Shown here one piece after another: positions 1 to 64,000 of a stretch of 64,000 bases of DNA. How positions within the stretch are numbered: the first letter of the stretch is position 1; each line of letters begins with the position of its first letter. This DNA is from Haloplanus ruber (GTDB lineage Archaea > Halobacteriota > Halobacteria > Halobacteriales > Haloferacaceae): the NCBI RefSeq assembly GCF_024494725.1, contig NZ_JANHDK010000001.1, positions 496,001 through 560,000 on the forward strand. The letters are read 5' to 3'. The position numbers and the translations under genes were made by a program. The notes beneath the pieces were generated by a model that saw only the letters and a list, made by a program, of their open reading frames with translations, did not search any database and was not told the DNA's origin.

Positions 1-223
1 GGACCCGCAGGATATCGCCGATTCGGTGTTCAAGCAGGTGAACACGAAACTGGTGCTCAACCTGGGCGACGAAGACGCCATCAGCAGCGTCAACATTCCG
101 TCGACGCTGGAGGACAAGGTGCCGTACATGGAGAAAGGGCAGATGGTGGTCTACTCGCCGGACAACTCCGAACCCGTCGAACTCACCGGGTTGCCGGTCT
201 GCGTGACCCGACACGGCGACTGA
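1..223 (+). CDS. HerA-like/DUF87 ATP-binding protein, C-terminal fragment
   Basis: The reading frame is open from the window edge to the stop at 223, so this is the last 73 or so residues of a longer protein. The tail KQVNTKLVLNLGDEDAISSV, followed by a short beta-rich cap ending CVTRHGD, resembles the C-terminal part of archaeal HerA-type hexameric ATPases, where a line about mixed or non-redundant chains sits beside the arginine-finger helix. HerA proteins pump or translocate DNA with NurA, but the Walker motifs lie outside the window, so the assignment rests on the tail only. A GTG at 26 is internal and is not a start. Confidence 0.6.
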   Translation, partial: DPQDIADSVFKQVNTKLVLNLGDEDAISSVNIPSTLEDKVPYMEKGQMVVYSPDNSEPVELTGLPVCVTRHGD

Positions 224-247
224 ACGGAGCGCCCTCGACGGCTGGCG

Positions 248-1064
248 TCACAGCGGCGGGTAGAAAACCTCCGCGAGTACGAACAGGAGGACCCACGCCG
301 TCACGAACGCGAAGCCGGTGAGTCTGACTCGGCGGCCGTACTCGCTCAGATCGTCGTGACGCGTCCGGAGAATCGTGACGAGACGCGACGGATGCCGGAA
401 CGGACTCGGCGGCGTTCAACACGGCCGCGACGAGGGCGACGAGCGAGACGAGCCCCGCCACGCTACAGCCCACGATCAGGCGAACTGCCAGCCGGTGTAC
501 GGTCGCGGCCTCCACCCCGAACGTCGACGGCGACGTCACGTCGCTCTCGGGGCGGAGATCCGTCTCCCGCCCCGGGTGTTGCGCGCCGCGACTGTCTAGG
601 CCAAGCAACAGCAACCCGACAGCCCCAGCACCGACCGCCCGAATCGGCCAGGGCGTCCGCTCCGGTATCAGGAACCCCTTGCTCGGGTCGTCGGGCAGGA
701 CGTAGGCCCGTACTGTCGTTCCCGGCGTGTAGGGGTCGATCACCGATTCGACCCTCGACCGTCGGTCGTACCGCGACGTTCTGGGGCCGGGAAACACCTG
801 GTCGCTGGTGTACGTCTCCCCACGGTACCGGTACGTGTACTCGACCCGTGGGACGTACTCGATGCCGCGCCCGGTCTCACGGCGGTCGGTTCCTGCGTCG
901 GTAACCGTCGCTTGGACGGCCACCGCGTTGGAGAGGGCCTGCGACTGTTGTACGTAGCCGTAGCCGCCGTATCCGACGAGGCCGACGAGGAGGGCGAGGA
1001 CGATTCGCTTCCGCGAGAGGTGAACCGCCGTTTCGCCGACGGGGACGTTCATCTCACCCGGCAC
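248..1064 (-). CDS. DUF3592 family membrane protein, apparently frameshifted
   Basis: The N-terminal part has a membrane helix (about residues 18-38), then an extracytoplasmic-like beta domain with the DUF3592 signature VEYTYRYRGETYTSDQVFPG and RAYVLPDDPSKGFL, a second helix near 140-157 and a third near 195-220. After about residue 230 the open frame turns arginine/serine-rich and runs on to 183, across the end of the convergent upstream gene. Shifting one base near 376-390 restores a sensible end: VTILRTRHDDLSEYGRRVRL, then a hydrophobic helix and FYPPL, with a stop at 248. This looks like a one-base insertion (or two-base loss) in the genome or assembly. The start may be residue 1 or the Met at residue 5 (1052). 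Function unknown. Confidence 0.7.
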
Positions 1065-1208
1065 GATGGCGGGGCGGCAGTAGTAGCGTGACGCCGGGTA
1101 CCGGATCGCTTCGCGGGTCGTTCCGTCCGCGCGCCCGAGAACCGGTCGTTCGCCGCCGCTCCTCCCACGGATCGCTGGGTTCTTGCCCGCGTCGTCCTAC
1201 CCCAATAT

Positions 1209-2279
1209 ATGACACTCGACCCGGATCGCCGGGCGTTCCTGCACCGCCTTCTGGAGACACCGAGTCCGTCGGGGTTCGAGACGCGTGGCCAGCGCCAGTG
1301 GGTGGACTACGTCAGCGACTTCGCGGACGAGGTACGGACCGACGACTACGGCAACGCGGTGGCGGTCCACCGCGGCGACGCGGCCGTCGATACGTCCTTT
1401 GCGGTCGCCGGCCACGCCGACGAGATCGGATTCATCGTCCGCCGGATCGACGACGACGGCTACGTCCGTATCGGCGCCATCGGCGGCGCCGACCGCACCG
1501 TTTCGAAGGGGCAACACGTGACGATCCACAGCGACGACCCCGTGTCCGGCGTGGTCGGCCAGACGGCCATCCACCTCCGGGAGACGGGCGAGGAGCGCTA
1601 CGACGACATCGGGGAGCAGTTCGTCGACGTGGGCGCGACCGACGGCGACGAGGCCCGTGCCCTCGTCTCGGTCGGCGACCCAGTTACGTTCTCGACGACG
1701 GTCGAGGACCTCCACGGAACCCGGGTGGCGGCCCGTGGTCTCGACAACCGTATCGGCGTCTGGGCGGCCGCCGAGGCGCTCAGGCGGGCGGCCGCGGCCG
1801 ACGTCGACGCGACCGTCTACGCCGTGAGTACGATCCAAGAAGAGGTCGGACTGCAGGGCGCGCGGATGATCGGGGTCGATCTCTCGCCCGACGCGGTCGT
1901 CGCGGTGGACGTGACCCACGCCACCGACTCGCCGGGGGTCCCGGAGAAGCGGCGAAGCCCCGTCGAACTCGGCGGCGGTCCCGTCGTCTCGCGGGGGAGC
2001 GCCAACCACCCCGTGCTCGTCGACCTGGCGCGGACGGCCGCCGACGACGCGGACGTGGACGTACAGTTCCAGGCGACCGGGAGCCGTACCGGCACCGACG
2101 CCGACGCCTTCTACACGGCAGGGGGTGGGACCCCGGCGCTGAATCTCGGCCTGCCGAACCGCTATATGCACACGCCGGTCGAGGTGATCGACGAGACGGA
2201 CCTCCGTGACATGGGGGCCGTCCTCGGCGCGATGGCCGAGCGAGCGGGTGACATCGCGGACTTCGCGGTCGACGTCTGA
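1209..2279 (+). CDS. M42 family metallopeptidase (glutamyl/deblocking aminopeptidase-like)
   Basis: A 356-residue cytosolic protein with the full dinuclear-metal site of M42 aminopeptidases: H69 in AGHADEIGF, bridging D179 in ARGLDNRIG, the catalytic/ligand pair E211-E212 in STIQEEVGLQG, D234 in AVDVTHATD and H321 in YMHTPVE. The segment between H69 and D179 is the family's PDZ-like beta insert. M42 enzymes form large tetrahedral (TET) complexes that trim peptides released by the proteasome. The length matches the family norm of about 350. The gene stands alone, divergent from the DUF3592 gene and 74 bp ahead of rpl11. The natural substrate cannot be read from sequence. Confidence 0.92.
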   Translation: MTLDPDRRAFLHRLLETPSPSGFETRGQRQWVDYVSDFADEVRTDDYGNAVAVHRGDAAVDTSFAVAGHADEIGFIVRRIDDDGYVRIGAIGGADRTVSKGQHVTIHSDDPVSGVVGQTAIHLRETGEERYDDIGEQFVDVGATDGDEARALVSVGDPVTFSTTVEDLHGTRVAARGLDNRIGVWAAAEALRRAAAADVDATVYAVSTIQEEVGLQGARMIGVDLSPDAVVAVDVTHATDSPGVPEKRRSPVELGGGPVVSRGSANHPVLVDLARTAADDADVDVQFQATGSRTGTDADAFYTAGGGTPALNLGLPNRYMHTPVEVIDETDLRDMGAVLGAMAERAGDIADFAVDV

Positions 2280-2322
2280 CCGCCACGTGAGCGGGGGACA
2301 CGGCCGTGAGCCGAAAGAAAAC

Positions 2323-2353
2323 CGTTAAAAGTCGGCCCCGGGTTTGGTTCGAT
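2323..2353 (+). promoter_or_regulatory. rpl11 promoter (leaderless)
   Basis: TTAAAA at 2325-2330 lies about 26 nt upstream of the ATG at 2354, the spacing expected when transcription starts at or next to the start codon. There is no Shine-Dalgarno sequence between them, which supports this ATG over the in-frame upstream GTG. Confidence 0.6.
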
Positions 2354-2842
2354 ATGGCTGGAACTATCGAAGTGCTCGTTCCCGGCGGCGAGGCCACCCC
2401 CGGCCCGCCGCTCGGACCGGAACTCGGTCCGACGCCGGTCGACGTGCAGGCCGTCGTCCAGGAGATCAACGACGAAACCGACGCGTTCGACGGCATGGAA
2501 GTGCCCGTCACCGTCGAGTACGACGACGACGGCTCGTTCACTATCGAGGTGGGCGTCCCGCCGACGGCCGAACTCATCAAAGACGAGGCCGGCTTCGAGA
2601 CGGGAAGCGGCGAACCCCAGGAGACCTTCGTCGCCGACCTGTCCGTCGAACAGGTACAGAAGATCGCCGAGCAGAAGCAGTCGGACCTGCTCTCCTACGA
2701 TCTGAAAAACGCCGCGAAGGAAGTCGTCGGTACCTGCGTCACGCTCGGTGTCACCATCGAGGGGAACGACCCCCGACAGTTCAAGGAACGCATCGACGAG
2801 GGCGAGTACGACGACCAGTTCGTCGACGAAGCGGCCGCGTAA
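2354..2842 (+). CDS. rpl11: 50S ribosomal protein uL11
   Basis: A 162-residue protein beginning MAGTIEVLVPGGEATPGPPLG, with the proline-rich N-terminal segment that contacts the GTPase-centre RNA and translation factors. The C-terminal RNA-binding domain follows (LLSYDLKNAAKEVVGTCVTLG, about 110-130). The acidic tail typical of haloarchaeal L11 ends FVDEAAA. The start at 2354 gives the usual family length; an in-frame GTG 48 bp upstream would add a basic, unrelated segment. In many haloarchaea rpl11 lies close to rpl1-rpl10-rpl12. Here 6.8 kb and six unrelated genes separate them. Confidence 0.97.
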   Translation: MAGTIEVLVPGGEATPGPPLGPELGPTPVDVQAVVQEINDETDAFDGMEVPVTVEYDDDGSFTIEVGVPPTAELIKDEAGFETGSGEPQETFVADLSVEQVQKIAEQKQSDLLSYDLKNAAKEVVGTCVTLGVTIEGNDPRQFKERIDEGEYDDQFVDEAAA

Positions 2843-2902
2843 CGCCTCCCGACCCCGGGTGGACACCGCGGGTTTCTTTTCGACGTCCACGCTATCTCCG
2901 GT

Positions 2903-4231
2903 ATGACCGACTCCCTCGTCGTCCCGGAGGACACCGTCGCAGACGCCGTCGGCGAGACGACGTTCCCGCGCATGGGCGTGATCGAACAGGTCTGGGAGAC
3001 CGATCCCATCCCGCCCACGGACATCGAGGAACGGGCCGCGGCCGCCGTTGCCGACCTCGATTTTTCGACGGTTCCCGAGGGCGGTGAGGTCGCCATCGGC
3101 GCCGGCAGTCGCGGCATCGCCAACCTCGGGGCCATCGTTCGCGGGGTCGTCGACGGTGTCCGCGAACGAGGATACGAACCCTTCGTCTTCCCCGCCATGG
3201 GGAGCCACGGCGGGGCGACCGCCGCGGGACAACGAGAGAAACTCGACACCTTGGGCGTGAGCGAGGAGTCCGTCGGCTGTAAGATTCGGGCGACCATGGA
3301 CGTCGAGACAGTGGGCAAGACGCCCGAACGTGGCGTGCCGGTGTACGCCGACGCCAACGCCGTCGCCGCCGACGGGATCGTGATGGTCAATCGGATCAAA
3401 CCCCACACGGACTTCGGCGGCGAGGTGGAAAGCGGCCTCTCGAAGATGCTCGTCATCGGGATGGGCAAACAGAAGGGCGCGAAGATGGCCCACGACTGGG
3501 CGGTCGACTGGAGCCTTCGGAACATGCTCCCCGAGATCGCGAGCCAACTGCTCGATGCCCTCCCCGTCGCGGGCGGCGTCGCGGTCGTCGAAGACGAACA
3601 CGACGATACGACACTGATAGAGGGCGTCCCTGCCTCGGGCTTTCTGGAGCGTGAACGCGAACTCCTAGAGACCGCCTACGACCGCATGCCGACACTGCCG
3701 TTCGACGACCTCGATGTCTTGGTCGTCGACCGGACCGGCAAGGACGTAAGCGGGCAGGGGATGGACACGAACGTCACCGGCCGGCGGCATTTCACGATCA
3801 ACGAACCGGAACCGGAATCGCCGACGATCAAGCGGATCTTCCTCCGGGGGTTCACCGGGAAGACGAAGGGTAACGCGATGGGGATGGGCCAGGCCGATTT
3901 CGTCCACCGCGAAATCCTCGACGGCGTCGACACCTCGAAGTCGCTGATCAACGCCATCACGGCGAGTACCGTCCGCGGCGTCAGACTGCCACCGGTCGTC
4001 GAGAACGACCGCGCGGGGCTTCGGGGGACCCTCGGCACCATCGGTCCCGTCGCCGGCGACGAGGCGCGTGTCCTGCGGGTCACGGACACGATGCGACTGG
4101 AGCGGTGTTACGCCTCCGAACCGCTGATCGAGGCGGCGCGGGACCGCGACGACCTGCGGGTGATCGCCGAGCCAGAGGAGCTTTCGTTCGATGACGGCGA
4201 GTTCGTGGCGCCGACGCCGGACGGCGACTAG
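2903..4231 (+). CDS. LarA-like (DUF2088/lactate racemase domain) protein
   Basis: A 442-residue protein of the LarA superfamily, whose founding member racemises lactate with a nickel-pincer nucleotide. Positions matching LarA's key residues are visible: H102 in AMGSHGGAT (like H108), H168 in NRIKPHTDF (like H174), K181 in SGLSKMLVIG (the lysine that carries the cofactor, like K184), and H197 in KMAHDW. This suggests an active nickel-pincer enzyme, but substrates in the superfamily vary and lactate is not proven. It follows rpl11 by 60 bp with a T-rich stretch between, so it is probably transcribed separately. larC, for cofactor synthesis, lies at 42.2 kb. It overlaps the convergent flavin oxidoreductase gene by 4 bp. 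Confidence 0.8.
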   Translation: MTDSLVVPEDTVADAVGETTFPRMGVIEQVWETDPIPPTDIEERAAAAVADLDFSTVPEGGEVAIGAGSRGIANLGAIVRGVVDGVRERGYEPFVFPAMGSHGGATAAGQREKLDTLGVSEESVGCKIRATMDVETVGKTPERGVPVYADANAVAADGIVMVNRIKPHTDFGGEVESGLSKMLVIGMGKQKGAKMAHDWAVDWSLRNMLPEIASQLLDALPVAGGVAVVEDEHDDTTLIEGVPASGFLERERELLETAYDRMPTLPFDDLDVLVVDRTGKDVSGQGMDTNVTGRRHFTINEPEPESPTIKRIFLRGFTGKTKGNAMGMGQADFVHREILDGVDTSKSLINAITASTVRGVRLPPVVENDRAGLRGTLGTIGPVAGDEARVLRVTDTMRLERCYASEPLIEAARDRDDLRVIAEPEELSFDDGEFVAPTPDGD

Positions 4232-5328
4232 AAGGCGCGGTCGTACTGGGACGGCACCTCGATGCCGCCGGCGTCGAGGCGGTCGAGTTCTTTGGCTGCG
4301 TGCAGCGCGAAGTACGGATCGCGGAGGTGTTCACGGCCCACGATAGCCAGGTCGCCGCGGCCGTTCCGAATCAGGGCGTCGGCCTGTTCGGCGGTCGTGA
4401 TGCCGCCGACGGCACCAACCGCGATATCCGTCTCGGACTCCTGTCTGACCCGTCGTGCGTAGCGCTCCTGATACCCGGGGCCGGTCGACGGAATCGACTG
4501 GTCGGGGTGAATCCCGCCGGCGCTCACGTCGATCAGGTCGACGCCGAGGGGCGCGAGTTCGTCGGCCAGTCGGACCGAGTCCGCGACGGTCCAAGCCTCG
4601 CGGTCGTCGAGCCAGTCGGTCGCGGAAATCCGGACGAACAGCGGGGCGTCGTCGGGCCACACCTCGCGAACGGCGTTCGTCACCTCGCGGAGGAGTCGGG
4701 TGCGATCCTCGAAACTGCCGCCGTAGTCGTCGTCGCGGTCGTTGGTGACCGGCGAGAGGAACTCGTGGAGGAGGTAGCCGTGGGCGGCGTGAATCTCGGC
4801 GACCCCGAACCCGGCATCGCGTGCGCGTTCGGCGGCGGCGCGGAAGGCGTCGATCACGTCCTCGATGTCAGCGGCGCTCATCCGCCGGGTCGCCGTCTCG
4901 CTGTCCTCGTAGGGCCACGGGTCGGCGGAAGGCGCGATGGTCTCCCAGCCGTCGTCGCCGGTCAGCGGGTTGCTTCCCTCCCACGGGCGGGTCTTTGAGG
5001 CCTTGCGGCCGGCGTGGGCCAGTTGGATACCGGGGACGCTTCCTTGGTCCCGGATCGAGGCGGTGATGTCGGCGAGCGCGTCGGCGTGGTCGTCGCTCCA
5101 GATACCGAGGTCGTGGGGCGTGATCCGCCCGCGGGCCTCGACGGCCGTCGCCTCGGTCATCACGAGGCCGGCGCCGCCGACCGCCCGGCTGGCGAGGTGG
5201 GTGTGGTGCCAGTCCGTCGGGAGTCCGTCCCGGCCCTCACAGGAGTATTGGCACATGGGCGAGACCATCACACGGTTCGGAATCTCGGTGCCGCGTAGCT
5301 CAAGAGGAGTGAAGAGGTCTGCTGTCAC
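4228..5328 (-). CDS. Old Yellow Enzyme family NAD(P)H:flavin oxidoreductase (YqjM-type)
   Basis: A 366-residue FMN TIM barrel. Class III OYE (YqjM-like) hallmarks are present: C26 in SPMCQYSCEG, the redox-tuning cysteine of that class; GIQLAHAGRKA, residues 100-110; the substrate-binding pair H180 and H183 in AEIHAAHGYLLHEF; and the phosphate-binding C-terminal GRGDLAIVGREHLRDPYF. Such enzymes reduce activated C=C bonds using NAD(P)H; the physiological substrate is rarely known. The gene is monocistronic, convergent with the LarA-like gene (4-bp overlap) and 109 bp downstream of the ModE-like regulator gene. Confidence 0.92.
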   Translation of the reverse strand: MTADLFTPLELRGTEIPNRVMVSPMCQYSCEGRDGLPTDWHHTHLASRAVGGAGLVMTEATAVEARGRITPHDLGIWSDDHADALADITASIRDQGSVPGIQLAHAGRKASKTRPWEGSNPLTGDDGWETIAPSADPWPYEDSETATRRMSAADIEDVIDAFRAAAERARDAGFGVAEIHAAHGYLLHEFLSPVTNDRDDDYGGSFEDRTRLLREVTNAVREVWPDDAPLFVRISATDWLDDREAWTVADSVRLADELAPLGVDLIDVSAGGIHPDQSIPSTGPGYQERYARRVRQESETDIAVGAVGGITTAEQADALIRNGRGDLAIVGREHLRDPYFALHAAKELDRLDAGGIEVPSQYDRAF

Positions 5329-5437
5329 GGATCGGCGTTCGACGCCGACGCCGATACACGTGTCGGAACCGGCAGCGTACAGCGGTTAGCGCCGTGTGAA
5401 CGAGGCACGAGCGCTCCGCGCGTTGGGTGTCGCCCCG

Positions 5438-6133
5438 CTACTCGACCGGGACGCCCCGAGTGGCGGTGGCCTTGAACGAGGCGACGACGGGCGTCCCGCG
5501 GTCGAGGCCCAACTTCTCGACGCTGGTGACGGTAACGAGCGCCGCGAGCGACACCTCGTCGGCCACGTCGACAGTGACGAGAGCGACGGGCTCGCCTCGG
5601 TCGACGGTGCGGACGGTTCCCTCCAGACGGTTGCGGGCGCTGGTTCGGTCACCCTCTGGCGACCGTGAGGGACTCTGTAAGGTCACGGCGTCGGCGCGGA
5701 GGGTGAGCCGGGCCCCGGTGTCGGTCCCGTCGTCGTGGACGAGCGCCCGAACGGTGCCCGCCGCCGTCTCCACGGTCGCCAGTTCGCCGTCGTGGTCGAC
5801 GACCTGTCCCGAGAGGACGGTCTCCTCGGTTTCGGCGATGCCACTGAATTCGGCGCTGAGCTGGTCGTACCGATTCAACAGCTCCCGAGCGAGGTCGGTC
5901 AGGTGACTGCCGCCGCCGCCCGAGCCACCGCGCTTGCGCGCCACTAGGTCACCGAAGCCCTCCTCCAGTTCGACGATCCGCTGTTGGCCCCGCGAGTACG
6001 AGCGGCCGAGGGTCGCTGTGGCGGCGTTGATCGACCCGTGGTCGTCGATGGCCCGCAGGAGCGCAACATCGCGCTCGGTGAGTGTCACGTCGCCCCGACC
6101 GATCCGGGCGTCGAACTCGGTCGAGAACTCCAT
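5438..6133 (-). CDS. ModE-like transcriptional regulator (wHTH plus TOBE/Mop domains)
   Basis: A 231-residue protein. A winged helix of ModE/LysR type occupies about residues 15-85 (RDVALLRAIDDHGSINAATA, then GRSYSRGQQRIVELEEGFG). Two oxyanion-binding TOBE/Mop repeats follow, about 105-155 (LSGQVVDHDGELATVETAAG) and 165-231 (NRLEGTVRTVDRGEPVALVT). ModE proteins bind molybdate or tungstate and then repress uptake genes. Divergence from wtpABC strongly supports local control of that operon. The ATG at 6133 is chosen because a TATA-like ATTTAACC at about 6155-6162 lies 26 nt upstream; a longer in-frame start would place that box inside the gene. Confidence 0.88.
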   Translation of the reverse strand: MEFSTEFDARIGRGDVTLTERDVALLRAIDDHGSINAATATLGRSYSRGQQRIVELEEGFGDLVARKRGGSGGGGSHLTDLARELLNRYDQLSAEFSGIAETEETVLSGQVVDHDGELATVETAAGTVRALVHDDGTDTGARLTLRADAVTLQSPSRSPEGDRTSARNRLEGTVRTVDRGEPVALVTVDVADEVSLAALVTVTSVEKLGLDRGTPVVASFKATATRGVPVE

Positions 6134-6154
6134 GCCCGCTGATTCGGGGCGGCG

Positions 6155-6355
6155 GGTTAAATGCGTTGTCGCCACCCCGGCCGTTAGGCAATACGCACCC
6201 GTTCACGGCCGCCCCCTCGGGGCGAATCGGTGGTCTGACCGCCGGTCACACCCGGACCGCCAGTGTGTGGGACAAACCCAAACACCCTCCCAGGGCCCGA
6301 CACGAGTAATCCAAAGCCATTATGTCTTATAGTAAGTAATCCCGTTGTGCTACCA
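6155..6355. promoter_or_regulatory. Divergent regulator/wtpA promoter region
   Basis: Two back-to-back promoters fit leaderless genes. On the minus strand ATTTAACC (6155-6162) sits 26 nt before the regulator's ATG. On the plus strand TTATA within 6326-6336 sits about 27 nt before the wtpA ATG at 6356. The wtpA TATA lies inside a perfect short palindrome CTTA-TAG-TAAG (6326-6336) flanked by ATTA and TAAT. Two copies of GACCGCC occur in the middle. Any of these could be the ModE-like operator; none is proven. Confidence 0.5.
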
Positions 6356-7522
6356 ATGACACAACGAGAAGAAAATGCAGATTGGTTGCAAGAGCAGAAA
6401 GAACACTGGGCGCAGGTCGTTCGCGGACGCTCGCGTCGTGACGTGCTGAAAGGACTCGGCGCGGCTGGGATGGCGGGGCTTGCCGGCTGTTCCGGTGGCG
6501 GCGGTGGCGACGAGGCGACGGCCACTGCGACGGCTACGGAGACGGAGGAGTCGATGGATTCGGGCGGCGAGGCGACGGACACGCCGACGGAGACCAGCAC
6601 GCCGGAGCCGGAAGTTAGCGGCTCGATGACCATCTTCCACGCGGGTAGCCTCGCACCGCCGTTCAGCGAGGCCGAACCGGCGTTCGAAGAGGAGTACGGC
6701 GTCGACGTCACCCGTGAGGCCCAGGGATCGGTCGCGTCGACACAGAAGATCACCCAGCAGGGTCGCTCGGCTGACGTGCTCGGCACCTCGGACTTCCGGC
6801 TCATCCGTGACCGCGTCGTCCCCGACTTCGGTGACTGGTACTGCATCTTCACGACGAACTCGATGTCGATCCAGTACCGCGAGGACTCGCCCGGCGCGGA
6901 CGAGATCTCGGCGGACAACTGGTGGGAGATCCTGACCCGCGACGACGTGACCATCGGCCACTCCGACCCCGCGGTCGACCCCGGTGGCTACCGCGCGGTC
7001 ATGTCCCAGCAGCTCGGCATGATGGACTTCGACGGGTCGAGCCTCTACGACGAGGAGACCTACAACCAGCTTCGCGAGAACTCGGTCGTCCCGACGGGCA
7101 CCGAGACGAACCTGGAAGGACAGCTCGAATCCGGCGAGCTGGACTACGTCTTCTACTACCAGTCCATCTCCGCCTCCTCGGGCCTGCCCTACATCGACCT
7201 GCAGCCGGAGGTCGACCTCTCGCAGGCGACCAGCGAGTACGCCGAGCACTACGCACAGGCGGAAGTCGAGACGGACAGCGGGACGTTCGTCGGCGCGCCC
7301 ATCGCCTACGGGCTGACGGTGCCGAGCGTCGCCAACAACCCCGAAGCCGGCGCCGCGTGGGTCGAGTACTTCGGCTCCGACGCCGGCCGGACGGTCCTCG
7401 AGGACCTCGGCCTCGTGCCCGTCGACCCCATCGTCGTCCCCCAGAGCGGCCAGGACGCCGTGCCGGACCGCGTCATGAACGTCGCGTCGGCACAGAGTAA
7501 CCTCGGACCCCTCGAACTGTAA
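6356..7522 (+). CDS. wtpA: Tungstate/molybdate ABC transporter substrate-binding protein (Tat lipoprotein)
   Basis: A 388-residue periplasmic-type binding protein. The N-terminus carries a twin-arginine signal (SRRDVLKG, about 26-33) and a lipobox LAGC, followed by a low-complexity Gly/Thr/Glu linker typical of haloarchaeal lipoproteins. The mature part has the WtpA/ModA-like oxyanion-binding motifs FHAGSLAPPF, EAQGSVAST and SADVLGTSDF. It should deliver tungstate or molybdate to WtpB/WtpC for tungsto- or molybdopterin enzymes. First gene of wtpABC, divergent from a ModE-like regulator. The start is MTQREE at 6356, 27 nt after a TATA box; the upstream in-frame extension is not protein-like. 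Tungstate versus molybdate preference cannot be told. Confidence 0.93.
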   Translation: MTQREENADWLQEQKEHWAQVVRGRSRRDVLKGLGAAGMAGLAGCSGGGGGDEATATATATETEESMDSGGEATDTPTETSTPEPEVSGSMTIFHAGSLAPPFSEAEPAFEEEYGVDVTREAQGSVASTQKITQQGRSADVLGTSDFRLIRDRVVPDFGDWYCIFTTNSMSIQYREDSPGADEISADNWWEILTRDDVTIGHSDPAVDPGGYRAVMSQQLGMMDFDGSSLYDEETYNQLRENSVVPTGTETNLEGQLESGELDYVFYYQSISASSGLPYIDLQPEVDLSQATSEYAEHYAQAEVETDSGTFVGAPIAYGLTVPSVANNPEAGAAWVEYFGSDAGRTVLEDLGLVPVDPIVVPQSGQDAVPDRVMNVASAQSNLGPLEL

Positions 7523-7574
7523 CGGGCAGTTCCGTCCGACACAGCTATATTTCTGACTCGGAATAACGAGAACA

Positions 7575-8555
7575 ATGGCAACTAGTGCAGAGACTCGATT
7601 TTCACTGAGCGGGGTCAAGCGAAACTCGCTCGTCGTGGTGTTTGTCGCCGTACAGGCGCTCGTGTTCGCCGGTACCTACACGGTCGGTCGACCAACGTGG
7701 TACGCGTTTTTCATGATCGCCAGTACGGCGGTCACGGCCTTCGCTCTCGACGGCGACCGGTTCACCGTCGCGCTGGCGACGATGGGGAGCGTGTTGATGG
7801 TCGCGCTTGCGCTCCCGCTGTTTCTGTTCGTCTCGCGGCAGGTCCCGTCGCTGGTCATCGAACAGGCGCTCGATCCGGGCGTCCACCGTGTGCTCTATCT
7901 CGGCGTCTACGGTCCCCTACTCGCCGCTCTCGCGAGCCTCGTCTTCGGCGTACCGCTGGCGCATCTCCTCTCGAAGGGGTTTCCGGGACAGCCCCTCGTC
8001 GAGAGTCTGGTCGATCTGCCGCTGGTCGTTCCACACAGCGTCGCCGGCATCATCATCCTCTTTGGCTTCGGGAAGGGTGGCGCCTTCCCGAGTATCTCCG
8101 TCCTCGGGTCCATGATCGGCATGGTGTTGGCGATGGCGTTCGTGAGCGCTCCGTACGCGGTCAACGCGGCGCGTGAAGCGTTCGAATCAATCGACGACCG
8201 CCTCGAATACGCCTCTCGCATCCACGGTGCGAGCCGCTGGGAGACGTTCCGCCGGATCACCGGCCCGCTCGCGGTTCGAGGGATGGTCACGGGCGGCGTT
8301 CTCGCGTGGGCGCGTGCCGTCTCCGAGTTCGGCGCCGTCGCCGTCGTCGCCTACTCCGTCTCCTTTTTCTACCCGTTCGAGGGTGGGGAGGTGACGGCCC
8401 AGCACGCCCCCGTGTTCGTCTACAACACCTACCTGCAGGGCGGCCTCGAACAGAGCGGTGCCGTCGCCTTCCTCCTGCTTTCGGTTTCGGGGATTATCTT
8501 CCTCATCGTGCGCTATCTCACGACCGATACCACGACGACTGGGGGTGTCGTATGA
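7575..8555 (+). CDS. wtpB: Tungstate/molybdate ABC transporter permease
   Basis: A 326-residue integral membrane protein with six or more hydrophobic segments. The binding-protein-dependent transport signature (EAA loop) is EAFESIDDRLEYASRIHGAS followed by R-x-E-T-F-x-R-I, near residues 198-225, which docks on the ATPase. The central LVESLVDLPLVVPHSVAGII segment is characteristic of molybdate/sulfate-type permeases. It forms the channel for WtpA-delivered oxyanion. The gene starts 52 bp after wtpA and its stop overlaps the wtpC start by 4 bp (ATGA), so it is translationally coupled to wtpC. Confidence 0.93.
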   Translation: MATSAETRFSLSGVKRNSLVVVFVAVQALVFAGTYTVGRPTWYAFFMIASTAVTAFALDGDRFTVALATMGSVLMVALALPLFLFVSRQVPSLVIEQALDPGVHRVLYLGVYGPLLAALASLVFGVPLAHLLSKGFPGQPLVESLVDLPLVVPHSVAGIIILFGFGKGGAFPSISVLGSMIGMVLAMAFVSAPYAVNAAREAFESIDDRLEYASRIHGASRWETFRRITGPLAVRGMVTGGVLAWARAVSEFGAVAVVAYSVSFFYPFEGGEVTAQHAPVFVYNTYLQGGLEQSGAVAFLLLSVSGIIFLIVRYLTTDTTTTGGVV

Positions 8556-9526
8556 GCCTCCACGCCGACGTGTCGGCGACGTTCTCCGCGGACGGCGCGG
8601 AGTCGTTCCACGTCGACGCCGAAATCGAGGTGGAACACGGCGAGAGTCTCGTCATCCTCGGCCCCAGCGGGAGCGGGAAGACGCTCCTGTTAGAAACCGT
8701 TGCAGGCTTTCATCCCCACGACGGTCCCGTCACGCTCGACGGCCGGCGCGTGAGCGACACGCCACCCGAAGAGCGCGACTTCGGCTTTGTCTTCCAGGAC
8801 TACGCGCTGTTCCCGCATATGACCGTCCGCGAGAACGTCGACTTCGGGAGTCGCTACCACGGCGACACCCGCGACCCGGACGACCTGCTCGCGGAGCTGG
8901 GTGTAGCCGGGTTAACCGACCGGTATCCGCCCACGCTCTCGGGCGGCGAGAAACAGCGTGTGGCCTTGGCGCGGGCGCTGGCGGTTCGCCCCGCGGTCAT
9001 GCTCCTCGACGAACCCCTCGCGGCGCTCGACGTGCCGACCCGGCAGTCCCTCCGTGACGACCTGGCGGACGTGCTGGCGGATGCGACGGCCGTCTACGTC
9101 ACGCACAACCGGACGACCGCCCGCGCGCTGGCCGACCGCATCGTCATCATGAACGAGGGGAACGTCGTGCAGAGTGGCACCCCCGAGGAGATTTTCTACC
9201 GGCCGGAGTCGCCGATGGTCGCCCGCTTCACCGGGTCGAACGTGATCGACCTCGACGACGCACCGTCGCTCCGTGCGGCGTTCGACGTGGAGAGCGACGA
9301 CGTGGTGACGATCCGGCCCGAGTCGGTCGCCTTCGGTGACGACGGCGACGTGCGCGGAACCGTCGAGCGTGTCGTCCGCGAGGACGCGACCAACCGCGTG
9401 ACCGTCGCCGTCGACCGCGTGACCATCGAGACCTTCACCGAGCAAACACCCGCTGTCGGCGACGAGGTGTGGCTCACACTCCCCGAGAGCGACATTCACG
9501 TCTGTCGGCAAGCGGCAGCGGTCTGA
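8552..9526 (+). CDS. wtpC: Tungstate/molybdate ABC transporter ATP-binding protein
   Basis: A 324-residue ABC ATPase: Walker A GPSGSGKT (about 36-43), Q-loop FVFQDYALFPHMT, signature LSGGEKQRVALARAL (about 128-142), Walker B VMLLDEPLAALD and H-loop VYVTHNRTTA. The C-terminal 100 residues hold a TOBE/Mop-like regulatory domain (RGTVERVVREDATNRVTVAV), common in molybdate/tungstate and sulfate importers. It energises WtpB on the cytoplasmic face. The start overlaps wtpB (ATGA). The start upstream in the same frame lies inside wtpB and is not used. Confidence 0.95.
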   Translation: MSLHADVSATFSADGAESFHVDAEIEVEHGESLVILGPSGSGKTLLLETVAGFHPHDGPVTLDGRRVSDTPPEERDFGFVFQDYALFPHMTVRENVDFGSRYHGDTRDPDDLLAELGVAGLTDRYPPTLSGGEKQRVALARALAVRPAVMLLDEPLAALDVPTRQSLRDDLADVLADATAVYVTHNRTTARALADRIVIMNEGNVVQSGTPEEIFYRPESPMVARFTGSNVIDLDDAPSLRAAFDVESDDVVTIRPESVAFGDDGDVRGTVERVVREDATNRVTVAVDRVTIETFTEQTPAVGDEVWLTLPESDIHVCRQAAAV

Positions 9527-9593
9527 CCCAACGGTCACGAGACGGCCTCGAAACGCCCGTCTTCGGGGGCGTCGGCGCCCGGCCTTCGACGGA

Positions 9594-9684
9594 CTTAAGT
9601 CCGCCATTCTCCACTCTCCGATGAGACAGGCCCACGCCTGTTTCACTGACCCGTAGGAGCGCAAGCGTACTACGGAGGTGAAAG
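9594..9684 (+). promoter_or_regulatory. rpl1 operon promoter and structured leader (candidate L1 autoregulatory site)
   Basis: CTTAAG at 9594-9599 is a TATA-like box predicting a transcript start near 9621, leaving about 63 nt of leader, unusual in this mostly leaderless genome. The leader opens with a perfect hairpin: arms 9623-9631 and 9636-9644 (9 pairs, one of them G-U) around a four-base loop CCAC. It then has a GGAGGTGA Shine-Dalgarno-like run at 9676-9683. In other halophiles and methanogens L1 represses its own operon by binding an mRNA leader that mimics its 23S rRNA site. The hairpin is the obvious candidate here. A mini-ORF of 11 codons starts at 9621. Confidence 0.6.
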
Positions 9685-10323
9685 ATGGCAGATACAATAG
9701 AGCAAGCAGTCTCTCGCGCACTCGACGAGGCACCCCCGCGGAACTTCCGCGAGACGGTCGACCTCGCCGTGAATCTGCGCGACTTGGATCTCAACGACCC
9801 GTCGAATCGCGTCGACGAGAGCGTCGTCCTGCCGGCCGGTACCGGCCAGGAAACGCGCATCGTCGTCTTTGCTACCGGTGAGACCGCCCTCCGTGCGGAG
9901 GAGGTTGCGGACGACGTCCTCAGCCCCGACGAACTCGAAGACCTCGGGGACGACGACGACGCCGCGAAGGACCTCGCCGACGAGACCGACTTCTTCGTCG
10001 CGGAAGCGCCGATGATGCAGGATATCGGTCGCTATCTCGGGACCGTCCTCGGGCCGCGCGGCAAGATGCCGACGCCGCTCCAGCCCGACGACGACGTCGT
10101 CGAGACGGTCGAACGCATGAAAAACACGGTTCAGCTCCGGAGCCGCGACCGTCGCACGTTCCACACGCGCGTCGGCGCGGAGAACATGTCCGCCGAGGAG
10201 ATTGCGGACAACATCGACGTCATCGTCCGCCGCCTCGAGGCGGCCCTGGAGAAAGGACCGCTCAACATCGACTCCATCTTCGTCAAGACGACCATGGGGC
10301 CGTCCGTGGAGGTCGAAGCATGA
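9685..10323 (+). CDS. rpl1: 50S ribosomal protein uL1
   Basis: A 212-residue protein of the L1 stalk, which guides exit of deacylated tRNA and, in archaea, represses its own operon. The family signature appears as [20 protein letters not shown] followed by [14 protein letters not shown] (about 107-140). The N-terminal basic/acidic RNA-binding face begins [20 protein letters not shown]. The C-terminal segment [20 protein letters not shown] is also conserved. Length is normal. A clear GGAGGTGA ribosome-binding site precedes the ATG. The stop overlaps rpl10 (ATGA), so L1, L10 and P1 are coupled. Confidence 0.97.
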
Positions 10324-11375
10324 GCGAGAGCGAGGCCGCCCGGCAGACTGAGACGATCCCGCAGTGGAAACGCGAGGAGGTCGACGAACTCGTCGACTTC
10401 GTCGAGTCCTACGCCAGTGTGGGCATCGTCGGCGTCGCCGGCATCCCGAGCCGACAGCTCCAGAACATGCGCCGCGACCTGCACGGGAGTGCGGACGTTC
10501 GGATGAGCCGAAACACGCTCCTCCGTCGCGCGCTCAACGAGGTCGACGAGGGCTACGAGGACCTCTCCGGGTACGTCTCGGGGCAGGTCGCCCTCATCGG
10601 CACCAACGACAACCCGTTCGGTCTCTTCCAGCAACTGGAAGCCTCGAAGACGCCCGCACCGATCAACGCGGGCGAGGTTGCCCCCAACGACATCGTGATC
10701 CCGGAGGGCGACACGGGCGTCGACCCCGGTCCCTTCGTCGGCGAACTCCAACAGGTGGGCGCGGAAGCCCGCATCATGGACGGCTCGATCAAGGTGACCG
10801 CCGACTCGACGGTCCTCGAGACCGGCGAGGAGGTCAGCGACGAACTCGCGAACGTCCTCGGCGAACTGGGGATCGAACCCAAGGAAGTCGGGCTCGACCT
10901 CCGGGCGGTCTTCTCCGAGGGCGTCCTGTTCGAACCCGAAGAACTCGCTATCGACGTCGACGAGTACCGTGCCGACGTGGAGTCGGCCGCGGCCGCCGCG
11001 CGCAACCTCTCGGTCAACGCGGCCTACCCGACCGCCCGCACCGCGGGCACGCTGCTGGCCACGGCGGCCGGCGAAGCCAAGTCGGTGGGTCTCTACGCCG
11101 CCATCGAGGACCCCGAGCTGATGCCGGACCTCGTGGCACAGGCCGACAGCCAGGTGCGCGCTCTCGCGGCGCACATCGACGACGACGAGGCACTCCCGGA
11201 GGAACTGCGCGGCGTGGACGCGCCCGCGGCGACGCCGGAGGCCGACGAGGAGACCGACGCTGACGAGGAATCGAGCGACGAAGACGACGCGGACGCCGAC
11301 ACCGACCCCGACACGGACGACGACGACGACGACGGCGGCGACGCCGGTGAGGGTCTCGGCGCGATGTTCGGCTAA
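10320..11375 (+). CDS. rpl10: 50S ribosomal protein uL10 (acidic stalk protein P0)
   Basis: A 351-residue archaeal P0 homologue: N-terminal rRNA-binding domain ([20 protein letters not shown] to about 100), the archaeal/eukaryal insertion domain (about 105-185), helical spine segments that bind P1 dimers (about 215-285), then a highly acidic D/E linker ending with the stalk tail GEGLGAMFG. The tail recruits translational GTPases. Overlaps rpl1 by 4 bp and is followed by rpl12 after 15 bp. The long aspartate run reflects halophilic adaptation and is the usual low-complexity hinge, not a frameshift product. Confidence 0.96.
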
Positions 11376-11390
11376 CTACGGAGACAAACA

Positions 11391-11735
11391 ATGGAATACG
11401 TTTACGCAGCACTCATCCTGAACGAGAACGACGAAGAGATCAACGAAGACAACGTGACCGCGGTCCTGGAAGCCGCCGGCGTCGACGTGGAGCAGTCCCG
11501 CGTGAAGGCGCTGGTCGCCGCCCTCGAGGACGTCGACATCGAGGACGCTATCGATACGGCCGCTGCCGCGCCCGCCGCCGGCGGTGCCGCTGGTGGCGCC
11601 GCAGGTAGCGACGACGACGACGAGGACGACGGCGACGAAGCCGCCGACGAGGCCGAGGAAGAGGACGCCGCCGCCGACGAAGAAGAAGAGGACGAAGAGG
11701 CCAGCGGCGAGGGCCTCGGCGAACTCTTCGGCTAA
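11391..11735 (+). CDS. rpl12: 50S ribosomal protein P1 (L12-type stalk protein)
   Basis: A 114-residue stalk protein beginning [20 protein letters not shown], the N-terminal dimerisation helix-hairpin domain (1-60). An Ala/Gly hinge and an acidic tail ending GEGLGELFG follow; the tail parallels the P0 tail and binds elongation factors. It is the last gene of the rpl1-rpl10-rpl12 unit. An ACGGAG ribosome-binding motif lies in the 15-bp gap after rpl10. Downstream, T-rich GATTCTTTC near 11775 could end the transcript. Confidence 0.96.
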
Positions 11736-11870
11736 TTCGGCCACGACCGCTTCGGCGGACTCAGCCACGAACCTTCGATTCTTTCAGGGCACCACTCTCG
11801 CGAGCGCCGCGGCCGTCGGTCGCGTGTCGCTCCGGGGATTGAAACCCGATGCCGCGGCCACCGCCGCGGG

Positions 11871-13088
11871 ATGGGGGTCGTCACGCCAGTCGGCGTCACC
11901 ACGCTCGGCTACGTCCTCGTCGGCGTTGCCCTCGGGACGTGTAGCGGGCTAACGCCCGGCTTACACGCGAACAACTTCGCGCTGTTGCTCGCCTCCGTCG
12001 TGCCCGCCCTTCCCGGCCCGCCGCTGGCCCTCGGAGCGGCCATGCTCGTGGCCGGCGTGGTCCACACCTTCCTCGACGTGGTGCCGGCGCTGGCCCTCGG
12101 GGTACCGGACCCCGCCACGGCGGCGGTCACGCTCCCGGGACATCGGCTGGTGCTGGACGGACGGGGCCGCGAGGCGCTTCGCCTCTCTGCGCTCGGGAGC
12201 GGGCTGGCCGTCCTCGTCGCACTGCCGGTCGCCGTCCCCTTGACTCACGCCGTCGAGGCCGTCTATCCGACGCTCCGGCGCCACCTTCCCCTCGTGCTGG
12301 CCGGCGTGGCACTCGTCGTCGTCGCCACCGAACCCACCTGGCGGCGCCGCCTCGCTGCGACTGGGACCGTCGTCGTCGCCGCCGGCCTCGGGTGGGCGAC
12401 GCTCGATCTCGACCCGACCGGTCCCGTCGCGGCCGGAGGCGTCCTCGCGCCGCTATTTGCCGGCCTGTTCGGGGCGCCCGTGTTGATCGAAGCGCTCGAC
12501 GGTGACGGCGTCCCGCCGCAGGCCGATCCGACGGTCACCCTCGACAGGCTGACCGTCCTCGGAACGGCGAGCGCCGGCGCCGGTGCAGGCGCGCTTGTCG
12601 GCTACCTCCCGGGTGTCTCCGCCGCCGTCGGGACGGTTCTCGTCTTACCGACCGTGCCCGGTCGCTCCGGCGCACGCGGGTTTCTCGTCGCCTCCAGCGG
12701 AGCTACCACGGCCAATACGGTGTTTGCCCTCTTCGCGCTCGTCGCACTCGGGTCGCCCCGTACCGGGGTGATGGTCGCGATGGATCGAATCTCGGCCACT
12801 GGGCCCTTGCTCCCACTCGTCGGGGCGACCTGTCTCGCGGCCGCCGCTGGCTTTGCCCTCGTCGTCTCCGTCGGCGACACGTACCTCCGGACGGTCGGCC
12901 GCCTCGATTACACCCGCGTGTCGCTCGGAACCGGGTGTCTGCTGGTCGCTGTCGCCTACCTGTTCGCGGGCGTTCCGGGGCTGGCAGTGTTCGCGCTCGC
13001 GGCGCTCGTGGGCCTGCTTCCGGTGGCGCTCGGCGTCCGGCGGGTTCACCTGATGGCGGTGCTCGCACCCGCAATCGTCGCACCGTAG
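11871..13088 (+). CDS. TctA-like (COG1784) tripartite tricarboxylate-type permease
   Basis: A 405-residue very hydrophobic protein with about ten membrane segments. It shows the duplicated TctA/DUF112 motif: first copy LGTCSGLTPGLHANNFALLL (about 22-41), second copy GALVGYLPGVSAAVGTVLVL (about 243-262). Archaeal members of this branch are stand-alone, without TctB or TctC partners nearby, so the substrate is unknown; the name is structural, not a proven tricarboxylate function. The ATG at 11871 lies 135 bp after rpl12 with GC-rich sequence between. Convergent or divergent partners are absent; the next gene is co-directional. Confidence 0.85.
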   Translation: MGVVTPVGVTTLGYVLVGVALGTCSGLTPGLHANNFALLLASVVPALPGPPLALGAAMLVAGVVHTFLDVVPALALGVPDPATAAVTLPGHRLVLDGRGREALRLSALGSGLAVLVALPVAVPLTHAVEAVYPTLRRHLPLVLAGVALVVVATEPTWRRRLAATGTVVVAAGLGWATLDLDPTGPVAAGGVLAPLFAGLFGAPVLIEALDGDGVPPQADPTVTLDRLTVLGTASAGAGAGALVGYLPGVSAAVGTVLVLPTVPGRSGARGFLVASSGATTANTVFALFALVALGSPRTGVMVAMDRISATGPLLPLVGATCLAAAAGFALVVSVGDTYLRTVGRLDYTRVSLGTGCLLVAVAYLFAGVPGLAVFALAALVGLLPVALGVRRVHLMAVLAPAIVAP

Positions 13089-13178
13089 GTCGACCGCCCG
13101 TCGCCGGTTCCCACGTCCGAGGAATCGACGTTCGTGTTTATTCGGTTATAGGTACGAGAGACACGTGGGTGATCCCGT

Positions 13179-13523
13179 ATGGCCACACAGCCGCTGACCG
13201 CCGCCGACCGGAAACGTCAGGCGGCACTCGATGCGCTCCCGCCGATAGAGCGGTTGGAATCCGACGGACGGCTCCGCGTCACCCGCGGCTTTCGCGGGCT
13301 CTCGCCGTCGCAGGCGGTCGGATACCTGGAGTCGCTCGGCGGCGACCAGGTGGACGAGCGGACGGTCGAGGGGCCGGGGTGGACGGCGACGCTCGACACC
13401 CGGACGATACCCGTCGGCGCGTACCGACTGACGGAGGTGCTCGTCACCTGGGAGGGAACTCCCGCGGCCGTCGAAGCGGTGGTGTTGCGGTTCAGACTCA
13501 AGGCGTTCAGGGCGCCCGGGTGA
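13179..13523 (+). CDS. Conserved-looking hypothetical protein, 114 aa
   Basis: No family recognised with confidence. The 114-residue protein has an N-terminal helix (AADRKRQAALDALPPIERLE) and then an alternating beta-rich body (GRLRVTRGFRGLSPSQAVGY, TATLDTRTIPVGAYRLTEVL, VEAVVLRFRLKAFRAPG). It is soluble, with no cysteines and no signal peptide. It is slightly basic for a haloarchaeal protein, which may suggest nucleic-acid contact. The TATA-like GGTTATAGG near 13144-13152 lies about 30 nt upstream and supports the start. Its place between a permease and translation genes gives no functional clue. Confidence 0.7.
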   Translation: MATQPLTAADRKRQAALDALPPIERLESDGRLRVTRGFRGLSPSQAVGYLESLGGDQVDERTVEGPGWTATLDTRTIPVGAYRLTEVLVTWEGTPAAVEAVVLRFRLKAFRAPG

Positions 13524-13576
13524 GCGGGTAGCGTCGCCGTCTCCGCCGGTTCGTGGCCCGAAACCCGAAAGACAAC

Positions 13577-13607
13577 GATTAAAACCCGCGAGCGGGTTCG
13601 TCACTGT
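13577..13607 (+). promoter_or_regulatory. Promoter with 7-bp inverted repeat before the zinc-finger gene
   Basis: GATTAAAA (13578-13584) is a TATA-like box about 27 nt before the ATG at 13608. Overlapping its end is a perfect inverted repeat AACCCGC-GA-GCGGGTT (13583-13598). Its position between TATA box and transcription start is typical for an archaeal repressor site. Confidence 0.5.
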
Positions 13608-13787
13608 ATGAGTCAGACGGAAGGAAAGCAGGAGCGCCAATGTGTCTCCTGTGGCATCAACATCTCCGGGATGAGCGCCGCCTCGTTCAAATGCCCGGAC
13701 TGCGGGCAGCAGATCTACCGCTGTGCGAAATGTCGCAAACAGAGCAACCTCTACGAGTGCCCGGACTGCGGGTTCAGGGGGCCGTAA
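13608..13787 (+). CDS. Small zinc-finger protein (HVO_2753-like), 59 aa
   Basis: A 59-residue microprotein with four CxxC knuckles that make two zinc sites: C12-C15 (QCVSCG), C29-C32 (KCPDCG), C39-C42 (RCAKCR) and C51-C54 (ECPDCG). This spacing matches the archaeal DUF1610-type zinc-finger microprotein whose Haloferax representative is HVO_2753. It lies 2 bp upstream of the EF-1beta gene, the same arrangement as in Haloferax, so it is probably co-transcribed with translation genes; an RNA- or ribosome-related role is plausible but unproven. The start is supported by a TATA box 27 nt upstream. Confidence 0.93.
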
Positions 13788-13789
13788 GG

Positions 13790-14056
13790 ATGGGCAAGGT
13801 CGCTGCGAAGATGAAGGTCATGCCGGAGAGTCCCGACATCGACCTGGACGACCTGCAGGAGCGACTCGAAGCGTCGCTTCCGGAGGGCGCGAAGATCAAC
13901 GGCTTCGAGCGCGACGAAGTTGCGTTCGGACTGGTCGCACTGCTCCCGACCGTGATCGTTCCCGACGACGCAGGCGGAACCGAGGCCGTCGAGGAGTCGT
14001 TCTCCGGCGTCGACGGCGTCGAGAGCGTCGGCGTCGAGAACGTCGGCCGCATCTGA
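13790..14056 (+). CDS. aef1b: Translation elongation factor aEF-1 beta
   Basis: An 88-residue guanine-nucleotide exchange factor for EF-1 alpha. It has the ferredoxin-like fold: beta strand [20 protein letters not shown], helix [10 protein letters not shown], strand [20 protein letters not shown] and the C-terminal [15 protein letters not shown]. The last strand-turn inserts near the Mg site of EF-1 alpha in the related complexes. Length is normal for archaea. It starts 2 bp after the zinc-finger gene. A longer in-frame reading would run through that gene and is not used. Confidence 0.95.
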
Positions 14057-14070
14057 GCCGCGGAACGCAC

Positions 14071-14108
14071 CATTTATAATCGCCACCGCAGTATTCACCT
14101 TCACGACA
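14071..14108 (+). promoter_or_regulatory. eL21-rpoF promoter
   Basis: CATTTATAATC at 14071-14081 is a near-consensus haloarchaeal TATA box 33 nt before the ATG at 14109, predicting a transcript with a leader of only a few nucleotides. Confidence 0.65.
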
Positions 14109-14399
14109 ATGCCGAGTTCAAACGGTCCGCTGAACGGGACGCGCGGTAAGCTCTCGAACGACCCGCGGGACCGCGGTGCGTCCCCCCCTCAGCGCGCGAT
14201 TCAGGAGTACGACGACGGTCAGAAAGTCCACCTCAACATCGACCCGAGCGTCCCCGAGGGCCGATTCCACCCCCGGTTCAACGGCCACACCGGAACCGTG
14301 GTCGGGACGCAGGGCAGCGCCTTCAAAGTCGAGATCAACGACGGCGGGAAGGACAAGACGGTCATCGTACGCCCGGCCCACCTCAAGGCCCAGCAGTAG
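14109..14399 (+). CDS. rpl21e: 50S ribosomal protein eL21
   Basis: A 96-residue SH3-like ribosomal protein. Diagnostic segments: [20 protein letters not shown] at the start, [20 protein letters not shown] (about 39-58) and [20 protein letters not shown], the beta-barrel rRNA contact. Length and start match archaeal eL21. Its own TATA box lies just upstream, and rpoF follows after 9 bp, the usual archaeal pairing of eL21 with the RNA polymerase F subunit. Confidence 0.97.
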
Positions 14400-14408
14400 A
14401 GTCGCCCG

Positions 14409-14765
14409 ATGAGTATCTTCAAAGAACAAATCGACGAGGAGTACGTCACCGTCTCGGAGGTCAAGGACCTCCTCGCCGACGTCGAAGCCGAGCGTGCCGC
14501 GGACGTCGACCGCGAGATGCGGTACGAACTCGCCCGCGCCATCGAGCACGCCAACACCTTCGCCGTCCTCGGTGCCGAGGAGTCCCGCGAACTCGTCGAG
14601 GACCTCCTCGAACTCGACCAGGTCGACGCGGAGGCGGCGTTCAAAGTCGCTGACCTTCTCCCGCAGGACCGCGACGAACTCCGGTCGGTGTTCGCCCACG
14701 GCCGCTACTCGCTCGACGGCGACGAACTCGACGAGATTCTGAACGTCGTGGCGAAGTACGCCTGA
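14409..14765 (+). CDS. rpoF: DNA-directed RNA polymerase subunit Rpo4 (RpoF)
   Basis: A 118-residue HRDC-like Rpb4 homologue that pairs with Rpo7 (RpoE) to form the polymerase stalk, which helps open complexes and binds nascent RNA. Visible family features are the N-terminal TVSEVKDLLADVEAERAADV helix, RAIEHANTFAVLGAEESREL (about 44-63), and the C-terminal helices DRDELRSVFAHGRYSLDGDE. Follows rpl21e by 9 bp. In many haloarchaea a DUF655 gene and ksgA come next; here an unrelated convergent response-regulator gene follows after 24 bp. Confidence 0.94.
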   Translation: MSIFKEQIDEEYVTVSEVKDLLADVEAERAADVDREMRYELARAIEHANTFAVLGAEESRELVEDLLELDQVDAEAAFKVADLLPQDRDELRSVFAHGRYSLDGDELDEILNVVAKYA

Positions 14766-14789
14766 CCGCGCCACCCGCTCGGCGGCCGT

Positions 14790-15365
14790 TCACTCGTCCT
14801 CTATCTCGGTGATTCCCGTGACCGCCTGCTCGAAGGCCTCGGGATCCATCTCGCCGACCGTCTCCGATGTCCTGGCGTCGAGTTCCGCCGCCCGCTCGCT
14901 CAGCCCCTGGTACTCCTCGCTCTCGGCGAGTTCGCTCCGCGATTTTTCGGCCTCTAGGGCCGCCATCTTCTCCGCGATGGCGAACCGCTCACGCACCTGC
15001 TCGTCGTAGTCGGCAAGCGTTAGCAGGCCGTCGACGGTTTCCCGGAGTTCCGCCTCTTCGACGGGTTTCGTCAGGTAGGCGTCGAACGGCATCTCGGCGA
15101 TATCGAAGTCGGGATCGACGGCCGTCACCATCGCGACCCGAACCTCGGACCCCCGTTCCCTGATGGTCGAGAGAACCTCCTGTCCGGACAAGCCCGGCAT
15201 TCGACGGTCGAGTAAGACCACGTCGGCGTCACTTACTTTCTGGAGGGCCTCCTCCCCGCCGTAGGCTTTCAGGACATCGTAGTCCTCGGAGAACGCGAGA
15301 GCGTAGACGTCGACGATATCCGCTTCGTCGTCGACGAGAAGGACGGTCGGCTGCGCTGTTGGCAT
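14790..15365 (-). CDS. Response regulator with HalX domain
   Basis: A 191-residue protein. The CheY-like receiver occupies residues 1-115: acidic pocket D12-D13 in LLVDDEADI, phospho-acceptor D53 in VVLLDRRMPG, switch T81 in AMVTAVDP and K100 in DAYLTKPV. The last 75 residues form the coiled, charged HalX domain found in haloarchaeal regulators (RERFAIAEKMAALEAEKSRS). There is no DNA-binding HTH, so output is probably by protein contact. No kinase lies next to it; a histidine kinase is at 46 kb in this window, but pairing is not shown. Confidence 0.9.
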   Translation of the reverse strand: MPTAQPTVLLVDDEADIVDVYALAFSEDYDVLKAYGGEEALQKVSDADVVLLDRRMPGLSGQEVLSTIRERGSEVRVAMVTAVDPDFDIAEMPFDAYLTKPVEEAELRETVDGLLTLADYDEQVRERFAIAEKMAALEAEKSRSELAESEEYQGLSERAAELDARTSETVGEMDPEAFEQAVTGITEIEDE

Positions 15366-15579
15366 CGTGTGCTATCGGACGCCGAAGGGGTTAAACGGTG
15401 GGGATCGACCCCGAGAGGCACCTCGCTCGGGCCGCTGACTCGCCCGTCGAATCGCCGCCTACCTCCGCCCGCGGGGGCCGCGGCTCCGGAGCGAGCCACG
15501 CCTGGACGACGAGGAGGACGGACACGGCGTAGACGGGTCCCTCCCGGCGTGGCTCGGTCGCCTTCTCACTGGGGTCGTG

Positions 15580-16215
15580 TTACTCGTCCGTGGGTCGCAG
15601 GTCCTGTACCGTCGGCACCTCCCAGTTTCGTGTGACCGCGATCAGGCGTACCGCCGCGGTCACCGTCGCACACGCAATCGCGGCACCGCCGTCGATCACG
15701 CCGAGACCGTCCACGAGCCAGTATGTGCCTCCACCCACCACCGCACAGCTCGCGTAGAAGTCGTCGAACAGGATGAAGGGGGATCGGTCGAGGAGGATGT
15801 CCGCGAACGCACCGCCGCCGACCGCGTTGATCGTTGCGATGGCGACAACGCCGAACGCCGAGGTGCCGACGTTGCTCGCGACGATGGCGCCGGTCGTCGC
15901 GAACGCGGCGAGACCGACCGCGTCCGAGACGACGGTGACGGCGTGTTGATCGGGGGCTTGCAGACGGAGGCTCAACACGACCGCCAGCCCGACGCCCAGT
16001 AGACCCAGGCCAATCTCGGCCGGCGACCGAAGGACGAGCGGCACCCGGTTGACGAGAAGGTCGCGCGTGACGCCGCCGACGAAGGCTGTCGCCAGTCCGA
16101 CGACCACGACGCCGAACAGGTCGAACTCCTCGCGGATCGCCTTGGCCGCGCCGACGAGCGCGAACGCGATCAACCCGGTCGTGTTCACGACGGTAAACGG
16201 ATCGCTAAACAGCAT
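15580..16215 (-). CDS. TRIC/UPF0126 family trimeric intracellular cation channel-like protein
   Basis: A protein of about 211 residues with seven predicted membrane helices in two repeated halves, each with a glycine-rich kink: VGGVTRDLLVNRVPLVL in the first and VGGGAFADILLDRSPFIL in the second. This duplicated GG(x)xRD-like motif is diagnostic for UPF0126, whose members are prokaryotic TRIC-type cation channels. The ATG at 16215 (MLFSDPFTVVNTTG) gives family length. A GGAGGT motif just upstream would also suit a GTG six bases earlier, so the exact start is uncertain. Divergent from the SLC13 carrier. Confidence 0.85.
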   Translation of the reverse strand: MLFSDPFTVVNTTGLIAFALVGAAKAIREEFDLFGVVVVGLATAFVGGVTRDLLVNRVPLVLRSPAEIGLGLLGVGLAVVLSLRLQAPDQHAVTVVSDAVGLAAFATTGAIVASNVGTSAFGVVAIATINAVGGGAFADILLDRSPFILFDDFYASCAVVGGGTYWLVDGLGVIDGGAAIACATVTAAVRLIAVTRNWEVPTVQDLRPTDE

Positions 16216-16403
16216 CGACACCAAGTCCCGGATCACTACCTCCGCGTACGCCGAGCGGCGTCTTGAGTGCCCCGTCTCGTCGTGTGTGCCGTTCGTGGGC
16301 TTCGACCTGTCAGCCGTCACGGGCGCGGGGCGACCGTGTCGGCGCCACGGCCTCATCCTCGGCGGACGGCTAGCTTTTTTCGGCTCGCCGACATCCGTAT
16401 CGT

Positions 16404-18254
16404 ATGACTGTCGCGGGGATGCCGACCGAGGCGTTACTGATCTTCCTTCTCATCGCGGTAGCTCTCCTGCTTTTCGTCTCGGAGGTGATCCCCAACGACA
16501 CGACGGCCATCGGGATCATGGTCACGCTGGCGGCGCTCGGTCCGCAGATCGGGTTCACACCGCGGGATGCCATCTCCGGGTTCGCCAGCAGCGCGACGAT
16601 CACAATCGTCGCCATGTACATGTTGAGCGCGGGGATTCAGAACACGGGTATCGTCCAGCGACTCGGCATCTACCTCGCGGACTTCACGCGAGGCAGCGAG
16701 GCGCGCGCGCTCGTGGCGACCGTCGGAACGACGGGACCAATCGCGGGGTTCGTCAACAACACGCCGGTCGTCGCCGTCTTCATCCCGATGATCACGGACC
16801 TCGCCGAACAGAGCGACGTCTCGCCGTCGAGGTTGCTCCTCCCGCTGTCCTATGCCGCCATTCTCGGCGGAACGCTGACGCTGATCGGAACGTCGACGAA
16901 CATCCTGGCCAGCGACCTCGCGCGTCAACTCATCCCGGGCCGGGACGGCATCGGCATGTTCGAGTTCACGCCACTGGGGGGTATCATCCTCGTCGTCGGC
17001 ATCGCGTATCTGCTGACGGTCGGCCGCCGGCTCACGCCCGCCCGCATCCCGGCCGGGATCGACCTCGTCGAGGAGTTCGACCTCGAGAATCACCTCGCAC
17101 AGATGCAGGTCCGGGCGGCATCCCCGCTCGTGGGACTCACGGTCGACGAACTGGACGCACGGCTCGACGGGGCCGTCGACGTTCTCCAAGTTCGTCGGGG
17201 CGAGGAGGTTTACGCGGCCCCCGACACCGACCAGCGGATCGCAGCCGAGGACGTTCTCATCGTCAACGGCCACCTGCGGGCGATCAATCGGATTCGGAGC
17301 GATCACGGCCTCAAACACCTCGTCCGCGAGACGGTGACCGAGGAGACGTTCGACGCGGTGCCGACGGACAACACACTCGCCAAGGCGGTGATTCCGGAGC
17401 ACTCGGCGTACGTCGGCGAAACGCTCGCGGAGACACGCCTCGAATCGTACCACCGAACGACCGTACTCGCGATCCGCCGTGGCGACCAGTTGCTCCGGTC
17501 AGACCTCGACGCGGAGACGCTCGCGGCCGGTGATCTGTTGTTGATCCGCCTGCCGCCCGAGGCGATGGCGTACCACGCCGAGTCCGGTGACCTGATCGTG
17601 GCCGACGAGCGGGCGTACGACCGTCTCGACGAGGTCGACGTGGCGGACCTCGCCCCGCTCTCGTCGAAGACACCGCTCGCGGTGGGGATCATGTGTGGCG
17701 TCGTGGGGGCGGCGGCGTTGGACCTGCTCTCGATAGTCATCGCGGCACTGGCCGGCGTCTTCGCGATGGTCGTCACCGGCTGTCTGTCGCCCTCGGACGC
17801 CTACGACGCCGTCTCGTGGAACATCATCTTCCTGCTGGCCGGAGTCATCCCGCTCGGCCTCGCGATGGAGACGACCGGTGGTGCGGCCCTGATCGCCGAG
17901 GGGTTGGTCGCGACAGAGGCCTATCTGCCGTTGATCGCCGTCATGCTCCTGTTCGTCGTGTTGACCGGTCTCCTCTCGAATATCATCACTCCGGTAGCCA
18001 CGACCGTACTCATGATCCCTGTCGCGGTGGACGCCGCCGGGCAGATGGGCGCCGATCCCTTCTCGTTTCTCTTGGCGGTCATGTTCGCCTCGGCGACGTC
18101 GTTCATGACGCCCGTGGGCTACCAGACGAACCTCATGGTGTACGGCCCCGGCGGCTACCGGTTCGTCGACTTCCTGCGGGTCGGGGGTCCGCTCCAACTG
18201 TTGCTCGCCGTCGTGACCACCGTCGGTATCGCGTCGATATGGGGACTCGTCTAA
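16404..18254 (+). CDS. SLC13/DASS-type anion permease with two TrkA-C (RCK_C) domains
   Basis: A 616-residue transporter. Membrane segments at about 10-215 and 425-616 flank a cytoplasmic insert carrying two RCK_C/TrkA-C domains (about 225-315 and 325-415; for example LVGLTVDELDARLDGAVDVL). The divalent-anion/sodium symporter signatures are FVNNTPVVAVFIPM with LIGTSTNILAS in the first half and GLLSNIITPVATTVLMIPVA with MTPVGYQTNLMVYGPGGY in the second. Bacterial relatives with this layout move sulfate, dicarboxylates or amino acids; substrate unknown here. The RCK_C pair suggests ligand-gated regulation. Stands alone, divergent from the TRIC-like gene. Confidence 0.9.
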   Translation: MTVAGMPTEALLIFLLIAVALLLFVSEVIPNDTTAIGIMVTLAALGPQIGFTPRDAISGFASSATITIVAMYMLSAGIQNTGIVQRLGIYLADFTRGSEARALVATVGTTGPIAGFVNNTPVVAVFIPMITDLAEQSDVSPSRLLLPLSYAAILGGTLTLIGTSTNILASDLARQLIPGRDGIGMFEFTPLGGIILVVGIAYLLTVGRRLTPARIPAGIDLVEEFDLENHLAQMQVRAASPLVGLTVDELDARLDGAVDVLQVRRGEEVYAAPDTDQRIAAEDVLIVNGHLRAINRIRSDHGLKHLVRETVTEETFDAVPTDNTLAKAVIPEHSAYVGETLAETRLESYHRTTVLAIRRGDQLLRSDLDAETLAAGDLLLIRLPPEAMAYHAESGDLIVADERAYDRLDEVDVADLAPLSSKTPLAVGIMCGVVGAAALDLLSIVIAALAGVFAMVVTGCLSPSDAYDAVSWNIIFLLAGVIPLGLAMETTGGAALIAEGLVATEAYLPLIAVMLLFVVLTGLLSNIITPVATTVLMIPVAVDAAGQMGADPFSFLLAVMFASATSFMTPVGYQTNLMVYGPGGYRFVDFLRVGGPLQLLLAVVTTVGIASIWGLV

Positions 18255-18476
18255 GATCGACACGGCACCTATTCGGACCGTGACACTCCGTGTGTGACCA
18301 AGTCGTATGACAACTAATACCACGTGACGCCGCCCACTCCCAGTAACAATCATGAAGGTTTATTATGGATGACTGCTATGGTGGATTCACGATGCAACGC
18401 GTCGCACTCGTATGCTGACCTCGGTCCGACGAGGCAGTGACGCCCGGTAACCGACCCCAGCATACGACACACCCCA
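18255..18476. other. Intergenic region with AT-rich promoter-like segment
   Basis: Between the SLC13 gene and a small ORF the DNA turns less GC-rich. GGTTTATTATGG (18355-18366) contains a TATA-like box. It predicts a transcript starting near 18387, about 90 nt before the ATG at 18477, and could read through a tiny in-frame peptide at 18366-18419 (17 codons). No RNA gene is recognised. Confidence 0.35.
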
Positions 18477-18683
18477 ATGAGCACGTCCCGACGCACGACA
18501 CGGAAGAACCGTTCGACGATCACCATCGACCCCGTCATCCCGCTCCAGCCGCGATCCGGAACCGGTCCGACGACCGACGGCCGGCGAGACCAACCCGAAC
18601 CGACGGACGATCCCGAGCCGACGACGACCACGATCCCGATGATCGACGACGGCGGCCTCGGACCCAAGCCCGGCACGAACTGA
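18477..18683 (+). CDS. Small Thr/Pro-rich hypothetical protein, 68 aa
   Basis: No family recognised. The 68-residue reading frame has a basic, Ser/Thr/Arg-rich N-terminal third and a Pro/Thr/Asp-rich tail (DQPEPTDDPEPTTTTIPMID). Third codon positions are mostly G or C, as in neighbouring genes, which argues that it is coding. It has no cysteines, no membrane segment and no signal peptide; it is probably disordered. A TATA-like box lies about 115 bp upstream, giving a long leader. It could be a real microprotein or a chance frame; the opposite strand is also open, so confidence is modest. Confidence 0.45.
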   Translation: MSTSRRTTRKNRSTITIDPVIPLQPRSGTGPTTDGRRDQPEPTDDPEPTTTTIPMIDDGGLGPKPGTN

Positions 18684-18782
18684 GCGGTCACCCCCCACCT
18701 GTTCCCCGTTTTTCAGCACCGGCCAGCGGTGTCGCCGGCTTCCGGCAAGGGTTTTGATCGCCGGGGTGTATGATCGGGTACG

Positions 18783-19124
18783 ATGGACGAATCCGAACTG
18801 GAGGCGGAGTTTCGCAAGTTCGGCATCGACGTACACGACGTCGAAGCCGTCGATCCCGTGTCGCTGTCGTACGTGACGGCCTATCCGGGTGAGGAGGTCA
18901 ATCACATGGAGATGGGACAGATGTTGAACGGACTGCTCGACCTGGCACGAGACGACAGGTGGGAGCCGACGCGGGTCGAGGCGACGGTCCTCCGGTTCGA
19001 GGACGAAGTGATGAACCGGTGGTACGTCGAGACCGAGTGGTTCGAGGACTTGTTGCAGTACCGGATTTCGGAGACCGAGTTCTCGACGAACGTCCTCGAA
19101 ACCCTCGACGAGGACCTCCAGTAA
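18783..19124 (+). CDS. Conserved-looking acidic hypothetical protein, 113 aa
   Basis: A 113-residue acidic, soluble protein of unknown family. Predicted helices include MDESELEAEFRKFGIDVHDV at the start and EEVNHMEMGQMLNGLLDLAR (about 38-57), with a central strand pair (VEATVLRFEDEVMNRWYVET). It has no cysteines, signal or membrane segment. It is followed after a single base by the alpha/beta hydrolase gene, so the two are almost certainly co-transcribed and translationally linked, suggesting a shared job that cannot be named. T-rich sequence near 18710 may terminate upstream transcription. Confidence 0.75.
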   Translation: MDESELEAEFRKFGIDVHDVEAVDPVSLSYVTAYPGEEVNHMEMGQMLNGLLDLARDDRWEPTRVEATVLRFEDEVMNRWYVETEWFEDLLQYRISETEFSTNVLETLDEDLQ

Positions 19125-19125
19125 G

Positions 19126-20040
19126 ATGCCCGCCGCGACGGACACTCGGTCGGCCGCCGACCGCTTCGAGTTCGCAACGACGACGCTGACGTTCGAGAGC
19201 GAGGCCGGCGCCCGTCGCGGCCGACTCTATCGCCCGGATCGCCCGTCGTCGTCGCCGGTGGTCGTCCTGGGGCCGACGGTCGCCGCCGAGTCGACGTTCG
19301 GCTACCCGCGGTACGCCGAGCGGTTCGCCCGCGCCGGCTACGCCGCGTTCGTCTTCGATCACCGGCCGGTCGGCGACGATGGCCCTCGCACCTTCGTCGA
19401 CCCGGCCGCTCAGGTGGCCGACTGGCGTGCCGCGGTCGACCGGGTCCGGCGCCTCGACGGCGAGCGTCGCCGGGTCGTCCTGTGGGGGTTCGGTCTCGGC
19501 GGCGGGCACGTGATCCGCGTGGCGGCCGAGCGTCGACGCGTCGCGGCCACGGTGGCCGTCTCGCCGCTGGACGGCCGGGCGTTCGCCCGCGGCCGGTCGC
19601 CGGGCTACCTCGCGCGGGCCGTCACCGCGGGGGTCCGTGACCGTCTGGGCGCCCCGCTGGGCCGGTCGCAGTCGGTCCCCGTCGTCGGCGGTCCCGGCGA
19701 GTTCGGCCTCCTCCCGCGAACGCCGGCCGGCGAGGCGTATCTCGACTGCATCCCGCCGGCGAGCGACTGGCACAACGAGACGCCCGCTCGCGGCCTTCTC
19801 TCCCTGTTTCGCTACCGGCCGCTGGCGGACGCCGCCGACGTCGACTGCCCGACGCTGGTGATTGCGGCCGGACGGGACGACCTCGTCTCGCCCGAGACGG
19901 CCGCGGCGGCCGCCGACTGTATCGACGACGCCACCTTCCTCCGACTGCCGGTCGGTCACGTCGATCCGCTCGGCGACGCCTTCGAGACGGCCGTAGCGCA
20001 TCAACTCGCCTTCCTGGAGAGCGTGGTCGACGCTCGGTAG
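19126..20040 (+). CDS. Alpha/beta-hydrolase fold protein lacking the nucleophile serine
   Basis: A 304-residue alpha/beta-hydrolase (dienelactone-hydrolase/S15-like group): oxyanion strand VVVLGPTVAAEST, then the nucleophile elbow after strand five. The elbow reads G121-F-G-L-G125 where the family has G-x-S-x-G, so position 123 is glycine. The other triad members look intact: D251 or D252 in AAGRDDLVS and H278 in PVGHVDPLG. The codon at position 123 is GGT, two or more base changes from most serine codons but one from AGT. Either the enzyme is catalytically dead or uses another mechanism. Co-transcribed with the 113-residue gene upstream; convergent with the universal stress protein gene. Confidence 0.82.
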   Translation: MPAATDTRSAADRFEFATTTLTFESEAGARRGRLYRPDRPSSSPVVVLGPTVAAESTFGYPRYAERFARAGYAAFVFDHRPVGDDGPRTFVDPAAQVADWRAAVDRVRRLDGERRRVVLWGFGLGGGHVIRVAAERRRVAATVAVSPLDGRAFARGRSPGYLARAVTAGVRDRLGAPLGRSQSVPVVGGPGEFGLLPRTPAGEAYLDCIPPASDWHNETPARGLLSLFRYRPLADAADVDCPTLVIAAGRDDLVSPETAAAAADCIDDATFLRLPVGHVDPLGDAFETAVAHQLAFLESVVDAR

Positions 20041-20055
20041 CCGTCGGCGCCGGCG

Positions 20056-20460
20056 TCAGTCGGCCGTCTCCAGTGGGACGACGGCGGCGGGGCGCGAGGA
20101 CGCCAGTAGGACCGACTGGACGGTGCTTCCGAAAACGACCTTTCCCGTTGGATTGCGCTTGCGGACGCCGAGGACGAGTTCGTCCGCGTCCACCGCGTCG
20201 GCGTGTGCGAGGAGGTCCTCGTCGGGGTCGTTGCCGCGGACGAACTGGTGTGTCTCGACGGTCGCCTGGGCGCCGAGTCGCGACCGCACCACGTTGACGG
20301 CGTCCTCGCCGTCGCGGGCCGTCTCGGCGTCCGTTCGCGACCCGCCCCACAGGGAGTTGACGGCGTGGACCGTATCCCCGGATTCGAGTCGGTCGTCGAG
20401 ATAGTCACACAGCGCTGCGCTCGTTTCGACCGTATCGGTGCCGAGTACGTAGGTGCGCAT
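20056..20460 (-). CDS. Universal stress protein (UspA family)
   Basis: A 134-residue single-domain USP: first strand MRTYVLGTDTVETSAALCDY, and the C-terminal nucleotide-binding motif in the form ELVLGVRKRNPTGKVVFGST followed by VQSVLLASSRPAAVVPL, close to the G-x2-G-x9-G-S/T ATP-binding pattern. The ATG at 20460 is preferred to an upstream in-frame GTG because it begins exactly at the first beta strand. Such proteins are cytosolic dimers linked to stress survival; the target is unknown. Ends 15 bp from the convergent hydrolase gene. Confidence 0.88.
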   Translation of the reverse strand: MRTYVLGTDTVETSAALCDYLDDRLESGDTVHAVNSLWGGSRTDAETARDGEDAVNVVRSRLGAQATVETHQFVRGNDPDEDLLAHADAVDADELVLGVRKRNPTGKVVFGSTVQSVLLASSRPAAVVPLETAD

Positions 20461-20543
20461 GGGTGAGTCACCGTCGCCCGGAGGGATAAAATTCGCTTTT
20501 ACCCTCCCCAAAGCATTTGCACAGTCCGGGAGTCTCGACGCCT

Positions 20544-21557
20544 ATGCGCCGCGAATCAGTGCTGGCCGCGGGTGCGGTCGGCGTCGTCGTCTTAGCTGTC
20601 GTCGCGGCGGTTCTGGTCCCCGGTGCCCTTGCGGACCCCAGCGAGGACCGACCGGTCCGCTCCGGCCCGGTCACGATCACAGACATGGAGATTTCGGCGG
20701 GCGACGTGACCGGTGACACTGTCACCCTAGACGTCGGCACGCGGCTGTCACACCGCGGGCCGCCGGCCCGAAACGTCAGCCTCCGGGTCCAAGCCGTCGA
20801 CACGGAGTCGGGGCTGGTCGAGTCGACCCGGAGCGTGGCCGTCGGAAATCTCAGCGAGGAACGGGAGGTGGCGGTCCCGACGAACCTGACCGTCGAGCGC
20901 GAGGGCGGGTACCGGATCCGAGCGGTCGTCTACCGCGACGGCGAGCGTATCGACAGCGGGGCACGCGAACTCCGCGGTCTAGAGGCGCTCCAGCCGGCGT
21001 ACGCCCGGAGCGGCGTGCGGTTCGCCGCCGCCGACGCCCTCCCACCGGTCGCCTTCTCGGTCGCCGAGGCCGGCGAGGGCCAGACGACACTCGACATGCA
21101 GATGGCGCTGACCAACGGCGGCGACGAACAGCCCTCGGATCTCCGGGTTACGGTGACACTCCGGCAGGCCGATTCGAACATCGTCGCCAACCGCACGGCG
21201 GTCGACGTGGGGTCGATCCGTCCCGGCCGTACGGCGACCGTGGAGACGCGGCTGAGCGTCCCGGCGGGATACAACTACTACGTCGACGCGGTGCTCTGGA
21301 AGGACGGCGTCGTCATCGACAGCGCCCGAGGCGCCGCGAATCTCGACCCCTCGGAGACGATCAGCGTCAACGAGACGCGACGCGAGGTGGAACTGGAGGT
21401 CGGCGACTTCACCCGCGGCGACGGGCGGGACGGCGACCGGCCCCGGCCCGAGGCGACCGGAATGCCGACTGCCGGCGGCGGCCCCGGATTTGGCGTCGCC
21501 GTCGCCGTCGTCGCCGTCGTCGCCGCCGCGCTGTTCGCCCGGAGGTGGACCACATGA
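20544..21557 (+). CDS. PGF-CTERM surface protein with beta-sandwich repeats (DUF7490-like)
   Basis: A 337-residue secreted, cell-surface protein. It begins MRRESVLAAGAVGVVVLAVV, a Sec-type signal or anchor helix. Two CARDB/Ig-like beta domains follow (about 40-150 and 155-275), rich in N-glycosylation sequons such as NVS, NLT and NRT. The end carries a PGF-CTERM sorting signal: TAGGGPGFG, a hydrophobic helix and ARR, the tag recognised by archaeosortase A for removal and lipid attachment. The start at 20544 is chosen over a TTG at 20517. Its stop overlaps the next gene by 4 bp (ATGA). The DUF7490 name is tentative. Confidence 0.82.
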   Translation: MRRESVLAAGAVGVVVLAVVAAVLVPGALADPSEDRPVRSGPVTITDMEISAGDVTGDTVTLDVGTRLSHRGPPARNVSLRVQAVDTESGLVESTRSVAVGNLSEEREVAVPTNLTVEREGGYRIRAVVYRDGERIDSGARELRGLEALQPAYARSGVRFAAADALPPVAFSVAEAGEGQTTLDMQMALTNGGDEQPSDLRVTVTLRQADSNIVANRTAVDVGSIRPGRTATVETRLSVPAGYNYYVDAVLWKDGVVIDSARGAANLDPSETISVNETRREVELEVGDFTRGDGRDGDRPRPEATGMPTAGGGPGFGVAVAVVAVVAAALFARRWTT

Positions 21558-21853
21558 GCGATACACACACCGACACCGATCCGAGCACCGACACCGTCGA
21601 CGGAGCGAACGCGAGCGACACCGACAAGCAGACGGGCGCCCGCGTCCGTCGGTACGCCAACTACGCCATCCTCATGGTCCTCGGTCTGCTTGCGTTCGTC
21701 GCCGTCGTCCAACTGTATCTCAGCGTCTCGAACGCCATCGGAACGTGGATCACCAGCGAGTACCGTTCGCTGTTCCAGGCGGCGTTCAACCTCATCGTGC
21801 TGTTGGCGGCAGGGATCGGCATCTCGTACCAGCTTCGCCGGCTCTACGGGTAG
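21554..21853 (+). CDS. Small two-helix membrane protein, 99 aa
   Basis: A 99-residue protein: a Thr/Asp-rich disordered N-terminus (1-33), then two membrane helices (about 37-60, NYAILMVLGLLAFVAVVQLY, and 73-92, AAFNLIVLLAAGIGISYQLR) joined by a short loop. The family is uncharacterised. It is coupled to the PGF-CTERM protein gene by an ATGA overlap, so the two products probably work together at the membrane, perhaps as anchor and surface domain. This is inference from gene order only. Ends 1 bp before the convergent ZIP transporter gene. Confidence 0.78.
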   Translation: MSDTHTDTDPSTDTVDGANASDTDKQTGARVRRYANYAILMVLGLLAFVAVVQLYLSVSNAIGTWITSEYRSLFQAAFNLIVLLAAGIGISYQLRRLYG

Positions 21854-21854
21854 C

Positions 21855-22676
21855 CTACGAGACGAGCAGCCACGCGACGAAGACGGAGACACCGCCGACG
21901 CCCGTGCTGAGGACGGCGTGGACCCGGAGGCGGTCGAGTAGTGCGTGGGCGTCGCCGGTCACCGTCAGGAGGTCGTGGACGTCGCTCCCGAGTTCACACC
22001 GCGGCAGGAAATCCATCGCGATGTGGAGGAAGATACCGGCGGCGAAGCCGAAGACGACACCCCGCACCGTCGGCGCGGCGGGCAGGGCGACCAGACTGGC
22101 GACGATGGCCGCGATGCCGACACCGGCCGCAGGCAGAAGCAACACCGTCGGGTCACGCTCGTTCGTCACCAGCCGGCGAGCGGCCGCGTAGCCCGCCGGA
22201 CCCTTGTGCGAGACGATAGCGAGGCCGAGAATCGGTCCGAGGTCGGGCATATTTCCGTAGACGATACCGATGATGAGTCCCGCCGAGAGGGCGTGGGCCG
22301 TCAACTCCGTGGCGGTCCGGTCGAAGGGGACGTCGAGGTGTGCGAGTCGGTGCCCGACGGTATGGCTCGCGAAGCCGATCAGGAGACCGAGCGCGACGCC
22401 GAACCCGCCGAACGTCGCGTCGTGGGCGATGGCCTGTGGCACGAGAAAGACGGCGGCGCTGGTCACCATCGCCCCGCTCGCGAGACCGTACCCCCAGACC
22501 AGCGTCCACGGTCGCCCGTTGAGCGAACGGCGACCGAGCGGGATTCCGACCGCCATCGCGGCGAAGGCGACCCACGAGATACCCAGCAGTTTCCAGGCCC
22601 CTCCAGTCGCGGCGAACAATGACAGCCCCACGAGCGTCGCGGTGGCGGCGGGACCAACGAGTGAGCGTCGAGTCAC
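21855..22676 (-). CDS. ZIP family metal transporter
   Basis: A 273-residue protein with eight predicted membrane helices. The helix IV/V metal-path motifs are present in variant form: TELTAHALSAGL (about 141-152) and VSHKGPAGYAAA (about 172-183), where classic ZIPs have HSVxEG and HNIPEG, so the glutamates are replaced. HIAMDFLPRCELG near the C-terminus is also family-like. It probably moves a divalent metal (zinc, iron or manganese), but the altered ligands leave specificity open. GTG start at 22676. GTTATTAATATC at about 22695-22708 (minus strand) is a TATA box at the leaderless distance. Confidence 0.8.
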   Translation of the reverse strand: MTRRSLVGPAATATLVGLSLFAATGGAWKLLGISWVAFAAMAVGIPLGRRSLNGRPWTLVWGYGLASGAMVTSAAVFLVPQAIAHDATFGGFGVALGLLIGFASHTVGHRLAHLDVPFDRTATELTAHALSAGLIIGIVYGNMPDLGPILGLAIVSHKGPAGYAAARRLVTNERDPTVLLLPAAGVGIAAIVASLVALPAAPTVRGVVFGFAAGIFLHIAMDFLPRCELGSDVHDLLTVTGDAHALLDRLRVHAVLSTGVGGVSVFVAWLLVS

Positions 22677-22726
22677 ATTAACAACGAAAAAACCGATATT
22701 AATAACGCGTTCGGTTCGTGAGGACG

Positions 22727-23419
22727 CTACCGCGTCGCCGACTTCCAGGTTCGCAGGTCGAGGATCTCTCCGTCGACGGTTTCGTCGTCGGCGTCGCGGG
22801 CAGCCCAGACGAACATCGGCGCCACGTCCTCGGGGTCACGGCCCTTGTCGCCGCTCAGATCCGTGGCGACGTAGCCGGGGTCGACGACACCGACGGCCGG
22901 ATCGATGTCGGCGGCGAAGCCCCGAACCAGCGCCTCGGCTCCAGCCTTGGAGACGGCGTAGGTCCCCATTCCCGCCGTCGACTCGCGGGCGACGGCCCCC
23001 GAAGGGACGAGGATCCGTCCGTCGTCCGCGAGGTGGGGAAGTGCCTCCCGCACCGTCGTGAAGGCGCCACGGAGGTTGGTCCGCACCGTGTCGTCGAATC
23101 GGGAGTACGATTCCTCGTGGAGGGGGCTTTCCCCGGGGTCGCCGTGGTTGACGGCGGCGTTAGCCACCACGACGTCGATGCCGTCGCCCGCCTTGGCGGC
23201 CTGTTCCATCAGCCGCTCGACGTCGAACTCGTCGCGTACGTCGGCCCGAACTGCCGTCGCCGCGCCGCCCGCATCGACGATGCCGTCCACGACCGACGTC
23301 AGCGCCTCTCGACTCCGCGCACAGCAGGTGACGTGGGCTCCTTCGGCGGCGAATCGCTCGGCGACGCTCGCACCGATTCCACGACTGGCACCCGTGACCA
23401 CCGCACTCGTTCCGTCCAT
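22727..23419 (-). CDS. Short-chain dehydrogenase/reductase
   Basis: A 230-residue Rossmann-fold SDR: cofactor loop TGASRGIG (9-16), NAA motif (AVVVANAAVN region, about 87-91), catalytic S140 in ILVPSGAVA, Y154 and K158 in TYAVSKAG. The residues after strand two (CCARS) favour NADP(H). FabG-like length, but no fatty-acid genes nearby, so the substrate is unknown. The start at 23419 is the first Met before the nucleotide-binding strand; a longer in-frame extension reaches across an AT-rich promoter region and is rejected. Divergent from a 44-residue ORF. Confidence 0.92.
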   Translation of the reverse strand: MDGTSAVVTGASRGIGASVAERFAAEGAHVTCCARSREALTSVVDGIVDAGGAATAVRADVRDEFDVERLMEQAAKAGDGIDVVVANAAVNHGDPGESPLHEESYSRFDDTVRTNLRGAFTTVREALPHLADDGRILVPSGAVARESTAGMGTYAVSKAGAEALVRGFAADIDPAVGVVDPGYVATDLSGDKGRDPEDVAPMFVWAARDADDETVDGEILDLRTWKSATR

Positions 23420-23469
23420 ACGCGTCGTTGGGCGGCGACGAGCATGAAAGGCGGGCCGTCTCCTCAGCC

Positions 23470-23553
23470 GGTGTTTGTCAACACCTATCGTGTATTTGCT
23501 ATCGACCAACTTATTTTCAGAATTCTTAATTTCTCCCGTCCCGAACAGGGTGT
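23470..23553. promoter_or_regulatory. AT-rich divergent promoter region with inverted repeat
   Basis: GGTGTT-TGTC-AACACC (23470-23485) is a perfect 6-bp inverted repeat with a four-base centre. It is followed by AT-rich DNA with TATA-like TTATTTT (23511-23517) and TTCTTAAT (23523-23530), the latter about 27 nt before the ATG at 23554. The sequence separates the SDR gene (minus strand) from the microprotein gene (plus strand) and may control either. Confidence 0.45.
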
Positions 23554-23688
23554 ATGAGCCGACACACCGACTCCGACGAGCGTACCGACGTCGATTACTA
23601 CCTCCCCGGCGCATCGATCAGTTCGACCGAAGCCGGCCCGCTTGAACGGGTTCTCAGGCGGCTGTTCCGCCGCCGCGGCCGTTTCTGA
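23554..23688 (+). CDS. Candidate microprotein, 44 aa, basic C-terminus
   Basis: A 44-codon frame reading MSRHTDSDERTDVDYYLPGA at its start and ending with an arginine-rich helix (ERVLRRLFRRRGRF). The acidic N-terminal half and amphipathic basic tail suggest a small binding partner of nucleic acid, membrane or protein. A TATA-like box about 27 nt upstream and AT-rich flanking DNA fit a leaderless gene. Codon third positions are GC-rich as expected. No family is recognised and no homologue can be checked here. A ZYLPGAS-type motif resembles no known domain to me. Confidence 0.45.
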   Translation: MSRHTDSDERTDVDYYLPGASISSTEAGPLERVLRRLFRRRGRF

Positions 23689-23836
23689 CACCGGCCGTCG
23701 AGTTCGCGAACGGGGTTAGAACCCGCCACCAGACGGACCGCTCGACTACCGCTACGACGACCGCTGCTCGGCCGTTCGGGCACGGATCACGCGGCCGCGG
23801 CATACACTTTTGATCCGGCGGCGGCGAACGGTGCCT

Positions 23837-25258
23837 ATGGCACGCGATCCGTTCGTCGTCATCGGCGGCGACGCGGCCGGTCTGAGCGCGGCGAGCAAGT
23901 TCCGGCGCGAGTCCGACCGGGATGTCGTCGTCTTCGAGCGGGGGCGGTGGATATCCTACGCCCACTGCGGCGAACCCTACTTCGTGAAGGGGACAGTCGA
24001 GCGACTGACCGACCTCCTCTCGTTGTCCCCGGAGGATGCCGCGGATCGTGGCATCGACTTGCGGCGCAGCCACGAGGTCGTCTCGGTCTCCCCCGGGGAG
24101 CGAACCGTCACCGTCGAGGCGGACGGCGACCGGTTCGACCAGTCGTACGCCGAGTTGTTGGTGGCAACCGGCGCGAGTGCGACGACGGGACCGTTCGACA
24201 CCACACTCGACGGCGTCTTTACGATCCACGGCCTCGATGCCGCGGCGGCCGCCGACGCCTACCTCACCCCATCCGACGAGTACGACCGGGACCGCCTCGG
24301 CGACGGCCCCGTCGACGAGTCGCGGGTCGACCACAACGCGGCGCTCGACCCACCCGAACGGGCGGCCATCGTCGGCGGTGGCTACGTCGGCGTCGAGATG
24401 GCCGAAGCTCTCGTCGCCCGCGGTGTCGACGTCCACTTGTTCCAGCGGTCGACACACCTCCTCCCGCCGTTCGGTGAGGCGGTCGGTGAGCGCGCCGCCG
24501 ACCACCTCGGCGATCAGGGGGTGACGGTCCACACCGGGACGCCGGTCGCCGAACTCGTCGGCGGGGACCGGATCGAGGCGGTGCGATACGACGGGGAGCG
24601 CCTCCCGGTCGGGATGGCGGTGATCGGGGTCGGGGTGACGCCGAACACGGCGCCGCTTTCGGGGACCGACGCGGCGCTGGGTCCGGGCGGTGCCGTCCGC
24701 ACCGACGCCTACGGCCGGACGACACTCCCAGCCGTCTACGCCGCCGGCGACGTGGCGACGGCACGACACGCGGTGACCGGCGCGGAGGCGTGGGTGCCGC
24801 TGGGGCTGACCGCGAACCGCGCTGGCCGGGCCGTCGGGTCGACAGTCGCCGGCGACCCCACGCCGGTCGGCGGCGTGGCCGGCACCGCGGTGGTGAAAGC
24901 CTTCGACGTGGAGTGTGGGCGGGTCGGCCTCACCGACGCCGAGGCGGCCGAGAACGCGGGATTCGATCCCGTGAGCGAGACGATCACCGCGGGGTCGCGC
25001 TCGGGCTACTATCCCGGCGGCGACGAGACGACGGTCACGCTGGTGGCCGACCGGTCGACCGGCCGGGTGCTTGGTGGCGCCATCGCCGGCCGCGACCGGG
25101 CGGCGATTCGCATCGACACGCTGGCGACCGCCATCGAGGCCGAACTGACCGTCGCCGAACTCGAACGTCTCGACCTGGCGTACGCGCCCCCGTTCAGCCC
25201 GGTGTGGGACCCGGTGTTGGTCGCCGCCAAGGTCCTCGGCGGCCGCGTGGACGGGTGA
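23837..25258 (+). CDS. FAD-dependent pyridine nucleotide-disulfide oxidoreductase (CoA-disulfide reductase/NADH oxidase-like)
   Basis: A 473-residue flavoprotein: FAD dinucleotide-binding loop GGDAAGLSAAS (10-20), single redox cysteine C44 in SYAHCGEPYF (the cysteine of CoA-disulfide reductases and water-forming NADH oxidases), NAD(P)H-binding IVGGGYVGVEMAEAL (about 177-191), FAD-binding VYAAGDVAT (about 295-303) and the C-terminal dimer interface (about 340-470). It may recycle CoA disulfide, reduce polysulfide or consume NADH with oxygen; these cannot be separated by sequence. The ATG at 23837 starts the first beta strand. Lies 87 bp upstream of crtD but is probably separately transcribed. 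Confidence 0.9.
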   Translation: MARDPFVVIGGDAAGLSAASKFRRESDRDVVVFERGRWISYAHCGEPYFVKGTVERLTDLLSLSPEDAADRGIDLRRSHEVVSVSPGERTVTVEADGDRFDQSYAELLVATGASATTGPFDTTLDGVFTIHGLDAAAAADAYLTPSDEYDRDRLGDGPVDESRVDHNAALDPPERAAIVGGGYVGVEMAEALVARGVDVHLFQRSTHLLPPFGEAVGERAADHLGDQGVTVHTGTPVAELVGGDRIEAVRYDGERLPVGMAVIGVGVTPNTAPLSGTDAALGPGGAVRTDAYGRTTLPAVYAAGDVATARHAVTGAEAWVPLGLTANRAGRAVGSTVAGDPTPVGGVAGTAVVKAFDVECGRVGLTDAEAAENAGFDPVSETITAGSRSGYYPGGDETTVTLVADRSTGRVLGGAIAGRDRAAIRIDTLATAIEAELTVAELERLDLAYAPPFSPVWDPVLVAAKVLGGRVDG

Positions 25259-25313
25259 ACGATCCGTCGGCCACGGCGTGGGCGGGCGATCACCCCTCCC
25301 GCCGGGGGCGGGT

Positions 25314-25345
25314 AGTATATACGGATCACGTCCCAACGGCCGGGC
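25314..25345 (+). promoter_or_regulatory. crtD-lyeJ-cruF promoter
   Basis: AGTATATACGG at 25314-25324 is a strong TATA box centred about 27 nt before the crtD ATG at 25346, predicting a leaderless operon transcript. Confidence 0.6.
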
Positions 25346-26845
25346 ATGAACGATAGCTCGCCGGTCGGCGACGCCGACGGTCAGTCGGTCGTCGTCGTCG
25401 GCAGCGGCTTCGGCGGCCTCTCGACGGCCTGCTATCTCGCCGACGCGGGAGCGGACGTGACCGTCCTCGAGAAAAACGAACAGCTTGGCGGCCGGGCGAG
25501 TCGCCTCCACACGGACGGCTTCCGGTTCGACATGGGGCCCTCTTGGTATCTCATGCCCGACGTGTTCGCGGACTTCTTCGCGGACTTCGGGCGGCGACCC
25601 GAGGGGTATTACGGCCTCGAACGCCTCGACCCCCACTACCGCATCTTCTTCAAGGACGGCGATCAGGTCGACCTCCTCCCGGACCGCGAGGCCAACATCG
25701 AGACCTTCGAGGCCTACGAACCCGGCGCCGGTGACGCACTCGAGGATTACCTCGACCAGGCTGCCTACACCTACGACGTGGGGATGGAGCATTTCGTCTA
25801 CGAGGATCGCTCCCGTCTGCGCGATTTCGTCGACCCGGACGTGCTTCGGCACGCACACGGCCTGTCGCTGCTAGGGACGATGCAGGACCACGTCGAGGAG
25901 TATTTCGATCACCCCAAACTCCAACAGATCGTCCAGTACTCGCTGGTCTTCCTCGGCGGCGCGCCGAACAACACGCCCGCGCTCTACAACCTGATGAGCC
26001 ACGTCGACTTCAACCTCGGCGTCTACTACCCCGAGGGCGGGATGGGTGGCGTCGTCGACGGCATCGTCGACGTGGCCGAGGAGTTGGGCGTCGACTTCCG
26101 GGTCGATCACCCAGTCTCGGAGATCAGAGGCCAGGAGGGCGCCTTCGCCGTCCGTACCGAGGACGGCCGGGAGTTCTTCCCCGACGAGGTGGTTTCGGAC
26201 GCCGACTACGCCCACACCGAACAGGAGCTTCTCGTCCCCGAAGACCGCCAGTACGACGCCGACTACTGGGACTCGCGCACCTACGCGCCCTCCGCGTTCC
26301 TCCTGTATCTCGGCGTCGAGGGCGATGTCGACCCCCTCGAACACCACACGCTCGTCCTCCCGACCGACTGGGACGATCACTTCGCGACCATCTTCGACGA
26401 CCCCGCGTGGCCCGAGGACCCCGCGTACTACCTCTGTGTTCCCTCGGAGACCGACGACACGGTCGCCCCCGACGGCCACAGCAACCTGTTCGTCCTCGCC
26501 CCGGTCGCCGCCGGCCTCGACGACGACCCGGAGCGCCGCGAGGCCTTCCGTGATCTGTTGCTTGCGGACATCGCCGAACACACCGGCGTCGACCTCCGCG
26601 ACCGCATCGTCGTCGAGGAACGCTTCTCGGTCTCCGAGTTCGCGGAGCGCTACAACAGCTTCCGGGGCACGGCCCTCGGCCTGGCACACACGCTCCGACA
26701 GACCTCGTTGCTCCGGCCGCCCCACGCCTCGACCGAGGTGGACGGGCTGTATTTCACCGGCTCCTACACCACCCCCGGCATCGGCGTCCCCATGTGTCTC
26801 ATTAGCGGCCGCCTGACGGCCGAACAGATGACGACGATCCGATGA
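25346..26845 (+). CDS. crtD: Carotenoid 3,4-desaturase (CrtI-type flavoprotein of bacterioruberin synthesis)
   Basis: A 499-residue phytoene-desaturase-fold enzyme: N-terminal FAD loop VVVGSGFGGLSTACYLADAG (about 17-36) with ENNEQLGGRA-like continuation, and the C-terminal CrtI signature YFTGSYTTPGIGVPMCLISG (about 471-490). In Haloarcula and Haloferax the gene immediately before lyeJ and cruF is CrtD, which introduces the 3,4 double bonds of bacterioruberin; that gene order is exact here, which favours CrtD over phytoene desaturase CrtI. The stop overlaps lyeJ by 4 bp. Confidence 0.9.
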   Translation: MNDSSPVGDADGQSVVVVGSGFGGLSTACYLADAGADVTVLEKNEQLGGRASRLHTDGFRFDMGPSWYLMPDVFADFFADFGRRPEGYYGLERLDPHYRIFFKDGDQVDLLPDREANIETFEAYEPGAGDALEDYLDQAAYTYDVGMEHFVYEDRSRLRDFVDPDVLRHAHGLSLLGTMQDHVEEYFDHPKLQQIVQYSLVFLGGAPNNTPALYNLMSHVDFNLGVYYPEGGMGGVVDGIVDVAEELGVDFRVDHPVSEIRGQEGAFAVRTEDGREFFPDEVVSDADYAHTEQELLVPEDRQYDADYWDSRTYAPSAFLLYLGVEGDVDPLEHHTLVLPTDWDDHFATIFDDPAWPEDPAYYLCVPSETDDTVAPDGHSNLFVLAPVAAGLDDDPERREAFRDLLLADIAEHTGVDLRDRIVVEERFSVSEFAERYNSFRGTALGLAHTLRQTSLLRPPHASTEVDGLYFTGSYTTPGIGVPMCLISGRLTAEQMTTIR

Positions 26846-27684
26846 CGATGCTGGGCGCGGCCGCCTACCTGTTCCGGACCTCGCGCCCCCGGTTCTGGCT
26901 CTATCTCGCCGGCCCGGTCGCCGTCGGCGTCGCCTACGCCGCGAGTGACACCGGTGACCTGTTTACGCCGGCGACGCTCACCCTGTTCGCGTACTTCCTC
27001 GTGCCCGCGAACGTCCTCCTGTACGGCGTCAACGACGTCTTCGACGCCGACATCGACGCGGAGAATCCGAAGAAAGAGCAACGCGAGGTCCGGTACGGGG
27101 GCGACCGACTCGTCCCCGCGGCCGTCGGTCTGAGTGCCCTGCTCGCGCTCGCCCCTCTCGGGCTGACCCCCCGCATCGCTTGGCCTTGGGTCGCCGGCTT
27201 CCTCCTCTTGGGAGCCGCGTACAGCGCGCCCCCGTTCCGCCTGAAGACCCGGCCGCCGCTCGACTCCGTCTCGAACGGCCTGTACGTGCTCCCCGGAGCC
27301 GCCGCGTACGCCGCGGTCGCCGGGGGCCACCCACCACCGCTCGCCGTCCTCGGTGGGTGGCTCTGGTCGATGGCGATGCACACCTTCTCTGCGGTCCCGG
27401 ACATCGACCCGGACCGTCGCGCGGGTATCGAGACGACGGCGACGCGGCTCGGTGAGCGGCGAACTTACGCTTACTGTGCCCTCTGCTGGGCGCTCGCCGC
27501 CGTCGCCTTCGGCTTGCTCGATCCCCGACTGGGACTCCTCCTCGGTCTGTACCCTGTCGCCGTCGTGGGGATTGCCGTCTCGGGGATCGACGTCTCGCAG
27601 GCGTACTGGTGGTATCCGGCCCTGAACACCGTCGTCGGCGCCCTTCTCACGATGGGCGGACTCTGGGGGCTGGTCCATGGGTAG
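26842..27684 (+). CDS. lyeJ: Lycopene elongase/hydratase (UbiA-type prenyltransferase)
   Basis: A 280-residue membrane prenyltransferase with about eight helices and both aspartate-rich motifs of the UbiA family: N64-D-V-F-D-A-D-I-D72 and DIDPDRRAGIETTATRLG (about 192-209), which bind Mg-diphosphate. LyeJ adds C5 units to lycopene ends and hydrates them, giving the C50 skeleton of bacterioruberin. Located between crtD (4-bp overlap) and cruF (8-bp overlap), the established bacterioruberin operon order. Acts in the cytoplasmic membrane. Confidence 0.92.
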   Translation: MTMLGAAAYLFRTSRPRFWLYLAGPVAVGVAYAASDTGDLFTPATLTLFAYFLVPANVLLYGVNDVFDADIDAENPKKEQREVRYGGDRLVPAAVGLSALLALAPLGLTPRIAWPWVAGFLLLGAAYSAPPFRLKTRPPLDSVSNGLYVLPGAAAYAAVAGGHPPPLAVLGGWLWSMAMHTFSAVPDIDPDRRAGIETTATRLGERRTYAYCALCWALAAVAFGLLDPRLGLLLGLYPVAVVGIAVSGIDVSQAYWWYPALNTVVGALLTMGGLWGLVHG

Positions 27685-28543
27685 CGAGGGCGGAGACGGT
27701 CCCGCCGGCGCGACGGCCCGGGCGACGGCCCGGCCGACCCGACCCGAGATGCAGGCCCGCCTCGACAGCCTGCTCCGCGAGCACCGCGTCACCGTCGCGG
27801 TGGTGTTCCCGACTGTCGGGGCGATTCTCCTGGTCGCAAGCGCCGAGGGGCATCTCCCGCCGCCGCTGGCCTTCGAGCCCTTTTTGCTCCTCCTCGGGAC
27901 GCTCGTCATGCGCTCGCCGCTACTGATCGGGATGGCACCGCTGATCGACCGCCGGGCGGCCGTCGGCGTCACCGTCCTCGCCGGGTACGCCTACGCCATC
28001 GAGTTTGCCGGGCTGCGAACCGGATGGCCATACGGCGAGTTCCACTACGCTATCGACCTCGGCCCGACCGTCGCCGGTGTCCCCATCGGCCTCCCTGTCT
28101 TTTTCCTGCCGTTGGTGGGCAACGCGTACCTCCTCTGTTCGCTCCTGCTCGGAAGACGTGCGCGGGCGGCCCGGATTCGCCTCCCCGCCGTGATCGGGAC
28201 GGTGATCGCCATGGATCTAGTCCTCGACCCGGGGGCCGTTGCTCTCGGGTTCTGGACCTACCCTGGCGGCGGCGCCGTCTACGGCGTGCCGCTGTCGAAC
28301 TTCGCGGGGTGGGTGCTGTCCGCGACGGTGACCGTTCTCGTCCTCGACGTCGTCCTCGACCGGGCGGCGCTGCTAGAGCGACTGGATACCTGCGAGTTCG
28401 CCCTCGACGACCTGGTGAGTTTCGTCCTGCTCTGGGGGGCGGTCAACGTCTACTTCGGCAACTGGGGGGCGGCCGCTGTCGCCGGCTTGTTTGCCCTCGG
28501 GTTGGTCCGTGCGGACCGCTTCGACGTGCCCGTGGGACGGTGA
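27677..28543 (+). CDS. cruF: Bisanhydrobacterioruberin hydratase (CruF)
   Basis: A 288-residue polytopic membrane protein (seven or so helices) of the carotenoid hydratase family once called DUF422. Visible family blocks: YAIEFAGLRTGWPYGEFHYA (about 113-132), GLPVFFLPLVGNAYL, DLVLDPGAVALGFWTYPGGG and NFAGWVLSATVTVLVLDVVL. It adds water to the C2-prime ends to make bacterioruberin, the last step. The start overlaps lyeJ by 8 bp. The N-terminal 35 residues are Ala/Gly/Arg-rich and vary between species. It meets the convergent crtB gene with a single base between stops. Confidence 0.93.
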   Translation: MGSEGGDGPAGATARATARPTRPEMQARLDSLLREHRVTVAVVFPTVGAILLVASAEGHLPPPLAFEPFLLLLGTLVMRSPLLIGMAPLIDRRAAVGVTVLAGYAYAIEFAGLRTGWPYGEFHYAIDLGPTVAGVPIGLPVFFLPLVGNAYLLCSLLLGRRARAARIRLPAVIGTVIAMDLVLDPGAVALGFWTYPGGGAVYGVPLSNFAGWVLSATVTVLVLDVVLDRAALLERLDTCEFALDDLVSFVLLWGAVNVYFGNWGAAAVAGLFALGLVRADRFDVPVGR

Positions 28544-28544
28544 G

Positions 28545-29564
28545 TCAGGTTAGCCGGCGAAGCCCCTCGACCGCCCCGTGCAGGAGTCGCCGGCCGACGC
28601 CGCGATTCGGGGGGTGTGTCCGGTCGTGGTCGGGGTCGGGATCCGTGTCGTCGTCCGCCGGCACGTCCGGCACGGCGCTCACCCGCCGGAACACGGTTTC
28701 GGGGTCCTTGCTCCACAGCCAGTGCCAGCGGGTCCGCGCTACCAGCGTCAGTTTGCGGAGCGTGCCGAGACTCGGCGTCTCGGAGAGAACGTCGTAGTCT
28801 CGCTCGCGGATCAGCCGGTGGTGGTCGGCGTAGAGCACGGCGGCGACCACCACCGAAAACTGGCAGTCCGCGGGGAGATACTGGATTCCGGCGACGCCCT
28901 CGCGGTAGAGGGCCTCGGTCCGCTGGAGTTCTCGCTCCATCGCCCGTCGGAAGTCGTCGCTCACCTCGAAGCGCCGGATCTCAGCCTCCGAGATACCGTA
29001 CTCGTCGAGCGTTTCGCGGGGAAGATAGATTCGGTCACGCTCGACGATATCTTCGCGCACGTCTCGGAGGAAGTTCGAGAGCTGAAACGCCTCGCCGAGC
29101 GCCGTGGCGTGGGGGCGGGCCCGCCCAGGGTCGGCCGGATCCATCACCGCCGTCATCATGCGGCCGACGGCGGCCGCCGACCCGTCCATGTACGCTCTGA
29201 GTTCCGCGAACGTCTCGTAGCGATCCTTGGTCACGTCGGTCAGCATCGCGTCGACGAACGTGTTCACGTCGGCGTCGTCGATGTCGTGTCGCTCTCGGAG
29301 GTCCGCGAAGGCGGCGAGCACGGGGTCGTCAGTCGGTTCCGTGCCGAGGGCTGCCGCCCGCAACCGCTCCAGTTCGGCGCGCTGTTCGGCGGGAGGCACG
29401 CCCTCGGCGTCGTCGACCACCTCGTCGGCCACCCGGAAGAAGGCATAGAGGACGTACGTCGACTCTCGGACCCGCTCGGGGAGGAGGCGAGTCGCTAGGT
29501 GGAACGTCTTGCCGGTCCGCCGCTGAATCGCCTTCCCGCGAGCGACGCCGTCGTCGCTCACCAT
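28545..29564 (-). CDS. crtB: Phytoene synthase (squalene/phytoene synthase family)
   Basis: A 339-residue trans-isoprenyl diphosphate head-to-head synthase. The first aspartate-rich motif is D47-E-V-V-D51 in RVADEVVDDAEG, and the second is LRDVREDIVERDRIYLPRET (about 166-185), which together hold the Mg ions. It joins two geranylgeranyl diphosphates to phytoene, feeding CrtI, LyeJ, CrtD and CruF. In Haloferax crtB also sits beside the bacterioruberin genes. The last 40 residues are a charged, disordered extension. The start at 29564 gives the typical N-terminus ahead of the KTFHLATRLLP helix. Confidence 0.93.
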   Translation of the reverse strand: MVSDDGVARGKAIQRRTGKTFHLATRLLPERVRESTYVLYAFFRVADEVVDDAEGVPPAEQRAELERLRAAALGTEPTDDPVLAAFADLRERHDIDDADVNTFVDAMLTDVTKDRYETFAELRAYMDGSAAAVGRMMTAVMDPADPGRARPHATALGEAFQLSNFLRDVREDIVERDRIYLPRETLDEYGISEAEIRRFEVSDDFRRAMERELQRTEALYREGVAGIQYLPADCQFSVVVAAVLYADHHRLIRERDYDVLSETPSLGTLRKLTLVARTRWHWLWSKDPETVFRRVSAVPDVPADDDTDPDPDHDRTHPPNRGVGRRLLHGAVEGLRRLT

Positions 29565-29663
29565 CTGTCCGCTCCCGTCGGTACGGCCGGCGGCGGGCCA
29601 CGGGTGGCGTGCGTTCCGTCGGTCGGGTCGTCCGAGGTCCGTAGTGAGTCACGACTCGTCATG

Positions 29664-29783
29664 TCACCAAAACGTATCGCTGCAATCGTAGACGACCCCG
29701 TGGTTCGGGCAGACATACTTGCAGTGACGGCGGTTCATTGCCGTCTCGCATCGCGGGCAGGGCCGCCCACCTGACGCAGGCAT
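29664..29783 (-). CDS. Zinc-finger microprotein, 39 aa
   Basis: A 39-residue peptide with a complete small zinc knuckle: C9 and C12 in PCPRCETAM, then C25 and H28 in YVCPNHG, with an extra H20-C21 pair. Its GC-rich codons, intact knuckle and ATG start in a region without other genes argue for a real gene. It lies between nrdJ and crtB, on the same strand as both. In Haloferax, small zinc-finger genes also occur beside the carotenoid cluster. Function unknown; possible roles are nucleic-acid binding or protein regulation. Confidence 0.75.
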   Translation of the reverse strand: MPASGGRPCPRCETAMNRRHCKYVCPNHGVVYDCSDTFW

Positions 29784-29904
29784 GTCACCTGTTCGGGGCC
29801 ACACCGACATGACTGTTCCGCCGCCGTCGGTACGGCTGGCGGATTCGGAACGTCCCGCGGCGGATGGTCAGGCGTTTCGACACCGGGGTCGGCCGGCTAT
29901 CAGC

Positions 29905-32900
29905 TCAGCACTCCGACCAGCCACACGACTCGCAGGTCTTGCAGCCCTCGGAGTAGTAGAGGCTCATCGAGCCACACTCCGGACACTCGGGACTCTCGCC
30001 CGCAGCGAGGAGGTCCGCAGTGTCGTCGCTGGCCACCGACGCGGCGCCGCCGTCGGCCTCGGGCGACTCGTCCATCGCCTGTGCCTCGGCTTTCTCGAGT
30101 TCTGTGAGATTCTGCTGTTTGGGGTACGGTCGGTCGATTTCGTCGTCGAGGTAGCGCCGCATCGCCGTCCCGATGGCGTCGGGGATCGAGTTGATCTGTT
30201 CGCCCTTGTCCCAGGCGACCTTCGGCGAGCGAATCCCCTGGAGTTCCGAGGCGATTTCGCGGGGGTCGACGCCGGAGCGCAGCGCGGTCGAGATGGTCTT
30301 CGCCAGCGCCTCGGTGAAGGAAGCGGTGAACCCACCGGAGTTGCCGATGTTGGCGAACAACTCGAACGGCCGCCCATCGTCGTCCTCGTTGATATTGACG
30401 TAGAGCTTGCCGTAGCCGGTGTCGATGCGCTGGGTGACGCCGTGGAGAACGTCCGGGCGCGGGCGCTTGGTCCCGAGTTCCCGCTCGCCGTCGGCGGCCG
30501 CGAGCAGTTCCGACAGCTGAGTGTCGAGCGCCGCCTGCACGTCTTCGTTGTCGAGGAAGCCCTCGATGCCGCCGAACACCTCCTCGATCTGATCGACCAG
30601 CGCCGCGGCGGCCTCGCTCTCGTCGGCGAACTCCGTGTTCTTCGCGCGGGTGGTGAGCACCTGCTTCGAGCGCGTCCCGTCGCGGTAGACGGTGACGCCC
30701 TTGCCGCCGTGGTCGTAGATGTAGCGGTACACCTCGTCCATGTCCTCGACCGTAGCCGAGTTGGGGAAGTTACAGGTCTTCGAGATGGCGGAGTCGACGC
30801 CCTGCTGACACGCACACTGCACCGCCGCGTGCTGTTTTCCGGAGAGGTCGCCGGTGACCACGAACAGTTCGCCGATGGGGTCCGGGACGGTGTCGAGTCC
30901 CTCGACGCCGTCGAACCCGTTTGCGGCCATCTGCTCTTGGGCCTCTCGCTTGACCGCGTCGATGTCGAGGTCGTTTGCCTCGAGCGTCCGCAGGAAGTAG
31001 TCGTCGAACTCGACGAGCATCTCGTCGCCCTGCACGTCGTCGGAGACGTTCTTGTAGTAGGCGACGTTGTAGATGGGCTCACAGCCGCCGGTCGTGTTCC
31101 CGACCATCGAGGTGGTGCCCGTCGGGGCGATGGTCGTCGTGTTGTGGTTGCGGATCGGGAAGCCATCGGCCCACTCGTCGGCGTCGAGACCGGTGTGGTG
31201 TTCGAACCACTCACGGTAGCCGACGGGGTCGGCGTACTTCGAATCGTCCCAGTCCTCGAAGGTGCCGCGCTCCTCGGCAAGCTCGTGGGAAGCCCACTTC
31301 GACCCGTGGTCGATGTGGGTCATCAGCTGTCGGGCCACTTCGTTACCGGTATCGCTCCCGTAGCGGATGCCGAGCTGGACGTACAGCTGTGCCAGCCCCA
31401 TGACACCCAGGCCGATCTTGCGCATCTGCCGGACCTTCTCCTCGATCTCGTCGACCGGGAAGTCCGACATCGTGACGACGTTCTCCAAGAAGCGGGTGCC
31501 GTACTCGATGCGGTGGTCGAAGGCCGCCCAGTCCATCGCATCGTCGAGGAACGCCTCGACGGCCGCAGTCTCGGTGTCGTACTCGTCGGCGTGCTCGTCG
31601 GCCCATACCCGCCAGTCCGGCGCGTCCTGGGACGCGAGCGTCGAGAGGTTGATGTGGCCGAGGTTGCAGGCCTCGTACTCCTCTAGCGGCTGCTCGCCAC
31701 AGGGGTTCGTCGCGAGGATGCGGTGGTCCGGGTGTTCCTCCACGTCGAAGGAGTGCTGTTTGTTCACCCGTTCGAGGTAGATGACGCCGGGTTCGCCGTT
31801 CTCGTGGGCGCCCTCGACAATATCCTCCCAGATCACCTCGGCCGGCATCGACAGTTCCTCGCCCACCTCGACGTACTCGCCGAGGCCGAACATGTCGTAC
31901 AGTTCCTTCGTCTCGTGGGTGGCGATGTGGGGGTCGCCGGTGCGGGGGCTGGTGAAGGTGAACTCCTCGCCCGCCTCCAGCGCCTCCATGAAGTCGTCGG
32001 TGATCCCAACCGAGATGTTGAAATTCGAGAGGTGACCCTCGACGGCGTTACGGAGGTGCTTGGGAACTTTCCCCTCGTCGTCGATGAGTTCGCGGGCCTC
32101 CTCCAGGGCGTCCGCGAAGGCCGTGTGCGTGAAGTCGTCGGGGTCGTTCAGCCGGAGGGTGTGAGCCAGCGAGACGTCCTTGTTCTTGGCGTGGATGAAC
32201 TGGATGACGTCCGGATGGGAGACGCGCATGACGCCCATCTGGGCGCCGCGTCGGGCGCCGCCCTGGGCGATAGTCTCGCACATCTGGTCGAAGGTCCGCA
32301 TGAACGTGATGGGGCCGGAGGCGATGCCGCCCGTCGAGCCGACGGGGTCGCCGTAGGGTCGGAGCCGCCAGAAGGCATAGCCCATGCCACCGCCGGACTG
32401 GAAGACCTGTGCGGCCTCCTTGGCGGTCTGGTGGATGTCGTCGATGTCGTCTTCGGGCGAGTCGACGAAACAGGCCGAGAGCTGCTGGAGTTCGTCGCCC
32501 GCGTTCATCAGCGTCGGCGAGTTGGGCATGAAAGAGAGGTCGCCCATCAGCGTCTCGAACTCCTCGCGGGTTTCCGTGACAACCGTCTGAATCTCGTCGG
32601 GAAGCTCCGGGACGACCGTCTCGTAGGCGAACTTGTTGACGTTGTGCGCCGAGAGGGCCGTCTCGGCGTCCGCGTCGGTGGTGACGCCGGCGCCGAACAC
32701 CTCCGCGGCGAGTTCGTCTCGCCGCGGGTGATCCGGTTTCAGTTGGTCGGGCGTGACCGTAATCTCCGTGTCCCGCTTGCGCGCTTCGAACACCGCTTCC
32801 GCGAGCGCGATGTTCTTCGCGACACGCGGGAAGAGATCCTCGGGGTCTTCGATCAGGTCTCCGTCGGCGTCCTTCCGGAGGTACCGCGCGGGCAGGATGT

Positions 32901-33000
32901 TGTGATAGGCGTTGTCGGTGAGACGTTCCTCGAGTGTCTCCCCGTCGGTTCGTTTGATCGGTAGTTCCACGTCGTCGGTGTCGATATCGTGCGTACTCAT
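29905..33000 (-). CDS. nrdJ: Adenosylcobalamin-dependent (class II) ribonucleotide reductase
   Basis: A 1031-residue B12-dependent reductase making deoxyribonucleotides. Visible signatures: QQLSACFVDS-type active-site strand (LQQLSACFVDSPEDD, about 175-190), the radical-site loop ATNPCGEQPLEEYEACNLGH (about 430-450), APTGTTSMVGNTTGGCEPIY (about 640-660) and the C-terminal zinc-ribbon CPECGSMSLYYSEGCKTCES, which delivers reducing power. There is no intein, although archaeal nrdJ often has one. The start at 33000 (MSTHDIDTDD) avoids a basic upstream extension. A 490-bp region without a gene lies upstream and holds the candidate promoters and palindromes. Confidence 0.95.
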   Translation of the reverse strand: MSTHDIDTDDVELPIKRTDGETLEERLTDNAYHNILPARYLRKDADGDLIEDPEDLFPRVAKNIALAEAVFEARKRDTEITVTPDQLKPDHPRRDELAAEVFGAGVTTDADAETALSAHNVNKFAYETVVPELPDEIQTVVTETREEFETLMGDLSFMPNSPTLMNAGDELQQLSACFVDSPEDDIDDIHQTAKEAAQVFQSGGGMGYAFWRLRPYGDPVGSTGGIASGPITFMRTFDQMCETIAQGGARRGAQMGVMRVSHPDVIQFIHAKNKDVSLAHTLRLNDPDDFTHTAFADALEEARELIDDEGKVPKHLRNAVEGHLSNFNISVGITDDFMEALEAGEEFTFTSPRTGDPHIATHETKELYDMFGLGEYVEVGEELSMPAEVIWEDIVEGAHENGEPGVIYLERVNKQHSFDVEEHPDHRILATNPCGEQPLEEYEACNLGHINLSTLASQDAPDWRVWADEHADEYDTETAAVEAFLDDAMDWAAFDHRIEYGTRFLENVVTMSDFPVDEIEEKVRQMRKIGLGVMGLAQLYVQLGIRYGSDTGNEVARQLMTHIDHGSKWASHELAEERGTFEDWDDSKYADPVGYREWFEHHTGLDADEWADGFPIRNHNTTTIAPTGTTSMVGNTTGGCEPIYNVAYYKNVSDDVQGDEMLVEFDDYFLRTLEANDLDIDAVKREAQEQMAANGFDGVEGLDTVPDPIGELFVVTGDLSGKQHAAVQCACQQGVDSAISKTCNFPNSATVEDMDEVYRYIYDHGGKGVTVYRDGTRSKQVLTTRAKNTEFADESEAAAALVDQIEEVFGGIEGFLDNEDVQAALDTQLSELLAAADGERELGTKRPRPDVLHGVTQRIDTGYGKLYVNINEDDDGRPFELFANIGNSGGFTASFTEALAKTISTALRSGVDPREIASELQGIRSPKVAWDKGEQINSIPDAIGTAMRRYLDDEIDRPYPKQQNLTELEKAEAQAMDESPEADGGAASVASDDTADLLAAGESPECPECGSMSLYYSEGCKTCESCGWSEC

Positions 33001-33490
33001 GTGTCGGTCGTGTTGATCGCGTCGCGGCTTCCCCCACCCCAAACGGGCGCCGGGCGTGTTCCGGTCGCTGGTTCGAATCGGTGCAACCGTGACGGTTGCT
33101 GTAAGTGGAATCGGGGGTGTAAAGGCGTTGGTTCGTCCGCCGAACTATCCGATTCCTGTCTACTTCACGGTGTCGGCCGGTGACCAAAGGTCACCTACAC
33201 GTCCATTCATCGCCTCCCGACGCATATAACGATGTGCAGACCGGAGCGAAAGTGAAAATACACGGCTCGAATCGGCCGACAACACGGAGATATCCAGTCG
33301 AACGAGAGGGGGGTCAGCGAGGGGAAACAACCCCGTCGAGTGATACACAACTGTCATGCTAGACACTCCCACGTGACGACTATCGGCACCGACGAGCGCC
33401 GTACCTCTCCGAAATTTGATATCGAAGATCGCCGGACGGGACGAAGCGACGCCCACAGACTTATGCACCCGCTGTGAGTCGGTGTCGAAT
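33001..33490. promoter_or_regulatory. 490-bp intergenic region with two palindromes upstream of nrdJ
   Basis: No gene is seen. Going toward nrdJ on the minus strand, GTTATATGCG (33222-33231) is a strong TATA-like box. Immediately downstream of its predicted start is a perfect palindrome GGTGACC-AAA-GGTCACC (33179-33195). A second TATA-like CTTTACA (about 33117-33125) precedes another perfect inverted repeat CAACCGT-G-ACGGTTG (33084-33098), which would lie at its transcription start. Both are candidate operators controlling ribonucleotide reductase. No cobalamin-riboswitch B12 box is visible. On the plus strand CTTATGC (33460-33466) may serve the small membrane protein gene at 33491. Confidence 0.55.
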
Positions 33491-33688
33491 ATGTCGATCA
33501 CCCCGCAGGTAGCGCTTCAACTGGGCGGTGTTCTCGGCGAACCCCTCGGACAACTCCTCGTGGCCATCGTCGCCGTCGGCGTCGTCGTCCTGATCGGTCG
33601 CGTCCTGTTGAAAGTCGCCTGGCGTCTGGTGACCATCGCCGCAGTCGTCGTCGGTGTGCTTCTCCTCGTCTCGCTGTTCTTGCTTTAG
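33491..33688 (+). CDS. Small two-helix membrane protein, 65 aa
   Basis: A 65-residue hydrophobic protein: MSITPQVALQLGGVLGEPLG, then two membrane helices (about 21-40 and 45-65) separated by a short basic turn (KVAWR). Family unknown; similar tiny membrane proteins are common and poorly studied in haloarchaea. The ATG at 33491 follows a TATA-like CTTATGC by about 27 nt, which favours it over an upstream in-frame start. Its stop overlaps the convergent trpG end by 4 bp. It is read divergently from nrdJ across the palindrome region. Confidence 0.7.
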   Translation: MSITPQVALQLGGVLGEPLGQLLVAIVAVGVVVLIGRVLLKVAWRLVTIAAVVVGVLLLVSLFLL

Positions 33689-34320
33689 GCCGTCGCGTCC
33701 GGTCGCCCGGCCACGCGAAGGAAGTTATCGATCACGTCGTGACCGGCCGCGGTCAGCACGCTCTCGGGGTGGAACTGGACACACTCGATGGGGTGCTCGC
33801 GGTGGCGAATTCCCATGACGAGGTCGTGGTCGACGCCCTCGGCGTCGGCGTGGGTCGTCGTCGCCGACACCGCGAAGCAGTCGGGAATCGCCGTCGCCAC
33901 AAGCGAGTGATAGCGCCCGGCACGAAAGCCCTGATCGAGGCCGGCGAAGACGCCCTCCCCGTCGTGGTCGACGGGGTAGGCCTTGCCGTGGATTGGGTCC
34001 GGTGCGTGCCCGACCGTCCCGCCGTAGGCGTACACTGCCGCTTCGAGGCCGAGACAGACACCCAGTGTCGGCACGTCCGGGCTCACCTCCCGGAGGACCG
34101 CGTTCGTCACGCCCACGTCGCGGTCGTTTTTCGGGTGGCCGGGGCCGGGACTGATGACGATTGCGTCGGGCGCGACGGCGCGCACCTCGTCGAGGGTGGC
34201 GGTGTTTTTCAACACCTCGACGGTGATCGGCTCGCCCGTCGCCGGGTCGGGGTGATCGGAGATGTACTCGACGAGGTTGTAGGTAAACGAGTCGAAGTTG
34301 TCGATCACGAGCACCTTCAT
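33685..34320 (-). CDS. trpG: Anthranilate synthase component II (glutamine amidotransferase)
   Basis: A 211-residue class I amidotransferase: ISPGPGHP (56-63), nucleophile C89 in TLGVCLGLEA, and the catalytic H-x-E in QFHPESVLT near the C-terminus. It supplies ammonia to TrpE. The PVDHDGEG loop and RYHSLVA strand are also typical of TrpG rather than PabA-like outliers. The start at 34320 overlaps the trpE stop (ATGA), so TrpE and TrpG are made together. Last gene of trpDFEG. Confidence 0.95.
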   Translation of the reverse strand: MKVLVIDNFDSFTYNLVEYISDHPDPATGEPITVEVLKNTATLDEVRAVAPDAIVISPGPGHPKNDRDVGVTNAVLREVSPDVPTLGVCLGLEAAVYAYGGTVGHAPDPIHGKAYPVDHDGEGVFAGLDQGFRAGRYHSLVATAIPDCFAVSATTTHADAEGVDHDLVMGIRHREHPIECVQFHPESVLTAAGHDVIDNFLRVAGRPDATA

Positions 34321-35939
34321 CGGCGCACCCCCGGTGCCGTCGTCTCGATGCGTTCGAGTGCGTCGAGGACGCCACCCATCTTCTGTTCGGTCTCCTCGTA
34401 CTCGCTTGCCGGATCGCTGTCGGCGACGATACCCGCCCCCGCCTGGACGGTGATCCGATCTTCCGTCCCGTGTTCGACCGTCGCGGTCCGGATGACGATG
34501 GCGAACTCGGCGTCGCCGGACCACGAGTAGTAGCCGACACCGCCGCCGTAGACGCCGCGGGCGTCGCGTTCGAGTTCGTCGATGATCTCCATGGCTCGCA
34601 CCTTCGGCGCGCCGGTGAGCGTCCCGGCGGGGAACGTCGCACGCGTGGCGTCGAAGGCGTCGAACGGCGGCGACCGCTCGCCGCCCGCCCCCGGGTCGTC
34701 GCCCGTCGCGAGCGTTCCCGTCACCGTCGACTCGATGTGCTGGACGTGAGAGTATTTGAGGACGTTCATGAACTCCTCGACACGGACCGTTCCCGGCTCC
34801 GAGACGCGGCGCACGTCGTTGCGCGCTAGGTCGACGAGCATCGTGTGCTCGGCGCGTTCCTTGCCGTCGGCGAGCATCTCGCCGGCGAGGCGCCGGTCCT
34901 CGACCGGACCCGATCCGCGGGGGCAGGTGCCGGCGATGGGGTTCGAGACGACTCGGCGGCCCTGTACCGACACCAGCGTTTCGGGGCTGGCGCCGACAAT
35001 AGAGCGGTCGCCGTGGCCCAGGAGATACATGTACGGTGAGGGGTTGACCGCGCGGAGCGACTCGTAGAGTCCCAGGGGGTCGACCTCGCCGGTCAGTTCG
35101 CGCTTCCGGGAGATAACGCCCTGGTAGATGTCGCCGTCGAGAACGTGTTCCTTGGCGCGAGCCACTGCGTCCTCGTACGCCTCGCGTGGCCCCGCCGTCT
35201 CACCGGTCTTTGCGAACCCGCCCGTCTCGGGTGCGTCGTGGGCCGCCAAGGTCTGCTCGACTGCCTCGGCCTCGTCGCTGAGACGGTCGTGGACGGCACC
35301 GGGATCGGCCTCCGGGTCGACGACCGGGGTACAGACGAGTTCGACCGTCCCCTCGGCGTGGTCGAAGGCGAGGGTTCGCGTCGTCAGGACGAACTCCGCG
35401 TCGGGGACGACGGGGTCGGGGCGTTCGACGCCCACCTCATCCAGCCAGAGATCGTAGACGGCGTCGTATGCGAGAAAGCCGACCAGCCCACCGTCGAGGT
35501 GCTGGCGGTCGGCGGTCGGGAAGCCGACGCGGTCGAGATCCGGGAGCGCCGTCCGGAGGGCGTCGAGAACGTCGGCGTCCCCACCGTCGTCGAGTCCCGC
35601 CCGCTTGGCGAGTAGGTCGGCCGCCGGCCCGCCGAGCGATTCGACGCTCACGTCGGTTCCGGTGACCGAGACGACGGCATCGGGGTCGTAGCCGACGAAG
35701 GAGTACCGGGCGTGTCGGTCGGTCCCCTCGCCGGAGGTGAAGGCGTCTTCGGGGTCGCTGGAGGGAGTCTTCTCCGCGCTCTCCAGCAGAAACCCGTAGT
35801 CACTTCGGTCGTCGAGGGCAGCGTAGGCCGACAGCGGCGTCGTCTCGACGTCGAGCGTGAGGGCGAGGCGGGCGACGGCCGGGGCCGTCCGGCCGGCGAG
35901 GGCGTCGGCGAACTTCGCCCGATCCGTCTCGGGCGTCAC
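34317..35939 (-). CDS. trpE: Anthranilate synthase component I
   Basis: A 540-residue chorismate-utilising enzyme. The N-terminal regulatory part contains TLDVETTPLSAYAALDDRSD and FLLESAEKTPSSDPE, with an LLES element like the tryptophan-feedback site of characterised TrpE proteins. The catalytic part has the Mg/chorismate motifs NPSPYMYLLG, PIAGTCPRG, MLVDLARNDVRRV and FPAGTLTGAPKVRAMEIIDE. It converts chorismate plus ammonia to anthranilate. The GTG start at 35939 overlaps the trpF stop (GTGA) and is preferred to the longer frame that runs back into trpF. Feedback inhibition by tryptophan is likely from the LLES element. Confidence 0.94.
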   Translation of the reverse strand: MTPETDRAKFADALAGRTAPAVARLALTLDVETTPLSAYAALDDRSDYGFLLESAEKTPSSDPEDAFTSGEGTDRHARYSFVGYDPDAVVSVTGTDVSVESLGGPAADLLAKRAGLDDGGDADVLDALRTALPDLDRVGFPTADRQHLDGGLVGFLAYDAVYDLWLDEVGVERPDPVVPDAEFVLTTRTLAFDHAEGTVELVCTPVVDPEADPGAVHDRLSDEAEAVEQTLAAHDAPETGGFAKTGETAGPREAYEDAVARAKEHVLDGDIYQGVISRKRELTGEVDPLGLYESLRAVNPSPYMYLLGHGDRSIVGASPETLVSVQGRRVVSNPIAGTCPRGSGPVEDRRLAGEMLADGKERAEHTMLVDLARNDVRRVSEPGTVRVEEFMNVLKYSHVQHIESTVTGTLATGDDPGAGGERSPPFDAFDATRATFPAGTLTGAPKVRAMEIIDELERDARGVYGGGVGYYSWSGDAEFAIVIRTATVEHGTEDRITVQAGAGIVADSDPASEYEETEQKMGGVLDALERIETTAPGVRR

Positions 35940-36577
35940 ACCGACACCCCCACGTCGGCGTTGCGAACGAAGGCCTTGACCGCCTCGTGGTTCTTCTCGC
36001 CACCGCGGCGTTCGACACCGCTGGAGACGTCGACCGCGTACGGCCCGACTGTCCGCGCCGCCTCGGCGACGTTTTCGGGGGTCAGCCCGCCCGCGAGAAC
36101 CAGCGGCGTCGAGAGGTCGTCGACCAGGTCGGCGGCGGCGTCCCAATCGTGAGTCTCCCCGGTCCCACCGGCGCCCGACTCGGTCGTCGAGTCGACCAAC
36201 ACGGCGTCGGCGACGCCGTCGTACTCGCGGGCGCGGTCGGTCTCGGCCGCATCGACAGTCATGATCACGTCGGCGCGGGCTTCTCGGCGGACGTACCGAA
36301 CGTCCGCGGCGTCGAACTCGCCGTGGAGTTGGATCGCGTCGGGCGCGACGGCGCCGGCGAGTTCGACCGCACGGGCGGGCGTCTCGGGCATCGACACCAG
36401 CACGGTCGAGAGGAAGGGTGGTGCGGCGGCGACCAGATCGGCCGCGCGGTCGGGGGCGACCTCCCGGGGTGTGTCGACGCTCACCTCAGTGATGAACCCC
36501 ACCGCGGCGGCGCCGGCCTCGGAGACTGCCCGCAGATCCGCCTCGTTGGTGACGCCACAGATTTTCGTCCGGACCAT
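35936..36577 (-). CDS. trpF: Phosphoribosylanthranilate isomerase
   Basis: A 213-residue TIM-barrel isomerase catalysing the Amadori rearrangement in tryptophan synthesis. MVRTKICGVT holds the catalytic cysteine (C7) and conserved KICG start; D-V-S-S-G-V-E-R near the C-terminus (AVDVSSGVERRGGEKNH) is the phosphate-binding loop, and LAGGLTPENVAEA precedes it. The ATG at 36577 or the GTG at 36580 may be used; the GTG overlaps the trpD stop (GTGA). Third gene of the operon by function, second in order. Confidence 0.95.
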   Translation of the reverse strand: MVRTKICGVTNEADLRAVSEAGAAAVGFITEVSVDTPREVAPDRAADLVAAAPPFLSTVLVSMPETPARAVELAGAVAPDAIQLHGEFDAADVRYVRREARADVIMTVDAAETDRAREYDGVADAVLVDSTTESGAGGTGETHDWDAAADLVDDLSTPLVLAGGLTPENVAEAARTVGPYAVDVSSGVERRGGEKNHEAVKAFVRNADVGVSV

Positions 36578-37572
36578 CACGCACCCCGCAGCTCGTCGAG
36601 TTTGGCGGTGGCGGCGCCGGAGTCGATAGCTTCGCGGGCCGCGTCGACGCCCCTGGGCAGATCGTCGGCGATGCCGGCGACATAGAGGGCTGCGCCCGCG
36701 TTCGCGAGGATGATATCACGTTTCGGCCCCGTCACGTCACCGGCGACGATGCCACGGAGATCGGCGGCGTTGGCCTCCGGGTCACCGCCGGCGACGGCCT
36801 CGACGGGTGCCCGCTCCAGACCCAGGTCGGCCGGCGTCAGGGTGTACTCCGTCACCGCGTCGCCGTCGACTTCGGCGACGGTCGTGGCGTCGTGGATGGC
36901 GATTTCGTCCATCCCGGCGCCGTGAACCACCATCGCTCGTTCGACGTCCATGTGGGCGAGTGCGCGGGCGAGGATGGACACGAGTTGTGGATCGTAGACC
37001 CCGATCACCTGCGCGTCGGCGCCGGCGGGATTGGTCAGCGGCCCGAGAACGTTGAACACCGTCCGCATGCCGAGTTCCTTCCGCGGGCCGATGACGGCCT
37101 TCATCGCCGGGTGGAAGACCGGTGCGAGCATGAAGCCGATACCGTCGCGCTCGATGGCGTCTTCGACCGCCGGCGGTTCGGCTTCGACGTCCACCCCCGC
37201 GACCTCTAAGACGTCCGCGCTGCCGGAGGTAGAGGAGACGGAGTAGTTGCCGTGCTTGGCGACGGCGGCGCCGGCCCCTGCGGCGACGATGGCGCTCGTC
37301 GTCGAGACGTTGATCGTGTCGTAGTCGTCGCCGCCGGTCCCGCAGGTGTCGACCAGCGGCGACCGGTCGGGGGAGATGGTCCGGGCGGCGTCGCGCATCC
37401 CGTTCGCGAACCCCGCAATCTCCGTTTCTGTCTCGCCTTTCGCCCTGAGAGCCGCGAGTAGCGCCCCGATTTGGGCGTCCGTCGCTTCCTCAAAGACGGC
37501 CCGGGCTGCGTCCCGTGCCTCCTCGCCGCTCAGATCCTCGCCGTCGGTGACGCGCTCAATATAGTCCTGCAT
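36577..37572 (-). CDS. trpD: Anthranilate phosphoribosyltransferase
   Basis: A 331-residue class IV phosphoribosyltransferase. The N-terminal helical domain ends before the PRPP motif TCGTGGDDYDTINVSTTSAI (about 75-94), followed by the KHGNYSVSSTSGSADVLEV anthranilate/PRPP segment and the metal-binding DE in GMDEIAIHD. It attaches phosphoribose to anthranilate. First gene of trpDFEG, an operon order described in Haloferax volcanii. The ATG at 37572 follows AT-rich promoter DNA. Neighbouring genes overlap by 3-4 bp throughout the operon. Confidence 0.95.
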   Translation of the reverse strand: MQDYIERVTDGEDLSGEEARDAARAVFEEATDAQIGALLAALRAKGETETEIAGFANGMRDAARTISPDRSPLVDTCGTGGDDYDTINVSTTSAIVAAGAGAAVAKHGNYSVSSTSGSADVLEVAGVDVEAEPPAVEDAIERDGIGFMLAPVFHPAMKAVIGPRKELGMRTVFNVLGPLTNPAGADAQVIGVYDPQLVSILARALAHMDVERAMVVHGAGMDEIAIHDATTVAEVDGDAVTEYTLTPADLGLERAPVEAVAGGDPEANAADLRGIVAGDVTGPKRDIILANAGAALYVAGIADDLPRGVDAAREAIDSGAATAKLDELRGA

Positions 37573-37640
37573 GGATGAACACCAGTGTATTAGTTCGGGT
37601 TACGATGAACAAATCTATACATCTTCATAAACCTATCGTC
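37573..37640 (-). promoter_or_regulatory. trpDFEG promoter with direct repeats
   Basis: The 68 bp upstream of trpD are AT-rich in an otherwise GC-rich region. On the minus strand TTTATGAA and GTATAG (about 37612-37633) are possible TATA boxes. The heptamer GATGAAC (plus-strand reading) occurs twice, at 37574-37580 and 37604-37610, exactly 30 bp apart, about three helical turns. This spacing suits a dimeric or tetrameric regulator, but the operator is not proven. Confidence 0.5.
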
Positions 37641-37818
37641 CGGCGGTTGCCGGCGGAAGGGAGCTACAGAGGCAATCTCACGGAGTGAGTCGGTCGATCC
37701 GCGCCGGCCCCGACGCCGGCGTATAATTCCCTCGAAATCGCCCCGCCGGCTGGCGTTCCGAAAGGTTCAATTACCGGCCACCGGTACGTAGTGATGCGAC
37801 GAAACGCACGCACTGTCC

Positions 37819-37893
37819 GGGTTGGTGGTCTAGTCCGGTTATGACACCTCCTTGACATGGAGGAGGCCGGCGGTTCAATTCCGCCCCAACCCA
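37819..37893 (+). tRNA. tRNA-Val (anticodon GAC)
   Basis: A complete 75-nt cloverleaf: acceptor GGGTTGG (37819-37825) pairs with CCAACCC (37886-37892), with discriminator A. The D-stem is GTC/GAC. The anticodon stem is CCTCC/GGAGG with loop TTGACAT, giving anticodon GAC at 37854-37856. The T-arm is GGCGG-TTCAATT-CCGCC. No intron and no encoded CCA. The neighbouring AT-rich stretch is modest. It is the only clear tRNA in the window. Confidence 0.97.
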
Positions 37894-38032
37894 CTTTCGT
37901 TTTCTACCGGCGAGTTGCATCGCCGGAGGCCGCCAGTGTGCAATACCCTCTTCTGAGCAACGCACAGCGACGAACGTGCCGTGCCCATGCGGTAACCGGT
38001 AGGATTATTCTCGGACTCGGGCAAGTAGTCCT

Positions 38033-39274
38033 GTGTTGGATGGACTGGTCGGTGACGGTGGCCTCGCCGAGGGGTCGGTCTGGCGGGTCACGACTCTCGT
38101 GGTTGCCTGGTTGCTGCTCCTGGCCGTCGGTGCGTATCTGATCACTCCGGCCAGTCTCCTCACGGTGGTGATGGCCGACCTCGGTGTCACCGAGACCACG
38201 GCCGCTGCGCTCGTCTCGATGCCACAGGTCACCGCGACGGTGATCGGGATTCCCGTCGGCCTCTATCTCGACCGTATCGACACGCGCGCGGCGGTTCCGG
38301 CCGCCGCGGCCGTCCTCTTCGTCGGCAGTCTCGGCGACTGGTTCGCCGCAAGCGAGAGAATCGTGCCGCTGTTGATCGCGTCACGGCTGTTCGCCGGTAT
38401 CGGGATGTTCGTCCTGTGGGTGGTCAGTATCAACACCGCGTCGAGCACGTTCCCGCCGGACAGGCGAGCGACGGCGACGTCAGTGATCATCTCGGGCTAC
38501 CCTGCCGGATACGCGCTCGGGCAACTCGGTGCGCCACGGCTCGCCGGGGTCATCGACTGGCCGGGGGTGTTCCCCGTCTTCGGCGGCGCGGCGCTGCTGT
38601 TGTCGCTCGCACTCTACGCCGTGGTCGGACGGTTCTCGCGGTCCCGGGCGTCGACGGCCCCGATATCGGTGAGCGGGTTCAAGCGCGTGCTAAGGAATCG
38701 GAACGTGTGGATGGTCGTCGCCGTGACGATTCTCGGCTACTCGCTGTATATGGTGTTCAACTCGTGGATGCCGACGTACATCACGGGTCGGTTCGGTGTT
38801 TCGCTGGCGGAGAGTGGGGCGTTCGTCGCGCTGTTTCCCGCGGTCGGGGTCCTCGCTCGACCCACCGGCGGGTGGCTCTCGGATCGACTGTTGGCCCGAC
38901 GACGGCGGCCCGTGTTCGCCACCTCGTTCGTCGGGGCAACCGTGTTGGCGGTCGCCATGTTCTACAGCACGACGATTGCGGCGCTGGTCGCGATGCTGGT
39001 TCTCGCCGGCGTGTTCATCCAACTTCAGATCGGACTCATGTACCAGTCGATCCAGGAGTTCGTCGAGCCCAGCGCCGCCGGGACGGCCGTCTCACTCGCG
39101 AGTGTTGCCGGGTGGCTGGGGTCGTTTCTCGCACCTGTGTTGGCCGGGGAACTGGTCGCCACCACCGGCACCTACGGCGTCCTGTTTGCTCTTGCGGTCG
39201 GCCTCGGCGTGACGGGTGCGCTCACTGTCTGGCGGATGGCCGAGTCCGGCGGGTCGCCGTCGCCCACACACTAG
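38033..39274 (+). CDS. Major facilitator superfamily transporter
   Basis: A 413-residue protein with twelve predicted membrane helices and the MFS loop 2-3 motif in variant form (GLYLDRIDTRAAVP, about 78-91), mirrored in loop 8-9 (GGWLSDRLLARRRRP). Helix 5 contains SGYPAGYALGQLGAP. The layout resembles the nitrate/cyanate-type or generic MFS exporters; substrate unknown. GTG start at 38033 because no upstream Met exists and TATA-like GGATTATTC (38011-38019) sits just upstream. Follows tRNA-Val by 139 bp. Confidence 0.85.
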   Translation: MLDGLVGDGGLAEGSVWRVTTLVVAWLLLLAVGAYLITPASLLTVVMADLGVTETTAAALVSMPQVTATVIGIPVGLYLDRIDTRAAVPAAAAVLFVGSLGDWFAASERIVPLLIASRLFAGIGMFVLWVVSINTASSTFPPDRRATATSVIISGYPAGYALGQLGAPRLAGVIDWPGVFPVFGGAALLLSLALYAVVGRFSRSRASTAPISVSGFKRVLRNRNVWMVVAVTILGYSLYMVFNSWMPTYITGRFGVSLAESGAFVALFPAVGVLARPTGGWLSDRLLARRRRPVFATSFVGATVLAVAMFYSTTIAALVAMLVLAGVFIQLQIGLMYQSIQEFVEPSAAGTAVSLASVAGWLGSFLAPVLAGELVATTGTYGVLFALAVGLGVTGALTVWRMAESGGSPSPTH

Positions 39275-39393
39275 TTGCGTAGGGAACGACCTCATAGCCT
39301 CGATACGAGTGACATCGTGAGTGACGACACCGTCTGTCAGGGTTTCACACTAAAGAAACAACTTTCAAGCCACCGGATGATCCACGTGTAGCT

Positions 39394-40539
39394 ATGGATA
39401 TCTCCGATATTGCCACTCCCGAATACATCGAAGTCGACGCGGGCGAACGCCTAGGGAAGGTCCGTTCGATCTTCGAGCGCGAGAACCCCAAGGGACTCAT
39501 CGTCACTCGGGACGGCGAGTACGCCGGCGTCATCGGCGAACGCGACTTGGTCCGCTCCCGGATCGAGGACGACACCAAAGCCGACGTGCTGATGAAGTCC
39601 GCGCCGCAGGTCGACCGCACGGAGGACGTCCGGGAGGTCGCCCGGGTGCTCGTCGAGGGGGGTACCAAGGTGGCGCCCGTCTACGAGGGCGAGAAGCTTT
39701 GGGGAATCATCACGGCCGACGCCATTCTGGAGGCGGTCCTCGACAGCCTCGACGCGCTGACCGTCGAGCAGATTCAGACCGACGACGTGATGACCATCGG
39801 CGAGAAGGCCCACGTCGGCCAAGCAATCAACCGACTGCGCGAACACGGCATCTCGCGCCTGCCCGTCGTCGACGACGAGAACTCGCTCGCCGGCGTGTTG
39901 ACCACGCACGACATCGTCGATTTCGTCGTTCGCGACGCCGACCGGCAGGGTCGCGGTGACCGCCGCGGTGACCTCGACCGGATGCTCGATCTGCCCGTCT
40001 ACGACCTGATGACCAGTCCGGTGCTGACGACGACCGCCGACGAAACCGTCGAAGACGCCGTGCGGACGATGCTCGACAACGACGTGTCCGGCCTGGTGGT
40101 CACGCCGACCGAGGCGGACGACGAGACCGTGGCGGGCGTGCTCACCAAGACCGACGTGCTTCGTGCGCTCACCTTCACCGAGGAGGGACAGATGGACGTC
40201 CAGATCACCAACGTCGCTCTGCTCGACACCATCACCCGCGAGGAGATTGTCGAGGGCATCACCGACGTGGCGGACAAGTACCAGAAGATGCAGGTCCACC
40301 ACGCGCACGTGCGCTTCCACGAGCACAAGGAGAAACTCCGCGGGACGCCGCTGATTCAGTGTCAGATCCGCCTGCGGACCAATCACGGGCAGATCGCCGG
40401 CTCCGGCGAGGGGTACGGCGCCGACCACGCCTTCCACGTCGCCGCCGACACGCTCGAGCGCAACGTCCTCGAACTCAAGGGACTCCGGGCCGACGAGCAG
40501 TACCGCGGCCAGTTGCTCCGGAAACTCGGCGAGCTATAG
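39394..40539 (+). CDS. Four-CBS-domain protein fused to an HPF/ribosome-hibernation-like C-terminal domain
   Basis: A 381-residue soluble protein. Four CBS repeats fill about 1-275; examples are ATPEYIEVDAGERLGKVRSI, APQVDRTEDVREVARVLVEG, TIGEKAHVGQAINRLREHGI and TADETVEDAVRTMLDNDVSG. They are two Bateman modules that normally sense adenine nucleotides. The last 105 residues (about 277-381; VADKYQKMQVHHAHVRFHEH, then IQCQIRLRTNHGQIAGSGEG) resemble the beta-alpha fold of hibernation-promoting factor. This suggests an energy-sensing factor acting at the ribosome. A TATA-like AACTTTC lies near 39360. Convergent with radB, overlapping by 6 bp. Confidence 0.85.
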   Translation: MDISDIATPEYIEVDAGERLGKVRSIFERENPKGLIVTRDGEYAGVIGERDLVRSRIEDDTKADVLMKSAPQVDRTEDVREVARVLVEGGTKVAPVYEGEKLWGIITADAILEAVLDSLDALTVEQIQTDDVMTIGEKAHVGQAINRLREHGISRLPVVDDENSLAGVLTTHDIVDFVVRDADRQGRGDRRGDLDRMLDLPVYDLMTSPVLTTTADETVEDAVRTMLDNDVSGLVVTPTEADDETVAGVLTKTDVLRALTFTEEGQMDVQITNVALLDTITREEIVEGITDVADKYQKMQVHHAHVRFHEHKEKLRGTPLIQCQIRLRTNHGQIAGSGEGYGADHAFHVAADTLERNVLELKGLRADEQYRGQLLRKLGEL

Positions 40540-41253
40540 GCTTTCCTCGCCCGCGGCCAGTCCGTCGCCGGTGATGCGGAAGGTTGCGGTTTCGCCGGCG
40601 GGCTTCGACCGGTGTTTCTCCAGCGTCGCCCGACGGTTGCCGCCGCGGAACCGATCTAGGCGGACGACCGTCCCCGTCCAGTGGTTGAGCGTGTGCCCGC
40701 CGAGCGCCCGCGTTCGGTCGGCCTCGGGGTCGGTGAACACCTGATTGGTGACGACGACAGCGAGGTTGTGTTTTCTCGCGAGCGACAGCAGGTGGGTCAC
40801 CTGCCGGCCCACTCGCCGGAGCGTCTCGCCCTTGTCGTCGTCGCGGCGCTCGAGCCGGTAAAATCCCGTTGCGCTGTCGAGGACGACCAACTCCGCGCGC
40901 GGTGCGAAGTCGGCGGCGTCGCGGACGGCTTCCTCCTGTTCGGCGAAGTCGTGGACCTCGGTGACGACGATGCGGGAGGTGATCGCCTCCAGGTCCGCGT
41001 CGTCCTCGGCCACGCCCGCCGCGAGCTGTCGGAACCGCTCGACCGACAGTCCCTCGGTGTCGATGTACACCGCGGTCCCGCCGGTGGCAGCGGCCTGGAC
41101 GGCCGCCGACAGCGAGAGGTTCGTCTTGCCGGCGGCCGGCGGCCCGTACAACTGGGTGACGGTGCCGCGCTCGAAGCCGCCGCCCAGGAGGTCATCGAGC
41201 GGGGGGCAGCCGGTCGGAACTGGCGCTGGCGCTGACTCGGACACACTCCCCAT
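40534..41253 (-). CDS. radB: DNA repair and recombination protein RadB
   Basis: A 239-residue RecA-fold ATPase without the N-terminal domain of RadA. Walker A is GPPAAGKT (37-44) and Walker B is ELVVLDSATG (about 120-129). The L1/L2 region is short, as in RadB, which assists RadA in strand exchange and repair in euryarchaea. The start is either ATG 41253 or GTG 41244; a TATA box GGTTTATGC (41267-41275 on this strand) is at leaderless distance from the GTG, so the true protein may be three residues shorter. Divergent from the RNase-H-like gene. Confidence 0.92.
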   Translation of the reverse strand: MGSVSESAPAPVPTGCPPLDDLLGGGFERGTVTQLYGPPAAGKTNLSLSAAVQAAATGGTAVYIDTEGLSVERFRQLAAGVAEDDADLEAITSRIVVTEVHDFAEQEEAVRDAADFAPRAELVVLDSATGFYRLERRDDDKGETLRRVGRQVTHLLSLARKHNLAVVVTNQVFTDPEADRTRALGGHTLNHWTGTVVRLDRFRGGNRRATLEKHRSKPAGETATFRITGDGLAAGEESL

Positions 41254-41338
41254 GGGTCGTTCCGTGGCATAAACCCTCGACACCGCGGCGCGGGTGGGAC
41301 CGCGACACGTTTTACCACCGCGGCGTCGAAGGTCGGTT

Positions 41339-42067
41339 GTGATCGTCGTCGCCACCGCGGACTTCGAACTGTACCACGAGGTCGTCGACCTCCTCCGGGA
41401 GCGCGGCGTGGCGTTCACCACGGTCGAACCCGACGCCGACCTCCCCGACGCGGCGTCGGTCGTCGTCACGGCGCCGGACGACACGGTCGACCTCGGCGAC
41501 GACGCCGAGCACGTCACCGCGACGGCCGAGGAGGCCAGACGCGCCGTCGACGAGGCACTCGCGCTCTTGCGCGGCGGCGAGGGCCGAACGGTCGTCGGGG
41601 TCGATCCCGGCACCCGTCCGGGCATCGCCGTCCTCGCCGGCGAGACGGTCGTCGCCGCCTTCCACGTCCCCCTCTCGGACGCCGTGAGCGTGATCCGCCG
41701 GGAGGTCGCGGACGCGGTCGATCCGCTGGTCCGGATCGGCGACGGCGCTCGCATCCAAGGCGCCCGACTCGTCGACGACCTCGACGAGGTGACGGTGGAA
41801 CTCGTCGACGAGACGGGGACGACCCCCTACCTCGGGACCGGCGCTCGGGGGATGGGCGACGTCCTCGCCGCGGTCAACATCGCTCGCTTGGAGGGCGAAC
41901 GGGTCGACTCCCGAGAGATCGAACCCACGGCCGGCGAACTCCAGCGGATCAAGGATCGCTCCCGCCGCATCTCGACCGACGACCGGACCATCGACGACGC
42001 GCTCGCCCGCCGGGTCGCCGTCGGCGACTTGACCGTCGAGGAGGCGCTGGACGAACACCGCGGCTAG
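41339..42067 (+). CDS. Uncharacterised protein with RNase H/RuvC-like acidic motifs, beside radB
   Basis: A 242-residue protein. The first 75 residues form a small Rossmann-like domain (MIVVATADFELYHEVVDLLR). A second domain starts with RTVVGVDPGTRPGIAVLAGE (83-102), whose D89-P-G-T matches the first catalytic strand of RuvC-type RNase H folds. Further acidic residues fall in plausible places: E154/D157 in VTVELVDETG and D174 in RGMGDVLAAVNIA. The C-terminal 50 residues are charged helices (ELQRIKDRSRRISTDDRTID) that could bind nucleic acid. GTG start at 41339, 27 nt after TATA-like GTTTTACC (41309-41316). Divergent from radB, suggesting a repair role. Nuclease activity is inferred only. Confidence 0.72.
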   Translation: MIVVATADFELYHEVVDLLRERGVAFTTVEPDADLPDAASVVVTAPDDTVDLGDDAEHVTATAEEARRAVDEALALLRGGEGRTVVGVDPGTRPGIAVLAGETVVAAFHVPLSDAVSVIRREVADAVDPLVRIGDGARIQGARLVDDLDEVTVELVDETGTTPYLGTGARGMGDVLAAVNIARLEGERVDSREIEPTAGELQRIKDRSRRISTDDRTIDDALARRVAVGDLTVEEALDEHRG

Positions 42068-42234
42068 ACGCGCTACCGCCTCTCTCGGGGTCGATCAGTC
42101 ACCCTGCCTGTCCCATCGTCAGCACCGGTCGCACCGAAGGCATCGGCGCGGGCGAGGCCGGCCGCCCACCACCCGGTGTCCGAAGTGGCACGTGTTCTGT
42201 GCGGAGTGCTCGACGCGGCGCGAACCGGTGTCGC

Positions 42235-43515
42235 TCACCGCTCCCGGATCGCCGCTTCGGCCCGCCGCAACACGGTGCGGACCGGGAGATCGGCCGTGCC
42301 GGCGACCGCGAGCGCGTCGTCGTACTCGGCGCTCACGTCGTAGACGGTCCCGTCGGCGTCGGTCGCCACCTTCACACCCACGTCGTATGCGTCGCCGTCC
42401 ACCTGCAGGGTCGCCGTCTCGAACGTCCGGTCGGCGACCCAGCGGTGCCCGGCGCTCCCCTCACGGACGCCGAGCGTCCCCGTCTCCTCGGCGAGGCGGC
42501 GGGCCACCCGCTCGGCGTCCGCCGGGTCGACGACCACCTTGACCAGGTGGCCCGGTCGCGACTTCTTCATCGTCGCCGGCAGGATCGACACATCGAGGGC
42601 ACCCACCTCGGTGAGTGTCTCCTGAAGCCCGCCGAGAACCTCCGGCGTGGCGTCGTCGAGGCTGGTTTCGAGGACGGTGATCGACTCCTGGCGGAGGCCG
42701 CCGCCCCCATCGCCCACGAGTGCCCGGAGGACGTTCGGGTGGTCGGGCACGTCTGCATCCCCAGCACCGTACCCCAGAGAGTCGACGGCGAGGTCGGGGA
42801 GTCGCTCAACGCCGTCGGCGAGTTCCGTGAGAATCGCCGCCCCGGTCGGCGTGAGGAGTTCGCGGTCGACGGGACCACCGCGAATCGTCCAGTCGGCGTC
42901 GGCGACGAGTTCCGTCACCGCGGGCACCGGAACCGGGTAGACGCCGTGGCTCATGGAGACGGTCCCGCCGCCGACCGCGACGGGCGTCGTCACGATTCGC
43001 TCGACGCCGAGGTCGGCGACGAGGAGGCAGACACCCACCACGTCCGCGATGGCGTCGTCGGTCCCCACCTCGTGGAAGTGGGTGTTGTCGAGGTCGGTGC
43101 CGTGGACCGCTGCCTCCGCCTCGCCGAGGCGGCGAAAGACCGCGAGAGCGTCGCGCTCGACGGCGGACGGGAGGTGCATCGCCTCGACGACAGTGACGAC
43201 TTCGGGATACGTGCGAGCGGGACCGGCCCCCTCGGCGTGTGTGTGTGCGTGGCTGTGGTCGTGGCTGTGAGCGTCGTGGTCGTGGTCGTGATCAGTCCGA
43301 TCCTCTTGCTCCGGGCTACCGTTCCCCTCGTCGAGGAACACGTCGACAGCCGTCGCGTCGATGCCGGCTTTCGTCGTCGACCCCACGCGATAGCGGATGC
43401 CGAGTTCCGCCTCGACGGGGTCGAGCGCGGCCGGATCGGCGCCGGCGGCGATCAAGGCTCCGAGGAGCATGTCGCCGCTCGCCCCCATACGGCCGTCGAA
43501 CGCGAGCGTGTGCAT
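42235..43515 (-). CDS. larC: Nickel-pincer cofactor biosynthesis protein LarC (nickel insertion)
   Basis: A 426-residue CTP-dependent nickel insertase of the LarC/DUF111 family: N-terminal FDGRMGASGDMLLGALIAAG (7-26), HFHEVGTDDAIADVVG (about 140-155) and C-terminal LETSLDDATPEVLGG with LPATMKKSRPGHLVKV. In Lactobacillus LarC is made by ribosomal frameshifting; here it is one continuous frame. A histidine-rich insert (residues 76-93, HDHDHDAHSHDHSHAHTH) separates two lobes and probably stores or binds nickel. The LarA-like gene at 2.9 kb is the likely client; larB and larE are not in this window. The start at 43515 removes an unmatched N-terminal extension. Confidence 0.93.
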   Translation of the reverse strand: MHTLAFDGRMGASGDMLLGALIAAGADPAALDPVEAELGIRYRVGSTTKAGIDATAVDVFLDEGNGSPEQEDRTDHDHDHDAHSHDHSHAHTHAEGAGPARTYPEVVTVVEAMHLPSAVERDALAVFRRLGEAEAAVHGTDLDNTHFHEVGTDDAIADVVGVCLLVADLGVERIVTTPVAVGGGTVSMSHGVYPVPVPAVTELVADADWTIRGGPVDRELLTPTGAAILTELADGVERLPDLAVDSLGYGAGDADVPDHPNVLRALVGDGGGGLRQESITVLETSLDDATPEVLGGLQETLTEVGALDVSILPATMKKSRPGHLVKVVVDPADAERVARRLAEETGTLGVREGSAGHRWVADRTFETATLQVDGDAYDVGVKVATDADGTVYDVSAEYDDALAVAGTADLPVRTVLRRAEAAIRER

Positions 43516-43650
43516 ATCCGCTCGCTCGGGTTCGACGGTCAAACGGCTTGCGACCGTTCCGGGATCGGCAAGGGTTTGTACCGTCACGACGTATGCTACA
43601 ATATGTCACAGTCTGCCGTGAAATCGGCGCCCGAGACCCCGGGTAACAAC

Positions 43651-43700
43651 AAACTTATCCCGCATCATCGCTCAGTCACGACCATCCTCGCGGGTACATC
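43651..43700 (+). promoter_or_regulatory. cdc48 promoter
   Basis: AAACTTATCC (43651-43660) is a TATA-like box 45 bp before the ATG at 43701, predicting a short leader of about 20 nt. Confidence 0.4.
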
Positions 43701-45929
43701 ATGAACGAAGTGCAACTCGAAGTGGCGAAAGCGTACCCGAACGACTCGGGACGCGGTATCGCCAGACTGGACCCCGATACGTTGCTTCACCTGAAGCTGT
43801 CGCCGGGTGATATCATCGAAATCGAAGGGGCCGAGACAACGGCCGCGAAGGTGTGGCGTGCCGACAGACAGGACTGGAACACGGACACCGTCCGGATCGA
43901 CGGGTTCACGCGCCAGAACGCCGATGTGGGGATCGGCGAACGCGTCACCATCCGCAAGGCCGAGGCGACGAAAGCCGAGAAACTCGTCCTCGCGCCGCCG
44001 GAGGAGGCGAGCGTCCAGTTCGGCTCGGACGCCGCCGGGATGGTCAAACGGCAGATTCTCAAGCGACCGGTGGTCGAACGCGACATCGTCCCCGTCATGT
44101 CGAGTACGAACCACCCATTCATGCGGTCGCCAGGGCAGGCCATCCCGCTGATCGCCGTCGAAACCGAGCCGGACGGCGTCTGTTTGGTCACCGAGGACAC
44201 CGAGGTCGAACTCCGCGAGGAGCCGATTTCGGGGTTCGAGAAGACCGGCGGCGGCATCACGTACGAGGACATCGGCGGCCTGCAAAGCGAGATCCAGCGG
44301 GTCCGGGAGATGGTCGAACTCCCGATGAAACACCCGCAGATCTTCAAGAAGTTGGGGATCGAACCCCCGCAGGGTGTCCTTCTGCACGGCCCGCCGGGGA
44401 CGGGGAAGACCCTCCTCGCCAAGGCCGTCGCCAACGAGACGTCCGCGAGTTTCTTCTCCATCGCGGGCCCGGAGATCATCTCGAAATACTACGGTGAGTC
44501 CGAACAGCAGTTGCGCGAAATCTTCGAGGACGCCAAAGACGAGTCGCCGTCGATCATCTTCATCGACGAACTCGACTCCATCGCGCCGAAACGTGAGGAC
44601 GTGACCGGCGAGGTCGAACGCCGCGTGGTGGCGCAGTTGCTGACGATGATGGACGGACTGGAGACGCGAGGCCAGGTCATCGTCATCGCGGCGACCAACC
44701 GCGTCGACAGCGTCGACCCCGCGCTCCGTCGCCCCGGCCGGTTCGACCGCGAGATCGAGATCGGCGTCCCCGACGAAGCGGGGCGCAAGGAGATCCTCCA
44801 GATCCACACCCGCGGGATGCCGCTCTCGGACGACGTGAGCCTCGATCACCTCGCCGACGAGACCCACGGCTTCGTCGGTGCCGACATCGAGAGCCTCACA
44901 AAGGAAGCCGCGATGAAGGCGCTGCGGCGCTACCTCCCCGAGATTGACTTAGACGAGGAGGACATTCCGCCGAGCCTCATCGACCGCATGATCGTCAAGG
45001 ACGACGACTTCGGCGGCGCACTCAACGAAGTCGAACCGTCTGCGATGCGGGAGGTGCTGGTCGAACTCCCGAAGATCACGTGGGACGACGTGGGAGGGTT
45101 AGAGGAGCCCAAACAGAACGTCAAGGAGGCTGTCGAGTGGCCGCTCTCCTCGCCCGAGAAGTTCGACCGCATGGGGATCGAACCCCCGAAGGGCGTCCTC
45201 CTGTACGGGCCACCGGGGACGGGCAAGACGCTGATGGCGAAGGCCGTCGCCAACGAGACCAACGCCAACTTCATCAGCGTGCGCGGCCCGCAACTCCTCT
45301 CGAAGTGGGTCGGGGAAAGCGAGAAGGCGATCCGGCAGACCTTCCGGAAGGCCCGGCAGGTGGCGCCGACGGTCATCTTCTTCGACGAACTCGACTCGCT
45401 GGCGCCCTCCCGGGGCAACGAGGTCGGCAACAACGTCTCCGAGCGTGTCGTCAACCAACTCCTGACGGAACTCGACGGGTTAGAGGAGATGGGCAACGTG
45501 ATGGTCATCGGCGCGACCAACCGACCCGATATGATCGACCCCGCGCTCCTCCGCTCGGGGCGGTTCGACCGCCTCGTGTTCATCGGCGAACCTGAACAGG
45601 AGGGTCGTGAGCAGATCCTGAAGATCCACACCCAGGACTCGCCGCTCGCCCCCGACGTGAGCCTGCGCGAAGTCGCGGAGATCACCGACGGCTACGTCGG
45701 CTCGGACCTGGAGAGTATCGCCCGCGAGGCGGCGATGGTCGCGCTCCGCGAGGACGACGAAGCCGAGGACGTGGACATGCGCCACTTCCGACAGGCAATG
45801 GAGAACGTCCGCCCGACGATCACCGACGAGATCATGGACTACTACGAGCGCATCGAAGAGCAGTTCAAAGGCGGCGGCGGGGAGAGCTTCGCCGAGCGCG
45901 GAAGCGGCGGTCGCATCGGCTTCCAGTAA
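43701..45929 (+). CDS. cdc48: Cdc48/VAT-type AAA+ ATPase
   Basis: A 742-residue double-AAA unfoldase. The N domain (1-180) has double-psi barrel and SH3-like parts: [23 protein letters not shown] domain D1 has Walker A GPPGTGKT (230-237) and Walker [13 protein letters not shown]; domain D2 has a second GPPGTGKT and [12 protein letters not shown]. Second-region-of-homology arginines are in [12 protein letters not shown] and [11 protein letters not shown]. It unfolds substrates for the proteasome and acts in protein quality control. The C-terminus ends GGRIGFQ, ending with a short flexible tail. Haloarchaea usually carry several Cdc48 paralogues. Confidence 0.96.
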
Positions 45930-45972
45930 TCGCCACGGCAAGCTTATCCCCTCGTCCCGTGTTTCTCTGAAC

Positions 45973-47664
45973 GTGGCTTGGGATCCGACGCTGTACACCG
46001 TCGTCGGCATCGCCGCGGCGGCGCTATTTTTCGTCATCGCCGCCGTAGGATGGCGACACCGACCCGAACCCGGAGCTAAGGCGTTTCTCACCCTCATCGC
46101 GGCGCTCGGTGCGTGGACACTCGTCTACGCGGTTCAACTCGGGTTCACGACCCTCGACGCGCAACTTGCCTGGCAGCGTGTTGCTTTGGCCGTCGGTGGG
46201 CCGGTGCCGACGCTCTGGTTTCTCTTCGCGGTTCAGTACGCCAACCGTGACGCCTGGCTCACCCGCCCGGTGCTGGCGGTTCTCCTCCTCGAGCCGGCGC
46301 TTTTCGGCCTGTTGACGCTCACGAACCCGTCTCATAGCCTCGTCTGGCACGAGGCGTCGCTCGTCACCGCTGGCACGCTCCACGCCCTCGATCTGACGTT
46401 CGGCCCGGGCTATCTGCTCCACATCGCGTACTCCTACGTCGTGACGCCGGTCGGGTTCGGCGTGCTCACGCTTGCGACGCTCCGGTCGACGCTGTATCGC
46501 ACCCAGGCTGGATTACTGGTGGTGGGTGCGATTCCGCCGCTGGTCGCGAACGCGACATTCTCGCTCGGACTGCAGTGGGGGTCGCTCCCGCCGGTCGACT
46601 TTACGCCGTTCGCGTTCGTGATCACGGGCCCCTGTTTCGGGCTGGCGCTGTTTCGGTTCGACCTGCTGGAACGCGTCCCGGTCGCGAGACGACGGATTGT
46701 CGAGGACGCCGATGACGGGTTCGTCGTCCTCGACGAGGACGAACGGATCGTCATGTTCAATCCAACCGTGGCGCGGTTGCTCGACGACCCAGTTGAGGGC
46801 CGACCGCTGCAAGACCACCTCCCCGAAGGGAGCGACGTGGCGACACCCACGGCGCTCGACGGGACGACTCTGACGGCCGTCGTCGACCGACAGCAACACG
46901 TCTACGACGTGACCTGCTCGACCCTGTTGGACTCTCACGACCGTGTGGTCGGCTACGTCCTCCGGTATCGGGACGTGACGGACCGTCACCGGTACGAGAA
47001 GCGTCTGACGATAGCCAACCGGGTGTTGCGGCACAACCTCCGCAACCGGATGAACATCATCTCGGGGTGGGCCAGGGAGCTTCGGACCTACGACGACCCG
47101 GACGTCATCGCCGCCAGCGAGCGGATCAGCGCGACGGCCGAGGATCTGATCGAACTGGGATCACAGGTCCGACTGCTAGTCGAGACGGCCGACGACATCG
47201 GCGACACGACCGAGCGGGTCGTCCTTCGGGACCACCTCGAACCGGCACTGGACCGCCTGCGCCAGTGTCGTCCCGATGTCGTCGTCGAATCGGACATCCC
47301 GTCGTCGACGACGGCAGTCGTTCCGAGCGCAAAACTCCTCGTCATCGCCGTCGAGAACCTACTCCAAAACGCCGTCGAACACAACGACGCCGAACAGCCG
47401 TGGGTCTGCTTGTGCGTGGAAGCCGCCGGCGAGGCCACGCACGTCCGGGTGAAGGACAACGGCTCCGGGATTCCCGACGCCGAGCGGGCGGTGTTGCGGC
47501 GAGGGAGCGAGACGCCCCTCGAACACGGAAGCGGCCTCGGCTTCTGGCTGGTCCACTGGATCGTCACCGCTGCGGGCGGCGAGGTGTCGTTCGACGGGGA
47601 CGACACCGAGGGGAGCGTCGTCACCCTCACGCTGCCGTCCGGCACTGCCGACGGAGCGGCGTGA
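45973..47664 (+). CDS. Membrane histidine kinase (7TM sensor, PAS, HisKA/HATPase)
   Basis: A 563-residue sensor kinase typical of haloarchaea. Seven membrane helices (about 6-228) form a 7TM-type histidine-kinase sensor, followed by a PAS domain (about 238-340, ADDGFVVLDEDERIVMFNPT), the phospho-acceptor H354 in VLRHNLRNRMN, and a HATPase domain with N-box ENLLQNAVEHND and G-boxes KDNGSGIPD and HGSGLGFWLV. No partner regulator is adjacent. GTG start at 45973 begins the first membrane helix. The signal sensed is unknown. Confidence 0.9.
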   Translation: MAWDPTLYTVVGIAAAALFFVIAAVGWRHRPEPGAKAFLTLIAALGAWTLVYAVQLGFTTLDAQLAWQRVALAVGGPVPTLWFLFAVQYANRDAWLTRPVLAVLLLEPALFGLLTLTNPSHSLVWHEASLVTAGTLHALDLTFGPGYLLHIAYSYVVTPVGFGVLTLATLRSTLYRTQAGLLVVGAIPPLVANATFSLGLQWGSLPPVDFTPFAFVITGPCFGLALFRFDLLERVPVARRRIVEDADDGFVVLDEDERIVMFNPTVARLLDDPVEGRPLQDHLPEGSDVATPTALDGTTLTAVVDRQQHVYDVTCSTLLDSHDRVVGYVLRYRDVTDRHRYEKRLTIANRVLRHNLRNRMNIISGWARELRTYDDPDVIAASERISATAEDLIELGSQVRLLVETADDIGDTTERVVLRDHLEPALDRLRQCRPDVVVESDIPSSTTAVVPSAKLLVIAVENLLQNAVEHNDAEQPWVCLCVEAAGEATHVRVKDNGSGIPDAERAVLRRGSETPLEHGSGLGFWLVHWIVTAAGGEVSFDGDDTEGSVVTLTLPSGTADGAA

Positions 47665-47725
47665 GGATGCGACCGGCGGCGTCCGTGTCGGTGCGTATTA
47701 GTGACTCGTCGGCGTACGCCAGCGT

Positions 47726-47842
47726 GGAAGGGTGGCTCAGTGGTAGAGCACACGCCGTCGCCGTCCGCCGAGGGCGGTCGACGGGGTTGTCGACCATCCG
47801 GTCGGCGCGTGGCTTCGCGTGGTTCGACTCCCGCCCCTTCCA
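47726..47842 (+). tRNA. tRNA-like sequence with a large anticodon-loop insert; isotype unresolved
   Basis: Acceptor GGAAGGG (47726-47732) pairs exactly with CCCTTCC (47835-47841), followed by A. The D-arm GCTC-AGTGGTA-GAGC (47735-47749) is canonical. Arms CACGC (47751-47755) and GCGTG (47807-47811) could form an anticodon stem around a 51-base GC-rich insert that contains the hairpin GGTCGAC-GGGGTT-GTCGACC. The T-loop TTCGACT has normal B-box bases, but the T-stem needs a bulged T at 47820. No base at the U33 position is T in any simple intron placement. So this is an unusual intron-containing tRNA, a damaged one, or a tRNA mimic. Conserved internal promoter-like boxes argue against chance. 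Confidence 0.45.
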
Positions 47843-47851
47843 CTCCGGGGA

Positions 47852-48010
47852 CTAGGAGTTGCGGGGAGAGCGGGCGTCGCGAACGTCGGCGCCGTCACGG
47901 ACCATATCCTCACAGCGGGGACAGACGCGTGGTTCCTCGACCCCGTTCGGCGTGAACACCCGGGCGTAATCACGAGTGACGAAGGCGCCACAGTTCTGGC
48001 ACTCGGGCAT
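47852..48010 (-). CDS. Small zinc-finger protein, 52 aa (DUF7563-like)
   Basis: A 52-residue microprotein with two CxxC knuckles: C4 and C7 in MPECQNCGAF, and C30 and C33 in VCPRCEDM, making one zinc site. The segment RVFTPNGVEEPRVCPRCEDM with a tail ending ARSPRNS is typical of a small haloarchaeal zinc-ribbon family; the DUF7563 label is from memory and tentative. It ends 10 bp after the tRNA-like sequence, on the opposite strand. Role unknown; similar microproteins bind nucleic acid or proteins. Confidence 0.85.
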   Translation of the reverse strand: MPECQNCGAFVTRDYARVFTPNGVEEPRVCPRCEDMVRDGADVRDARSPRNS

Positions 48011-48069
48011 ACCGACGAAAAATCACGTCAGATTTAACATAAGTCTTGGGGCCTCGGTGACCGGGGCGG

Positions 48070-49452
48070 CTACTCCTCGGCGAGCGACGCCGCCAGCCCC
48101 GTGTACCCCGCGGGTGTGAGCGCCCGCAGTTCCGCTCGGACCGACTCCTCGACCTCGAGGTCGTCGAACAGTGTCCGGAAGTCCGCGAGTGTCACGCGCT
48201 CGCCGCGGGTCAACTCCTTCACCCGTTCGTAGGCCGCGGTGTCGCCCTCGCGCCGGAGAATCGTCTGGACTGCCTCGCCGATAATCTCGGGGGTCGCCGC
48301 CAGTTCCTCGGCCATCACCTGTTCGTTCGGAACGACCTTCCCGAGTCCGGTCTCGGCCTTGCGGTAGCCGATGAGACAGTGAGCGAGCGCCGCGCCCACG
48401 TTGCGCTTGACCGTCGAGTCAGAGAGGTCGCGCTGGAGGCGGGAGGTGGTCACGTAGTCAGCGAGGAAGGTCAGGTCCGCGTTGGCCTTCGAGAGGTTTC
48501 CTTCGCTGTTCTCGAAGTCGATAGGGTTCACCTTATGTGGCATCGTCGACGACCCCGTCTCGCCCGCGACGGCCTCCTGACCGAGATATCGGTCGGAGAC
48601 GTAGAGCCACGCGTCCCGATCCAGGTCGAGAAGGACGTCGTTGACGCCGCGGAGCGCGTCGAACAGCGCCGCGAGGTCGTCACAGGGGTTGACCTGCGTC
48701 GCGAGCGGCGTGTGGTCTAGGCCAAGGCTGGTGACAAAGTCGCGGGCGAACCCCTGCCAGTCGACGTCCGGGTAGGCAGCGACGTGGGCGGCGTAGGTGC
48801 CGGAGGCGCCGGCCAGTTTGCCCGAGAGGTCGTCGGCCGCCGCTCGCACGCGGCCCACCGTCTGCCCGAGACGGGCGGCGTACACCGCCATCTCCTTGCC
48901 GAAGGTGGTCGGCGTCGCGGGCTGGCCATGGGTTCGGGCGAGCATCGGTGTGTCGCCGTAGTCGTGAGCCATCGTCGTCAACTCCTCGCGCACGTCTGCG
49001 AGTGCGGGGAGCAGCACCGTCTCGATGGCCGGCTTCACCAGCAGTCGGTTCGCGAGGTTGTTCACGTCTTCGCTGGTCAGCCCGAAGTGAATCCAGGGGT
49101 GCAGCGACTCGTCGGTGCGGGTCCGGAGGAAATACTCCACGGCCTTCACGTCGTGGTTGGTCGCGGCGTACCCCTCGGCACCCTCGGTCTCAAGGCGCTT
49201 GATCAATCGGGCGTCCGCGGCGTCGAACGACTCGTAACAGTCCCGGAGCGTCTCCCGGGTTCCGTCGTCGACGGCGAGAGGGGTCGCGCCGAGGTCGGCG
49301 AGTGCGAGCAGATACTCGACTTCGACGCGCACCCGCGCCCGCATGAGTGCCGACTCGCTCGCGTACGGCACGAGAGGTTCGGTGTATCCCGCGTAGCGCC
49401 CGTCGAGGGGCGAGACGGCCGCGAGCGGGTCGCTCCGTGGCAGATCGGTCAT
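48070..49452 (-). CDS. purB: Adenylosuccinate lyase
   Basis: A 460-residue fumarase/aspartase-superfamily enzyme that cleaves both SAICAR and adenylosuccinate in purine synthesis. The signature GSSTMPHKVNPIDFENSEGN (about 292-311) carries the catalytic serine loop, and TSEDVNN (about 114-120) with ARTHGQPATPTTFGKEMAV (about 165-183) supplies H and T residues of the active site. The start at 49452 (MTDLPRSDPLAAVSPLDGRY) matches family N-termini. Divergent from purNH with about 90 bp between, which may be a shared purine-regulated region. Confidence 0.96.
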   Translation of the reverse strand: MTDLPRSDPLAAVSPLDGRYAGYTEPLVPYASESALMRARVRVEVEYLLALADLGATPLAVDDGTRETLRDCYESFDAADARLIKRLETEGAEGYAATNHDVKAVEYFLRTRTDESLHPWIHFGLTSEDVNNLANRLLVKPAIETVLLPALADVREELTTMAHDYGDTPMLARTHGQPATPTTFGKEMAVYAARLGQTVGRVRAAADDLSGKLAGASGTYAAHVAAYPDVDWQGFARDFVTSLGLDHTPLATQVNPCDDLAALFDALRGVNDVLLDLDRDAWLYVSDRYLGQEAVAGETGSSTMPHKVNPIDFENSEGNLSKANADLTFLADYVTTSRLQRDLSDSTVKRNVGAALAHCLIGYRKAETGLGKVVPNEQVMAEELAATPEIIGEAVQTILRREGDTAAYERVKELTRGERVTLADFRTLFDDLEVEESVRAELRALTPAGYTGLAASLAEE

Positions 49453-49544
49453 GTTCGGCACTGCCCGTGGGTGACGCAAAAGCGTACCGGTCCCCTGCCT
49501 GAGGAGTCGCAACTGTTTTTCCCACGCGCGGGCCTCCCACGACT

Positions 49545-51125
49545 ATGCTCCGAATCGCGGGTCTCGCGGGTAATCGCGGACGGAACCTGATGCACATCGC
49601 GGATCTGGCGCCCGGCGATAGCGAGGTGGCCGTCGTTTGCACCGACGACGGCTCGGCGCCGGTCCTGTCGTCGGCCGCCGACCGGGGAATCCCGACCGAG
49701 GTGGTCGAGCGCGGCGACGACGAGTCGCGGGCGGACCACGAGTCGCGGCTTCGCGCCCGCCTCGACGACTACGAGTTCGACCTCGTCTGTATGGACGGCT
49801 ACATGCGCGTCCTCTCGGAGGACCTGCTCGACGACCTGCCGACGACGCTCAACGTCCACCCGTCGCTTCTCCCCGCCTTCCGCGGCGAGGACGCCCACGA
49901 ACAGGCGCTCGCGGCGGGCGTCCGCACGACCGGGTGTACCGTCCACGTCGCCACCGCGGAACTCGACGCCGGCCCGATCGTCACCCAGGAGGCGGTGCCG
50001 GTCCACGAGGGCGACGACGCCGACGCCCTGAAACGACGAGTTCTCCACGAGGCGGAGTTCAAGGCCTACCCCCGCGCAGTCGAGTGGTTCGCCGAGGGCC
50101 GTGTCACTGTCGACGACGACGACGGCGTCACCGTCGAGGGCGACGAGGCGGGGCAGTTCCCGGCCCGCCGTGTCGTCTCCGACGACCGACGGCGAACCCT
50201 GCGCTACGGCGAGAACCCGCATCAGGACGCCGCCCTCTACGCCGACGTCGCGAGCGACGAGGCCAGCGTCGTCGGCGCCCCGCAGTTGAACGAGGGCGCC
50301 AAGGCGCTGTCGTACAACAACTACAACGACGCCGACGCCGCCCTCGATCTGATCCGGGAGTTCGACGACCCCGCGGCGGCGGTCATCAAACACACCAACC
50401 CCGCGGGGTGTGCGACCGCCGACTCGCTCGCGGCGGCCTACGACGACGCGCTTTCGACGGACGCCATGAGCGCCTTCGGCGGCATCGTCGCACTCAACCG
50501 CCCCTGTGACGCCGCCACCGCCGACGCCATCGTCGAGTCGTTCAAGGAAGTCGTCGTCGCTCCCGGCTACACCGACGGCGCTCTCGATGTCCTGACCGCA
50601 ACGGAGAATCTCCGAGTGCTCGACGTGGGGTCGCTCGGCGACCGGACGGCGGCGCTGTCCGAAAAGCCACTGACCGGTGGGCGACTGGTGCAGGAACGCG
50701 ACGACTGGGCACCGACCCGCGAGGATCTGGAGGTGGTCACCGACCGCGACCCGACCGACGAGGAAGTCGAGACCATGCTGTTCGCGTGGCGCACGCTGAA
50801 ACACGTCAAGTCGAATGGGATTCTCTTTGCGTCGGGGACCGAGACGGTCGGCATCGGCATGGGGCAGGTCAGCCGAGTCGACGCCGTGCGCTTGGCGGCG
50901 ATGAAGGCCGACGAACACGCCGAGGGAAAGGACGCCGAGGGCGCGGTGATGGCTTCGGACGCCTTCTTCCCGTTCCCCGACGGCGTGGAGGAGGCCGCCG
51001 AGGCAGGGGTCGAAGCCGTGATCCAGCCCGGTGGCTCGGTCAACGACGAGGACGTGATCGCCGCCGCGGACGACCACGACATGGCGATGGCGTTCACCGG
51101 GAAGCGGTGTTTCAGACACGACTGA
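49545..51125 (+). CDS. purNH: Fused glycinamide ribonucleotide formyltransferase (PurN) and AICAR formyltransferase (PurH domain)
   Basis: A 526-residue fusion. The N-terminal PurN-type formyltransferase (1-190) shows LNVHPSLLPAFRG with N103 and H105 and D141 in ELDAGPI; it makes FGAR from 10-formyl-tetrahydrofolate. The C-terminal AICAR formyltransferase (about 205-526) shows LRYGENPHQDAALY and the catalytic K282-H283 in IKHTNPAGCA. The IMP cyclohydrolase domain of bacterial PurH is missing; in archaea a separate PurO does that step. The fusion couples the third and ninth steps through the same cofactor. Start at 49545; divergent from purB. Confidence 0.94.
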   Translation: MLRIAGLAGNRGRNLMHIADLAPGDSEVAVVCTDDGSAPVLSSAADRGIPTEVVERGDDESRADHESRLRARLDDYEFDLVCMDGYMRVLSEDLLDDLPTTLNVHPSLLPAFRGEDAHEQALAAGVRTTGCTVHVATAELDAGPIVTQEAVPVHEGDDADALKRRVLHEAEFKAYPRAVEWFAEGRVTVDDDDGVTVEGDEAGQFPARRVVSDDRRRTLRYGENPHQDAALYADVASDEASVVGAPQLNEGAKALSYNNYNDADAALDLIREFDDPAAAVIKHTNPAGCATADSLAAAYDDALSTDAMSAFGGIVALNRPCDAATADAIVESFKEVVVAPGYTDGALDVLTATENLRVLDVGSLGDRTAALSEKPLTGGRLVQERDDWAPTREDLEVVTDRDPTDEEVETMLFAWRTLKHVKSNGILFASGTETVGIGMGQVSRVDAVRLAAMKADEHAEGKDAEGAVMASDAFFPFPDGVEEAAEAGVEAVIQPGGSVNDEDVIAAADDHDMAMAFTGKRCFRHD

Positions 51126-51200
51126 CGGGAGTGGTGGAACGTTCGGGACGACCGACCCGAGAGCAGCGGGGACGACCCGACACGCGTCCGGTGTGACAAC

Positions 51201-51231
51201 GTTTAAGCGCGGCTCGGAACCACGGCTAGCC
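51201..51231 (+). promoter_or_regulatory. purKE promoter (leaderless)
   Basis: GTTTAAGC (51201-51208) is centred about 27 nt before the purK ATG at 51232, with no Shine-Dalgarno sequence. The spacing supports this start over the in-frame upstream codon at 51193. Confidence 0.6.
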
Positions 51232-52398
51232 ATGTCGATCACCGTTCCAGGCCCGACGCTGGGCGTCGTCGGCGGCGGCCAGCTCGGCCGGATGCTCGCC
51301 GAGGCGGCCGCGCCCCTCGGCGTCGAGACTGTCGTCCTCGATCCGACGCCGGACTGCCCGGCCGCGCCCGTCGCGCGCGATCAGATCGTCGGCGACTTCG
51401 ACGACCCCGAGGCGATTGGCCGACTGGCCGAGCGGACGGACGCTCTGACCTACGAAATCGAACTCGCTGACCCGGATCACCTGGCGAGCGCGAGCGCTGA
51501 GGCCGGCGTCCCGGTCCAGCCGGCGCCCGAGACACTACGGACGATTCAGGACAAGTTCGCCGAAAAGGAGATGCTGAGCGCGGCGGGCATCCCCGTCCCC
51601 GCCTACCGCCGGGTCGACTCTGTGGCCGATCTGGAGGCTGCCGTCGAGGAGTTCGGCGGCGTCATGCTGAAGGCCCGTGAGGGTGGCTACGACGGCCGCG
51701 GCAACGTCCCGGTTCACGCGGCCGACGACGCCGAGAATGCGCTCCGCGAGGCCGTTGGAACGGCCGAGAACCCGGCCGCCCTCGCCGAGACCCTCGTCGA
51801 CTTCGAGCGCGAGGTTTCCGTGATCGGCGTCCAGGGCGACGGCGAGGTGCGGACCTTCCCCGTCGGCGAGAACGTCCACGAGGCGGAGATTCTGCGGGAG
51901 ACGGTCGTCCCCGCGCGCACGAGCGACGCGGTGAAAGAGCGCGCCCAAGCCGTCGCTCGCGACGTTCTCGACGCCCTCGACGGTCGCGGCGTGTTCGGGA
52001 TCGAACTGTTCGAGACGGACGGCGAGATCCTGGTCAACGAAATCGCGCCCCGCCCGCACAACTCCGGACACTGGAGCATCGAGGGCGCGGTCACCTCGCA
52101 GTTCGAACAGCACGCCCGCGCGGTGCTCGGGTGGCCGCTGGGGTCGACCCGACAGCGGGCCCCGACCGTGAGCGCGAACGTCCTCGGCACCACCGACGAG
52201 GAGCGCCCCGCCGAACTCGCGGACGTCGAGGCGGTCCTCTCCCACGAGGCGGCGCACCTGCACTGGTACGGCAAAGATCAGGTGCGGCCGCTCCGAAAGA
52301 TGGGCCACGTGACACTCACCGACGAGGGCGGCGACACGACCCGTGACGATCTGCTCGCATCGGCACGCGAACTGCGCGACGACCTCACCTTCCGATGA
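51232..52398 (+). CDS. purK: N5-carboxyaminoimidazole ribonucleotide synthase
   Basis: A 388-residue ATP-grasp enzyme that carboxylates AIR to N5-CAIR. TLGVVGGGQLGRMLAEAA (8-25) opens the preATP-grasp domain. The ATP-grasp core contains FGGVMLKAREGGYDGRGNVP (about 140-159), and VNEIAPRPHNSGHWSIEGAV (about 264-283) carries Mg ligands and the PurK signature. The stop overlaps purE (ATGA), so the two successive enzymes are produced together. The start at 51232 is fixed by a leaderless TATA spacing. Confidence 0.96.
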   Translation: MSITVPGPTLGVVGGGQLGRMLAEAAAPLGVETVVLDPTPDCPAAPVARDQIVGDFDDPEAIGRLAERTDALTYEIELADPDHLASASAEAGVPVQPAPETLRTIQDKFAEKEMLSAAGIPVPAYRRVDSVADLEAAVEEFGGVMLKAREGGYDGRGNVPVHAADDAENALREAVGTAENPAALAETLVDFEREVSVIGVQGDGEVRTFPVGENVHEAEILRETVVPARTSDAVKERAQAVARDVLDALDGRGVFGIELFETDGEILVNEIAPRPHNSGHWSIEGAVTSQFEQHARAVLGWPLGSTRQRAPTVSANVLGTTDEERPAELADVEAVLSHEAAHLHWYGKDQVRPLRKMGHVTLTDEGGDTTRDDLLASARELRDDLTFR

Positions 52399-53009
52399 CC
52401 GGAATCGACGACCTCATCGACGATCTGCACGCACAGGCCGCGGCCGACCGCGACTCCGAGACGACCCCCGAAGTCGGGATTATCATGGGGTCAGACTCCG
52501 ATCTCGACACCATGGCCGGGGCCTACGATGCCCTGCAGGAACTGGGATTCGCAGAGCAGACCAACTACGACGACCCGCCAGAGGCCCGCTTTACCTTCGA
52601 GAGCTACGTCGTCTCCGCACACCGCACACCGGACCTGATGTACGCCTACGGCGAGACGGCCGCCGACCGCGGTCTCGACGTGATCATCGCGGGCGCGGGC
52701 GGGAAGTCCGCGGACCTGCCGAACATGACCGCGTCCATCGCGTACCCGCTGCCGGTGATCGGCGTGCCGGTCCAGGAGAAGTCGGTGGATTCGGTGATCG
52801 GGATGCCGACGGGCGCGCCCATCGTCGCCGTCGACGCCGGGAAGTCCTACAACGCGGCGCTGTCGGCGGTTCAGATCCTCGCGCGCGAACACGCGGACCT
52901 GATCGAACGCCTCGAAACCGAACACGACGACCTGCGGTCGGGCGTGGCCGAGGTTTCGCGGGGCCTCCACGACCGGGGGATCGACGGGTTCCGGAATCGC
53001 CACGAATAG
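52395..53009 (+). CDS. purE: N5-carboxyaminoimidazole ribonucleotide mutase
   Basis: A 204-residue class I PurE: MGSDSDLDTMAGAYDALQEL (about 31-50), YVVSAHRTPDLMYAYGETAA (about 71-90) with the catalytic histidine, and IAGAGGKSADLPNMTASIAY (about 97-116). It moves the carboxylate of N5-CAIR to make CAIR. The family core is about 160 residues; the extra 20 residues at the N-terminus and the acidic C-terminal helix are haloarchaeal features. Overlaps purK by 4 bp. Confidence 0.95.
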   Translation: MTGIDDLIDDLHAQAAADRDSETTPEVGIIMGSDSDLDTMAGAYDALQELGFAEQTNYDDPPEARFTFESYVVSAHRTPDLMYAYGETAADRGLDVIIAGAGGKSADLPNMTASIAYPLPVIGVPVQEKSVDSVIGMPTGAPIVAVDAGKSYNAALSAVQILAREHADLIERLETEHDDLRSGVAEVSRGLHDRGIDGFRNRHE

Positions 53010-53081
53010 GCCGACGCGGCCGCCGCGACAGGGCGTGAAACGCCCGTATACGGCCGTAAAACCGACTGACAACACCGGACG

Positions 53082-53140
53082 GCATAAATCAACGCTTATG
53101 GGGGAGCACTCCTAACCCCCGAGATGACAGGAATCAAGGT
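53082..53140 (+). promoter_or_regulatory. nuo operon promoter and short leader
   Basis: GCATAAATC (53082-53090) is a TATA-like box predicting a start near 53110, with a leader of about 30 nt. A GGGGG/CCCCC pair (about 53100-53121) straddles the predicted start. A Shine-Dalgarno-like AAGGT precedes the nuoA ATG. Confidence 0.45.
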
Positions 53141-53554
53141 ATGAATCAGTGGATAGCAATCGGTGCGCTCGGAGTCATGGGCGTCGGCATCCCCATCGCC
53201 ATGATGGTGGTGTCGGCACTCCTGCGGCCGAGCGTGTCCGAACAGGGAAAGACCGTAGTATACGAGAGCGGCGAGGTGCCGACGGGCACGGCGCACGTCC
53301 AGTTCAACATCCAGTACTACATGGTCGCGCTGCTGTTCCTCGTCTTCGACGTGGAAACCGTCCTGATCTTCCCGTGGACGCTGATCTATCGGTCCGCGCT
53401 GGAACAGGGCGCCACGCTCGGCCAGGTTCTCGCACCGATGCTGGTGTTTATCGGCGTCCTCGTCGTCGGGCTTGGCTGGGCCTGGCGCAACGGTGCGGTC
53501 GAATGGATCAAGAGTCCGCGTGCGTCCCGCCGTAAGACCGAGAGACAATCATGA
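53141..53554 (+). CDS. nuoA: NADH dehydrogenase-like complex I subunit A
   Basis: A 137-residue membrane subunit with three helices. The family signature YESGEVPTGTAHVQFNIQYY (about 42-61) sits in the loop between helices 1 and 2, followed by FLVFDVETVLIFPWTLIY (about 66-83). It sits next to NuoH and the quinone cavity. First gene of the nuo operon. Its stop overlaps nuoB (ATGA). Confidence 0.96.
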   Translation: MNQWIAIGALGVMGVGIPIAMMVVSALLRPSVSEQGKTVVYESGEVPTGTAHVQFNIQYYMVALLFLVFDVETVLIFPWTLIYRSALEQGATLGQVLAPMLVFIGVLVVGLGWAWRNGAVEWIKSPRASRRKTERQS

Positions 53555-54258
53555 GTAGCGAACAAGAACGATTCGTCACCGACACGAGCCAGGTAGGAAG
53601 CGACACCCGCGACGCCCGCATCGGGGCGTCGGGAACTGACAACCGATTCAACTCGAAGCTTCGGGAGGCGTTCGGCTCGTCGCCGTTCATCCTCACGAAG
53701 TTCGACCGGTTCATGGAGTGGGTCCGGGGCTCCTCGATGTTCATGCTACAGTTCGGTATCGCCTGCTGTAGCATCGAGATGATGCACACCTACGCGGTCA
53801 AACACGACCTTGACCGCTTCGGGGCCGGTGTGCCGCGCGCGTCACCGCGACAGGCGGACGTGATCATCGTCCCGGGGACCATCGTCTCGAAGTTCGCCCC
53901 GCGGATGAAGCGCGTCTACGACCAGATGCCCGAACCCAAGTTCGTCGTCGGCATGGGGTCGTGTACCATCTCCGGGGGACCGTTCCAGGAGGGGTACAAC
54001 GTCGTCAAGGGGGCCGAGGAAGTCATTCCGGTCGACATCCACGTCCCCGGCTGTCCGCCCCGGCCGGAGGCGCTGATCTACGGCGTCGCCAAACTCCAGG
54101 AGCGGATCGCCAACGGCGAGAGTTCGCCGGTGACGGTCAAGCCCTACGAACTCGAACAGTTCAGCGACCTCGACCAGGACGAAGTGGTCGACAAACTCGC
54201 CGACGAAATCGACGAGGACGACCTCGTCATGCGGTACAACTGGGCTGACTCGCCATGA
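53551..54258 (+). CDS. nuoB: Complex I subunit B (N2 iron-sulfur cluster)
   Basis: A 235-residue peripheral subunit carrying the terminal [4Fe-4S] cluster N2. Cysteine ligands are visible as CC in IACCSIEMMHTYAV, the cysteine in MGSCTISGGPFQ, and C in PGCPPRPEALIYG. It passes electrons to quinone. The N-terminal 45 residues are a flexible extension. Overlaps nuoA and nuoCD by 4 bp each. Confidence 0.97.
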   Translation: MSSEQERFVTDTSQVGSDTRDARIGASGTDNRFNSKLREAFGSSPFILTKFDRFMEWVRGSSMFMLQFGIACCSIEMMHTYAVKHDLDRFGAGVPRASPRQADVIIVPGTIVSKFAPRMKRVYDQMPEPKFVVGMGSCTISGGPFQEGYNVVKGAEEVIPVDIHVPGCPPRPEALIYGVAKLQERIANGESSPVTVKPYELEQFSDLDQDEVVDKLADEIDEDDLVMRYNWADSP

Positions 54259-55919
54259 GTCTGGAAGAATCAACCCCGGACACGGTCGATACGGGCGTGA
54301 CGACGGCCGAGGAAATCGAGGCTCTGCTGGGTGATCTGGTCCTCGACCGAGACGACCACCTCAACGCGCCGGGATTCGTCGTCCGTCCCGACCAGGTACA
54401 GGACACCCTCTTTCGTCTCCGCGACGAGGCCGGGTTCGATCACCTCTCCTGTGTCACCGCACAGGAGTACGAGGACCGCTACGAGTCCATCTACCACCTC
54501 AAGAAGTACGACGACCCCACCGACGAGGTGAGCGTCGTCGTCCCGACGCCGACCGACAACCCCGTCAGCGAGTCCGCGGAACCGGTCTATCGCACCGCCG
54601 AGTGGCACGAACGCGAGGCCTACGATCTGGTCGGCATCGACTACGACGACCACCCGGACCTCCGTCGCATCCTCCTGCCCGAGACGTGGCAGGGTCACCC
54701 GCTCTCTCGGGACTACGACCAGGATCGGCCACAGGTCGTCCCCCTGCGAGAGCACGCCAACCCGCTCCAGGAGGACCACGAGGGCGACGAGGACGATACG
54801 ATGTTCCTCAACATCGGCCCGCACCATCCGGCGACCCACGGCGTGCTCCACCTCAAGACCGTGCTCGACGGCGAACAGGTGGTCGACGTGGAGTCGGACA
54901 TCGGCTATCTCCATCGGTGTGAGGAGCAGATCTGCCAGCAGGGCACCTACCGCTACCAGATCATGCCCTATCCGGACCGGTGGGACTACATCTCCGCCGG
55001 CCTGCTGAACGAGTGGGCCTACGCCCGCGTCGCCGAGGACCTCGCGGACATCGAGGTGCCCGAGTACGCACAGGTCATCCGGACGATGGGGGCCGAACTC
55101 TGTCGGATCGCGGCCCACATGCTCGCGGTCGGCACCTTCGCGCTGGACGTCTACGGCGACTTCACCGCCATCTTCATGTACGCCGTCCGGGACCGCGAGA
55201 AGGTCCAGAACATCCTCGAAGAGCTCACGGGCCAGCGGCTCATGTTCAATTACTTCCGGCTCGGTGGGGTCGTCTGGGACCTGCCCGAGCCTCGCGAGGA
55301 CTTCTTCGAGATGATCCGGGACTTCCTCGACGACCTGCCGGAGGCCCTCGAGGAGTACCACGACATGATCTCGGCCAACGAGATCCTGCAGGTCCGCACC
55401 GTCGACACGGGCGTCCTGCCACCGGAGGTGGCCAAGAGCTACGGGGCCACGGGGCCGGTCGCTCGCGGGTCGGGCGTCGATTACGACCTGCGGCGTGACG
55501 ATCCGTACGGCTACTACGACGAACTCGACTGGAACGTCGCCGTTGAGGACGGCTGTGACAACTACAGCCGCCTGCTCGTCCGCCTGCGTGAGGTGGAGGA
55601 GTCCGCGAAGATCATCGAACAGTGCGTCGACCTGCTGGAAGACTGGCCCGAGGACGAGCGGACGATTCAGTCGAACGTCCCGCGGACCATCCGGCCGGAC
55701 GACGACACCGAAATCTACCGTGCCGTCGAGGGCGCGAAAGGCGAACTCGGCATCTACGTCCGAGCGGACGGGACCGAGAAGCCCGCCCGGTTCAAGATCC
55801 GGAGCCCGTGTTTCTCGAACCTCCAGACGCTTCCGGAGATGTCGAACGGGGAGTACATCCCCGACCTGATCGCGTCGCTCGGTAGCCTCGATATCGTGCT
55901 CGGCGAGGTGGATCGCTGA
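54255..55919 (+). CDS. nuoCD: Complex I subunit CD fusion
   Basis: A 554-residue fusion of the 30-kDa NuoC (about 20-170; WHEREAYDLVGIDYDDHPDL) and the 49-kDa NuoD (about 180-554). NuoD shows the quinone-site histidines in NIGPHHPATHGVLHLKTVLD (about 189-208) and LHRCEEQICQQGTYR, and the hydrogenase-like large-subunit fold. The separate-gene arrangement is commoner in bacteria, and fusion occurs in enterobacteria and haloarchaea. Overlaps nuoB by 4 bp and nuoH by 1 bp. Confidence 0.96.
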   Translation: MSLEESTPDTVDTGVTTAEEIEALLGDLVLDRDDHLNAPGFVVRPDQVQDTLFRLRDEAGFDHLSCVTAQEYEDRYESIYHLKKYDDPTDEVSVVVPTPTDNPVSESAEPVYRTAEWHEREAYDLVGIDYDDHPDLRRILLPETWQGHPLSRDYDQDRPQVVPLREHANPLQEDHEGDEDDTMFLNIGPHHPATHGVLHLKTVLDGEQVVDVESDIGYLHRCEEQICQQGTYRYQIMPYPDRWDYISAGLLNEWAYARVAEDLADIEVPEYAQVIRTMGAELCRIAAHMLAVGTFALDVYGDFTAIFMYAVRDREKVQNILEELTGQRLMFNYFRLGGVVWDLPEPREDFFEMIRDFLDDLPEALEEYHDMISANEILQVRTVDTGVLPPEVAKSYGATGPVARGSGVDYDLRRDDPYGYYDELDWNVAVEDGCDNYSRLLVRLREVEESAKIIEQCVDLLEDWPEDERTIQSNVPRTIRPDDDTEIYRAVEGAKGELGIYVRADGTEKPARFKIRSPCFSNLQTLPEMSNGEYIPDLIASLGSLDIVLGEVDR

Positions 55920-57049
55920 TGGACGGGGTCTTCCTCCAGTCGGGGACGCCGACCGGGACCGCGAACGCGACGGCGAACGCGACAGCCAACGCGTCGGCTG
56001 GTGGTCCCATAGCGACACTCCCCGAGACGATTTCCGGTGTGCTCGGTCTCTCGGGGACCCTCGGTGACGTGGTCGGCGGGCTACTCGGTGCCTTTCTCAT
56101 CGCCAACATCATGCTCGGCATGACGGCGCTGGCCGGCCCGTGGGCCAAACGGAAGATCACGGCCGCGTTCACCGACCGGATCGCAGTCAACCGGATCGGC
56201 CCGTTCGGCCTGCTGATCATCGTCGCCGACGCGGTGCGTCTGCTCTCGAAGGAGCTGATCGTACCGGAGGGTGTCGACCGCCCGGCCTGGGACCTCGCGC
56301 CGATCATCCTGCCGTTCTCGGCGCTGCTCGGCTTCGCGGTGATCCCCCTCGGGAGCGGTCTGCAGTTGGCCGACCCCGAGACGGGGATCGTCTTCGCGTT
56401 CGCCGCCGCCTCCATCGCGTCGCTTAGCCTCGTCATGGCCGGCTACGCCTCGAACAACAAGTACTCGCTGTTGGGCGCGCTGCGTTCTATCGCACAGAAT
56501 CTCGCGTACGAGATTCCGCTAGTCGTCACGGCGGCGTCGGTGATCATCTTCGCCGGCACGTTCCAGACGAGCGAGATCGTCGCCGCCCAGACGGAGACGC
56601 TCGTCTCCCTCGGAGGCGTGTCGATCCCGAGTTGGTACGCCTTCGTCAACCCCTTCGCGTTCGTTCTGTTCGTGGCGGCGAACCTGGCGGAGATCGGTCG
56701 GAATCCGTTTGACATTCCGGAGGCGCCGACCGAGATTGTCGCCGGATACCAGACCGAATACTCCAGCGTCTACTTCGTGCTGTTCTACCTCGGGGAGTTC
56801 ATCCACATCTTCCTGGGCGGTGCCCTGATCGCCGTCCTGTTCCTCGGTGGCCCGGCTGGCCCGGTCTTGCCCGGGTTCGTCTGGATGATCATCAAGATGT
56901 GGGCGTTCTTCCTGTTCACGCAGTGGGCCCGGTCGGCGGTCCCGCGCGTGCGTATCGACCAGTTGATCGAGATGGGCTGGAAGGGCATGCTCGTGCTCTC
57001 TTTCGCCAATCTCGTGCTCACGGCAATCCTCGTGGGAGTGATCGCGTAA
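55919..57049 (+). CDS. nuoH: Complex I subunit H (quinone-binding membrane subunit)
   Basis: A 376-residue membrane subunit of about eight to nine helices. Signatures include RIAVNRIGPFGLLIIVADAV (about 80-99), which resembles the quinone-channel loop, ALRSIAQNLAYEIPLVV (about 188-204) and AANLAEIGRNPFDIPEAPTE (about 254-273). A Ser/Ala/Asn-rich 40-residue N-terminus precedes the first helix. Start overlaps the nuoCD stop by one base; the nuoI ATG overlaps the nuoH stop. Confidence 0.96.
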   Translation: MDGVFLQSGTPTGTANATANATANASAGGPIATLPETISGVLGLSGTLGDVVGGLLGAFLIANIMLGMTALAGPWAKRKITAAFTDRIAVNRIGPFGLLIIVADAVRLLSKELIVPEGVDRPAWDLAPIILPFSALLGFAVIPLGSGLQLADPETGIVFAFAAASIASLSLVMAGYASNNKYSLLGALRSIAQNLAYEIPLVVTAASVIIFAGTFQTSEIVAAQTETLVSLGGVSIPSWYAFVNPFAFVLFVAANLAEIGRNPFDIPEAPTEIVAGYQTEYSSVYFVLFYLGEFIHIFLGGALIAVLFLGGPAGPVLPGFVWMIIKMWAFFLFTQWARSAVPRVRIDQLIEMGWKGMLVLSFANLVLTAILVGVIA

Positions 57050-57510
57050 TGATTGGAATCCTCAAAGGCATGGCGACGACGATGAAACACGCGCTGGACG
57101 GGGAGACGTTCACCGTCGAATATCCCGACGTGGCGCCGGAAGTGAGTCCACGGTTCCGCGGTGTCCACAAGTTCAGCCAGGAGCGGTGTATCTGGTGTCG
57201 ACAGTGTGAGAACGTCTGTCCGAACGACACGATCCAGATCGTCCAGGACGACCAGCGCAACGGCGAACAGTACAACCTCCACATCGGCCAGTGTATCTAC
57301 TGCCGACTCTGCGAGGAGGTGTGTCCGGTGGACGCCATCCTGCTCACCCAGAACTTCGAGTTCACCGCCGACACGAAAGACGACTTCGTCTACAACAAAG
57401 AGCAGTTGAAGAACGTCCCCTGGTATAAGGGGATCGACCCGCTCGAATCCCGGAACCCCGACCGGGGAGCGTGGATCGGTGAGGGCGACGGGGAGATCGA
57501 CTACCAGTAA
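57049..57510 (+). CDS. nuoI: Complex I subunit I (8Fe-8S ferredoxin)
   Basis: A 153-residue peripheral subunit carrying clusters N6a and N6b. The two CxxCxxCxxxCP motifs are CIWCRQCENVCP (about 47-58) and CIYCRLCEEVCP (about 84-95). It relays electrons to NuoB. In bacteria these come from NuoG, which is absent here, so NuoI may face the electron-input partner directly. The start at 57049 overlaps nuoH by one base. Confidence 0.96.
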   Translation: MIGILKGMATTMKHALDGETFTVEYPDVAPEVSPRFRGVHKFSQERCIWCRQCENVCPNDTIQIVQDDQRNGEQYNLHIGQCIYCRLCEEVCPVDAILLTQNFEFTADTKDDFVYNKEQLKNVPWYKGIDPLESRNPDRGAWIGEGDGEIDYQ

Positions 57511-57587
57511 GGTTCCGGACGGCCGCGCCGTGTGGGCGCTGTGCCGTCTCGAAACGTTCAAAAGAATACCTTGAGCACATTCAAGCA

Positions 57588-57860
57588 ATGGTGTATGAAA
57601 CGATTACGTTCGCGCTGTTCTCCCTGGTAACGCTGGGGTGCAGCCTGGGCGTCGTCCTCGTCGAGGACGTGTGGCACTCCGCACTCCTCTTAGGTGGCGC
57701 CCTGTTGAGCGTCGCGGTCCATTACGTGATGTTACAGGCGGAGTTCCTCGCCGCCATGCAGGTCCTCGTCTACGTGGGTGGGATCCTGATCCTCATCACG
57801 TTCGCCGTGATGCTCACCAAATCGACAGCGGAACAGCCCTCGGAGGTGAGCGAGGCGTGA
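57588..57860 (+). CDS. nuoJ1: Complex I subunit J, N-terminal half
   Basis: A 90-residue membrane protein matching the first three helices of NuoJ: MVYETITFALFSLVTLGCSL, then HSALLLGGALLSVAVHYVML and YVGGILILITFAVMLTK (about 61-77). NuoJ is one protein in bacteria; in haloarchaea it is commonly split, and this is the first part. It sits after a 77-bp gap, the largest in the operon, where a secondary promoter is possible (AAAAGAATACC near 57562). It overlaps nuoJ2 by 4 bp (GTGA). Confidence 0.92.
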   Translation: MVYETITFALFSLVTLGCSLGVVLVEDVWHSALLLGGALLSVAVHYVMLQAEFLAAMQVLVYVGGILILITFAVMLTKSTAEQPSEVSEA

Positions 57861-58249
57861 CGACGAAGCCAAAACTGCGGGTCGGGTCGCACCTGCTGCC
57901 CGGTCTGGCAGCAGTTGCCCTTTTCGTCGTCATCGCCGTCGCCGTCCTCCGGGCCTCGTTCGGCGACCCGCAAGGGTTCCCGTCGGACGGAAGCATCACC
58001 GCCAGCATCGGCTACGCGATGTTCAACCTGGATATGGGGGCGGTTCCCGGCGAGGGCTTCCTAGTTGCCTTCATCGTCATCGCCATCGCGCTGGACGCGG
58101 CCCTTGATGGGTCGATCCTGTTGGCGAAACGTGAGGAAGAGGGCAGCGCAGTTGCCCTCCTGGCTGACGGCGGACGGCAGGTCCACGAGCGGCTGACCGA
58201 CGGCACGGAGTCCGATTCGGACGCCGACGACGACGGAGGTGACCACTGA
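57857..58249 (+). CDS. nuoJ2: Complex I subunit J, C-terminal half
   Basis: A 130-residue membrane protein corresponding to the last two helices of NuoJ: LLPGLAAVALFVVIAVAVLR (about 12-31) and EGFLVAFIVIAIALDAALDG (about 73-92), followed by a charged acidic tail (DSDADDDGGDH). GTG start at 57857 overlapping the nuoJ1 stop (GTGA). The split is compensated by translational coupling, which keeps the halves at equal amounts. Confidence 0.9.
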   Translation: MTTKPKLRVGSHLLPGLAAVALFVVIAVAVLRASFGDPQGFPSDGSITASIGYAMFNLDMGAVPGEGFLVAFIVIAIALDAALDGSILLAKREEEGSAVALLADGGRQVHERLTDGTESDSDADDDGGDH

Positions 58250-58551
58250 TGGTTCCGGTTCAGTGGTATCTGCTGCTGGCGACGGCCGTGTTCTGTATCG
58301 GCCTGTTCGGCATTCTGACCCGGAAGAACGCGCTGTTGTTCCTGATGTCGGTCGAGTTGATGCTGAACGCGGCCAACATCAACCTCGTTGCCTTCTCGGC
58401 GTACTGGGGGAACATCACCGGGCAGACGTTTAGCCTGTTCACGATGGCGCTGGCCGCCGCCGAGGTGGCCGTCGGCATCGGGATCATCCTCGTCCTGTAC
58501 CGCAACTTCGACGACGTGGACGTGACGCTGGCTAAGGGGATGAGGTGGTAA
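58249..58551 (+). CDS. nuoK: Complex I subunit K
   Basis: A 100-residue three-helix membrane subunit. SVELMLNAANINLVAFSAYW (about 34-53) is the NuoK signature with the conserved glutamate E36 used in proton coupling, and AAAEVAVGIGIILVLYRNFD (about 68-87) carries a second conserved glutamate. The ATG overlaps the nuoJ2 stop by one base. Follows the standard order J-K-L-M-N. Confidence 0.96.
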   Translation: MVPVQWYLLLATAVFCIGLFGILTRKNALLFLMSVELMLNAANINLVAFSAYWGNITGQTFSLFTMALAAAEVAVGIGIILVLYRNFDDVDVTLAKGMRW

Positions 58552-58552
58552 G

Positions 58553-60577
58553 ATGGTCGGAGCATTCGACTACGCGCCCGCCATCGTTCTCCTGCCCTTC
58601 CTCTCTTTCCTCGTGGCACTCGCGGGAGGGAAGTACCTCCCCAAGGGTGGGGCCTTCGGCGGCATCGCCGCCACCGCGGGGTCGCTCGTGCTGTCGGCGT
58701 GGGTCTTCCTGACCGTCAGCGCGGGCAACGCCTACAACGAGACGCTCTACACGTGGGTCGCGGGCGCCGGCGAGGAGACGACCCGGCTCACCTTCGGCCT
58801 CCTGCTCGACCCGCTCGCGGCGATGATGCTGCTCATCGTCTCGCTGGTCGCGCTCCTAGTCCACGTGTTCAGCCTCGGATACATGAACGACGAGGGGGAG
58901 ACGGGCCTGCCGCGATACTACGCCGGTCTCGGCCTCTTTACCGCCTCCATGCTCGGGTTCGTCGTCGCCGACAACCTGTTGATGGCGTTCATGTTCTTCG
59001 AACTGGTCGGTCTCTGCTCGTATCTCCTGATCGGCTTCTGGTTCCGGGACTCGGGGCCGCCGAGCGCCGCGAAGAAGGCGTTCCTGGTCACCCGCTTCGG
59101 TGACTACTTCTTCCTCGTCGGCGTCGTCGCCGTCTTCGCCACCTTCGGCACCGCGAAGTTCGCGGGCGAGGGGGCGTTCCCGGTCATCGCCGAGGAAGCC
59201 CTCGCGGGGTCGGCCGCCGAGGTGACCACCTTCGGCTTCGCGCCCGAGACGTGGTTCACGATTCTCGGCCTGCTGATCCTCGGTGGCGTCATCGGGAAGT
59301 CCGCGCAGTTCCCCCTGCATACGTGGCTTCCGGACGCCATGGAAGGTCCGACGCCCGTCTCCGCGCTCATCCACGCCGCGACGATGGTCGCGGCCGGCGT
59401 CTATCTGGTCGCGCGGATGTACGGCTTCTACGCGCTCTCGCCGACGGCGCTCGGCATCATCGCGCTGGTCGGGGGCTTCACCGCCCTCTTCGCCGCGACG
59501 ATGGGCGTCGTCAAGCGGGAGATCAAGCAGGTGCTCGCCTACTCCACCATCTCACAGTATGGCTACATGATGCTGGGGCTGGGCGCCGGCGGCTACGTGG
59601 CCGCGAGCTTCCACCTGCTGACCCACGCCTTCTTCAAGGCGCTGCTGTTCCTCGGGGCCGGTGCGGTCATCATCGCCATGCACCACGACGAGGATATGTG
59701 GAACATGGGCGGGCTCAAAGAGCGGATGCCCGTCACCTACTACACCTTCCTCTCGGGGTCGCTCGCCCTCGCGGGCATCGTCCCCTTCGCCGGCTTCTGG
59801 TCGAAGGACGAGGTGCTGTACGAGGCGCTCGTCCACGGTCTCGGCGGCTCGCCGCTCCTCCTCGCCGGCTACGCGATGGGACTGGTGGCCGTCTTCTTCA
59901 CCGGCTTCTACACCTTCCGGATGGTGTTCCTGACGTTCCACGGCGAACCGCGGACCGAGGTGGCCCGCGACCCACACGGGGTGCGCTGGAACGTGAAGGG
60001 GCCGCTGGTGGTTCTCGGCATCCTCGCGGCCACCATCGGGTTCGTCAACATGGTGCCGGTCCAGGATCTGACGGGGATCCATCTTGAATTCCTGCACGAC
60101 TGGCTGGCCCACGGCGAGCTTTCGGCGCTCACCGCCGAACACTACGGCGAACTCCTCCACGATTACGCACACTACACGTCCGCGGACGTGGCGTCGTACG
60201 TGGCCGGGGCGGTGTCACTCGCGCTCGCGCTCGCCGGTGCCGGCCTCGCGCACGTACTCTACAACGTGCCCGAGCCGACGGAGCACACGGCGAAGCTGGG
60301 CGCCGTGAAAGACCTCTGGTACAACAACTACTACCAGGACGAGTACCAGATCTGGATCGCCACGTCGGTCGTCCTGCCGCTCTCGCGGCTGGCCGACAAG
60401 TTCGATCAGGGCGTCGTCGACGGTGTCGTCAACGGCGTCTCTAGCGTGAGTCTCTTCGCCGGAAGCCGGATCCGCCGCATCCAGACCGGCGTCGTGAGCA
60501 ACTACGCCGCGCTCCTCACCCTCGGGCTGACGGCGTTGCTTGTGGTCTTCGGGGTTCTCGGAGGGTGGTTCGTATGA
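58553..60577 (+). CDS. nuoL: Complex I subunit L (antiporter-like)
   Basis: A 674-residue antiporter-type subunit with about sixteen helices and the lateral helix at the C-terminus. The proton-path residues are in FMFFELVGLCSYLLIGFWFR (about 143-162), GKSAQFPLHTWLPDAMEGPT (about 248-267), and SALIHAATMVAAGVYLVARM. TISQYGYMMLGLGAGGYVAA is also conserved. The long lateral helix region near 560-674 spans NuoM and NuoN. Starts one base after nuoK and overlaps nuoM by 4 bp. Confidence 0.95.
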   Translation: MVGAFDYAPAIVLLPFLSFLVALAGGKYLPKGGAFGGIAATAGSLVLSAWVFLTVSAGNAYNETLYTWVAGAGEETTRLTFGLLLDPLAAMMLLIVSLVALLVHVFSLGYMNDEGETGLPRYYAGLGLFTASMLGFVVADNLLMAFMFFELVGLCSYLLIGFWFRDSGPPSAAKKAFLVTRFGDYFFLVGVVAVFATFGTAKFAGEGAFPVIAEEALAGSAAEVTTFGFAPETWFTILGLLILGGVIGKSAQFPLHTWLPDAMEGPTPVSALIHAATMVAAGVYLVARMYGFYALSPTALGIIALVGGFTALFAATMGVVKREIKQVLAYSTISQYGYMMLGLGAGGYVAASFHLLTHAFFKALLFLGAGAVIIAMHHDEDMWNMGGLKERMPVTYYTFLSGSLALAGIVPFAGFWSKDEVLYEALVHGLGGSPLLLAGYAMGLVAVFFTGFYTFRMVFLTFHGEPRTEVARDPHGVRWNVKGPLVVLGILAATIGFVNMVPVQDLTGIHLEFLHDWLAHGELSALTAEHYGELLHDYAHYTSADVASYVAGAVSLALALAGAGLAHVLYNVPEPTEHTAKLGAVKDLWYNNYYQDEYQIWIATSVVLPLSRLADKFDQGVVDGVVNGVSSVSLFAGSRIRRIQTGVVSNYAALLTLGLTALLVVFGVLGGWFV

Positions 60578-62106
60578 TAATCGAAGCGCTGATCGCCATC
60601 ACGTTCGTCGCCTCGATGGCCGTGTTGCTGGCCCCGAACGCGTGGGCCGGCCGCCTCGCGGCGACGCTGAGTCTGCTTCCCGTCGTGGGGAGCCTCTACA
60701 TGTGGAGTCGATTCGACGCGACGGGCAACGCCCTCACGGGCGGCACCCCCGCGTTCGAGACGACCGTCCAGTGGCTCGAACTGGGCGGGTACACGCTCAA
60801 CTGGCACGTCGGCGTCGACGGCATCGGCCTGCCGCTGGTCGTGCTGACGACGGTACTGACGACTCTCGCAGTCGTGAGCGCGTGGGCGTCCATCGACGAC
60901 CGCCAGTCGCAGTTCTACGGGCTGATGCTGTTCATGGAGGCGAACCTCCTGGGTGTCTTCACGGCGCTCGATTTCTTCGTCTGGTTCGTCTTCTGGGAGG
61001 CCGTCCTCCTGCCGATGTACTTCCTCATCGGCGTCTGGGGTGGCCCGCGGCGGAAGTACGCCGCGATCAAGTTCTTCGTCTACACCAACATCGCGTCGCT
61101 GGCGATGTTCATCGGCTTTATCGCCCTCGTCTTCGGTCTCGGCGACTCGGTGTCCTCACTGGACATGCCGGCTATCGCCGGGGCGTTGCGGGCGGGCGAA
61201 CTCGGCTCGCTGTACGGCATCCCCGCCGCGACCCTGCGGACCGTCGCCTTCGTGGCGATGTTCCTCGGCTTCGCGGTGAAGGTGCCCATCGTCCCCTTCC
61301 ACACGTGGCTGCCGGACGCCCACGTCGAGGCGCCGTCGCCGGTCTCGGTGATGCTGGCCGGCGTCCTCCTGAAGATGGGGACCTACGCCCTGCTCCGGTT
61401 CAACTTCACCATGCTCCCCGAGACGGCGACGCAGTTCGCCGCTCCCATCGCCCTGATCGCGGTGATCAGCGTCATCTACGGGGCGATGCTGGCACTGGCC
61501 CAGCAGGATCTCAAGCGCATCGTCGCCTACTCGTCGGTGTCCTCGATGGGCTATGTCATTCTCGGGCTGATCGCCTACACGACCTACGGGGTCGGTGGGG
61601 CGACCTTCCAGATGATCGCTCACGGCCTCATCTCGGGGCTGATGTTCATGGCGGTCGGTGTCATCTACAACACGACCCACACCCGGATGGTCGGCGACAT
61701 GTCCGGGATGGCCGACCGGATGCCGGTCACCACCGGCATCTTGGTCGCCGGTGCCTTCGGGTACATGGGTCTGCCCCTGATGGCCGGCTTTGCCGGTGAG
61801 TTCTTCATCTTCAAGGGCGCGTTCGAGTCGACGGTTCACGCGGCCATGCCACTGTTCACGGCCGTCGCGATGTTCGGCATCGTCGTCGTCGCGGGGTACC
61901 TGCTCTTTGCGATGCAGCGGACCCTCTTCGGTGCGTTCCGTCTGGAGACCGACTACGAGGTCGGACCGGCCCCGATCAGCGAGACGGCACCGCTCGCGGT
62001 GTTGCTCGTGGCGATCATCGTCCTCGGGGTCGCTCCCGACCTCTTCTTCGGGATGATCCAGAACGCGGTCGATCCCCTCCTCGAATTCGGAGGTGAACTC
62101 TCGTGA
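60574..62106 (+). CDS. nuoM: Complex I subunit M (antiporter-like)
   Basis: A 510-residue antiporter-like subunit with fourteen helices. The signature includes FFVWFVFWEAVLLPMYFLIG (about 134-153, with the conserved E), FAVKVPIVPFHTWLPDAHVE (about 235-254, with the conserved K) and VAYSSVSSMGYVILGLIAYT. The ATG at 60574 overlaps the nuoL stop (ATGA); longer in-frame versions starting three residues earlier are not needed. Overlaps nuoN by 4 bp. Confidence 0.96.
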   Translation: MIIEALIAITFVASMAVLLAPNAWAGRLAATLSLLPVVGSLYMWSRFDATGNALTGGTPAFETTVQWLELGGYTLNWHVGVDGIGLPLVVLTTVLTTLAVVSAWASIDDRQSQFYGLMLFMEANLLGVFTALDFFVWFVFWEAVLLPMYFLIGVWGGPRRKYAAIKFFVYTNIASLAMFIGFIALVFGLGDSVSSLDMPAIAGALRAGELGSLYGIPAATLRTVAFVAMFLGFAVKVPIVPFHTWLPDAHVEAPSPVSVMLAGVLLKMGTYALLRFNFTMLPETATQFAAPIALIAVISVIYGAMLALAQQDLKRIVAYSSVSSMGYVILGLIAYTTYGVGGATFQMIAHGLISGLMFMAVGVIYNTTHTRMVGDMSGMADRMPVTTGILVAGAFGYMGLPLMAGFAGEFFIFKGAFESTVHAAMPLFTAVAMFGIVVVAGYLLFAMQRTLFGAFRLETDYEVGPAPISETAPLAVLLVAIIVLGVAPDLFFGMIQNAVDPLLEFGGELS

Positions 62107-63614
62107 CACCACTACAGACCCAACTGCCGACTTGGACGGCCGTCGCCCCGACGCTCCTGCTCGGGCTGACGGCGCTCGTCCTGTTGCTCGTCGACAGTAT
62201 CGACCCGGACTCGACGCGACCGGGGGCGCTTGCGGGCATCGCGACGCTCGGCAGCCTCGCCACGCTCGCCGTCGCTGGCTGGTTCCTGCTCGCGGGCACC
62301 GGCCAGACCGGAAGCGGCGGCGCCATCGAACTCTACGGCGGTTCGCTGGTCGTCGACGGCCTGAGCCTGTTTTTCACCGTCGTCGTCGCCAGCGTCGTCG
62401 CCATGGTGTCGCTGGCGAGCTACGACTACCTGCGTGACCGCACCTACCAGGCGGAGTTTTACTCCCTGGTGTTGCTGGCGGCCACGGGCATGAGCCTCAT
62501 GGGCTCGTCGGGGTCGCTGGCGACGGTCTTCATCAGCCTCGAACTCGCCTCGCTACCCTCGTACGCGCTCGTCGCCTTCCTCAAGGACAACCGGGGAAGC
62601 GTCGAGGCGGGACTGAAGTACTTCCTCGTCGGTGCCGTCTCCTCGGCGGTGCTCACGTTCGGCATCTCGCTCGTGTACGCGGCCACAGGGTCGCTCCTGC
62701 TCGCCGATGTCGCGAGCGCCGTCGGCTCGGCCGGTGACCTCGTCGGCATCGCCGGCGTGGGCATCGTGATGATCGCCGGTGGCTTCGCGTTCAAGACCGC
62801 GTCGGTGCCCTTCCACTTCTGGGCGCCGGAGGCCTACGAGGGCGCGCCCGCGCCGATCAGCGCCTTCCTGTCGTCGGCCTCGAAGGCGGCCGGCTTCGCC
62901 GTCGCCTTCCGCGTCTTTGCCGTCGGCTTCCCACTCGACGCCGTCGTGCCGATGGGCATCGACTGGTCGCTGCTCTTTGCCATCCTCGCCGTCGTCACGA
63001 TGACGCTCGGCAACTTCGCGGCGGCGACCCAGGAGAACGTCAAGCGGATGCTGGCGTACTCCTCGGTCGGGCACGCCGGCTACGCCCTGATCGGTCTCGC
63101 CGCCCTCTCGGGTGGCGGTCCCAACGGCAACGTGATGGGCGCCAGCATGGCCCACCTGCTCGTCTACGGCTTCATGAACACGGGCGCGTTCCTGTTCATC
63201 GCCATGGTCGAACACTGGGAGGTCGGGCGCACCTTCGAGGATTACAACGGCCTGGCGACCCGGGCACCCGCCGCCTGTCTGGCGATGACGGTGTTCATGT
63301 TCTCGCTCGCCGGCCTGCCGCCGTTCGGTGGCTTCCTCTCGAAGTACGCCCTCTTCTACGAGGCAATCCAGGGTGGCTTCTGGTGGCTTGCCGCCGTCGG
63401 CGCGATCAACAGCGCACTGTCGCTGTTCTACTACTCGCGAGTGGTGAAGGCGATGTGGATCGAAGACCCGACTGGCGAGTTCGACCTCGGTGCGACGCCG
63501 GTCGGCCTCTACGCCGCGGTGATGGTTGCTGCCGTCGGGACGCTCCTGCTGTTGCCGGCGTTTGGCCCCGTCGTCGAGACGGCACAGAGCGCCGCCACGG
63601 CGCTGTTCGCCTGA
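62103..63614 (+). CDS. nuoN: Complex I subunit N (antiporter-like)
   Basis: A 503-residue antiporter-like subunit with fourteen helices. Signature segments: FISLELASLPSYALVAFLKD (about 143-162), FKTASVPFHFWAPEAYEGAP (about 222-241) with the conserved lysine, and MLAYSSVGHAGYALIGLAAL. GTG start at 62103 overlaps the nuoM stop (GTGA). Last gene of the operon. Its stop abuts the convergent 125-residue gene with no space between. Confidence 0.96.
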   Translation: MTPLQTQLPTWTAVAPTLLLGLTALVLLLVDSIDPDSTRPGALAGIATLGSLATLAVAGWFLLAGTGQTGSGGAIELYGGSLVVDGLSLFFTVVVASVVAMVSLASYDYLRDRTYQAEFYSLVLLAATGMSLMGSSGSLATVFISLELASLPSYALVAFLKDNRGSVEAGLKYFLVGAVSSAVLTFGISLVYAATGSLLLADVASAVGSAGDLVGIAGVGIVMIAGGFAFKTASVPFHFWAPEAYEGAPAPISAFLSSASKAAGFAVAFRVFAVGFPLDAVVPMGIDWSLLFAILAVVTMTLGNFAAATQENVKRMLAYSSVGHAGYALIGLAALSGGGPNGNVMGASMAHLLVYGFMNTGAFLFIAMVEHWEVGRTFEDYNGLATRAPAACLAMTVFMFSLAGLPPFGGFLSKYALFYEAIQGGFWWLAAVGAINSALSLFYYSRVVKAMWIEDPTGEFDLGATPVGLYAAVMVAAVGTLLLLPAFGPVVETAQSAATALFA

Positions 63615-63992
63615 TCAGCTGAGCGTCGCGCCGATAGCCTCCGTCACTTCCTTCGAACGCCTGACAGTGATGCCGTCAGTCGTCACGAACACGCCGTGGT
63701 CCCCTTCGATGACGCGCGTGACAAAGCCGTTCTCGAACACCCGGAGCGTGTACTGATACGCGCCGAGTTCGGTGCCGTCGTAGGCTGTCTGTGTTCGAAA
63801 CCCCGCGGCCTCGTGTTCGACCCAGCCCGTGAGGTCGGCGTCCGCCTCCAGATCCGAGCGGAGGTAGATCTGTTCGTACTCGTCCGGCGTGAAGTAGACG
63901 ATGCTCCGGAGGCTATCACCCACCGTCGTCCGACAGGCGCTCACCAGTTGCTCTCCGAGCGACGGGTCAACGAGGTCAGGGTGCTCGGTCAT
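63615..63992 (-). CDS. Conserved-looking haloarchaeal hypothetical protein, 125 aa (DUF7522-like)
   Basis: A 125-residue acidic cytosolic protein beginning MTEHPDLVDPSLGEQLVSAC. It has an alpha helix at 10-30 followed by a beta-rich body (SIVYFTPDEYEQIYLRSDLE, AYQYTLRVFENGFVTRVIEG, VFVTTDGITVRRSKEVTEAI), resembling small haloarchaeal proteins I associate with DUF7522. The function is unknown. It is convergent with nuoN, ends directly at its stop, and its promoter lies at or beyond the right edge of the window (the start is 8 bases from the end). Confidence 0.75.
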   Translation of the reverse strand: MTEHPDLVDPSLGEQLVSACRTTVGDSLRSIVYFTPDEYEQIYLRSDLEADADLTGWVEHEAAGFRTQTAYDGTELGAYQYTLRVFENGFVTRVIEGDHGVFVTTDGITVRRSKEVTEAIGATLS

Positions 63993-64000
63993 GGTGCATG

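Follow-up and report, generated by a model that had tools for sequence, protein, structure and literature searches.

A conserved archaeal protein with a predicted YqgF/Tex/DUF460-class RNase-H fold encoded head-to-head with radB

The radB-H242 locus

The window, which is the whole stretch of 64,000 nucleotides analyzed here, is haloarchaeal and lies on contig C1 of the 3.28 Mb Haloplanus ruber assembly. It includes radB and a divergently oriented gene for a 242-residue protein, here called H242, together with three further genes whose order is conserved (Table 1). Among named relatives, Haloplanus sp. LUM.53 comes closest here (83% identity). RadB acts as the recombination mediator of archaea, and knowledge of the nucleases that operate around it is only partial (Mre11-Rad50, Hjc, and Hef). 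The NCBIfam score makes the identity of the radB gene secure. An earlier note on this DNA had described a 242-residue protein that shares an 85-bp divergent promoter with radB. The length of the protein is upheld, and so are the 85-bp gap and the divergent orientation of the two genes. Translation of H242 starts at a GTG codon, which occurs at the same place in 57 of 58 aligned haloarchaeal homologs.

Table 1. Features of the radB-H242 locus (positions in the window)
Feature	Position	Strand	Basis or remark
CBS-domain protein	39394..40539	+	Pfam CBS x4; outer neighbor of radB; order kept in most named loci
radB, recombination mediator	40534..41253	-	NCBIfam NF006861 (RadB), 410 bits against cutoff of 278
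Divergent intergenic region radB/H242, 85 bp	41254..41338	.	TTTTA element at 41310-41314
H242, predicted YqgF/Tex/DUF460-class RNase-H-fold protein, 242 aa, GTG start	41339..42067	+	Homologs, profiles, predicted fold
N-terminal alpha/beta domain, residues 1-78	41339..41572	+	Conserved; no identified family
RNase-H-like core, residues 84-182 (b1 b2 b3 a1 b4 a2 b5 a3)	41588..41884	+	AlphaFold domain model, Foldseek
D89, predicted first-strand catalytic Asp	41603..41605	+	103/103
E154-L-V-D157-E158, end of strand 5	41798..41812	+	E154 and E158 103/103; D157 101/103; E158 aligns with Glu of RuvX DER motif
D174 on helix alpha3, predicted third catalytic carboxylate	41858..41860	+	103/103
C-terminal helical tail, residues 184-242	41888..42064	+	Conserved IEPT.GE and LAR.VA.GELT.EEA
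larC-like gene, flanking H242 opposite radB	42235..43587	-	Pfam Ni_insertion, NCBIfam LarC; conserved order
Cdc48-type double AAA ATPase, member of conserved block	43701..45929	+	Sequence; conserved order; H. volcanii Cdc48a is HVO_2380 (PMC10470531)

The GTG start of H242 is also supported by a block of A/T nucleotides of the leaderless type at positions -29 to -25, which is 80-95% A/T across 59 haloarchaeal loci compared with about 30% in the surrounding sequence. In the window, this block corresponds to the TTTTA element 25-29 nt before the start codon. Its placement resembles that in a leaderless archaeal promoter, and its conservation suggests that H242 probably has its own promoter element within the gap. 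A second conserved A/T position occurs at -11/-10 before the H242 start (window positions 41328-41329; 71-93% A/T in haloarchaeal loci) and is possibly a proximal promoter element. On the radB side (window positions 41244-41273), a TTTATG element precedes the listed ATG (41253) by only 15-20 nt and an in-frame GTG at codon 4 (41244) by 24-29 nt. The latter spacing matches the leaderless spacing of H242, and translation of radB may begin at codon 4.

Domains, conserved residues, and predicted fold of H242

Conservation was assessed in an alignment of 103 homologs that includes distant families (down to 33-44% identity). The earlier note had singled out D89, E154, D157, and D174 as possible active-site residues. 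All four withstand this comparison, with only two Asn substitutions at D157, and the equally invariant E158 was absent from its list. The DPG motif that begins with D89 is likewise invariant, but the Thr that the note had included in this motif (DPGT) is not conserved. Further invariant residues are G95, G134, G136, R138, T161, P163, G166, and N180, in addition to P90 and G91 of the DPG motif. Position 135, directly after beta4, varies among D (82 sequences), H (13), N (6), S (1), and R (1), so it is not expected to be catalytic. D135 was considered as a beta4 catalytic acid and rejected because it is unconserved outside the haloarchaea. The tail contains the invariant residues P196, E200, R209, L222, A223, V226, A227, and A236. 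Its description as a charged helical tail holds for three conserved, charged helices that are predicted here, but the net charge over residues 198-242 is about -2.

The AlphaFold model of whole H242 has a pLDDT of 88 and a pTM of 0.61. In this model, the N-terminal domain has the secondary structure E2-4, H9-21, E26-28, E41-44, E57-60, and H63-77. Profile similarity between this domain and the region ahead of the DUF460 domain in COG2433 proteins is only fragmentary, and a comparison of the domain by itself did not support the idea that it is a copy of that region (P 0.014, 19 columns). Foldseek searches with the whole protein return Argonaute and terminase matches that are blurred by the uncertain packing of the domains. 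Residues 80-242 were folded alone for this reason, giving a model with a pLDDT of 89 and a pTM of 0.79 in which a βββαβαβα arrangement precedes the tail helices. The best PDB match of this predicted domain is the RNA-binding protein Tex (2oce; E 1.6e-4, prob 1.00, TM-score by query length 0.51), to which it is 22% identical over 125 columns. Weaker E values are obtained for terminase nucleases and for the chloroplast resolvase MOC1, and RuvC-like phage resolvases are among the top matches in a search against viral models. The core thus has the b1b2b3-a1-b4-a2-b5-a3 topology of the RNase-H-like superfamily in the predicted structure, with an invariant Asp on beta1 and an invariant acid on the C-terminal core helix. 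Since the TM-scores are modest, these matches are taken to indicate a superfamily and a subclass, not close kinship.

Profile-profile comparisons with hhalign, controlled with 30 column-shuffled versions of the alignment, indicate which branch of the superfamily is closest. The H242 domain scores 34.5 against RuvX (shuffled maximum 19.8), 33.7 against Tex (21.9), and 45.0 against DUF460 (30.8), whereas its score of 25.0 against RuvC (22.3) comes from only 15 aligned columns. The catalytic motifs are in register in these alignments: H242 VELVDETGTTPY falls on RuvX VKLHDERLSTVE and on Tex VSEAGASVYS, IGDGA falls on Tex IGNGT, and AAVNIAR falls on AVSIAR. According to a 2014 survey of the superfamily, the clade that holds RuvC also contains DUF460, RuvX, and Tex (PMC3985635). 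In the published description of YqgF (PMC9601230), the beta4 Glu of RuvC is absent, beta5 instead has a Glu at its end, and alpha3 carries a single acid. H242 has the layout of YqgF/RuvX (PF03652), with a variable position 135 and invariant E158 and D174. The RuvC pattern (PF02075) of an Asp on beta1, a Glu on beta4, and two acids on alpha3 is not found because the beta4 acid is unconserved. Judged by this site layout and by the profile and fold matches, H242 is a YqgF/Tex/DUF460-class RNase-H-fold protein rather than a RuvC, and E158 is likely its catalytic Glu. The earlier note had called it an RNase-H/RuvC-like partner of RadB; the first half of this description agrees with the structure prediction, but the RuvC assignment is rejected on the absent beta4 acid and the weak RuvC profile match. 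Neither outcome that the note had named as speaking against its idea, acidic residues that vary among homologs or a fold unlike RNase H, was observed.

Family models place the protein less directly. PF03652 has no match in the genome at E<=1 and is absent from the Pfam scan of H242, and the Tex model PF16921 also has no match in the genome. H242 scores 16.2 bits against PF04312 (DUF460), below the cutoff of 28, and most family members have a similarly weak sub-threshold match (best E 3e-4). The multidomain architecture of Tex is not seen in H242, which is 242 aa long and has no further Pfam domains. PHROG 1770, annotated as "Holliday junction resolvase", matches weakly in 38 of 41 members; weak matches to PHROG 159 also occur. 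Searches of PDB sequences with the single protein, a haloarchaeal profile, and a wide profile give nothing significant, and NCBIfam and PADLOC give no real match to H242.

Phylogenetic spread and gene neighborhood

Within the order, an H242 homolog is encoded by 249 of 293 genomes and by 223 of the 255 that are near complete, while radB occurs in 289 and in all 255, respectively. Full-length relatives are present in seven further families of a phylum-wide sample (f18, f23, f25, f28, f31, f40, and f44), with E values of 1e-57 to 1e-67 and 33-44% identity. This distribution argues that the gene is not a chance reading frame. No relative that would suggest a phage origin was detected among viral contigs. 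COG2433/DUF460 proteins are separate and nearly universal (115 of 120 genomes of the phylum sample), and a true COG2433 protein is encoded at position 76663 of contig C2 in the same genome as H242. Sequence comparison therefore indicates that H242 is a member of an uncharacterized archaeal family distinct from COG2433.

A separate observation, made in connection with that resident COG2433 gene (76663-77061), is that COG2433 proteins, judged by eye, have an apparent second RNase-H-like stretch at the N terminus besides DUF460, with the motifs FGVDIVKGS, SVDN, and DEAKACAYLA.

Some complete genomes retain radB and have no H242 gene, and some genera that keep radB have lost it cleanly. No H242 remnant was detected at nine radB loci from genomes of this kind. 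One of these losses is especially clean: the CBS, radB, larC, and cdc48 genes are still in order and the gap between radB and larC has closed. H242 is thus dispensable on evolutionary time scales, and RadB does not need it.

The expectation that H242 stays next to radB is satisfied in 54 of 61 named loci, where the two genes are nearly always head-to-head and mostly 70-260 bp apart by alignment starts; some of the seven remaining loci are on short contigs. Of 20 distant loci, 10 again have radB as the divergent neighbor, and these belong to families f18, f23, f25, and f31. The larC and cdc48 genes are found nearby in 35 and 32 of the 61 named loci, which implies an ancestral block and means that part of the link to radB could be inertia. 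radB is nevertheless the most persistent neighbor and remains at loci where larC and cdc48 are unseen. In families f28, f40, and f44, the homolog is not beside radB. At all three f28 loci examined, a FEN1-family gene in the same orientation is situated roughly 0.3 kb upstream of it, and the recurrent neighbor at seven f40 and f44 loci is DUF373 (PF04123), a domain of unknown function.

Possible roles and comparison with known systems

The reading that we prefer, and to which we give an even chance as a whole, is that H242 would be an active metal-dependent nuclease tied to RadB recombination. Its N-terminal alpha/beta domain and helical tail would flank a catalytic domain of the YqgF/Tex/DUF460 class, in which D89 (beta1), E158 (end of beta5), and D174 (alpha3) could hold a divalent metal, perhaps aided by E154 or by the substrate, and allow hydrolysis of a phosphodiester bond in a structured nucleic acid. 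The persistence of H242 head-to-head with radB suggests that it may work with RadB/RadA recombination or be co-regulated with it. Its most likely task would be to cut or clear a structured intermediate, either branched DNA or an RNA-containing species, before or after strand exchange. We infer the catalysis, metal use, substrate, and RadB partnership, and a role on DNA must be worded with the same caution because the nearest characterized YqgF protein is an RNase. In favor of this reading we count the invariant D89, E154, E158, and D174, the RNase-H topology and the structural matches, the hhalign scores, the PHROG 1770 matches, the published YqgF site layout with its mutants, and the radB and FEN1 neighbors. 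Against it we count the RNase and RNA-binding relatives, the losses in which radB is kept, the inertia of the gene block, and the three families in which the gene is away from radB. A narrower version, in which H242 would be a nuclease dedicated to work with RadB and a new archaeal recombination or replication-fork enzyme, with a YqgF-type active site and acting on branched or RNA-containing recombination intermediates separately from Hjc and Hef, is offered tentatively and is the less probable of the two.

The main rival, clearly less probable than the preferred reading, is that H242 resembles bacterial YqgF in being an RNA nuclease, used for processing rRNA or mRNA or for turning over RNA in general. 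Its adjacency to radB would then reflect shared regulation or an inherited block and no shared pathway. The active site is of the YqgF type, and Deinococcus radiodurans DrYqgF cleaves RNA and not junctions; in RNase assays the D22A mutation impairs the protein, and E106A and D122A block it (PMC9601230). The best structural match, Tex, binds RNA, larC and cdc48 also occupy the neighboring block, and the genome carries Hjc with neither RuvX nor Tex detected by Pfam. Such a role fits less well with the retention of radB as a neighbor when larC and cdc48 are lost, and at the f28 loci examined the neighboring FEN1 is again a DNA enzyme.

We consider it unlikely that H242 is instead a catalytically weak or inactive nucleic-acid-binding protein, comparable to Tex, that regulates RadB/RadA or transcription. 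YqgF sites have been described as incomplete for two metals (PMC9601230), H242 has only the three YqgF-type carboxylates plus E154, and the closest fold match is known for RNA binding. However, none of the putative catalytic carboxylates varies, even between distant homologs, and pure binding would not need such constancy. The RuvC-type Holliday junction resolvase first proposed is very improbable: the RNase-H fold, the structural matches to MOC1 and phage resolvases, and the weak PHROG matches are outweighed by the variable position 135, a single identified acid on alpha3, a short RuvC profile alignment that barely exceeds its shuffled control, and the Hjc already present in the genome.

No experimental work on the H242 family was found in the open-access literature, and within that literature the earlier suggestion of a protein not yet described is borne out. 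H242 extends the archaeal side of the YqgF/Tex/DUF460 branch of the RNase-H superfamily, for which few substrates are known. The processing of DNA or RNA in archaea may thus involve a component that has been overlooked.

Among known systems, the YqgF-like domain of Tex/YhgF (PF16921; 2oce) shares the DPG motif and has SEAGASVY in register with VDETGTTPY of H242, which differs in having no HTH, HhH, or S1 domains, another N-terminal domain, a length of 242 aa, and a sequence below PF16921 detection. RuvX/YqgF (PF03652) has the same fold and three-carboxylate layout, with DER(L/T)ST on H242 DETGTT, whereas H242 is archaeal, has an extra N-terminal domain and a conserved tail, and is missed by the Pfam model. 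DUF460/COG2433 (PF04312), a clade D family (PMC3985635), resembles H242 in being archaeal and in its sub-threshold Pfam and hhalign matches, although COG2433 proteins are mostly 600-700 aa long. RuvC shares the superfamily fold and the DPG motif on beta1 but has the beta4 Glu that H242 does not. Gene order suggests that the Haloferax volcanii ortholog is HVO_2382: Haloferax loci read radB, H242, larC, cdc48, and HVO_2383 is RadB (PMC7776575) and HVO_2380 is Cdc48a (PMC10470531). In the papers searched, HVO_2382 appears only as an uncharacterized protein of interest in an mBio 2023 synteny analysis that reports no function for it (PMC10470531). A conserved nuclease-fold gene head-to-head with radB in this genetically accessible species makes a concrete test possible.
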